The notes under the pieces are model-generated. The model was not told the DNA's origin. It worked only from the letters and a program-made list of their open reading frames with translations, and made no database searches. From NCBI GenBank assembly GCA_022823045.1, contig JAJDXW010000145.1, positions 1-38,436 of the forward strand: 38,436 nt of DNA, in the 5' to 3' direction. The position numbers and the translations under genes are program-made. This stretch comes from Gammaproteobacteria bacterium (lineage in GTDB: Bacteria > Pseudomonadota > Gammaproteobacteria > HK1). This document shows, piece after piece, positions 1 through 38,436 of this stretch (positions are counted from its first letter, which is position 1; every line of letters starts with the position of its first letter).

Positions 1-271
1 CTCCGGCTGCGGCCGCCGCTTCGCGGGCCGCCGCGGGGTCGCCGGCCCCGAGGGCGATGTGATGAATGCCCGTTCGTTCCGTCCCGTCGACGCCGGGGTC
101 GCCCGGCTCGAACAGGGCAAGGGCGCTCCGGCCGGCGGTGAAGACGGGGACGTCGCGGCCGGGTCCGGGGACGTCCGCGCGCGGGAGCTCGAGCACGTTG
201 CCGAGGACGTCGGCGGCCGCGTCGACGTCGCGGGTGACGGCGGCTACGTAGGCGAGTTCACTGGTGAGCAT
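1..271 (-). CDS. VOC/glyoxalase-like family protein (N-terminal part, truncated by window edge)
   Basis: Reverse complement from ATG at 271 reads MLTSELAYVAAVTRDVDAAADVLGNVLELPRADVPGPGRDVPVFTAGRSALALFEPGDPGVDGTERTGIHHIALGAGD..., a VOC-type pattern including IHHIAL. No stop before the window edge, so it is absent from the ORF track. Confidence 0.75.
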   Translation of the reverse strand, partial: MLTSELAYVAAVTRDVDAAADVLGNVLELPRADVPGPGRDVPVFTAGRSALALFEPGDPGVDGTERTGIHHIALGAGDPAAAREAAAAAG

Positions 272-505
272 TCGATTGGTTCCTCGTTCGTTTGCGGGCC
301 TTGGCACCGGGCCGGCCGCCCTCTGGCTGGACCCCGTTCTTGCGTTGGCCGGGAAGGAGGCGACTATACTCCGGGCGACGCCGCTCGTGCCCGTTCCGGG
401 ATCGTTCCATTCCCGAGGGGCGCGCGGCGAGCCTTCGGCCCGGGGGTTGGCAGCCGGTTTCGGGCCGGAAACAGACGGCTGCAATGCACCCGGGAGGGAA
501 GAAAC

Positions 506-1495
506 ATGCTGAACAAGTTGAAGTGGACGGCGCTCACGGTGACTGCGGTATCCGTATTCGGCTGGGCCGGGCCGGCCGCGGCGGAGGCGACCGTCAAGCT
601 TCGCATCGGCCACGTCACCACCATCGAGGCGATCGCCGGCCAAGGCTCGACCAAGCTTGCCGCGATGGCCAAGGAGCTCTCGAACGGCGCGATCGAAATC
701 GAGATCTTCCCCAACGGCCAGCTCGGCGGAGAGCTCGAGATGGTGTCCCAGGTGCGCCTCGGGGAGCTCGATATGGCCATGGTGGGCTCCGGACTCGCCG
801 CCGCGATCGAGCCGACCTTCTCCATCACCGAGCTGCCGTTCATCTGGAAGAGCCGCGAGTCGGCGTGGGAGGTCCTGAACGGGCCGGTCGGGCACGGTGT
901 CCTCGCCCTCATGGAGCCCAAGGGGATCAAGGGGCTCGCGTGGGGCGTGTGGGGATTCCGCGGCTTCCTGACGAACGGCTTCGCGATCGAGTCCGTGGAC
1001 GACATGAAGGGGCGCAAGATCCGGATCGTCGAGAACCCGCTCTACGTGCAGACGATCCGCGCCTTCGGCGGAAACCCGGTGCCGATGGCCTGGCCCGAGG
1101 TCTACTCCGCCCTCCAGCAGAAGGCCATCGACGGGGTGGAGACCAACTACCACGGGATGGCGGACGCCAAGCAGTACGAGGTCGCGACGCACCTCGCGGT
1201 TTCCAACCACATTTTCACCTCCACCGTGTACCTGATGAATCTCGACGTCTACAACTCGCTCTCCGCGGAGCACCAGGAGATCATCATGAAGTCGGCGCTC
1301 GCGGCGGGCGAGACGATGCGTGACGGCGCCCAGAAGGCCAACGAGGACGCCATCGCCCTCATGGAGGCGAACGGCATCACCGTGACCCATCCCGAGCGCG
1401 ATTCGTTCGCGGCCCGCGCTCAGGAGGTGCACGACAAGTTCTCGGTCTTCATCGGCCCGAAGGTGCTGGACGCGGTCAAGGCCGCGCAGGAATAG
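506..1495 (+). CDS. TRAP transporter substrate-binding protein, DctP family
   Basis: Signal peptide MLNKLKWTALTVTAVSVFGWAGPAAAEA, then KLRIGHVTT...ANELSNGAIEIEIFPNGQLGGELEM-type and GRKIRIVENPLYVQTIRAFGGNPVPMAWPEVYSALQQKAIDGVE motifs typical of DctP. The 59-505 extension of the ORF is probably not coding. Confidence 0.93.
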   Translation: MLNKLKWTALTVTAVSVFGWAGPAAAEATVKLRIGHVTTIEAIAGQGSTKLAAMAKELSNGAIEIEIFPNGQLGGELEMVSQVRLGELDMAMVGSGLAAAIEPTFSITELPFIWKSRESAWEVLNGPVGHGVLALMEPKGIKGLAWGVWGFRGFLTNGFAIESVDDMKGRKIRIVENPLYVQTIRAFGGNPVPMAWPEVYSALQQKAIDGVETNYHGMADAKQYEVATHLAVSNHIFTSTVYLMNLDVYNSLSAEHQEIIMKSALAAGETMRDGAQKANEDAIALMEANGITVTHPERDSFAARAQEVHDKFSVFIGPKVLDAVKAAQE

Positions 1496-1578
1496 GGCAC
1501 CTGGCCCGTCCGGGCGGAAGCGGGTGCGCCCCGCTTCCGCCCGGAGGGTGGACTTGCGTCCGTACATCAGGGGGAGCG

Positions 1579-2418
1579 ATGCCGCTCGAACGCGTAAACG
1601 GGGCCGATCTCTACTACGAGTCGACCGGGGAGGGAGTGCCGCTCGTCCTCTGCCACGAGTTCGCGGGCGACCTGCGGGCCTTCGAGCCGCAGGTCCGGCA
1701 TCTCGCCCGCCGCTATCGGGTCGTCGCCTGGAACTACCGGGGATATCCGCCTTCGGACGTTCCCGAGGACCCGGGTGCCTACAGTCCGGACGGCCTCGTC
1801 GCGGATCTCCTCGGCCTTCTCGACGGGCTCGGGCTCGACCGGGTCCACCTCGCGGGTCTCGCGACCGGGGGGAACCTCGTCCTCAACTTCGCCATCGCCC
1901 ATCCGAGCCGGGTGCGGAGCCTCATCGTGGCGGGGGCGGGGGCGGGTTCGGTGGACCGGGCGGCGTGGCTCGAGGCGGCGGAACGCTTCGCGGACGACAT
2001 CGCCCGCGACGGCGCCGAAGGCATCGTCGCGAATGTCGCGGACGCCCCGCAGCGGGCCATCTTCCGGACCAAGGATCCGCGCGGCTTCAAGGAATTCGTC
2101 GACGGAATGCGCCGCCTCTCGCCGGTCGGGGCGGAGCACGTCATGCGCGAGGTCCTCATCCGGCGCGCGTCCGTGTTCGAGCTTGCCGAAGGGATCCGCC
2201 GCCTCTCCATGCCGATCCTCGTAATGTGCGGCGACCAGGACGCGCCCGCGTTCGACTCGAGCCGCTTCATCCGGGACACCGCTCCCCACGCCGGACTCGC
2301 GGTGGTCCCGATGTGCGGCCACACCCTGAACTCGGAGGAGCCGGAGCTCTTCAACCGGCTCGCGGGCTCGTTCCTCGCCGCGGTCGACGCCGGCCGCTGG
2401 GGAACGTGGCGCGCGTGA
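1579..2418 (+). CDS. alpha/beta hydrolase
   Basis: Alpha/beta-hydrolase fold pattern: LVLCHEFAGDLRAFEPQVRHLARRYRVVAWNYRGYPPSD, LDGLGLDRVHLAGLATGGNLVLNFAIAHP, C-terminal GDQDAP and MCGHTLNSEEPELFNRL. Confidence 0.88.
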   Translation: MPLERVNGADLYYESTGEGVPLVLCHEFAGDLRAFEPQVRHLARRYRVVAWNYRGYPPSDVPEDPGAYSPDGLVADLLGLLDGLGLDRVHLAGLATGGNLVLNFAIAHPSRVRSLIVAGAGAGSVDRAAWLEAAERFADDIARDGAEGIVANVADAPQRAIFRTKDPRGFKEFVDGMRRLSPVGAEHVMREVLIRRASVFELAEGIRRLSMPILVMCGDQDAPAFDSSRFIRDTAPHAGLAVVPMCGHTLNSEEPELFNRLAGSFLAAVDAGRWGTWRA

Positions 2419-2481
2419 CCCGGAACCCGGGATGAAGCGGCTCGGGCGGCCACCGGCGGCGAGCGAGGAGGGCACGTCGCG

Positions 2482-3099
2482 ATGATGATGCCCGTCCCCG
2501 GCGAGGTGACGGCCCTCGTCTTCATCCTCGTGTTCGTGGCGCTCCTCCTGTCATGGCTCCTGCGCGGGGAGTGGCTGACGCGCGGGGGCCCAGGTGAGAA
2601 ATGGGGCGGGATCGACTTCTGGAAGGTCGTCGAGGACACCGTGAGCCATTTCCTCCTGCTCGCGATGCTCGCCTCCGCCGCCCTCCAGGTCCTCGTGCGC
2701 TACCTCCTCTCCGACACCATCACGATGCCGTGGACCGAGGAGTTCGGCCGGCTGGTGATGGTGTGGGGGGCGCTCTGGGGGGCGGCCCAGCTCCAGCGAA
2801 CCGACGACCACATCGGCATGTCGGTGATCTTCGACCAGTTGCCGCCCCGGGCGCAGCTCGCGGTGCGGCTGTTCGGGGACGTGGTGACCCTCGCGGTGCT
2901 CGTCCCCGTCGCGTGGTACGGCTGGAAGGCCGCGGTGGCCCTCGACATCATGTACACGATCGCGCTTGGTCTCCCGCTCTCGGTGTTCGCCTACCCGATA
3001 CCGGTTGCCGGAGCGCTCATCGTGCTCCACACCGTCTCGCTCATGGTCCGGCGGGTGCGCGGAGTACCGATTCAGTCGAGCGTCAACACGGAGATGTAG
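2482..3099 (+). CDS. TRAP transporter small permease, DctQ family
   Basis: About 4 TM segments with the DctQ-like MPWTEEFGRLVMVWGALWGAAQLQRTDDHIGMSVI; lies between DctP and DctM. Confidence 0.9.
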   Translation: MMMPVPGEVTALVFILVFVALLLSWLLRGEWLTRGGPGEKWGGIDFWKVVEDTVSHFLLLAMLASAALQVLVRYLLSDTITMPWTEEFGRLVMVWGALWGAAQLQRTDDHIGMSVIFDQLPPRAQLAVRLFGDVVTLAVLVPVAWYGWKAAVALDIMYTIALGLPLSVFAYPIPVAGALIVLHTVSLMVRRVRGVPIQSSVNTEM

Positions 3100-3261
3100 C
3101 GAGGCTGCGCCTCGGATTGACAGGAAATGTTCGAAGCCACCCGATTTTCGGCAAACCCGTGGAGCACCCTGCCGGTAGCGGCCTCGTACACCTGGCTCTT
3201 GAAACCGGTTTGCAAACCCGACCCGGCCGTAAGCCACCGGGACGCTCGAGGAGTCTAGCGC

Positions 3262-4554
3262 GTGTCTCCCCTCGCCATCGTGCTGGTGGTCTTCTTCGCC
3301 CTGTTCTTTCTTCGGGTGCCGATCGCGGTCGTCCTCATCGCTTCGTCGCTGGTCGGGCTCTGGCTCGCCCCGACCGGGATCAAGTTCTCGACCGTCGCCA
3401 CCACGATGTGGCAGGGGATCAATCACTTCGTTCTCATGGCGATCCCGTTCTTCATCCTGATGGGGGACCTCGCCCTCGCGAGCGGAGTCACCCAGCGGCT
3501 CGCCAACCTCGCCAAGGCGTTCGTCGGGCACGTCGCGGGGGGCCTCGCCCACGTCAGCGTCATCGTGAACATCATCATGGCCGGCATGTCGGGTTCGGAT
3601 CTCGCCGACGCCGCGGCGACCGGAAAGCTGCTGATCCCGGGCATGCGCCGCGCCGGCTACCCCGTCTCCTACGCGGCCTCGATCATCGGCGGCGCGGCCA
3701 CCATCGGACCGCTCATCCCGCCCAGCATCGCGTTCATCATCTTTGCCGCCGCGACGGAGACGTCGGTCGGCCGGCTTTTCCTCGGCGGCGCCGTTCCGGG
3801 GTTGCTCCTCGGCGTGTTCCTGATGGCGCAGGCGTACATCGTCGCGCGTCGCAACGGCTACCCCCGTGAGCCCCGCATGCCCTATCGCGAGCGGGTGCGG
3901 GCCACCGCGGTCGGACTTCCCGTGCTGGTGATCCCGATCATCGTGCTCGGAAGCATCCTGACCGGCATCGCGACCCCGACCGAGGCGGCGGTGCTCGGCG
4001 TAATCGCCGTCGTTCTGGTGGGCGGGGTGTTCTACCGGGAGTTGACGGTAAAGAGCTTCGCGCGGGAGATGCTGAACACCATCAAGACGATCGGCGCGGT
4101 GTTCCTCATCATCTCGGCCGCCGCGGTGTTCGGGAGGGTGCTCACCCTGTATGGCGCGGCCGATGCGCTCGCGACGTGGCTCACCGGGCTCACCGACGAG
4201 CCGCTCGTGTTTCTCCTCGGCGTCAACGTCGTCTACCTCCTTCTCGGCAGCATGGTCGACACCGTTCCCATCCTGCTCGTCTTCGTGCCGATCCTCATGC
4301 CGACGGTCGAGGCCCTCGGCATCGACGTCGTCCACTTCGGCGTCATCACCGTGTTCAACCTCCTCATCGGGCTCATCACCCCGCCCTACGGGCTCACCAT
4401 GTACCTGCTGTGCCGGATCTCCGGCATCTCGCTCCAGCAGTTCTGGCAGCACATGTGGCCCATCTTCCTGACGATGGTGGTGGCCCTGCTCCTCGTGACG
4501 TTCTTTCCCGTGCTCACCACCTGGCTGCCGAACCTCGTGATGCCGGTGCGTTAG
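3262..4554 (+). CDS. TRAP transporter large permease, DctM family
   Basis: GTG start; multi-TM; GLAHVSVIVNIIMAGMSGSDLADAAATGKLLIPGMRRAGYP, AATIGPLIPPSIAFIIFA, TPPYGLTMYLLCRISG are DctM hallmarks. Confidence 0.95.
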   Translation: MSPLAIVLVVFFALFFLRVPIAVVLIASSLVGLWLAPTGIKFSTVATTMWQGINHFVLMAIPFFILMGDLALASGVTQRLANLAKAFVGHVAGGLAHVSVIVNIIMAGMSGSDLADAAATGKLLIPGMRRAGYPVSYAASIIGGAATIGPLIPPSIAFIIFAAATETSVGRLFLGGAVPGLLLGVFLMAQAYIVARRNGYPREPRMPYRERVRATAVGLPVLVIPIIVLGSILTGIATPTEAAVLGVIAVVLVGGVFYRELTVKSFAREMLNTIKTIGAVFLIISAAAVFGRVLTLYGAADALATWLTGLTDEPLVFLLGVNVVYLLLGSMVDTVPILLVFVPILMPTVEALGIDVVHFGVITVFNLLIGLITPPYGLTMYLLCRISGISLQQFWQHMWPIFLTMVVALLLVTFFPVLTTWLPNLVMPVR

Positions 4555-4580
4555 CCGCGCACGCGCATGGACCGATTCCC

Positions 4581-5633
4581 ATGATCAACCTCTACAGCGA
4601 TACCCAGACCCTCCCCACCCCGGCCATGCGCGAAGCGATGGCCCGGGCGCCGGTCGGCGACGAGCAGCGCATGGAGGACCCGAGCGTCAACCGCCTGTGC
4701 GAGATGGTGGCGGAGCTCCTCGGCAAGGAGGCCGCGGTGTTCCTCCCCTCGGGGACGATGTGCAACGAGCTCGCCATCCGGGTGCATTGCGCACCGGGCG
4801 ACGAGGTCATTGCCGACCGCACCGCGCACATCGTCCACTTCGAGGGCGGCGCGCCGGCCGCTCTGAGCGGCGTGATGATCGCGCCGCTCGACGGCGAACG
4901 GGGCGTCTTCACCGGGGAGCAGGCGCGGGCGGCGGTGCGCGATCCCGCGAACCGCTACGCCCCCCGCTCCCGGCTCCTCGCGGTCGAGCAGACCGCCAAC
5001 CTCGGCGGAGGGACCGTCTGGCCGTTGAACGCGTTGCGGGCGGTGGCGGAGGTGGCGCGTGAACACGGTCTCGCCACCCACATGGACGGCGCGCGGCTCC
5101 TGAACGCGGCGGTTGCGTCCGGGGTGCCGGCCCGCGACCTCGCCCGCGGGTTCGACACCGCGTGGATCGATCTCAGCAAGGGTCTCGGCTGTCCGGTGGG
5201 CGCGGTGCTCGCGACCTCCCGGGACCGGCTCGGCGACGTATGGCGCTGGAAGCAGCGGCTCGGCGGGGCGATGCGCCAGGCCGGGATCCTCGCCGCGGCC
5301 GGGGTCCACGCCCTCGAACACCACGTCGCTCGCCTCGCCGAGGACCATGCGCTCGCCCGCCGGTTCGCCGAGGGCGTGGCCGGCATCCCGGGGCTCGGCA
5401 TCGCCCTCGACTCGGTCGAGTCCAACATCGTCTACTTCGACGTCGAGGAGGGGATCGGGCGTTCGGCGAAGGAGATCTCCGCGTCCCTCGCGGAACGGGG
5501 CGTCTCGATCGGCGCCCTCGGCCCCCGGCTGCTCCGCGCCGTCACCCACCTCGACGTCGGCGCGGCCGAGGTGGACGCCGCGCTCGAGGCGCTGCGCGAG
5601 GTGCTGGGGAACGGCCCGGAGGCGGCCGCCTGA
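4581..5633 (+). CDS. low-specificity L-threonine aldolase / beta-eliminating lyase family (PLP-dependent)
   Basis: MINLYSDTQTLPTPAMREAMARAPVGDEQRMEDPSVNRLCEMVAELLGKEAAVFLPSGTMCNELAI...HMDGARLLNAAVASG...DLSKGLGCPVGAVL matches the threonine aldolase family. Confidence 0.9.
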   Translation: MINLYSDTQTLPTPAMREAMARAPVGDEQRMEDPSVNRLCEMVAELLGKEAAVFLPSGTMCNELAIRVHCAPGDEVIADRTAHIVHFEGGAPAALSGVMIAPLDGERGVFTGEQARAAVRDPANRYAPRSRLLAVEQTANLGGGTVWPLNALRAVAEVAREHGLATHMDGARLLNAAVASGVPARDLARGFDTAWIDLSKGLGCPVGAVLATSRDRLGDVWRWKQRLGGAMRQAGILAAAGVHALEHHVARLAEDHALARRFAEGVAGIPGLGIALDSVESNIVYFDVEEGIGRSAKEISASLAERGVSIGALGPRLLRAVTHLDVGAAEVDAALEALREVLGNGPEAAA

Positions 5634-5655
5634 ACGGGGGGAGCGGTGTCCGCTA

Positions 5656-5832
5656 GCGCGCATATCTCACCAACTTTCGTCGCGAGGGCGTCAAGATGCC
5701 GCTGTGACAAGGCGCACGGACCGAGAGACGCTGAAGGCGTAGTCGAACTACGATGAAGCGGCTTGAGGGAGTACGCCTTGTCATAGCGAGCAGATTGGCG
5801 TCCGCAGCAGGAAGTTGGCGAGATATGCGCGC
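5656..5832. repeat. Copy 1 of a TIR-bearing (MITE-like) intergenic element
   Basis: Left end GCGCGCATATCTCACCAACTT (5656-5676) and right end AAGTTGGCGAGATATGCGCGC (5812-5832) are 21-bp inverted repeats with 1 mismatch. Internal segments are shared with 6441-6604. Confidence 0.75.
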
Positions 5833-5843
5833 CATGGGCGCGT

Positions 5844-6377
5844 TCAGCGCCGTTTCGGGGGCCGGACCACCTCGATCATCTCGCCGTCGCCCGGCTCCAG
5901 CTCGCTCCAGTCCTCAGGCATCCGGATCCGGGCCGCCGCCGCCGTGGCGAGCCGCACCCGGCTCGGATCCCCGTGGCCGAGGAGGCCCGCGAGCAGCTCG
6001 AAGCCCGGGTTGTGGCCGACCAGCAGCATCCGACGGGACTCGGCCGGGCATTCCGCGAGTACCTGGAGGAGGCCGGAGACGTGCGCGTCGTAGATGATCT
6101 CGCGCCACCGGATGGCCTCGACGGGGAGGCCCGCTTCGCGGCAGAAGCCTTCCGCCGTCTCCCGGGCTCTCGCGGCCGGCGAGGACACGACGAGGTCGGG
6201 GACGACGCCGGCGTCGACCGCCCATCGCGCCATCCAGGCGGCGTCTGCCCTCCCGCGCTCGTCGAGCGGGCGGTCGAAGTCGGGCACGACGGAGCCGTGC
6301 GGGACCGCCTTTCCGTGGCGGAGCAGAAGCAGCTCGCGGGGCGGCGCGCGCCCGTCGCCGGGGGATGGTTCCGCCAT
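5844..6377 (-). CDS. SixA-like phosphohistidine phosphatase (histidine phosphatase superfamily)
   Basis: From ATG at 6377: MAEPSPGDGRAPPRELLLLRHGKAVPHGSVVPDFDRPLDERGRADAAWMARW...VVSSPAARARETAE...LLVGHNPGFELLAGLL. RHG, DRPLxxRG and GHNP motifs. AGGAG-type RBS upstream. Confidence 0.88.
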   Translation of the reverse strand: MAEPSPGDGRAPPRELLLLRHGKAVPHGSVVPDFDRPLDERGRADAAWMARWAVDAGVVPDLVVSSPAARARETAEGFCREAGLPVEAIRWREIIYDAHVSGLLQVLAECPAESRRMLLVGHNPGFELLAGLLGHGDPSRVRLATAAAARIRMPEDWSELEPGDGEMIEVVRPPKRR

Positions 6378-6440
6378 GCCGGATCTCCTCTCTTCGGACC
6401 GATCTCGGAATCTGCCATTATCCATCCTGGCGCAGAATCT

Positions 6441-6604
6441 GCCCGCATATTTCACCGATTTTCGTCGCATGCTCGAAGAATTCTGAGAATTCTTCGAGAT
6501 GGTGGTTCACCCGAAAAACTCTCCGAGTTTTTCGGGTCTGGGCGCCAAGAAGCCGCCGCGAGCAGACTGGCGTCCGCGGCAGGACATCGGTGAAATATGC
6601 GGGC
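6441..6604. repeat. Copy 2 of the TIR-bearing (MITE-like) intergenic element
   Basis: Perfect 19-bp TIR: GCCCGCATATTTCACCGAT (6441-6459) / ATCGGTGAAATATGCGGGC (6586-6604). Shares TTTCGTCGC near the left end and GCGAGCAGAYTGGCGTCCGCRGCAGGA near the right end with copy 1. Confidence 0.78.
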
Positions 6605-6736
6605 TGCCCCCACGGCGGTCGATGAACGGTTCCGGCCGCCCGGCGGTTCCCGGGAACCGGGCTCGCCGGGGAGTCACGGCCTACCCCCCGGAGGGCGGGT
6701 CGTCGAAGCTCATGCCGGAAGACGAGAGGAGTGGTC

Positions 6737-8077
6737 ATGCCGATGATCTCCGAGGCGAACCCGGTCGCGTTCGCCGATCCCCTGCCCGACGAGGTGGACG
6801 TGCTCGTGATCGGGGCGGGCGTGGTGGGGGTCTCGACCGCGTACTTTCTCGCGAAGAGCGGCGTCCGGGTCGCGGTCTGCGAGAAGGGGCGGGTCGCCGG
6901 CGAGCAGTCGAGCCGGAACTGGGGATGGGTGCGGCAGCAGGGGCGGGACCCGGCGGAGCTCCCCATCGTCATGGAGTCGAACCGGATCTGGCGGGGGCTC
7001 GCCGAGGAGACCGGGGAACGCGAGCTCGCCTTCACCGAGTGTGGTTGCCTCTACCTCGCCACCGGTCCCGAACAGATGTCCCGGTGGGAGGAATGGCGCG
7101 AGATGGCGTCGCGCCACCAGCTCGAATCACGTCTCCTCACCGCGCAGCAGGTCGAGGCGCTGGTCCCCGATCTCGCCGGCCGGTGGTCGGGCGGCATCTT
7201 CACCCCGAGCGACGGCCGGGCCGAGCCTTTCGTCGCGGTGCCGGCCCTCGCCCGCGCGGCCCGCCGGCTCGGCGCGGCCATCGTCGAGAACTGCGCGGTG
7301 CGCACGGTGGAGACGGCGGCGGGGAGGGTCGCCGCGGTCCATACCGAGCGGGGGCGGACGGCCGTGCGGGCGGTGGTGCTCGCGGGAGGGGCGTGGAGCA
7401 CGTTCTTCGCCTCGAACCTCGGCATCGACCTGCCTCAGCTCACGGTCCGCGCGACGGTGGGACGAACCAATCCGGTGAGCGGAGGGGACAGCCCCGCGGT
7501 GTACTCCCCCGGGCTTTGCCTCCGGCGCCGGGCGGACGGGGGGTACACGGTCGCGGTCGGCGACCTCATCGAGCACTACGTGGGACCGCGCTCGTTCCGC
7601 TATCTCGCGAAGTTCCGGACCCTCCTCGGAGCGAGCGCGAGGAGCCTTCGGATCCTCGTCGGTCCGCCGCGGGGGTTTCCGGGAAGCTGGGGGGGGCGAC
7701 GGCGCTGGACCGCGGACGAGGTTACCCCGTTCGAGAGGACGAGGGTGCTGAACCCGCCGCCGTCCGAGGCCGTCCTCCGGCGCATCTCCGCCCGCCTGCC
7801 GGTGCAGGCGCCTCGGCTCGCCGAGGCCGGGATGGCCGAGGCGTGGGCGGGGATGATCGACGTCACCCCGGACGCGGTGCCCTACCTCTGCGAAGCACCG
7901 TCCCCGCGGGGGCTCTTCATCGGGACGGGCATGAGCGGGCACGGTTTCGGGATCGGTCCCGGGGCCGGCCGGGTGCTCGCGGACCTCGTCCAGGGCCGCC
8001 CCCACGGCCACGACCTCACCCGCTTCCGATTCGAGCGGTTCAGCGACGGGAGCCCCGTTGTGCCCGGCCCCTACTGA
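6737..8077 (+). CDS. FAD-dependent oxidoreductase, DAO (D-amino acid/glycine oxidase) family
   Basis: Rossmann motif DVLVIGAGVVGVSTAYFLAKSGVRVAVCEKGRVAGEQSSRNWGWVRQQGRDPAELPI and C-terminal GMSGHGFGIGPGAGRVLADL. AGGAG RBS before ATG 6737. Confidence 0.9.
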   Translation: MPMISEANPVAFADPLPDEVDVLVIGAGVVGVSTAYFLAKSGVRVAVCEKGRVAGEQSSRNWGWVRQQGRDPAELPIVMESNRIWRGLAEETGERELAFTECGCLYLATGPEQMSRWEEWREMASRHQLESRLLTAQQVEALVPDLAGRWSGGIFTPSDGRAEPFVAVPALARAARRLGAAIVENCAVRTVETAAGRVAAVHTERGRTAVRAVVLAGGAWSTFFASNLGIDLPQLTVRATVGRTNPVSGGDSPAVYSPGLCLRRRADGGYTVAVGDLIEHYVGPRSFRYLAKFRTLLGASARSLRILVGPPRGFPGSWGGRRRWTADEVTPFERTRVLNPPPSEAVLRRISARLPVQAPRLAEAGMAEAWAGMIDVTPDAVPYLCEAPSPRGLFIGTGMSGHGFGIGPGAGRVLADLVQGRPHGHDLTRFRFERFSDGSPVVPGPY

Positions 8078-8121
8078 GCCGGCCCGGTAGACACGGTCAG
8101 GCCGGTAGGTCGGTAGCCTCT

Positions 8122-8278
8122 GCAGGTCGGATTAGGGCGTGATCGCGCAATGGCCCCTCATTCACGACGAGTGTGAAGAGCCACAGGTCGGAATAGCGAA
8201 GCGTAATCCGACACTTGTGCGCCAAGGGCCACCTCTTGCACGTGATGTCGGATTACGCCTTCGGCCAATCCGACCTGC
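8122..8278. repeat. REP/BIME-like palindromic repeat cluster (GTCGGATTA family)
   Basis: GCAGGTCGGATT (8122-8133) inverted against AATCCGACCTGC (8267-8278); internal GTCGGAatagcgaagcgtaaTCCGAC (8187-8212); hairpin GTCGGATTacgccttcggccAATCCGAC (8247-8274). Confidence 0.75.
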
Positions 8279-8287
8279 GGCCGCCGG

Positions 8288-9499
8288 TCAGGCCGCGACG
8301 CGGAGCGGGAACCGGCTCCAGACCTCCCGCAGGGACGCCACGAGGTGGGCGAGGTCCTCGTCGTCGTGCAGGGGGGTGGGGGTGAGGCGCAGCCGCTCGG
8401 TCCCGCGCGGCACCGTCGGGTAGTTGATCGGCTGCACGTAGATCCGGTGGCGCTCCAGCAGCTCGTCCGTTACCCGCTTGCACCGCACCGGGTCCCCGAT
8501 GAGCACGGGGACGATGTGGGACTCGTTGGGCATGACCGGCAGCCCCGCCTCGCCGAGCATCCGCTTGAGGCGGTTCGCGAGGGTCTGCTGGCGGCTGCGC
8601 TCGACGTCGCTCGTCTTGAGATGGCGCACGCTCGCAAGCGCGCCCGCGGCGACCGCGGGCGGCATCGCCGACGTGAAGATGAATCCGGTGGCATGGGAGC
8701 GGATGAAGTCGACGAGGGCGGCGGAGCCCGCGATGTAGCCGCCCACCACCCCGAACGCCTTGGCGAGGGTGCCCTGGAGCACCGAGACCCGATCCATCAC
8801 CCCCTCGCGCGCCGCGACGCCGGCACCGCGCGGGCCGTACATCCCGACCGCGTGGACCTCGTCGACATAGGTCATCGCGCCGTGCCGGTCCGCGAGTTCG
8901 CACATGGCCGCGATCGGCGCCACGTCTCCGTCCATCGAGTAGATCGATTCGAAGACGACGACCTTGGGCACGGCCGGGTCGAGGTCCGCGAGCTTGGCCT
9001 CGAGGTCGGCGAGGTCGTTGTGGGCGAAGATGCGCTTCTCGGTCCGGGCGTGGCGGATGCCGGCGATCATGGACGCGTGGTTCGTGGCGTCCGAGAGGAG
9101 GACGCACCCCGGGAGCTCGGCGCCGAGGGCGGACAGGGTGGCCTCGTTGGCGGCGTAGCCGGAGGTGAAGAGGAGCGCCGCCTCGGTTCCGTGGAGGTCC
9201 GCGAGCTCCTCCTCGAGCCGCACGTGGCAGTGCGTCGTGCCGGAGATGTTGCGGGTGCCCCCGGCGCTCGCGCCGTACCGGTCGATCGCGTCCTTCATCG
9301 CGGTGCGCACGACCTCGTGCTGGCTCATGCCGAGGTAGTCGTTGGAGCACCAGACGGTGACCTCGGCCGCGCCGGAGGGCGAGTGGTGGAGGGCGCGGGG
9401 GAAGCCCCCGTGCCAGCGCTCGAGATCCGCGAAGACCCGGTATCGGCCCTCTGCCTTCAGGTCCTCGATGCGGTCGGAGAAGAATCGGTTGTAGTCCAA
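8288..9499 (-). CDS. hemA: 5-aminolevulinate synthase
   Basis: [35 protein letters not shown]...[16 protein letters not shown]...[29 protein letters not shown]...[19 protein letters not shown]...[17 protein letters not shown]...[19 protein letters not shown]. Start inferred as TTG at 9499 (LDYNRFF); an upstream in-frame start is possible. Confidence 0.93.
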
Positions 9500-9697
9500 G
9501 GTCTCGGCCTCTCGCCCGGTACGTGGATCGGGCGGCACGGCGGCCGGGCGGAGGTGGCCGGGCCGGGGTCGGAATGGTAACCCCCGGGGCGGCGTTCCGG
9601 CGAGCGGGGAGGGGGGGTTGCGAACGATGGGGCCGAGCCGAGACGGGCGCGCGCGCCGGGGCTGCGGTAGCGGGCGCAATCCGGGAGCCGGCGGCAC

Positions 9698-9737
9698 CCG
9701 GGAGCGACGGCGGGTGGAGAGGCGCCGTCGCTCCCGG
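9698..9737 (-). terminator. Strong GC-rich stem-loop downstream of znuA (possible terminator without a clear U-tract)
   Basis: Perfect 15-bp arms CCGGGAGCGACGGCG (9698-9712) / CGCCGTCGCTCCCGG (9723-9737), 10-nt loop, 36 bp past the znuA stop. No T-run on the minus strand. Confidence 0.45.
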
Positions 9738-9772
9738 ATGCGTGTTCGCCGGGAAGGGTGCCCGGGAAGCTC

Positions 9773-10909
9773 CTAGAGGCCGAAGCAGGCCCGGAACGCC
9801 CGGGCGTTCTCCCGCATGAGGTCGAAATAGAGGTCGGGACCGTCCTCGAGCGCGGCCCCGAGCGGGTCCAGGGTCCCCGTCGCCGCGCCGGTGCCCTCCA
9901 CGAGGGTCCGGACCAGGCGGGGTTCGAACTGGGGCTCGGCGAACACGCAGGTCGCCTCCGCGCCGGTGATCTTCTCCCGGATCTCGGCGAGCCGGGCGGC
10001 CCCGGGCGACTGGTCCGGATTGACGGTCACGGAGCCCACCGCGCGGAGGCCGTACCGGATGTCCAGGTACTGCCACGCGTCGTGGAACACGATGAACCCG
10101 CGATCCCGCACCGGGGCGAAGGCCTCCTCGAGCTCTTCGTCAAGGGCACGAAGCCGGGCCCTCACCGCGGCAGCGTTCTCCCAGTAGACACTCGCCCGCT
10201 CGGGATCGATCCGCGACAGGGCGTCGGCCATGGAATCGACGATCACCTCCGCGTTCGCCGGGTCCAGCCAGAGGTGCATGTTGTATTCACCGCTGTGGTG
10301 CTCGTGCCCGTCTTCGTGGTGAACGTGGGCCTCGCCTTCCTCGTCGTCCGCACCGGCGCGCCGGTCCTCGTCCTCGTCGTCGTGGTGTTCACCCTCTTCC
10401 TCGTCCTCGTCGCCGTGGTGCTCACCCTCTTCCTCATCGTCGTGGTGCTCGCCCTCTTCCTCGTCGCGGCCTTCGGCGTGCTCTTCGTCCTCCTCCATCT
10501 CGTCGCCCTCGCCATGATCGTCGTCATGCTCGTCCCACGCTCCGCCCTCGCGGAACCCGTGCAGCATGATGCCCTCGGCCCGCGAGAGCTCGAGGATGTA
10601 GGCGTCAGTCGCGAGCGCCTCGAGCGGCTGGACGAGAAACGACTCGAGGTCCTCGCCCACCCATACCACGATGTCCGCATCCTCGAGTGCCTTGGCGTCG
10701 GACGGACGGAGGGAGAAGGTATGCGGCGAGGCGCCTCCCGGCACCAGGAGGACCGGCCGGCCCGTTCCGCCCATGACCCCCGCGAGCAGTGAATGGATCG
10801 GCTTGATGCTCGCCACCACGCTCGGTGCCTCCGCCGAGGCTGCGACATTCGGTCCCGTCGCGAGCGCCGCGACCCCGATTCCAAGCAACAGGTTGCGAAA
10901 GCGTGGCAT
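9773..10909 (-). CDS. znuA: Zinc ABC transporter substrate-binding protein with long His/Asp/Glu-rich loop
   Basis: VVASIKPIHSLLAGVMGG...ASPHTFSLRPSDAKALEDADIVVWVGEDLESFL...EYNMHLWLDPANAEVIVDSMADAL...GFIVFHDAWQYLDIRYGL. Acidic/His-rich insertion in the usual ZnuA position. Confidence 0.94.
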   Translation of the reverse strand: MPRFRNLLLGIGVAALATGPNVAASAEAPSVVASIKPIHSLLAGVMGGTGRPVLLVPGGASPHTFSLRPSDAKALEDADIVVWVGEDLESFLVQPLEALATDAYILELSRAEGIMLHGFREGGAWDEHDDDHGEGDEMEEDEEHAEGRDEEEGEHHDDEEEGEHHGDEDEEEGEHHDDEDEDRRAGADDEEGEAHVHHEDGHEHHSGEYNMHLWLDPANAEVIVDSMADALSRIDPERASVYWENAAAVRARLRALDEELEEAFAPVRDRGFIVFHDAWQYLDIRYGLRAVGSVTVNPDQSPGAARLAEIREKITGAEATCVFAEPQFEPRLVRTLVEGTGAATGTLDPLGAALEDGPDLYFDLMRENARAFRACFGL

Positions 10910-10966
10910 GTCGTGCTTCCTCTCGGTTGTTTCCGGGGTGGCGTCCAGTCGGCCGCGCTCGCGGGA

Positions 10967-11020
10967 TGATACATCATTACGTTTGATACATCATTACGTT
11001 TGGGCGATGATGTAACGTCG
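10967..11020. promoter_or_regulatory. Candidate Zur operator cluster in the divergent znuA/zur intergenic region
   Basis: Exact tandem 17-mer TGATACATCATTACGTT at 10967-10983 and 10984-11000, followed by an inverted related half GATGATGTAACG at about 11006-11018. Lies between znuA (-) and the Fur-family gene (+). Confidence 0.65.
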
Positions 11021-11044
11021 GTTCGAGCGGAATCAGGAAGCGCC

Positions 11045-11539
11045 ATGGCAGCCGAATCGTCACCATTTCCGGGGCGGCGACACGATCACGACGCGTGCAT
11101 CTCGGAGGGCCTCGCCCGCGCCGAGGAGATCTGCCGCGTGCGGCGCGAGCGCCTCACCGAGAATCGGCGGGCGGTGCTCGAGCTGGTCCTCGCCGAGCAC
11201 CAGCCGGTTGGCGCCTACGACATCCTGGAGCGGTTCGACTGGAGGGGCCGGAGGCCGGCTCCCGCCCAGATCTACCGCGCCCTCTCGTTCCTCGAGACCC
11301 TTGGAATCGTCCACCGCATCGCGAGTCGCAACGCCTATGTGGCGTGCAGCGGGCCGAAGGAGGGGCACGGCACCGTGTTCCTCGTGTGCACGGAGTGCGG
11401 CACGGTCGCCGAGCCGAACGGAGCGGGGGTGGGGCGCTCGGTCCGCAAACTTGCGGACGATTCCGGGTTCGAGCTCCACACCCACATCCTGGAGGTGACC
11501 GGACTCTGTCCGGAATGCAGTCAGGCGAGCGGGGTCTGA
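11045..11539 (+). CDS. zur: Fur-family transcriptional regulator, probably Zur
   Basis: RLTENRRAVLELVLAEHQPVGAYDILERF...PAPAQIYRALSFLETLGIVHRIASRNAYVAC...FLVCTECGTVAEP...HILEVTGLCPECS: Fur fold with two CxxC pairs; adjacent to znuABC. Confidence 0.9.
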   Translation: MAAESSPFPGRRHDHDACISEGLARAEEICRVRRERLTENRRAVLELVLAEHQPVGAYDILERFDWRGRRPAPAQIYRALSFLETLGIVHRIASRNAYVACSGPKEGHGTVFLVCTECGTVAEPNGAGVGRSVRKLADDSGFELHTHILEVTGLCPECSQASGV

Positions 11540-11543
11540 ATCC

Positions 11544-12314
11544 GTGGCGAGCCGGAATCCGCTTATCGAGGCCTGCGCGGCCGGTGTGCGCCGGGGCGGG
11601 CGATGGATTCTGCACGACGTCGACATCGAGGTCGCGCCCGAGGAGGTGGTGACCCTCATCGGTCCGAACGGGGCGGGCAAGACCACCCTGGTGCGAGTGC
11701 TGCTCGGGCTCCTCAAGCCCGATGCGGGGACCGTGCGACGCGGCGAGGCGGCGAGCATCGGCTACGTGCCGCAGCGGGTCCATTTCGACCCCACCCTTCC
11801 GCTCACTGTCGAGCGGTTGATGAGCCTGACCGACCGGCGCCCGGTCGAGGCGGTTGCCGGGGCGCTCGAAGAGACCGCGGTCGGGCACCTGATCACCGCA
11901 CGGGTGTCCGACCTGTCGGGCGGCGAGTTCCAGCGCGTCCTCCTCGCCCGGGCTCTCATGCGCCTGCCGAACCTGCTCATACTGGACGAGCCCGTGCAGG
12001 GAGTGGACTACACGGGGGAGGCGGAGCTGTACGAGCTCATCGGCGGGATCGTCGAGCGGCGGGGCTGCGGAGTGCTCATGGTGAGCCACGACCTGCACAT
12101 CGTGATGGCGTCCACGGATCGCGTCGTCTGCCTCAACCGCCATGTATGCTGCACCGGAGCGCCCGAGGAGGTGGTCGCTCACGACGAGTTTCGCCGCCTG
12201 TTCGGTCCGAATGCGGCCGCCGCCGCGGTGTACCGGCACATTCACGATCACGTGCACGACCTCGCCGGAGAGGTGGCGCGGGCCGGAGAGCGGGGAGCGG
12301 ACGGTGCTGGATGA
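11544..12314 (+). CDS. znuC: Zinc ABC transporter ATP-binding protein
   Basis: Walker A GPNGAGKTT, signature LSGGEFQRVLLARAL, Walker B LLILDEP, GYVPQ; His-rich C-terminus (HIHDHVHD); znu context. Confidence 0.93.
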   Translation: MASRNPLIEACAAGVRRGGRWILHDVDIEVAPEEVVTLIGPNGAGKTTLVRVLLGLLKPDAGTVRRGEAASIGYVPQRVHFDPTLPLTVERLMSLTDRRPVEAVAGALEETAVGHLITARVSDLSGGEFQRVLLARALMRLPNLLILDEPVQGVDYTGEAELYELIGGIVERRGCGVLMVSHDLHIVMASTDRVVCLNRHVCCTGAPEEVVAHDEFRRLFGPNAAAAAVYRHIHDHVHDLAGEVARAGERGADGAG

Positions 12315-13107
12315 CTTCTTCGTGCGCGCGCTCCTCGCCGCGGCGGGGGTGGCGTGCATCGCGGCCCCGGTCGGCTGCGTCCTGCTGTGGCGCCGGATGG
12401 CCTACTTCGGCGACACGATGGCCCACTCGGCTCTGCTCGGGGTAGCGCTCGGGGCGGTTCTGGGTCTCGGACTCGGGGTCGGCGTGTTCGGGGTCGCCAT
12501 CGCGGTGGCGCTCCTCCTCATCGTTCTCGAGCGCACCGCCCACCTCGCGACCGATTCCCTGCTGGGCGTCCTTTCCCACACTACGCTGGCCCTCGGCCTC
12601 GTCGTGCTTGCTCTCTCGGCGAGCAGTTACCGCCACGATCTCATCGGCTTTCTCTTCGGCGACGTGCTGGCCGTGACCGCCTGGGACCTCGCCGTCATCT
12701 GGGGGGGAGGCGCGGCCGGCCTCGTCGTGCTCGCCACGATCTGGCGCGGACTCGTGGCCGCCACCCTCCATGCGGATCTCGCGCAGGCGGAGGGCATCCC
12801 GGTGCTCCGCCTTCAGGTGATCTACGTGGTGCTGATGGCCGCGATCGTGGCGGTGGGCATGAAGGTCGTCGGGGTGCTGCTCATCGTCGCGCTCGCGATC
12901 ATCCCCGCGGCAGCCGCGCGTGCGCTGTCGCGTACCCCCGAGCAGATGGCGATCGTCGCCTCGATGATCGGAATCGCTTGTGGAGTGCTCGGTCTCTTCG
13001 GCTCACTCTGGTTCGACACACCCTCCGGGCCATCGATCGTGGTGGCCGCGATGGTCATCTTCTTCGCGAGCCTCGCGGTCCGGCCGCTCGCCCGCGCCTT
13101 CGGATAG
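12304..13107 (+). CDS. znuB: Zinc ABC transporter permease
   Basis: GTG start at 12304 overlapping the znuC end. CVLLWRRMAYFGDTMAHSALLGVALG...GFLFGDVLAVTAWDL...GMKVVGVLLIVALAIIPAAAARAL typical of ZnuB/ABC-3 permeases. Confidence 0.93.
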   Translation: MLDDFFVRALLAAAGVACIAAPVGCVLLWRRMAYFGDTMAHSALLGVALGAVLGLGLGVGVFGVAIAVALLLIVLERTAHLATDSLLGVLSHTTLALGLVVLALSASSYRHDLIGFLFGDVLAVTAWDLAVIWGGGAAGLVVLATIWRGLVAATLHADLAQAEGIPVLRLQVIYVVLMAAIVAVGMKVVGVLLIVALAIIPAAAARALSRTPEQMAIVASMIGIACGVLGLFGSLWFDTPSGPSIVVAAMVIFFASLAVRPLARAFG

Positions 13108-13176
13108 ACCGGCCCGAGACGGCCTGCCGGACGGGCGTCCGGGGGCCGCTCCCGGTTCGGAACGAGGAACGCCGAC

Positions 13177-14724
13177 TCAGTCGCGCGGGAGAACGTGCTT
13201 GAGGATCTTGCCGGTCGCGTTGTGGGGCAGCTCGTCGAGGAAGCGCACCTCCTTCGGCACCTTGTAGCGGGCGATGCGGTCGCGGCAATGCTCGACGATC
13301 GCGCCGTCGTCGAGGTTCGAGCCGTCCTTGAGGACCACGTAGGCGCGGCCCACCTCGCCCCACTTCTCGTCCGGGATACCGACCACCGCGTTCTCGAGCA
13401 CCCCGTCGAGCTCGTAGATCGCGTTCTCGACCTCCACCGGGTACACGTTCTCGCCCCCCGAGATGAACATGTCCTTCCACCGGTCCACGATGTAGAAGTA
13501 GCCGTCTGCGTCCACCCGGGCCGCGTCCCCGGTGTGGAACCATCCGTCCCCGGTGAAGGAATCGCGGTTCGCCTCCGGGCGGTTCCAGTAACCGGGGGTC
13601 ACGTTCGGACCGCGGATCATCAGCTCTCCGGTCTCGTCCGGGCCTAGGGTCCGGCCCTCGTCATCGACGACCTTGAGCTCCGAGTACATGACCGGGAGTC
13701 CCGAAGAGCCGGCCTTCGAGAGGGTGTGCTCCGCGTCGAGGACGAGACCGAGCGGGCCCGTCTCGGTCATGCCCCAGAGCTGCTGCAGGGGGGTGCCCTT
13801 CCTCGCGTAGCGTTCGAGGAGCGCGAGGGGGGCGGGCGCGCCCCCGACCCCGAGGAGCACCAGGTGGTCGAGGTCCGCATCGTCGAACCCCGGCTCCTCG
13901 GCCGTCATGAGGAAGTTCGTGGGCACCCCGAGGGCGTGGGTGATCGGGCGCTCGCGGTCCGAGAGGACGTGGAGGAAACGCCCGGGGTCGAAGGTCCTCA
14001 TCACGACGTTGGTGCCGCCGGTGTGGAACACCGGGTTCGCGTAGACGTTGAGGCCGCCGGTGTGGAAGGTCGGGAGGAAGACGAGGTTGCGCGTGCCGGG
14101 ACCCACCGCGCACGCGACCACCGAGTTCATCGTGTTGTAGAGCCCCATCCGGTAGGTGTTGCGGGCGCCCTTGGGTCTGCCGGTCGTCCCGGAGGTGTAC
14201 ATGATGGTCCAGGTGTCGCCGGGCTCGATATCCGGATCGGCGAGGGTCCCGGCCGCTCCTTCGAGCCCCGTCTCGTAGGCGCTCGGCCCCCCGTTGGCGA
14301 GGGCCGCGACATGCTCGATGGCGCAGGTCCGGGCCACTTCCGCGACCGCCGCCTCGAACTCGACGCCGTGGAGGAGCGCCCGTGGCTCCGCGTCGCCACA
14401 GATGAACTCGAGCTCGGGGGTCGCGAGCCGCCAGTTGAGGGGGAGGAAGATCGCGCCGAGCCGCTGGCACGCGAACTGGACCTCGAAGACGTCGGAGTCG
14501 TTGTGGGAGAGGACCGCGACCCGATCGCCCCGGCCGACCCCGAGCCCGTCCCGCATCCAGAGGGCGGCCCGGCTCACCCGTTCGTCGAACTCCGCATAGG
14601 TGAAGCGCCGGCCCGATGCGAGGTCGTGGACCGCTTCGCGCCGGGGGGAGTAGCGCGAGTGGTGGGCGATCCAGTCCGCGACCGGTTCACCGGAGGAGCG
14701 GGCAGGGGAGGGAGGCTGGCTCAC
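13177..14724 (-). CDS. AMP-dependent acyl-CoA synthetase/ligase
   Basis: YTSGTTGRPKGARNTY, LWGMTETGPLGLV, GWFHTGDAARVDADGYFYIVDRWKDMFISGGENVYPVEVE, PHNATGKILKHVLP: class I adenylate-forming enzyme signatures. Confidence 0.93.
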   Translation of the reverse strand: MSQPPSPARSSGEPVADWIAHHSRYSPRREAVHDLASGRRFTYAEFDERVSRAALWMRDGLGVGRGDRVAVLSHNDSDVFEVQFACQRLGAIFLPLNWRLATPELEFICGDAEPRALLHGVEFEAAVAEVARTCAIEHVAALANGGPSAYETGLEGAAGTLADPDIEPGDTWTIMYTSGTTGRPKGARNTYRMGLYNTMNSVVACAVGPGTRNLVFLPTFHTGGLNVYANPVFHTGGTNVVMRTFDPGRFLHVLSDRERPITHALGVPTNFLMTAEEPGFDDADLDHLVLLGVGGAPAPLALLERYARKGTPLQQLWGMTETGPLGLVLDAEHTLSKAGSSGLPVMYSELKVVDDEGRTLGPDETGELMIRGPNVTPGYWNRPEANRDSFTGDGWFHTGDAARVDADGYFYIVDRWKDMFISGGENVYPVEVENAIYELDGVLENAVVGIPDEKWGEVGRAYVVLKDGSNLDDGAIVEHCRDRIARYKVPKEVRFLDELPHNATGKILKHVLPRD

Positions 14725-14876
14725 GGTCGAACGACTCCTTCATGGGCACCGATTCGATGCGGGGCGACACGGGCGTCGAGCGGCCGATTTTGGCAAATCG
14801 CCAATGGCTTCGTAAGAGTCGAACCCATGCCGCGGGCGCACGTTCGAGCGAGCGGATTCAAACCGCTTCTGGCCGG

Positions 14877-15929
14877 CTACCGGTACCGCTCTTCCTGATC
14901 GCCGCCCTCGGTCGGCCGGGCGATTCCGTCGATGATCTGGTTCAGGCGGATGCTGCCGATGATTTCTCCACCGGCATCGACGACATTGGCCTGGCCGCCT
15001 CTCGCCGCCGATACGACCTGCAGGGCTTCTTCGAGGACGAGGTCGTGCGGGACGCTCGGACCGTCGTCGACCGACTCGCCGGGGGTCATGACGGACCTCG
15101 CCTCGATCACCCGGCTTCGATTGATGTCCTTGATGAAGTCGAAGATGTAGTCGTCCGCGGGGTGCAGGATGATCTCCTGCGGATTGCCCTGCTGGATCAC
15201 TGCCCCGTCGCGCAGGATGGCGATGCTGTCTCCCAGCCGGAGGGCCTCGTCGAGATCGTGGGTGATGAACACGATCGTCTTGTGGAGCTCTTCCTGGAGG
15301 CCCAGCAGGACGTCCTGCATGTCGGTGCGGATCAGGGGGTCGAGGGCCGAGAAGGGTTCGTCCATGAGCAGGATCTCCGCGTCGGTGGCGAGGGCCCGGG
15401 CGAGCCCGACCCGCTGCTGCATTCCGCCCGAGAGCTGCGAGGGGTAGTGGTTCTCGAACCCCGTCAGCCCGACCCGTTCGAGCCACTTCCGGCTCTGCTC
15501 CTTGGCCTCCCGAATGGGCATTCCCTGGATCGCGAGGCCGTAGGCGGCGTTCTCCGCCACCGTCTTGTGCACGTGCAGCCCGAATCGCTGGAACACCATC
15601 GAGACCTTGTGGCGCCGAAAGTCGATGAGCTCCTCCTTGGTCATGGCGAGGACGTCCTGTCCATCGACCACGATCCGGCCGGAGGTGGGCTCGATCAACC
15701 GGTTGACGTGGCGGATGAGGGTGGACTTGCCCGATCCGGAAAGCCCCATGATGACCGAGATCTCCCGGGGGGTGACGTCGACGTTGATGTCCTTGAGGCC
15801 GAGCACGTGGTTGTGCCTCTCGAGCAGCTCCTGCTTGGACATGCCCCGTTGGACGTCCGCCAGCACCGACCGCGCCCGGGGACCGAAGATCTTGTAAAGG
15901 CTCTCGATCCGGATCTTGAACTCAGCCAT
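14877..15929 (-). CDS. proV: Glycine betaine/proline-type ABC transporter ATP-binding protein
   Basis: KIFGPRARSVLADVQRGMSKQELLERHNHVLGLKDINVDVTPREISVIMGLSGSGKSTLIRHVNRLIEPTSG...LSGGMQQRVGLARALATDAEILLMDEPFSALDPLIR; C-terminal CBS-like region. Confidence 0.93.
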   Translation of the reverse strand: MAEFKIRIESLYKIFGPRARSVLADVQRGMSKQELLERHNHVLGLKDINVDVTPREISVIMGLSGSGKSTLIRHVNRLIEPTSGRIVVDGQDVLAMTKEELIDFRRHKVSMVFQRFGLHVHKTVAENAAYGLAIQGMPIREAKEQSRKWLERVGLTGFENHYPSQLSGGMQQRVGLARALATDAEILLMDEPFSALDPLIRTDMQDVLLGLQEELHKTIVFITHDLDEALRLGDSIAILRDGAVIQQGNPQEIILHPADDYIFDFIKDINRSRVIEARSVMTPGESVDDGPSVPHDLVLEEALQVVSAARGGQANVVDAGGEIIGSIRLNQIIDGIARPTEGGDQEERYR

Positions 15930-16812
15930 GATCGAGTCCCTTGCGGTGCCGTTGCAGCCGTTCGCCGAACTGTTGCGAGACGCGGTCGAAGATGATCGCG
16001 AGGGCCACGATCGCGAGCCCGTTCATCAGGCCGAGGGCGAGGTACTGGTTGGAGATCGACCGCAACACCGGCACGCCCAGGCCGGCCACGCCGATCATGG
16101 ACGCGATCACCACCATCGAGAGCGCCATCATGATGGTCTGGTTCACCCCGGCGAAGATGTTGGGCAGCGCGAGGGGGATCTGCACCCCGAACAGCTTCTG
16201 GCGGTAGTCGGCCCCGAACGCGTCCGCCGCCTCCAGCGCCTCCTTCTCGACCAGCCGGATGCCGAGGTTGGTGAGCCGGACGATTGGCGGAATGGCATAG
16301 ATGCACACCGCGATGAGGCCCGGCACCTTGCCGATCCCGAGCAGCATGACGACGGGGATGAGATACACGAACGCGGGGATCGTCTGCATGATGTCGAGGA
16401 CCGGGGTGATCGCGGTCTGGGTGCGGTCCGAGCGTGCCATGAGGATGCCGAGCGGGATCCCCACCGCGATGCACAGCATCGTCGCCACCGAGATGATGGC
16501 CAGGGTCGACATCGTGTCGATCCACATGCCGAAGTAGCCGATCGCGAGGAACGACAGGACGCAACCGACGACCACGGCCTTGCTCCGGGAACCCAGCCAG
16601 GCGAGGACCGCGATCGCGAGGATGATGAGCGGCCACGGGGTGGCGCGCAGCAGCTTCTCGAACCAGACGAGGAACCAGAGCAGCGGCTCGAAGAAGGTCT
16701 CGATCGCTTCGCCGAACTCTCGCGAGAAGTCGCGGAACCCCCCGTCGATGGCCTTCTTGAGATCACGAAGAGCCTGCCGCTCCATGCTTGGGAATTCGGT
16801 CAGGAAGTCCAT
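15922..16812 (-). CDS. proW: Glycine betaine/proline-type ABC transporter permease
   Basis: Multi-TM ProW-like: MQTIPAFVYLIPVVMLLGIGKVPGLIAVCIYAIPPIVRLTNLGIRLVEKEALEAADAFGADYRQKLFGVQIPLALPNIFAGVNQTIMMALSMVVIASMIG. Start overlaps the proV start region. Confidence 0.94.
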   Translation of the reverse strand: MDFLTEFPSMERQALRDLKKAIDGGFRDFSREFGEAIETFFEPLLWFLVWFEKLLRATPWPLIILAIAVLAWLGSRSKAVVVGCVLSFLAIGYFGMWIDTMSTLAIISVATMLCIAVGIPLGILMARSDRTQTAITPVLDIMQTIPAFVYLIPVVMLLGIGKVPGLIAVCIYAIPPIVRLTNLGIRLVEKEALEAADAFGADYRQKLFGVQIPLALPNIFAGVNQTIMMALSMVVIASMIGVAGLGVPVLRSISNQYLALGLMNGLAIVALAIIFDRVSQQFGERLQRHRKGLDHG

Positions 16813-16897
16813 GCATGCCTCCCGTCGGGTGTAGACCGGAACACTTCGGTTGGTCGTTGCGGCTCGAACCCGCGTTCCGCGGGATCGGGAAAGAAAA

Positions 16898-16926
16898 GAG
16901 CCCGCCTGAGGAACTCAGGCGGGCTC
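16898..16926 (-). terminator. Intra-operon stem-loop between proX and proW (partial terminator or mRNA stabiliser)
   Basis: Perfect 12-bp stem GAGCCCGCCTGA (16898-16909) / TCAGGCGGGCTC (16915-16926), 5-nt loop, followed on the minus strand by TTTTCTT. Confidence 0.75.
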
Positions 16927-16960
16927 GTTCGGTCGAATCACGCGGCCGTGCCGGCCGTCC

Positions 16961-17965
16961 CTACATCGCCTTGACCTTCATGGCCGCCTCTTCGGGCAGC
17001 CACGCCTTCCACACGTCGGGGTGGGCGCGCAGGAACTCGGCCGCCGCGTCCGCGCCCTCGGCCTGATTCTCGTCCATGTAGACCAGCATGCCGTTCATCA
17101 CGTCGCCCGGGTAGACGCGGTTCTTGAGGTAGTCCATCACGTCGGCCCCGGCGCTCTTCGCGAACGAATCGGTGACCACGGTGTGCACCTCCGACTTCGT
17201 CCACGAGGACGCTTGCGGGTCGGCGCACTCCTGCTCGGGCTTGACGATGCACCCGTCCCAGTGCTCGCTGCCGATGAACGGCACCCCGAAGTCGAGCTTG
17301 ACCATCTTGTGGCGGCCGATGAGGGCGGTCGGCGACCAGTAGTAGCCGAACCAGTTCTCGCCGCGGTTGACCGCCTTGCTCATGGAGCCGTCGAGGCCCG
17401 CCGCCGAGCCCGGGTCGACCAGCTTCCAGCCCTTCTCGGCCATCTTGAACCCGCGGAAGAGGTTCGCGTTGGTGAGCTGGCAGCCCCAGCCGGCCGGACA
17501 CCCGACGAAAGCGCCCTTGGAGGGATCTTCCGCATCGGGGAAGAGATCGGGACGTTCGAGCACGTCCAGCACGGTCTTGAGGTCGGGGTGGTTCTCGATG
17601 ACGTAGGGGGGAACCCACCAGCCCTCGCCGAGCCCGCTGATGGGGCCGCTGTTGGCCGAGTGGAGCCGACCCTCGTCGAGCGCCATCTTGAGCGGCTCGC
17701 GCACCGCGTTGATCCAGAGCTCGGGCGCGACGTCCGGCTCGCCCTTCTCGTTCTGGGAGGTGAACGTGGGCATGGTGTCGCCGGGAACCAGCTCCACGGT
17801 GCAGCCGTACCCCTGCTCGAGAATGATCTTGTCCACTTCCGCCATGAGCTGGGCGGAGGCCCAGTTCATGTTGGCGATCTGAACGTTGCCGCACTCCGCC
17901 ATGGCGGCGCCGGCGCCCAGCAGGAGCGCCAGCCCCAGGGATGCCTTCTTCGCGAGTGATTTCAT
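16961..17965 (-). CDS. proX: Glycine betaine-type ABC transporter substrate-binding protein
   Basis: Signal peptide MKSLAKKASLGLALLLGAGAAMAEC, then VQIANMNWASAQLMAEVDKIILEQGYGCTVELVPGDTMPTFTSQNEKGEPDVAPELWINA...GWWVPPYVIENHPDLKT; first gene of the proXWV-like operon. Confidence 0.92.
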   Translation of the reverse strand: MKSLAKKASLGLALLLGAGAAMAECGNVQIANMNWASAQLMAEVDKIILEQGYGCTVELVPGDTMPTFTSQNEKGEPDVAPELWINAVREPLKMALDEGRLHSANSGPISGLGEGWWVPPYVIENHPDLKTVLDVLERPDLFPDAEDPSKGAFVGCPAGWGCQLTNANLFRGFKMAEKGWKLVDPGSAAGLDGSMSKAVNRGENWFGYYWSPTALIGRHKMVKLDFGVPFIGSEHWDGCIVKPEQECADPQASSWTKSEVHTVVTDSFAKSAGADVMDYLKNRVYPGDVMNGMLVYMDENQAEGADAAAEFLRAHPDVWKAWLPEEAAMKVKAM

Positions 17966-18156
17966 GTTCGTCTTCTCCGGGTTCCTGCCTGTCGTTCACG
18001 TCGTGTTGCAGCCAGCGGCCCGGCCGTACGGACACCGGTCTCGCCGATGAAGGGAACGGTCCCGGTCTCTCCATTCGCCGCCCGCGTTCGGGAATCTAGC
18101 ATGGGGTCGCGGGGCCGGCAACGGACCGCGGGACATGGTCCGGAGGGGCGTTCTCG

Positions 18157-19488
18157 CTAGCGAAGGGGCCGCACCTTGCGCGGGGCGGCGAGCCAGATGC
18201 ACGCGGCGGACGCGAACGAGAAGACGAGCGCGATCACGAAGGCGGGCGCGTAGCTTCCGCCGAGGTCGAAGACGATCCCGGCCGCCCAGGGGCCGGCCGC
18301 CGCCCCGAGGCCCGCCCCGAGGCTGAGAGTGCCGAAGATGGTTCCGAACCGCGGGCCCTGATACAGGTCCGCCGACACCGAGCCGAACAGTGCGGCGATG
18401 CCGTATCCGAGGAGTCCCTGGGCCGCGACCATGACGTACATGAGGATCGCGCTCGGCACGTGCTCGAGGACGAGAAGCAGGGCATAGCAGACCGCGTACC
18501 CCGCGCAGGCGGCGGTCCAGCCCCATTCCCGGCCGATGCGGTCGGAGAGATGCCCGAGCCCGATGAGCCCCCCGATCCCGGTGACGCTGACGAGGGTGAG
18601 GGCCCACGCCGCCGTCGTCGGCGAGAACCCGACGTCGAGCAGGAACCTGGTCTGATGCACCTGGATGCAGTACCACGCGAAGAGGGCGAAGAACATCCCG
18701 AACCACAGGTACCAGTACCGCGCGGTGCGAATCGCGCCGGCAAGCGTCCACTCGACGGACGCGCGGGACGGGCCGGCCGCATCCGTCTGCGTTCCGTCCC
18801 GGTTCCCGCTTGGGGTCCCGGCGCCGGCGGGCGTCTCCTCGCCGTCGGGTTGCAAACCGAGCTCCGACGGATGGCGACGGGGGAGGAGGAGGTTGACGGG
18901 GAGCACGATCGCGAGGAGGAAGAGGGCGAGCATCCAGCAGGCTTCCCGCCACCCGTAGTGGTCGAGGATCCACTGCATCCAGGGGAAGAGGGCGAGGGCG
19001 CCGAAGCCGACTCCCGACGCCGCGACGCCCATCGCGAGCCCGCGCCGGCGCGCGAACCAGTTGGGGATGAACGCTCCGTGGCCGATGAAGGCGAGGCTGA
19101 TGCTCGCGCCGACCGCGAGCCCTCCCATGGAGAGGTAAAGGTGCCACGGGGTGGTGGCGAAGGTCGCGAGGATGAGCCCGACCGCCACCGTCCATGCGCC
19201 GAGCGGCATCACGAAGCCCGGTCCCAGCCGGTCGATGAGCCAGCCGATGCCGGCGGCGAGGGGGATGGAAGCGAGGAATCCGAACGAGAAGATGCCGGCC
19301 GTCAGGCCCCGCGACCAGCCCGTCTCGTCGAGGATCGGCGGGAACAGGAGGGAGAACGCGGTCCGGCTGTTGGCCCCGATGGCGATGGTGACGAAGGCGA
19401 CCGCGACCACCAGCCAGCCGTAGTAGAACGGAAGGCGGGCCGCAAGCCAGCCCGCGGTGGACGGCGGTCCGGGCGGAGAGGGCGCCAT
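18157..19488 (-). CDS. MFS transporter
   Basis: About 12 TM; FYYGWLVVAVAFVTIAIGANSRTAFSLLFPPILDETGWSRGLTAGIFSFGFLASIPLAAGIGWLIDRLGPGFVMPLGA...GLGHLSDRIGREWG. ATG at 19488. Confidence 0.9.
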   Translation of the reverse strand: MAPSPPGPPSTAGWLAARLPFYYGWLVVAVAFVTIAIGANSRTAFSLLFPPILDETGWSRGLTAGIFSFGFLASIPLAAGIGWLIDRLGPGFVMPLGAWTVAVGLILATFATTPWHLYLSMGGLAVGASISLAFIGHGAFIPNWFARRRGLAMGVAASGVGFGALALFPWMQWILDHYGWREACWMLALFLLAIVLPVNLLLPRRHPSELGLQPDGEETPAGAGTPSGNRDGTQTDAAGPSRASVEWTLAGAIRTARYWYLWFGMFFALFAWYCIQVHQTRFLLDVGFSPTTAAWALTLVSVTGIGGLIGLGHLSDRIGREWGWTAACAGYAVCYALLLVLEHVPSAILMYVMVAAQGLLGYGIAALFGSVSADLYQGPRFGTIFGTLSLGAGLGAAAGPWAAGIVFDLGGSYAPAFVIALVFSFASAACIWLAAPRKVRPLR

Positions 19489-19546
19489 CGCCGGCTCGAC
19501 CGGTCCGGAGAGCGAGCGCGGCGCGCGCGGGCCCGGCGCGCGCGGC

Positions 19547-20854
19547 TCAGGCAAAGTCGCCGTGCTCGTCGAAGCGGAGCGGCTTCGCCTCCTCCACGAT
19601 CTCGAGGGACGGTTGCGCTTCGATCTCGTCCCGAAGCGCCGTCGACGCACCGAACTCGGCGAGGAGGTTCGTGTTGCGGATGCGCACCACGCGGGCGGTC
19701 GCGGGGTCCTCCTCCGGGCGCACGGTGAGGCAGACCTGCATCGCCTGGAGGTCGTTCTCGGCCATGAGCGGCATCTTCGCGCCGGTGAGCCGCTTGGCGG
19801 TGAACGTGTTCATGTAGGTGGAGTGGAAGTCGATCTCCTCGAGGAGGCGCCGGGGCATCACGTCCGCCTGGCCGACGCCCGTCGCGTTGCCGTGCGTCTC
19901 CGGGGTGAGCGAGCGGACGTAGATCGCGCCGATCCGGGGACGCTCGAGCCCCGGCTTGGTCCCGATGACGTTGGTGTCCATCCCCGCGCCGCTCACGTTC
20001 TTGCCCATCTCGTCGACGATGAGGGTGTCCATGTCGTCGAAGGGGATGCGGGGGAGGTAGCCGTAGGCGGTCTCGAGGAGCGCCCCCTCCTCGTCGACGA
20101 GGGTCTCGTGCGAGCGCATCGAGACCCCGCGCACGAGCGCGGTCTCCTTGAACGCGTTGTCGACGAGGGCGATCCCGCCGAGGAAGGGGGCGGGCGAGCG
20201 CTCGAGGATGATCTCGGACGCCTCCAGGATCATCCGCCGCATCTCCACCTTCAGCCCCTGCTGGTGGATCTTCTGGGCGCCGGCCTGCTTGCCGAGGCCG
20301 ATGACCATCATCTTGCAGAGCCCGCTCTCCACCTTGCCGGTGAACCCGGTGTGCGGCTTGACCCGGTTCACCACCACGATGCCGTCGGCCTCGCTCGCGT
20401 TGCGGTCGAGGTAGACGGGAAAGCCGGTGGAGGTGGTGCCGACGCGGATCACCTCCATCGACGAGAGGACGGGAGCCCGGACCGTCTCCTCGGTGATGCC
20501 GTTGTTGGCCAGCACCTCGACCTGGCCGGCCGCGGTGGCCCCGCCGTGGCTCCCCATGCCGGGGACCACGAAGGGCTCCGCGCCCGCCGCGCGGATCGCG
20601 GCCGCGACCTCGCGTATCGCCACCGCCTGGTTCGGGATCCCGCGGCTGCTGCCGGTGACGGCGATCCGCTGGCCGGGGCGGACGGCGGCGACGAGAGGCG
20701 CCGCTTCGCGGCGCGCGGCGGCGGCGACGTCCGTCTCGCGGGGGCGGTCGAAGTTCTGGCGAACCCGCATGAGGGCCGGGACGTCACCGGCCGATACGCC
20801 GGACTGGCGATCGTCGAGCCCGAACGTCTGGCGAAGGGATACCGGGGTGCTCAA
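19547..20854 (-). CDS. LarA-like / DUF2088 (nickel-dependent lactate racemase-related) protein
   Basis: VTGSSRGIPNQAVAIREVAAAIRAAGAEPFVVPGMGSHGGATAAGQ...VNRVKPHTGFTGKVESGLCKMMVIGLGKQAGAQKIH resembles the DUF2088/LarA-like family. TTG start at 20854 inferred from an upstream CGGAG; start uncertain. Confidence 0.7.
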   Translation of the reverse strand: MSTPVSLRQTFGLDDRQSGVSAGDVPALMRVRQNFDRPRETDVAAAARREAAPLVAAVRPGQRIAVTGSSRGIPNQAVAIREVAAAIRAAGAEPFVVPGMGSHGGATAAGQVEVLANNGITEETVRAPVLSSMEVIRVGTTSTGFPVYLDRNASEADGIVVVNRVKPHTGFTGKVESGLCKMMVIGLGKQAGAQKIHQQGLKVEMRRMILEASEIILERSPAPFLGGIALVDNAFKETALVRGVSMRSHETLVDEEGALLETAYGYLPRIPFDDMDTLIVDEMGKNVSGAGMDTNVIGTKPGLERPRIGAIYVRSLTPETHGNATGVGQADVMPRRLLEEIDFHSTYMNTFTAKRLTGAKMPLMAENDLQAMQVCLTVRPEEDPATARVVRIRNTNLLAEFGASTALRDEIEAQPSLEIVEEAKPLRFDEHGDFA

Positions 20855-21077
20855 GTTCAGTACTCCGAGGGGTGCTTCGTCCGCCCAGTGTAGCGCGCGG
20901 CCCACATCCGGCCCCGCTCCAACGGATCCGTCGGGAGCCGGAGCGAGGACGCGGATCCCGGGAGGGCTCGGGTGCGCCGAGCCGGGAGACCCCGAACGTG
21001 CGATAATCCATGGTGTCGGGCGGCTATCGGCCCGTACGGCCGGGCCGGCGGCCGCCTCCGTCGAGAGTTGGCCCGGA

Positions 21078-21710
21078 ATGCTTTCCATCGCCGAAGAAGT
21101 GCTGCTTCTCTCCGTGGACGACGAGACGGGGATCTTCCTCTACGGCCCCGATGTCCACATCGAGCTCGCCTTGAGCGGAGCGATCCTGATGGACCTTGCC
21201 CTGCTCAACCGGATCGACACCGACCCCGAGCGGCTGTTCGTCGTCGATCCCACGCTCACCGGAGACGAGATCCTCGACGAGGTGCTCGCCCGGGTCGCGG
21301 CCAGCGAATCGGAGCAACCGACCGAGCACTGGTTGATCGACCTGCGCGAGGAGGCGGGGTCGATCCGGGGACGTCTCATCGATCGTCTCGTGCGCCGCGG
21401 GGTGCTCGAACGGGTGGAGGACCGGGTCCTCGGGATGTTCTCGACCTGGCGCTATCCGGTGCTCGACGGCCGCGCCGATCGTGAGGTCCGGCGCCGGATC
21501 GTGAACGTCCTGTTCAACGACGAGATCCCCGATCCGAGGGACGTGATGATCCTCGACCTCGTCGTCGCCTGCGACTTGCTCGAGACCCTGATACACGCGC
21601 GGGACGTGAAGACGGTTCTCCCGCGCGTCGAGCAGCTCGCGAGCCTGGAGCTCATAGGTCGCGAGGTCAGCCGGAAGATCGGCGAGCTTCGGTCCCGGTC
21701 TCCCGCCTGA
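21078..21710 (+). CDS. GPP34 (Golgi phosphoprotein 3-like) family protein
   Basis: MLSIAEEVLLLSVDDETGIFLYGPDVHIELALSGAILMDLALLNRIDTD...RLIDRLVRRGVLERVEDRVLGMFSTWRYPVLDGRADREVRRRIVNVL...LVVACDLLETLI matches the bacterial GPP34 pattern. Confidence 0.85.
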   Translation: MLSIAEEVLLLSVDDETGIFLYGPDVHIELALSGAILMDLALLNRIDTDPERLFVVDPTLTGDEILDEVLARVAASESEQPTEHWLIDLREEAGSIRGRLIDRLVRRGVLERVEDRVLGMFSTWRYPVLDGRADREVRRRIVNVLFNDEIPDPRDVMILDLVVACDLLETLIHARDVKTVLPRVEQLASLELIGREVSRKIGELRSRSPA

Positions 21711-21745
21711 CGTCCGTCGCGGGGCGGCCTCCGGCCTCGTTCCTG

Positions 21746-22060
21746 CTACTTCTTCTCGTCGAGGCCGAACAGGGCGTCCAGCGCGGCGCGGGCGGCCTGC
21801 GCCTCGGCCTCGCGGCTCCCGTCCCCCGCGTCCGGCGATGGCTCGAAGTAGCCGCAGAAGTTGGCCCGTTCCCGGTCCCGCACGTGGTCCGCGACCGGCT
21901 CGCGGCACCCCCGGCTCTTGCTCGGGTCGTGGAACCGGCACATGCGGCACACGTGCAGGTCCGTCCCGCACCCGGGGCACGTCGCAGCCCGGGGGACCGG
22001 GCGCGGCAGCTCCCCGAGCGCGGCGGCGCAGCGCCAGCAGGCGAATCCGGCCGCGCTCAC
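21746..22060 (-). CDS. Zinc-ribbon/Cys-rich small protein
   Basis: GTG start at 22060 overlapping the upstream gene's TGA; FACWRCAAALGELPRPVPRAATCPGCGTDLHVCRMCRFHDPSKSRGCREPVADHVRDRERANFCGYFEP has several CxxC pairs. Confidence 0.75.
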   Translation of the reverse strand: MSAAGFACWRCAAALGELPRPVPRAATCPGCGTDLHVCRMCRFHDPSKSRGCREPVADHVRDRERANFCGYFEPSPDAGDGSREAEAQAARAALDALFGLDEKK

Positions 22061-22869
22061 GCCGCCGCCCTCGGTCCGGAGCCGCTTTCGGAGGCGCGCG
22101 CGGACTGCACCCGGTCCCACGCCGCCTTGATCTGCTGGGTCCGCTCCGTCGCCGCCCGCATCATCTCCTCCGGAAGCCCCTTCGAAGCGAGCTTGTCCGG
22201 GTGGTGCCGGCTCATCAGGCGCCGGTAGGCCCGCTTCACCTCCGCGTCGGGGGTGTCCGGGGAGACGCCGAGGGTCGCGTAGGCGTCCTCCAGGGTCGGC
22301 CCGGCGGCGGCCTCCCGGGCATGGGTGCCCGCGCCCACCATCCGCTCGATCTCGAGGTAGACCGCCTCGGAGAACCCGAGCCGGGCCGCGACGTGGGTGA
22401 GGAGCCGGCGCTCCTCGGGGTGCACCCCGCCGTCCGCCCACGCCGCCTGGACCTGGATCTCGAGGAACATGCGAAGAAGATTGGTCGCGCGCCCGCACTC
22501 CGACCGGAGCTGGTCGAGCACGTCGTCGAGGGGAAATCGAGAAGACTTGCCCTCGTTGAAGATGGCGCGCGCGGCGCGGCGCTGCTCGGCGTCGAGGCCG
22601 AGCTCGTCCATCACCCGGTTCGCGAGCCGGATCTCGTCCGGACTCACATGGCCGTCCGCCTTGGCGACCTGCCCCATGACCCCGAAGGTGGCGGTGAAGA
22701 ACGCGAGCTGCGCGCGCTCGACGCCGGGAGCACCCGCCCCCGGTCCCGCCTTGATCGAGCCGACCGCCCGGCCGAAGTGCCGGCCGAGGGCGGCTCCGAG
22801 CACCGCTCCGATCGGCCCCCCGATCAGGAAGCCGAAAGTACCGCCGAGCAGCATCCCCCACCAGCTCAC
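22057..22869 (-). CDS. djlA: DjlA-like membrane-anchored J-domain co-chaperone (TerB-like + DnaJ domains)
   Basis: N-terminal glycine-rich TM; FFTATFGVMGQVAKADGHVSPDEIRLANRVMDELGLDAEQRRAARAIFNEGK; C-terminal DAYATLGVSPDTPDAEVKRAYRRLMSRHHPDKLASKGLPEEMMRAATERTQQIKAAWD. Confidence 0.93.
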   Translation of the reverse strand: MSWWGMLLGGTFGFLIGGPIGAVLGAALGRHFGRAVGSIKAGPGAGAPGVERAQLAFFTATFGVMGQVAKADGHVSPDEIRLANRVMDELGLDAEQRRAARAIFNEGKSSRFPLDDVLDQLRSECGRATNLLRMFLEIQVQAAWADGGVHPEERRLLTHVAARLGFSEAVYLEIERMVGAGTHAREAAAGPTLEDAYATLGVSPDTPDAEVKRAYRRLMSRHHPDKLASKGLPEEMMRAATERTQQIKAAWDRVQSARASESGSGPRAAA

Positions 22870-23321
22870 GCACGGATCCTCATGACCGCAATCCAGGTGG
22901 GGAAGATTAGATCAATTGCGGCTGCCGGGGAGAACCCCGGAACTCGGCAAGGGTCACGGACGGGCGTAGGCGAGGCTCGTGGAGGCGAGCGCTCGCGGCG
23001 CGCGGCGAATGCGCAATCGCGCCCATGCTACGATTCGGCCGGCGTGAACCCAGAGCCTGTGCCATCGATTCCCGAGATTCGAAGTGGCGAAGGTGAGTAA
23101 TTCTCCCCGGTCGATCCGCTCGCGATAATGAGCCGTCCACGCCCGGACGCGGACGAGGCCTTTCGGTCTCCCCACGCCTTCTGCAACCCGGCGCAAGCGC
23201 AGGGCAGAGCCGGAGGGAACCCTTCCGGAGTCGCCCCCCGGGTTCCCCGATCCGTACCGGTCGCCGCGACCAGTCCGGAAGCCGGCGCATCGCCCCCCGC
23301 TCCACGGCCACCGAATCGGAG

Positions 23322-24644
23322 ATGACCGAGGACGGCATGCGCGCGACGAGGAGAACGGTACTTCGTTCCTTCGCCGCCGGATTCCTGCTCGCACCGTGGC
23401 CGGGCATCCCCGGCGCGGCGGCCGCGGCCGGCCCCGGCGAGTCGGTGCAGGCATCGGGACCCGCGGGACCGGACGGGCTGACCGACGGGGAGGTCGTTCT
23501 CGGCATGTCCGCCGCGTTCTCCGGCCCGTCGCGAGGGCTCGGGATCGAGCTGTATCGAGGGGCCGCCGCGTACTTCGCCCACGTCAATCACGGCGGCGGC
23601 GTCAGGGGCCGCCGGGTCACGCTCCGGACCTACGACGACGGCTACCAGCCCGACCCTTCCGTCGAGAACACCGTGACCCTGATGCTCCGGGACAACGTGT
23701 TCGACCTGTTCGGCTACGTGGGCACGCCCACCGTGACCCGGGTGCTGCCGATGCTCAAGAAGTTCCAGGAGAAGCAGGTCTACCTCTTCTTTCCGTTCAC
23801 CGGTGCCCAGCCCCAGCGCGAGCCGCCCTACGGGGACTTCGCGTTCAATCTGCGCGCCTCCTACCGCCAGGAGACGGCCGGCCTTGTCGACAACTTCGTG
23901 CGCATCGGCCGGCGGCGCATCGCGGTCTTCTACCAGGCCGACGCCTACGGCCGGAGCGGCTGGGCCGGCGTGCGGCGGGCGTTGAAGAGGTACGGCGAGC
24001 GGATCGCCGGGGAGGCGACGTACCGGCGCGGACAGAAGTTCACCGGAAGCATGCGCAAGCAGGTCGAGATCCTGAAAGCGGCCGCCCCGGACGCGGTGAT
24101 CTGCATCGGCGCTTACGCCGCGTGCGCGGGGTTCCTGCGCGACGCGGTGGACCTCGGCCTCAAGGTCCCGATCGCCAACCTCTCCTTCGTCGGAAGCGAG
24201 AACCTCCTGAAGCTGATTACCGACGGGCGGGACGACGCCGAGCGGTACACGGAGCTGCTGGTGAACTCGCAGGTCGTGCCGAGCTACGAGGACGTCTCCA
24301 TGCCGGCGGTGCGCGAGTACCGCGATCTGATGGACCGCTACGACCCCCGGCCGCCCGCGGAGCTCGTGCGGGAGAGCTACGCGCCCTTTCCGTACAGCTT
24401 CGTCAGTCTGGAGGGCTTCCTCGATGCCAAGCTGATGGTCGAGGTGCTCCGCCGCCTCGGCGACGACCCCGCCCGGAGCCGGATCGAGAGCGCCGTCTTC
24501 ACCGTGAAGGATTTCGACCTCGGCGTCGGGGAGCGGGTGTCCTTCGGCGCCGAGCGGCGCCAGGGCCTCCAGCGGGTGTACTACACCGTCGTCGAAGGCG
24601 GCCGCTTCATCACCCTCGACAACTGGGAACAGAGGTTCTCGTAG
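23322..24644 (+). CDS. LivJ-like (type 1 periplasmic-binding fold) substrate-binding protein, putative Tat substrate
   Basis: RRTVLRSFAAGFLLAPWPG Tat-like signal; VLGMSAAFSGPSRGLGIELYRGAAAYFAHVNHGGGVRGRRVTLRTYDDGYQPDPSVENTVTLML...IAVFYQADAYGRSGW. Confidence 0.88.
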   Translation: MTEDGMRATRRTVLRSFAAGFLLAPWPGIPGAAAAAGPGESVQASGPAGPDGLTDGEVVLGMSAAFSGPSRGLGIELYRGAAAYFAHVNHGGGVRGRRVTLRTYDDGYQPDPSVENTVTLMLRDNVFDLFGYVGTPTVTRVLPMLKKFQEKQVYLFFPFTGAQPQREPPYGDFAFNLRASYRQETAGLVDNFVRIGRRRIAVFYQADAYGRSGWAGVRRALKRYGERIAGEATYRRGQKFTGSMRKQVEILKAAAPDAVICIGAYAACAGFLRDAVDLGLKVPIANLSFVGSENLLKLITDGRDDAERYTELLVNSQVVPSYEDVSMPAVREYRDLMDRYDPRPPAELVRESYAPFPYSFVSLEGFLDAKLMVEVLRRLGDDPARSRIESAVFTVKDFDLGVGERVSFGAERRQGLQRVYYTVVEGGRFITLDNWEQRFS

Positions 24645-24645
24645 C

Positions 24646-25383
24646 ATGAAAATCCAGAAGCTCTTTCAGAAGACGCTGTTCGGAACCTTCTTCCTGTTCG
24701 GCGTGATCGCGGTATCGACCTCGGTTCTTTGCATCTACACCGTCGATACGCACCTTTCCAGCGAATACGAGAGCAACAGCAAGGGCATTGCGAAGACCAT
24801 CGCCGACGCGAGCGTGGACATCATCCTCAACCGGGACCTGTCCGCCCTTCAGTCGCTCATCGACCAGTTCGTGGAGATTCAGGGCATCAGCTACATCTAC
24901 ATCACGAACGAGACAGGCGAGTTCCTCGCCCACACCTTCGTGCCCGGGATCCCCGAGGAGGTCCGGTCGAGCGATCCGGCCAGCACGGAGACGGTCGAGC
25001 GAAGCCTGCCGGGCATGGGCGACTTCATCGAGGTGAGCAGCCCCATCCTCGCCGGGGTGGCGGGCGCGGTCCACATCGGGATGGACACCGGTCTCATCGC
25101 GCTCAAGGTCCAGCGGGCGATCGGCCAGCAGGCCTACCTCATCTCGATAATCTTCATCCTCGGCATCCTCGCCGCGATCTGGTTCGTCGGCCTCGCCGGC
25201 AAGTCCGTCGATTTGCTCCTCGCGTACGCGGTGAGCCTTGCGCGCGATGGCGGCGAGGGCGCTGCATCGGACGAAAGGCTGATCGAACGGGACGACGAGA
25301 TCGGCGAGCTCGCCCGCCTCTTTCTCCATTTCGCGGAGTCGCGGGGAAAGGCCCCCGACGCCCTGCCGGCCGGAAATGACTGA
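24646..25383 (+). CDS. Membrane receptor-like protein: two TMs, periplasmic sensor region, HAMP-like C-terminus, no output domain
   Basis: TM1 TLFGTFFLFGVIAVSTSVLCIYTV; extracytoplasmic region; TM2 AYLISIIFILGILAAIWFVGLAG; C-terminal ERDDEIGELARLFLHFAE resembles the end of HAMP; then stops. Starts 1 nt after the binding-protein stop. Confidence 0.75.
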   Translation: MKIQKLFQKTLFGTFFLFGVIAVSTSVLCIYTVDTHLSSEYESNSKGIAKTIADASVDIILNRDLSALQSLIDQFVEIQGISYIYITNETGEFLAHTFVPGIPEEVRSSDPASTETVERSLPGMGDFIEVSSPILAGVAGAVHIGMDTGLIALKVQRAIGQQAYLISIIFILGILAAIWFVGLAGKSVDLLLAYAVSLARDGGEGAASDERLIERDDEIGELARLFLHFAESRGKAPDALPAGND

Positions 25384-25515
25384 TCGTCATCGCGAGCGTT
25401 GCGTCGGGAGGGCCGGCGCCGGGCCGTCGCGCCCGCGGGTGGCTCGCAACCGGTTCGGGTCGGTTCCGTTCGCCGTCAGGCGGCGGGCGGTGCGCACGAC
25501 CGGCGGAGAGCGGTC

Positions 25516-26833
25516 ATGATCGGCCGGCACATTCCCCGGGCGCTCGTCATCGTGCTCTGCACCACGCTGCAGATCTGCTTCGGAACCGTGTACGCGTGGA
25601 GCTTCTTTCAGTCGCTCCTGGTCAAGCAGCTCGGATGGTCGTTCACCGAGACCGCCGCGGCATTCAGCATCGCCATATTCTCACTCGGCATGTCGGCGGC
25701 GTGGGCGGGCGCAATGCTGCCCCGGCTGGGTCCGCGGAAGCTGGCGCTGACCGGCAGCCTGATGTTCTCGGGAGGCTATCTCATCGCCGGCCTGTCCCTT
25801 CAACTGGACTCGATCTGGCTCTTCTTTCTCGGCTACGGCGTCATCGGGGGCGCCGGGATCGGGCTCGGATACGTCACCCCGGTGGCCACCGCCGTCAAGT
25901 GGTTTCCCGACCGCAAGGGGCTCGCGACCGGAATCGTGGTCATGGGGTTCGGCGTGGTCGCGCTGCTGCTGAGCAAGGTGCTGGCGCCGGTGCTGCTCCT
26001 GGCCACCGCGGGGGAACTGCCGCTCGTCTTTGCCTGGCTCGGCGTCGTGTTCGCCTGCATCCTGATCCCGTCCAGCCTGGCGTTGAGCAATCCGCCGGCG
26101 CCCGATGGAGCGGCCTCCGCGGTCGCCGCGAAGGGCTCGGCAGAGCCCGACGAGCCCGACTCGGTCTCGGCGTACCTTCGCTCGCGCGAGTTCACGATCA
26201 TGTGGCTCGTCTTCTTCTTCAACATCGCGGCGGGGATCTCCATCATCAGCTTTCAGTCGCCGCTCCTGCAGGACGTCTGGGGGCTCGCGGACCCGTCGAT
26301 GGAGCCGGAGACGCTCAGCGCAGTACGGGGCGACCCTGATCGCGGTCAGCTCGCTCTGCAACGGGGCGGGGCGGCTGCTCTGGGGGCTGCTGTCGGACCG
26401 CATCGGCCGCGTGCGGGTGTTCCGGATCCTTCTCGCGAGCCAGATGGTGGTCTTCGGCATCCTGATGACGGAACGCGATCCGTGGATCTTCTCGGCGCTC
26501 GTGTGCTACGTCCTGCTCTGCTTCGGCGGCGGATTCGCGACGATGCCTTCGTTCGTCCTGGACGTCTTCGGGGCGAAGCGGATGTCGGTGATCTACGGAG
26601 CGATCCTCACCGCCTGGGCGGCGGCGGGGATCTTCGGCCCCCTCTACGTGGGATACCTGAAGGATGGATACCCCGACCGGGCCATCATCTATTGCTTCCT
26701 GATCGGAGTGCTGATCCTGGGGGCCGGCTATGCCGTTTCCTATCTGCTGAGCGACGAGCGCATCCGGCTCGGCCGGCCGACGGTGGAGGGCACCCTTCGC
26801 CGGTACGGCATCCCGGTGCCCGACCGGGGTTAG
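25516..26833 (+). pseudogene. OFA (oxalate/formate antiporter)-type MFS gene with apparent frameshift near 26317
   Basis: Frame 1 MIGRHIPRALVIVLCTTLQICFGTVYAWSFFQ...SPLLQDVWGLADPSMEPETL; frame 2 then continues the fold AQYGATLIAVSSLCNGAGRLLWGLLSDRIGRVRVFRILL...GIPVPDRG*. Dropping one base at about 26317 joins them. Confidence 0.85.
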
Positions 26834-27318
26834 AAAAACACCGTCAGGAGGACGATGCTGGTCAGCCCGCCGGCCATGAAGCCCCCGGCGCTGACCACCC
26901 CGGATACCGTAGCGAAGTCCGCGAGGCGGAAGGTCTGCACCTCGACGGTGAACAACACCCGCGTTCGATCGACCTCGCCCTCGACGAATCGCTTCAGTCC
27001 GTTCTCGGCCCCGTGCGCCTCCTTCACCGAGACCATGGTCACCAGGATCATCGTCAGCGCCGAGGCGAGGATTCCGATCCCGAACACCATGACGGTCAGC
27101 AGGGCGGCCCAGTGAAAGGCTCCTTCACTGTTGCCCGTCGCCGTGCTCATGAATCCGATGACGAGCGCCGCGCCGCCCGCATTGCCGAGCAGCAGCAAAC
27201 GGGTCGACTCGATGATCATCCGGAACATGATGCCGCGCCGCTGGGCGACGACCTTGTAGAGCTCGCGCAGCCATTCCTCGCCGGTCTCCTCCGCGAAGAA
27301 TTCGTCCACCTTCTTCAA
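26830..27318 (-). CDS. Uncharacterised small membrane protein
   Basis: 162 aa, MKKVDEFFAEETGEEWLRELYKVVAQRRGIMFRMIIESTRLLLLGNAGGAALVIGF..., several hydrophobic helices, no recognised family. Stop overlaps the convergent OFA gene stop. Confidence 0.65.
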   Translation of the reverse strand: MKKVDEFFAEETGEEWLRELYKVVAQRRGIMFRMIIESTRLLLLGNAGGAALVIGFMSTATGNSEGAFHWAALLTVMVFGIGILASALTMILVTMVSVKEAHGAENGLKRFVEGEVDRTRVLFTVEVQTFRLADFATVSGVVSAGGFMAGGLTSIVLLTVFF

Positions 27319-27350
27319 GAGACGCCTCTCCTCTCGGTGAATTTTCCGGG

Positions 27351-28511
27351 CTAGCTGCCGAAGTCGGTCAGCCTGATGTAGGTCGAACCGGTGTTCGTCC
27401 CCGGCAGGAAACCCACCGGCCAGTCGTCGATGGCCACCGGGCCGGACGTCAACGCCTGGGCCATGAAGCTCTCCCGCGTCGGTGCCGCATCGCCCATGCG
27501 CTCCAGCACCGAGATGACGAAACGGCCGAGGATGTAGCCTTCCAGGGACACTTCGTTCAGCATGGGCTCGATCGACTCTCCCTGGCGCCCGTACTCCGCG
27601 CGCAGCGCCCGCTGGTAGCTCCGCACGATGTGGGTGCTCGTGTCGTTCGCATCCGGCACCACTTCGGTCACCAGGATCCGGTCGCTCGGTGCGGCGATCC
27701 GGTTCCTCAGCTCGTAGGAGAGAACGAAGGACAGGTTGGCCATGATGTATTCATGGCCCAGGGTGTTCGCAAGGTTGATGATCTCGGCGTTGGCCGCATA
27801 GGTTCCGACGAGCAGGATCGCGTCGAGGTCGGCCTTCGCGAGGGAGAACAGGCTCGCGTGGACGGCGTGCGTGTTGCGCGAATAGGCGGTCTTCGCCAGG
27901 ATGGGAAGGTCGTGCTGTTCGAGCACCGACCTGAAGTTCCTCAGCACGGAACGGCCGAAGGCATCGTCCTGGTAGATGATCCCGAGACGGCTCTTGCCGC
28001 GGTCGCGGACGATGTGCTCCACCAGCACGCGGGTCTCTTCGAGGTAGCCCGCCCGCAGGCTGATGACATTGGGAAACCGCGTGGCGTCGCGCAGGAAGTC
28101 GGCGCCCGTGACCTGCCCCACGAAGGGAATGTCGGCCGATCGCAGCACCGGTGCGATGCGCCGGGCCGTCGGCGTTCCCACCCCCCCGATAACGGCGAAG
28201 ACGTCGTTCTCGGACACGAACCTCTCCGCGTTGGCCGCCGCCAGCTCCGGTTCGTAGGCGTCGTCCAGGGAGAGGAGGTTCAGCCGCCGCCCGCCGATGC
28301 CTCCCTGCCGGTTCCGTTCCCCGAACGCGGCCAGAATGCCCTGCCGATAGCTGAGACCGAGATCGCGGGTCGGGCCGGAAAAGCAGGCGCTCTGTCCGAA
28401 GGTGATCGCATCCGGCTTCACGCCCGGCGCCGCGAGCGAGAGCCACGGGGCGAGCAACAGGGCCAAGCCGCAGGCCAGTGACGGGGTCGGCCATCGGAGC
28501 GTCCTCTTCAT
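27351..28511 (-). CDS. LivJ-like (type 1 periplasmic-binding fold) substrate-binding protein
   Basis: Signal peptide MKRTLRWPTPSLACGLALLLAPWLSLAAPG; ITFGQSACFSGPTRDLGLSYRQGILAAFGERNRQGGIGGRRLNLLSLDDAYEPELAAANAERFV...LGIIYQDDAFGRSVL. ATG at 28511. Confidence 0.9.
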   Translation of the reverse strand: MKRTLRWPTPSLACGLALLLAPWLSLAAPGVKPDAITFGQSACFSGPTRDLGLSYRQGILAAFGERNRQGGIGGRRLNLLSLDDAYEPELAAANAERFVSENDVFAVIGGVGTPTARRIAPVLRSADIPFVGQVTGADFLRDATRFPNVISLRAGYLEETRVLVEHIVRDRGKSRLGIIYQDDAFGRSVLRNFRSVLEQHDLPILAKTAYSRNTHAVHASLFSLAKADLDAILLVGTYAANAEIINLANTLGHEYIMANLSFVLSYELRNRIAAPSDRILVTEVVPDANDTSTHIVRSYQRALRAEYGRQGESIEPMLNEVSLEGYILGRFVISVLERMGDAAPTRESFMAQALTSGPVAIDDWPVGFLPGTNTGSTYIRLTDFGS

Positions 28512-28623
28512 CGTTCGACCCTCATCGCGGGCTTGCCGCATGCCCTTCCGCATTCCGGGGCGGGGGCGCCTCGGAGCCGACCCGCGGCGTACCCGCCGTT
28601 CCCGGTTCGCGTGCTCATCGTCC

Positions 28624-30108
28624 TCATCCCTGCTCGCCGCTCTGTTTGCGCTTCTTGCCACCTTCCCCTTCGTCATGTTGCGGTTCCGTTCCGTCCGCCG
28701 CCTGGCCGTCACGCTGCCCTTGGTCCTGTCCCTGGTCCTGGTCCTGTCCCTGATTCCCGTCACCGGCGTGCGCCGCGGAAGCCCCGGGTCGCGTCTGCGC
28801 GTGCCCTTCGCCGGCTCCCGCGCCACCGCGCTGATGCTCCCCTTCGGACATCGTCTCGGACATCGGGCGCAGGTCCGCCTGCCGTGCGTAGGCTCCGTTG
28901 CGGCCGGCGGGGTGGCGGTGGGAGAAGATGGACGGCGTGTCGAAAACGAGGGACCGGGGGTTGGCGGCTCTCAGGTGGTCGCGTTCGCTGCCTTTCCGGT
29001 GAAACCGCCCGCTCATCAGGTGTCGATCCGACTCGACGGTCTCCATGGTGTGAACGCCCGCTCCGGCCGTCGAGGGCGCGAGCGTCTTGTCGACCCGGTC
29101 ACCCGGCCGATCGCTCACCGCGCCCGAGGGCGGGGCGCCCAGCGCGATGTCCGCCGGGATGAACCCTCCCGCATCGTCGATCATGTTGATGTCGATGGTG
29201 GACTCGCTGCCGGGGTTGACCGCCGCCAGGCTCGCCTCGTCGAAGATCATCCGCATGCGTTGCCAGTAGCGGGTGATGGCGACCTGGGTGGGATTCTTCC
29301 GGTACTCGGAGAGCAACGCCGAGAAGGCGCCGGCGGCGGCCTTCGCCTGGACGGTCCGTTCCCGGGCCTTCGCCTTGGCGCCGAGGACCATCGCCTCCGC
29401 CTGGCCCTTCGTGCGCGCGATCAACCGCTCCCGCATCGCATTCGCCATGCTCACCGCTTGGGCGCGCTCCGCGATCGCGTCGCTCACGTCCCGGAACGCG
29501 AAACGGGTCTCCTCGATCGGCTGCACGTCGACGATGTTGAGCGCGACCAGCTCCACGCCCACATCCAGGGACTCGAGCTGGGCGGCCACCTCGCCGAGCA
29601 GATGCCGTTCGATGATGTTGCGGTTCGAGGTCAGGATGAGATCGATGAAGTTCTGGCCGAGAACGTTGACCAGCCGCTCGCGCACGAGCATGGTGACCAG
29701 CAGGAGGGGATCGCTGCTCGCGAACAGCCGGGCTCTCAGGTTGTCGATCCGATACTGGAGGGCGAGGTCGACTTCGAGCAGGTTCGTGTCCCCGGACAGG
29801 AGCGTGAAGTTGACGGTGCTGCCTTCCCGGCTCGCGATCCGGTGCCGGACGATTCGCTTGACCTTGCGGATGTGCGCCCGCTCGACGAACGGGATCGCGT
29901 AGTGCCACCCCGGGCCGACGTTGTCGTCGACCACCTTGCCGAAGCGGGTGAGCACGCCGAGCTGCTCCTTCTTGACGATGTAGAAGCCGCTGCCGAGCAC
30001 GAAGAGGACGGCGACCGCGACGACGCCCCCGAGAATCTGCCGATGGTGCTTCCCGAAGAAGTCGAATCCGGCGTGGATGATGCGGGTGCTCGGCGGCAGT
30101 CCGTTCAT
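28624..30108 (-). CDS. SPFH/Band 7 (HflK-like) membrane protein with long low-complexity C-terminal tail
   Basis: ILGGVVAVAVLFVLGSGFYIVKKEQLGVLTRFGKVVDDNVGPGWHYAIPFVERAHIRKVKRI...FRDVSDAIAERAQAVSMANAMRERLIARTKGQAEAMV...; tail with GNQGQDQDQGQDQGQRDGQ. Confidence 0.9.
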   Translation of the reverse strand: MNGLPPSTRIIHAGFDFFGKHHRQILGGVVAVAVLFVLGSGFYIVKKEQLGVLTRFGKVVDDNVGPGWHYAIPFVERAHIRKVKRIVRHRIASREGSTVNFTLLSGDTNLLEVDLALQYRIDNLRARLFASSDPLLLVTMLVRERLVNVLGQNFIDLILTSNRNIIERHLLGEVAAQLESLDVGVELVALNIVDVQPIEETRFAFRDVSDAIAERAQAVSMANAMRERLIARTKGQAEAMVLGAKAKARERTVQAKAAAGAFSALLSEYRKNPTQVAITRYWQRMRMIFDEASLAAVNPGSESTIDINMIDDAGGFIPADIALGAPPSGAVSDRPGDRVDKTLAPSTAGAGVHTMETVESDRHLMSGRFHRKGSERDHLRAANPRSLVFDTPSIFSHRHPAGRNGAYARQADLRPMSETMSEGEHQRGGAGAGEGHAQTRPGASAAHAGDGNQGQDQDQGQDQGQRDGQAADGTEPQHDEGEGGKKRKQSGEQG

Positions 30109-31019
30109 TGCTCCGCCCCGGGGGGCTGGTCGGGGATCTCCCCGCTGTCGAGATACTTGAACAGCTCGTTGTCGGCCGGAAGCATCAGGGTCGTGTTCCG
30201 GTCGATGATGAGGTCGTAGCTGTCGAGCGCGCGGATGAACTTGTAGAACTCCGGATCCTCGCGGTACGCCTTTCCGAGCAGCGCCGCCGCCTCGGCCTCT
30301 GCCTCGCCGAGGATCGTCGTCGCCTCGGCATGGGCATCGGCCACGAGCTTCTCGTGCTCGTTGATCGCGAGCGCCTCGATGCGGATGGCCATCTCCTCCC
30401 CTTCGCTTCGATAGCGGGTGGCGATGCGGGCGCGCTCGGAGATCATCCGCTGGATCACGCTCGGCCGGTTCTCCGGGGGCAGGGTGTACTCGACGATTCC
30501 CGCCTTGAGCACCTCGATGCCGTAGTTGTCCTTCGCGATGGGTGCGACCCGGGCAAGGATTTCCCGCGACGCCTCGCCGAGGTCTTCGTGCTCCAGGCCG
30601 AGGCCGATGAACGCATCGCGAGCCTTGTTGCTGATGACCACCCCGCTGCTCGAGAGGTACAGATCCTGCAGCCGGGCGGCTGCATTGCCGCCGGTCCGGA
30701 CCGCTTCGACGAACAGGATCGGGTCCTCGACCCGCCAGAGCAGGTACCCGTCGTACAGGACGCTCTTCTGGTCCTCGGTGATCAGCTCGTGGGGAAGGCC
30801 GGTCAGGGTGTGAATTCGGCGGTCGACCTTGTAGACCTTGGAGATGGGACGCGGCCACTTGAGGTGGAGACCGGGTTGCCGGACGGGCGGCGCGATCTTG
30901 CCGAAATGCGTCAGCACTCCCTGTTCGGTCTCCTGGATGACGTAGACGCTGTCCCAGGCGATGAGGCCGAGGGCGGTCGCCGCGATCGCGGCGACGATTC
31001 GTTTTCCGTTCGAAGTCAC
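30105..31019 (-). CDS. SPFH/Band 7 (HflC-like) membrane protein
   Basis: GTG at 31019: VTSNGKRIVAAIAATALGLIAWDSVYVIQETEQGVLTHFGKIAPPVRQPGLHLKWPRPISKVYKVDRRIHTLTG...ISERARIATRYRSEGEEMAIRIEALAINEHEKLVADAHAEATTILGEAEAEAAALLGKAYREDPEFYKFIRALDSYDL, close to HflC. Confidence 0.92.
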   Translation of the reverse strand: MTSNGKRIVAAIAATALGLIAWDSVYVIQETEQGVLTHFGKIAPPVRQPGLHLKWPRPISKVYKVDRRIHTLTGLPHELITEDQKSVLYDGYLLWRVEDPILFVEAVRTGGNAAARLQDLYLSSSGVVISNKARDAFIGLGLEHEDLGEASREILARVAPIAKDNYGIEVLKAGIVEYTLPPENRPSVIQRMISERARIATRYRSEGEEMAIRIEALAINEHEKLVADAHAEATTILGEAEAEAAALLGKAYREDPEFYKFIRALDSYDLIIDRNTTLMLPADNELFKYLDSGEIPDQPPGAEQ

Positions 31020-33397
31020 TGGTCCTCCCCCCCGTTCCTGCGGGGACGGTCGTCCCGGCCGGCGCCGGCGTGGTGCCCTCCGGCGCCCGCTCGTTTCTTC
31101 CACAGCGCAACCTTGCTCAGGCTCTCCCGGTCAGGAACGATGATCTTGGGATTGCCGGACAGCGCGCTCTCCAGCTTCTCGCGCCACAGCATGTTCCGTA
31201 GCACCTCGGGCGCGCTTCGCACGGCCGCCGCCACCACCGAGATGGCCCCGGCCTCCGCATCCGCCTTGACCACGTTCTTGTAGGCTTCGCCTTGCGCCTG
31301 CTTCACTTCGTACTCGGCGTTGCCGTGCGCCCGGGGAATCAGCGAGACCAGGAACCGTTGGGCGTTGACGATGATCCGCTCCCGGTCCTCCTGCGCGCTC
31401 GAGACTTCCCGAAACGCGCTCAACGTCTCGGACACCGGGCTGACCGCGAGCAGGTTCACCTTCACCAGCTCGACGCTGCGAAGCGCCGGAATCGCTCCGC
31501 CGTCGGCGGTCTCGAACATGCTGCGGAGGTCATCCTCCAGCTCGGCGCGATGCACGTTGAGGAGGCGCTCCAGGCCTCTCGCGGAGATGAAGGTGCGGAC
31601 GTGGTCCCGGATCCCGTCCTCGATGATGCGCGGCGCGTTCGACACCCGGTAGTGGTAGACGTAGGGGTCCTTCACCCGATACTGAACGTTGACCTCGACG
31701 GTGAGCAGGTTCAGGTCACCCGACACGTGCTCGTACGGCGCGAGGACGGACTTCACCTCCCGGACCGGCCATTTGTCGACCTGAACGAAGGGGCGGGGAG
31801 CGAGGTAGTGCAGCCCCGGTGGCAGGTCCCGCCACCAGACCTGGCCGAGCAGGCGGCCGTAGCCGACCGAGCCTGGGGGGATGGTGGTGAAGCCGGATGC
31901 GAGAAAGAGAGCGACGAGCGCGGCGTAGAGGATGATCCCCGCCGGCGTGGCCGGGCTCAGAAACCGGAGGAAGGAGAGCGTGGAGCGCGGCGGCGAGCCG
32001 GCGGCTTCACGGGCGGTGAGGCGGCGGGTCATGCGTTCCCATCCCACCCCCCAGCGCCGGAAGACGGGGCGCAGGTTGAGCATCATGTCGTCCCAGCCGC
32101 TCTTGAGCGCGCCGGCGCGGAACCGCCAGATGATGAGCGCGAGGAGGAGGAGGGCGCCGGCCCACTGCAGGAACAGGAGGGCCGGCGACTCCGATGCCTG
32201 CAGGTTCACGGTCACCGAGTAGCCGGTGGCGAGGATCAGGACGTCGACCAGGATGCCCAGGATGACGGTGACCACGATCACCACGCCGACATAGACGGAG
32301 GCGAAGCGCACCCCGAACTGATTCATGATGATGGCGATGGTGCCGGTGTTGGTCGCCGGGCCGGTCATGAGAAAGATGAGCCCCGCCCCGGGGCTGAAGC
32401 CCTTGGCGACCAGCGCGGCGGCGATCGGCGTGCTCGCGGATGCACAGATGTAGAGGGGAACTCCGACAAGAACCATCACCGGATAGGAAATCCAGCGGGC
32501 GTACTCGTTCGCCATCATGTCGCTCGGAATCGCCAGGTAGAGCACCCCTCCGAGGGCGATTCCGACGAGCAGCGCGAACAGGATGTCGTCCGCTATCTCG
32601 ACGAATCCGTAGCGGAAGATGTGGCTGACGATCGTCCTGAAGCTCGGCAGCCGACGTTCCGCGGGCGCTTCGACGACGTCGGTCCCGGCGGCTTCCCCGC
32701 CGGCCAGCATCTCGGCACGATAGAAGTCCGGCTTGATCCAGGATGCGGACTTCCATCGGCTGACGGCCACGACGAACCCCTTCAACCAGCGGACGGAAGC
32801 CTCCTTCATCTCCGAGGGGCTGATGTAGCAGTCTTCCTCGCCCGGAACGAGGGGCCGGTGGACGCCGTGGTCGTGATCATGGTCGTGCCCATGGTCATGG
32901 ACGTGGTCGTGGTCGTGGTCGTGATCGTGCTCGTCGTGCCGGGCTCTGGCGGCGGCTTCGTCCCGATCGTCCCGGATGAGGCCAATGCAGAAGATTCCGG
33001 CGACGACCGCGGTGATGAAGCTGATCACGGGGCGGATCACCGCCGCCGCGAATCCGAAGAACGCGTTCGTGACCAGGATCGAGTCCGCCCCTGTCTCGGG
33101 GGCGGTGATCAGGAACGACATGCAGGAAGAGCGGGAAGCTCCCTTCCTGCGCATCTCCGCGACCACCGGCACCACCGAGCAACTGCACAGCGGCACCGGC
33201 ACGCCGATGGCCGCGCTGGTGGAGACCGACTTGAGACTGTCATGGCGAAGCCAGCGAAGGATCGCCTCGCGGGAGATGAAGACGTGAATCAGGCCCCCGA
33301 GGAACAGCCCGAGCAGCAGCATGGGGGCCAGGAGCAGGAACGACTGCCAGAGGAAGTCGAAGAACCGAGTGAAGGCGTCCAGGACTGTGGCAGTCAA
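31016..33397 (-). CDS. Fusion: SO_0444/DUF318-type (metal efflux-like) permease + C-terminal SPFH (HflK-like) domain
   Basis: N-terminal part: APMLLLGLFLGGLIHVFISREAILRWLRHDSLKSVSTSAAIGVPVPLCSCSVVPVVAEMRRKGAS...FLITAPETGADSI plus HDEHDHDHDHDHVHDHGHDHDHDHGVH and CASASTPIAAALVAKGFSPGAGLIFLMTGPATNTGTI. C-terminal part: TIPPGSVGYGRLLGQVWWRDLPPGLHYLAPRPFVQVDKWPVREVKS...VEVNVQYRVKDPYVYHYRV...FREVSSAQEDRERIIVNAQRFLVSLIPRAHGNAEYEVKQAQGEAYKNVVKADAEAGAISVVAAAV. TTG 33397 start inferred from AGGAG 8 nt upstream. Confidence 0.9.
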   Translation of the reverse strand: MTATVLDAFTRFFDFLWQSFLLLAPMLLLGLFLGGLIHVFISREAILRWLRHDSLKSVSTSAAIGVPVPLCSCSVVPVVAEMRRKGASRSSCMSFLITAPETGADSILVTNAFFGFAAAVIRPVISFITAVVAGIFCIGLIRDDRDEAAARARHDEHDHDHDHDHVHDHGHDHDHDHGVHRPLVPGEEDCYISPSEMKEASVRWLKGFVVAVSRWKSASWIKPDFYRAEMLAGGEAAGTDVVEAPAERRLPSFRTIVSHIFRYGFVEIADDILFALLVGIALGGVLYLAIPSDMMANEYARWISYPVMVLVGVPLYICASASTPIAAALVAKGFSPGAGLIFLMTGPATNTGTIAIIMNQFGVRFASVYVGVVIVVTVILGILVDVLILATGYSVTVNLQASESPALLFLQWAGALLLLALIIWRFRAGALKSGWDDMMLNLRPVFRRWGVGWERMTRRLTAREAAGSPPRSTLSFLRFLSPATPAGIILYAALVALFLASGFTTIPPGSVGYGRLLGQVWWRDLPPGLHYLAPRPFVQVDKWPVREVKSVLAPYEHVSGDLNLLTVEVNVQYRVKDPYVYHYRVSNAPRIIEDGIRDHVRTFISARGLERLLNVHRAELEDDLRSMFETADGGAIPALRSVELVKVNLLAVSPVSETLSAFREVSSAQEDRERIIVNAQRFLVSLIPRAHGNAEYEVKQAQGEAYKNVVKADAEAGAISVVAAAVRSAPEVLRNMLWREKLESALSGNPKIIVPDRESLSKVALWKKRAGAGGHHAGAGRDDRPRRNGGEDQ

Positions 33398-33506
33398 TCG
33401 ACCATCTCCTGGTTGGCGCGGAAACCGGGCCCGGGCAGACACCGCCGACAACGCGATGCTTGCCCGCAGGCTCGCGGACGCTTCAAGATTTCGTAAGTCC
33501 GTCCGA

Positions 33507-33535
33507 ACAATAGCTATCCATTACGGACCTGTCAA
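33507..33535 (-). promoter_or_regulatory. Candidate sigma70-type promoter of the permease-SPFH operon
   Basis: Minus strand reads TTGACA-17 nt-TATTGT (TTGACA = 33535-33530, TATTGT = 33512-33507), about 110 nt upstream of the inferred start. Confidence 0.55.
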
Positions 33536-33699
33536 CGAGACCTGTGACTGATTCGAGAAGCCCTCTCACCCGGCCTGCTCTCCCGGCACCGTTTCCCCGG
33601 CACTTGATCCCGATCGGAGAAACCATTTCAAATTCAGTTAGTTCCCTGTCGCTCGAGGTCACTGTTGGCGAGATTGCGAGCCATTGCCAATACCAACTT

Positions 33700-34102
33700 C
33701 CTTACACGTCCGGCAGGAAGACCGGATGCGGGCGCCGAGTATCGGAGTTCCGTCGGCCGGCGCGTTTTCGGGAAACCTGTTCAAGCGTTCTTCAGGATGA
33801 TACGGTATTTCATTTCATTCCAATGCTGTTTTACCTTCACGCCCGGCAGGAAAACCGGATGCGAGCGTCGCGTATCGGAGTTCCGCCGTCCGGCGCGTTT
33901 CCGGTAAACCTCTTCAGACGCTCCTCAAGCTGAAACAGTATTTCATTTCATTTCAACGCTGCCTTACCTTCATGCCCCACAAGAAAACCGGATGCGGGCG
34001 TCGCGTATCGGAGTTCCGCCGGGCGGCACATTTTCGGGAAACCTGTTCAAGCGTTCTTCAAGGCGAAACAGTATCTCATTTCATTCGAATAGCGTTTCAT
34101 CT
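33700..34102. repeat. Three tandem copies of a 133-bp repeat
   Basis: ACCGGATGCG anchors at 33721, 33854 and 33987 (133-bp period). Shared blocks include CGTATCGGAGTTCCGYCG, TTTTCGGGAAACCTGTTCAAGCGTTCTTCA and GTATTTCATTTCATTYCAA. Confidence 0.9.
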
Positions 34103-34305
34103 TGGCCGGATTTGAAGTCGGAGCTCTCTCCACGGCTCGATTGAGCGTTGTCAAGGGTCGGTGCGTATCGCATCGAACCGGATATGCGTCCGTCCGCCTC
34201 CACCCGGAGCCTCGCTCGGAGGCCGGGCTCGAGCTCGGACCCTGCCGTTCGTGTTCGGGCAGCGGAACCGCGGTCCGTGGTGCCGATTCGGTCTGAATCG
34301 GAGAG

Positions 34306-35277
34306 CTACGGGGGACGTTCCCGGCCGACTTCCGGGCGGATCCGGGCCACTGTCTCGAGGAGGGCATGGTGGTCTCCGACGAACCGGAGCACGATATGGC
34401 CCGCGCCCGCTGCCGCGTAGCCGGCGAGCCAGTCCGCGATCGCTTTCTCGGAGCCGGCGAAGCAGGCTTGCCACTTGCGCAGGACCGACGCCGGAGTGCC
34501 GTAGTACCGCTCGAGGTACTCGTCGATCCGGGCATTTCCCGCCGCCGCGTCGTCGTCGATGGCGAGGGTGAGGTAGACCGCACCGGCCACCGAGCCGGGT
34601 GCCCGGCCGACTTCGGCCGCGATGGTCCGCACTTCACGCCACCGTTCGCCCCAGTCCGCGGCATCGGGCCCGGTCGGGAACCAGCCGTCGAACTCCCGGG
34701 CGGCACGCTCCCGGCCCGCACGCGTGGAGCCGCCCACCCAGATGGGCGGACCGGCGGGGGAACGGTGCGGGGTGGGGCCGAGCACTCCCTGCCGGACCCG
34801 CCAGCGTCCGTCCCAGTCGACCGGCTCCCCTGACCAGAGGGCCCGGCATAGACGAAGCCCCTCCAGCATCCGCCCGACCCGCTTCTCGAAGGGTACGCCG
34901 GCTGCCTCGAACTCGTCGCGGACGTTCGGCACGTCGGCGGCGATCCCGACCCCGAGGACGAGCCGGCCCTCCGCGATCCGGTCGAGGGTCGCCACCTGGT
35001 GGGCGAGGAGGACCGGGTTGCGAAGCGCGGGGAGCAGCACCGCCGTGCCGAGCTCGATCCGCCGCGTCCGGGCCGCGACGCTCGCGAGCAGGGTGAGCGG
35101 TTCGTGCCGGGGCCGGGCGAGCAGGCTGTCGCCCACCCATACCGAGTCGAATCCGAGGGCCTCGGCGTGTTCCGCGAGCTTCAGGAGCGCGGCCGTCTCG
35201 GGCGAGCCGGCCATGATTCGCTCGCGGGTCGGGAGGAGGTAGCCGAACTTCGGTGAGGAGGGTGAGTCGTTGCTCAT
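34306..35277 (-). CDS. LLM-class flavin-dependent oxidoreductase
   Basis: FGYLLPTRERIMAG...LKLAEHAEALGFDSVWVGDSLLARPRHEPLTLLASVAARTRRIELGTAVLLPALRNPVLLAHQVATLDRIAEGRLVLGVGIA. ATG at 35277. Confidence 0.92.
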   Translation of the reverse strand: MSNDSPSSPKFGYLLPTRERIMAGSPETAALLKLAEHAEALGFDSVWVGDSLLARPRHEPLTLLASVAARTRRIELGTAVLLPALRNPVLLAHQVATLDRIAEGRLVLGVGIAADVPNVRDEFEAAGVPFEKRVGRMLEGLRLCRALWSGEPVDWDGRWRVRQGVLGPTPHRSPAGPPIWVGGSTRAGRERAAREFDGWFPTGPDAADWGERWREVRTIAAEVGRAPGSVAGAVYLTLAIDDDAAAGNARIDEYLERYYGTPASVLRKWQACFAGSEKAIADWLAGYAAAGAGHIVLRFVGDHHALLETVARIRPEVGRERPP

Positions 35278-35605
35278 CGGGCACGGTTCCGGTCGCGGTA
35301 TATTTCCGGGAAGTCGCATGGGGTGTCGAGCTTGTCGGCGGTGCTTTCGTGTCGGACGGATTGTATGCGTCCGGCCCGGGTCGCTTGAAGTGGGCGGAAG
35401 GGTCATGCGACGCAAGCATTGGCGACGGCATGTCCCGGCCGCCCCGCACGCGCCGGACGGACCGTCCGCCATCCGATACGTGCGGATCGGCCCGGGTGGC
35501 GGTCCGCCTCTCCGCCTCGCCTGCGCCCGGGTTTCGCGCCGGGTGCTCGAACGGCCCGTCGGGCAGTCGAAACGTCATTCGCGCCGGAGTTGACAGGAGA
35601 ACCCC

Positions 35606-36754
35606 ATGGAGCCGACGAAACAGTCCGCAGCGGGATCAAGGATCCTCCCGTGGATTGTCGTCCTGTTGTCCCTATACGTGCTGCTCGTGGCGGTCGGCGT
35701 CATCGGCAAGGGGTTTCGCCACGCATTCGGCGGAGCCGAAGGCGTCGAGTCGCTGTTCGTGTTTGCAACGAATCCGTTTGTCGGACTCGTTCTCGGCATT
35801 CTCGCAACCGCGTTGATCCAGTCTTCCAGCACGGTTACCTCCATCATTGTCGGACTCGTAGCCGGCGGGATGCCGATTGCGGTTGCGATACCCATGGTGA
35901 TGGGTGCCAATGTCGGCACGACGGTAACCAACACGCTCGTCAGCTTCGGCCACGTGAGACGACCCGGGGAGTTCCGGAACGCGTTCGCCGCCGCCACCGT
36001 GCACGATTTCTTCAACCTTCTCAGCATCTTGATATTCCTGCCGCTGGAGCTCGCGTTCGGCGTTCTCGAAATGCTGAGTGGCGCCATGACCCATGTCGTC
36101 GAGAACATCGGGTCGGTCGATGCTTCGGGAAAGGGCGTGTTCAAGGTCGCCGTCGGCGCCGGTGTCGGCTTCGTCGAGTCGTTGACCTCCTCGCTACCGG
36201 AGCATTGGGCAGGCTCGATTCAAATCGTGGCCGGGATTGCCCTCATTCTCCTGTCGATCATGTATCTCGGAAACACGCTGAAGACCGTGTTCGCGGGCAG
36301 GGCACGGAAATTCCTTCACACCGCCGTCGGCAAGGGTCCGGTCGCCGGCATATTCTCCGGTACTCTCGTCACCGTGCTGGTGCAATCGTCGTCGACCACG
36401 ACGAGCATTGTCGTGCCCCTGGCGGGAAGCGGGGTGATCGCACTCCGTCACGTCTACCCGTTCACGCTGGGAGCGAACATCGGAACGACGATCACGGCGC
36501 TGCTGGCCGCGACGGCCATTACAGGCGCCACCCATGCCGTTGCGCACCAGATCGCGATCGCGCATTTCCTCTACAACCTGCTTGGCGTCATCGTCATCTA
36601 CAGCGTCCCTTGGCTGCGAAGGATCCCGCCGGCGGGAGCGGAGTGGATTGCGCGGCTCGCGAGCGAGCGCAAATGGCTGGCCGTCGCATACATCCTGTGC
36701 GTGTTCTTCGGGGTTCCGGCCGCCCTCGTGTACTTGAAGGCGGGGCTGTCCTGA
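35606..36754 (+). CDS. Na/Pi cotransporter family protein (NptA-like)
   Basis: Two QSSST repeats (ALIQSSSTVTSIIVGLVAGGMPIAVAIPMVMGANVGTTVTNTLVS and VLVQSSSTTTSIVVPLAGSG...YPFTLGANIGTTITALLAA) diagnostic of the Na/Pi cotransporter family. Confidence 0.93.
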   Translation: MEPTKQSAAGSRILPWIVVLLSLYVLLVAVGVIGKGFRHAFGGAEGVESLFVFATNPFVGLVLGILATALIQSSSTVTSIIVGLVAGGMPIAVAIPMVMGANVGTTVTNTLVSFGHVRRPGEFRNAFAAATVHDFFNLLSILIFLPLELAFGVLEMLSGAMTHVVENIGSVDASGKGVFKVAVGAGVGFVESLTSSLPEHWAGSIQIVAGIALILLSIMYLGNTLKTVFAGRARKFLHTAVGKGPVAGIFSGTLVTVLVQSSSTTTSIVVPLAGSGVIALRHVYPFTLGANIGTTITALLAATAITGATHAVAHQIAIAHFLYNLLGVIVIYSVPWLRRIPPAGAEWIARLASERKWLAVAYILCVFFGVPAALVYLKAGLS

Positions 36755-36937
36755 ATGCTGCGTCAGGTCGCGTGGCTCGAAGCGTGTTCGGGCGCGTGCC
36801 GGGCGGCGGCGGGGAATGCGGGCTAAACTTGGGGCCTGGACCCGAGGACGGGCATCGGGAGCGGTGCGGCGGCGCGGGGGGCCGGACGAGCGCCCCTTGG
36901 GCCGTTCCGTCCCGTTCGCCGCTACCGGAGACTGACC

Positions 36938-38436
36938 ATGGAGCTTGCCGCGGTATCCCTGGACGACAAGTACGAGAGCCGGGAGGGATGGATCCACATC
37001 ACCGGGAGCCAGGCGATCGTGCGCCTCGCGATGATGCAGTTCAATCGCGACCGCGCGGCGGGTCTCGACACCGCCTGCTACATCACCGGCTACCGCGGCT
37101 CGCCGATGCACAACATCGACAAGGAGCTGTGGTCCGCGAAGCGCTTCCTCGCCGGGTCGCACATCCACTTCCAGCCCGCGGTCAACGAGGATCTCGCGGC
37201 GACCGCGATCTGGGGCAGCCAGCAGGCGACGGAGTTCGGCGACTGCCGCCACGACGGGGTCTTCTCGCTCTGGTACGGCAAGGGTCCGGGGCTCGACCGG
37301 AGCATGGACGCGATCCGCCACGGCCACATGGCCGGCAGCTCGCGCCACGGCGGGGTGCTCGTCATGGTCGGCGACGACCACGCGCTCACCTCGACCGACG
37401 CGCCGGCCGCCCACGAGTTCGCCTTCGTCGAGATGATGATGCCCTTCCTCTATCCCGCCACCGTGCACGAGGTGCTGGAGTACGGCCTGCACGGGATCGC
37501 GCTCTCGCGCTTCTCGGGGGCGTGGGTGGGCTACAAGGTAGTGCCGGACACGGTGGACGCGAGCGCGCCGCTCCCGGCGGACCCGATGGAGCCCGCGATC
37601 GTGCTCCCCGCCGACCTCGAGCTGCCGCCGGACGGACTCAACCTCCGCATACCGGATTTCTGGTACCAGATGGAGCCCCGGCACCGGGACTGGAAGCTCG
37701 ACGCGGCGGTGGCCTATGCGCGGGCGAACCGGCTGAACCGGGTGACTCTGCCAAGCCGCCGCCCTCGCTACGGAATCGTCGCGACCGGCAAGGCGTGGAA
37801 CGACGTCCGCCAGGCCCTCTTCGATCTCGGGATCGACGACCGGACGGCGGACGAGCTCGGGGTCACGGTTCTCAAGCTCGCGATGCCCTACCCCTTCGAC
37901 GCGCAGACGGTGCGCGAGTTCGCGGACGGCCTCGAGGAGGTCTTCGTCGTCGAGGAGAAGGTGACCCTCTCCGAGCTCCAGGTCCGAAACGCCCTCTACC
38001 CCCTCCCCGACGGGCGCCGCCCCCGGGTCATCGGGCAGAACGACGAGTCGGGAAGGGTGCTCCTCCCCGGCTTCCCGGAGGTCACCCCGGACGACGTCGC
38101 GCGGGCCCTCGCGGCGCGGATCGCCCGCTTCCACACCTCGCCCGCCATCGACGAGCGCATCGCGTTCATCGACGCGAAGGCGCGCCAGGCACGGGCGCGC
38201 GAGGCCCTCTCGGTGGCGCGCACCCCGTACTTCTGCTCCGGCTGCCCCCACAACACCTCGACCCGGGTGCCGGAGGGGAGCCGCGCCCAGGGCGGGGTCG
38301 GGTGCCACTTCATGGCCACCTACATGGACCGCGGCAACGTCACCCACACCCACATGGGAGGGGAGGGCGCGAACTGGATGGGGCAGGCCCCCTTCGTCGA
38401 GACCGGGCACGTCTTCCAGAACCTCGGCGACGGCAC
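36938..38436 (+). CDS. Indolepyruvate ferredoxin oxidoreductase family protein (N-terminal part, runs off window)
   Basis: MELAAVSLDDKYESREGWIHITGSQAIVRLAMMQFNRDRAAGLDTACYITGYRGSPMHNIDKELWSAKRFL...FQPAVNEDLAATAIWGSQQ...YFCSGCPHNTSTRVPEGSRAQGGVGCHFMA. Open to the window end, so missing from the ORF track. Confidence 0.92.
   Translation, partial: MELAAVSLDDKYESREGWIHITGSQAIVRLAMMQFNRDRAAGLDTACYITGYRGSPMHNIDKELWSAKRFLAGSHIHFQPAVNEDLAATAIWGSQQATEFGDCRHDGVFSLWYGKGPGLDRSMDAIRHGHMAGSSRHGGVLVMVGDDHALTSTDAPAAHEFAFVEMMMPFLYPATVHEVLEYGLHGIALSRFSGAWVGYKVVPDTVDASAPLPADPMEPAIVLPADLELPPDGLNLRIPDFWYQMEPRHRDWKLDAAVAYARANRLNRVTLPSRRPRYGIVATGKAWNDVRQALFDLGIDDRTADELGVTVLKLAMPYPFDAQTVREFADGLEEVFVVEEKVTLSELQVRNALYPLPDGRRPRVIGQNDESGRVLLPGFPEVTPDDVARALAARIARFHTSPAIDERIAFIDAKARQARAREALSVARTPYFCSGCPHNTSTRVPEGSRAQGGVGCHFMATYMDRGNVTHTHMGGEGANWMGQAPFVETGHVFQNLGDG

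Follow-up and report, generated by a model that had tools for sequence, protein, structure and literature searches.

An SO_0444-type metal permease joined in one reading frame to an HflK-type SPFH domain, in a gene module that is present or absent among related genomes

In this study, we analyzed a 38,436-nucleotide stretch of DNA (the window), in which a single minus-strand gene (31016..33397) encodes a 793-aa protein composed of an SO_0444-type permease, a linker and an HflK-type TM/SPFH region, as defined by its open reading frame, Pfam and NCBIfam matches, and orthologues with the same junction. We consider the chances about even that this protein is a Zn/Cu exporter with a covalent tether to its own, dedicated SPFH assembly of the HflK/HflC type, probably a ring or dome that confines the exit side of the exporter. 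The permease and the SPFH protein are each known; as far as can be seen, their covalent combination and the removable module to which it belongs are undescribed. In the open literature, we found neither an SPFH-permease or HflK-transporter fusion nor an SO_0444 family protein that carries an SPFH domain, and the sole fusion retrieved by word search from an older survey of prokaryotic SPFH proteins was that of NfeD with a protease (PMC2636767).

The ORF reading of the window showed one frame without a stop from 33451 to 31016 on the minus strand. Comparison of the in-frame starts and their upstream sequences identified the TTG at 33397, which is preceded by GGAG (AACCAGGAGATGGTCGA-TTG), as the likely start, and the alignment of relatives with the fusion begins near this codon. 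An earlier note on this DNA had described one unbroken minus-strand ORF carrying both a permease and an SPFH domain, and its coordinates agree with the TTG start. A consensus scan upstream of the gene found a promoter-like site, TTGACA-17-TATTGT (33507..33535, minus strand), with 10 of 12 matching positions; this site is weak, as one was found against 0.6 expected by chance, and visual inspection showed similar sites upstream in other loci. When palindromes were searched for in the region before the fusion gene, a match was obtained in two close relatives only.

The permease part comprises residues 1-444 (32066..33397), its end being set by unfused relatives that stop just past it. It matched ArsP_1 (PF03773, DUF318 permease) above the curated cut-off at residues 29-402, counted from 33448 (E 5.7e-46), and the SO_0444 CuZnOut model (NF033936) with 321.9 bits against an equivalog cut-off of 300. 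The family model (351 positions), like the unfused relatives, ends about where the linker of the fusion starts. In all 12 fused genomes tested, NF033936 was above its cut-off, and a second copy above the cut-off was present in none of them. The permease part contains a PLCSCSVVP motif (33167..33193), both cysteines of which are invariant in all aligned rows, the ITAPETG and MTGPATNTG motifs, and a His/Asp-rich loop between the two permease halves (32855..32932) that is present in all orthologues with varying length; the cysteine and TAPETG/TGPATNTG motifs are shared with the SO_0444 transporters. These results bear out the claim of the earlier note that the N-terminal half is a DUF318/SO_0444-like permease with these features, and its proposed role in Cu/Zn export is supported by the family score. 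The substrate is thus presumably Cu/Zn, as judged from the family; SO_0444 itself is required for growth of Shewanella with ZnSO4 or CuCl2 (PMC3219624). A PDB sequence search for solved-structure relatives of the permease half returned none that was meaningful.

The permease is followed by a K/R-rich linker of about 42 residues (residues 445-486; 31940..32065), recognized by its net positive charge (12 K/R versus 4 D/E in the region) and its relaxed dN/dS, and then by a TM helix, an SPFH domain and a C-terminal coiled coil of the HflK type (31019..31939). Band_7 (PF01145) matched residues 542-696, counted from 33448, with 44.7 bits against a gathering cut-off of 23.6 (E 2.1e-11), which excludes a failure of the C-terminal half to match SPFH. 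In the PDB sequence search, the second half of the fusion aligned with E. coli HflK 94-351 (E 8e-22), and the match to QmcA was weak. The score for the HflK equivalog (TIGR01933), 125.7 bits, was below the cut-off of 159.4, as were those of three fusion orthologues (116.4, 124.3 and 129.5 bits). AlphaFold2 prediction of the fusion alone, from 11 sequences, had a pLDDT of 42, probably owing to too shallow an alignment.

An ordinary HflK has a cytoplasmic tail, a single TM helix and, in the periplasm, a large SPFH/coiled-coil domain. The fusion resembles the HflK of the E. coli HflK/C-FtsH complex (PDB 7vhp, 7wi3, 9cz1) in its TM helix, SPFH domain and C-terminal coiled coil, and differs from it in having a multi-TM permease where HflK has a Gly-rich cytoplasmic N-terminal tail. 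The excess of K/R over D/E fits a linker in the cytoplasm, from which a TM helix leads to an SPFH part in the periplasm; this predicted topology is based on hydropathy, linker charge and knowledge of the family.

Four further genes on the same strand follow the fusion. The first encodes an HflC-like SPFH protein (30105..31019; TIGR01932, 158.8 bits against a cut-off of 134.4; PDB HflC, E 2.4e-33), so that the fusion, like E. coli HflK, has an adjoining HflC-type partner, and its GTG start overlaps the fusion stop (GTGA). The second encodes another HflK-like SPFH protein (28624..30108; Band_7, E 1e-16; PDB HflK, E 3.6e-25), which is also below the HflK equivalog cut-off and whose ATG start overlaps the stop of the HflC-like gene (ATGA). 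From these overlaps, the module in the window is predicted to be partly translationally coupled. Next come a periplasmic binding protein of the Peripla_BP_6 type, which probably has a signal peptide and whose start is predicted (27351..28511; PF13458, E 3.3e-49), found at the same place in the other full loci, and a 162-aa membrane protein (26830..27318) that has no Pfam match over the cut-off and no NCBIfam match and, among the genomes searched, is tied to the fused form. This order (fusion, HflC-like, HflK-like, binding protein, 162-aa protein) is kept in all 11 other full loci. A tree of the SPFH domains resolved the fused, HflC-like and second HflK-like proteins as three clades, each with 100% support, and placed the HflC-like clade of the module next to housekeeping HflC; HflK rows from four loci (L008, L012, L022 and L023), probably in poor frame, were left out of this reading. 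The two downstream SPFH proteins assumed in the earlier note are therefore real, and its idea of a dedicated SPFH assembly gains support from three consecutive SPFH genes that are conserved and co-inherited as a module.

The neighboring genes point to metal transport. A ZIP metal transporter gene follows the module in 9 of the 11 other full loci, and none was recognized in the remaining two (L024 and L044). RND and MFP genes lie upstream in six of these loci, as does an OMF gene if the available sequence extends that far; the RND protein of L025 has a CusA/CzcA score of 1072 bits (cut-off, 701), and CusA/CzcA-type RND genes adjoin in several loci. In L044, a ZnuA gene is directly upstream, and ZnuC- and ZnuB-type genes are located farther on.

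Because the window genome also holds a separate, ordinary HflK/HflC pair elsewhere, the module is an addition and does not represent the cell's own HflK/C. The housekeeping HflK scored 298 bits against E. coli HflK and keeps the tail, whereas the two module HflKs scored 81-92 bits; the module further differs from E. coli HflK/C in having a second HflK-like gene. These observations bear on the main rival explanation, namely that the SPFH part recruits FtsH, with metal-dependent degradation of the exporter or of nearby metal-damaged proteins, the assembly being a second kind of HflK/C shell around FtsH. The three SPFH proteins all belong to the HflK/HflC type, and E. coli HflK/C, which reaches into the periplasm, has FtsH as its known partner (PMC12048511). 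However, the loci read showed no protease gene, the genome retains a housekeeping HflK and HflC, and the scores of the fused and second HflK-like proteins below the equivalog cut-off place them far from the FtsH-binding form, making this explanation unlikely. Coupling to membrane quality control, as suggested in the earlier note, may be regarded as one of several options.

We favor a model in which a complete SO_0444 permease would replace the cytoplasmic tail of HflK, with the HflK TM helix and the periplasmic SPFH part connected to the permease by the short basic linker. As an HflK-type subunit, the fusion would probably join its two SPFH neighbors, the HflC-like protein and the second HflK-like protein, in forming a mixed periplasmic ring or dome of HflK and HflC types, and the exit side of the exporter would be confined in a walled membrane patch, which the small membrane protein and the binding protein would possibly share. 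The likely effect would be local control of the exported metal, which, in loci with a neighboring CzcA/CusA-type RND pump, could be handed to that pump; alternatively, metal might be kept from nearby importers and from the open periplasm. The topology, the assembly of a cage, the position of the permease relative to it and the effect on transport are what we infer here from the predicted parts: the ring-building regions of HflK/C and an HflC partner are present, and the ring itself is a prediction from them. A more elaborate picture, in which exporters are built covalently into the wall of a three-protein HflK/HflC-type dome, the module is removable and spreads between phyla, and metal is passed to an RND pump or held in a walled periplasmic pocket, is tentative, and we give it somewhat less than an even chance.

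The nearest precedent for an SPFH assembly around a membrane transporter is that of stomatin domes, which hold AQP1 and UT-B (PMC12407830), and by analogy with these domes, a permease within its own SPFH cage, as the earlier note had imagined, is plausible. The stomatin case differs in that the transporter is a separate protein and occupies only some of the domes, while the link in the fusion is covalent; in addition, the SPFH part of stomatin is on the cytosol side and that of HflK-type proteins on the periplasm side. A permease on each HflK-type subunit might not fit inside a dome, and could lie outside it. The effect of SPFH assemblies on the transporters that they surround has been hard to study, partly since the link is loose and the cargo mixed; the fusion fixes its cargo covalently and has its partners in one gene cluster.

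Alternatively, the SPFH part might act only as a tether or microdomain that clusters the exporter with the RND pump, ZIP and the binding protein in a membrane patch without enclosing it. The RND and ZIP genes that adjoin the fusion in many loci are in keeping with this explanation, as is the established view of SPFH proteins as microdomain scaffolds (e.g., PMC10434171). Nevertheless, the fusion retains the cage-building region of HflK to E. coli position 351, and its HflC- and HflK-type partners are co-inherited, which leaves a tether without enclosure a small chance. Furthermore, the binding protein belongs to the module in every full locus, without an ABC transporter beside it, as might be expected if the binding protein and the SPFH part sensed a periplasmic ligand or membrane state and gated the permease, with caging being secondary; we consider such a sensor very improbable.

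When 85,462 species genomes were scanned, ten loci proved to carry this fusion, and one more was present in a genome of the window genome's family. Among 98 relatives of one fusion genome (G452), 14 were fused, with some overlap with the earlier loci, which brings the number of distinct fused genomes besides that of the window to 17 (G004, G451, G460 and these 14). Homologues of the same architecture, which the earlier note had proposed as a check, thus exist in assemblies from other species. Further copies were not found in 399 genomes of the window genome's own phylum, and the matches listed by a plasmid search were to ordinary HflK alone, none of the records covering the fusion. In an alignment of twelve fusions, residues are conserved on either side of the join and the linker is variable. 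Close pairs gave Nei-Gojobori dN/dS values of 0.05-0.08 in the permease, with 0.15 in a single wider pair, and of 0.12-0.16 in the TM helix and SPFH domain; in the linker, most values were 0.23-0.58, with 0.06 in a single pair. Purifying selection acts on both halves and the linker is relaxed; together with the recurrence of the junction, this indicates that selection has maintained a protein of two domains connected by a loose joint. Although the window genome assembly has 432 contigs and 7.3% contamination, an assembly or sequencing artefact that merged two genes is scarcely conceivable in view of the identical in-frame junction in the 17 other genomes, three of them records titled as chromosomes, and the purifying selection on either side of it.

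The relatives of G452 also included seven genomes with a permease that lacks the SPFH part. These unfused permeases stop within about two dozen residues of the junction (for example, ...SGYEDMLFNIRPLFKL* versus ...SGYEDLLLNLRPVAEPCKAFWGR... in the fused form), and a ZIP gene follows or lies close to the permease in all seven. The 162-aa protein was present in 14 of 14 fused and 0 of 7 unfused genomes (Fisher p 9e-6, a descriptive value since the genomes are related), and HflC-like copies in the unfused genomes were of the housekeeping type, at ~33%, or absent. In a comparison between L075 and L032, both flanks are ~90% identical in DNA and the permeases 83% identical in protein; the module, absent from L075, lies between permease and ZIP in L032, and RND genes likewise occur only in L032. 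In G463, the module is on a contig that begins inside the second HflK. As siblings at the same syntenic site hold only an unfused permease and ZIP, the SPFH part is, on this genomic evidence, a separate accessory unit attached in frame to a metal exporter, and because relatives without the module keep the permease, SPFH is dispensable for its usefulness. The SPFH tree fits a single origin of the fused SPFH part; fused and unfused rows are intermixed in the permease tree, so that gain or loss of the module, or allele exchange, may have occurred more than once. Sibling genomes with a closely related unfused permease at the same locus provide a natural control, and comparison of the two forms could test directly whether an SPFH dome alters transport. 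One genome contains two unfused permeases a few kb apart in opposite directions (L077, 7910-9322 and 13797-15044), with a ZIP gene near each.

RpoB of the window genome shared 73% identity with its counterpart from the L033 genome and, for most of the other genomes with a match, 55-59%; the window fusion was 67-71% identical to the fusions of all of these genomes. The greater conservation of the fusion than of RpoB suggests its transfer between phyla, a reading drawn from identities and not from a reconciled tree. Titles of the fused-genome records (MAG labels as deposited) name Latescibacterota, Gemmatimonadota, Terriglobia and Pseudomonadales. A marine-sponge source for the host genomes was also weighed, and the records consulted made no mention of one.

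Several other transport genes were noted. A zinc-uptake locus (9773-13107) about 18 kb from the fusion comprises ZnuA (9773-10909, minus strand) and, on the plus strand, a Fur-family regulator (11000-11539), an ABC ATPase (11544-12314) and an ABC-3 permease (ending at 13107). A second Peripla_BP_6 protein, 34% identical to the module binding protein, is followed by an sCache_3 protein (23322-25383), and at 25399-26833, MFS transporter matches in two overlapping frames may represent a frameshifted gene. Finally, a Na/Pi cotransporter gene was found near the module in both genomes of the window's family, on different sides (window, 35606-36754; L044, 12679-13827).
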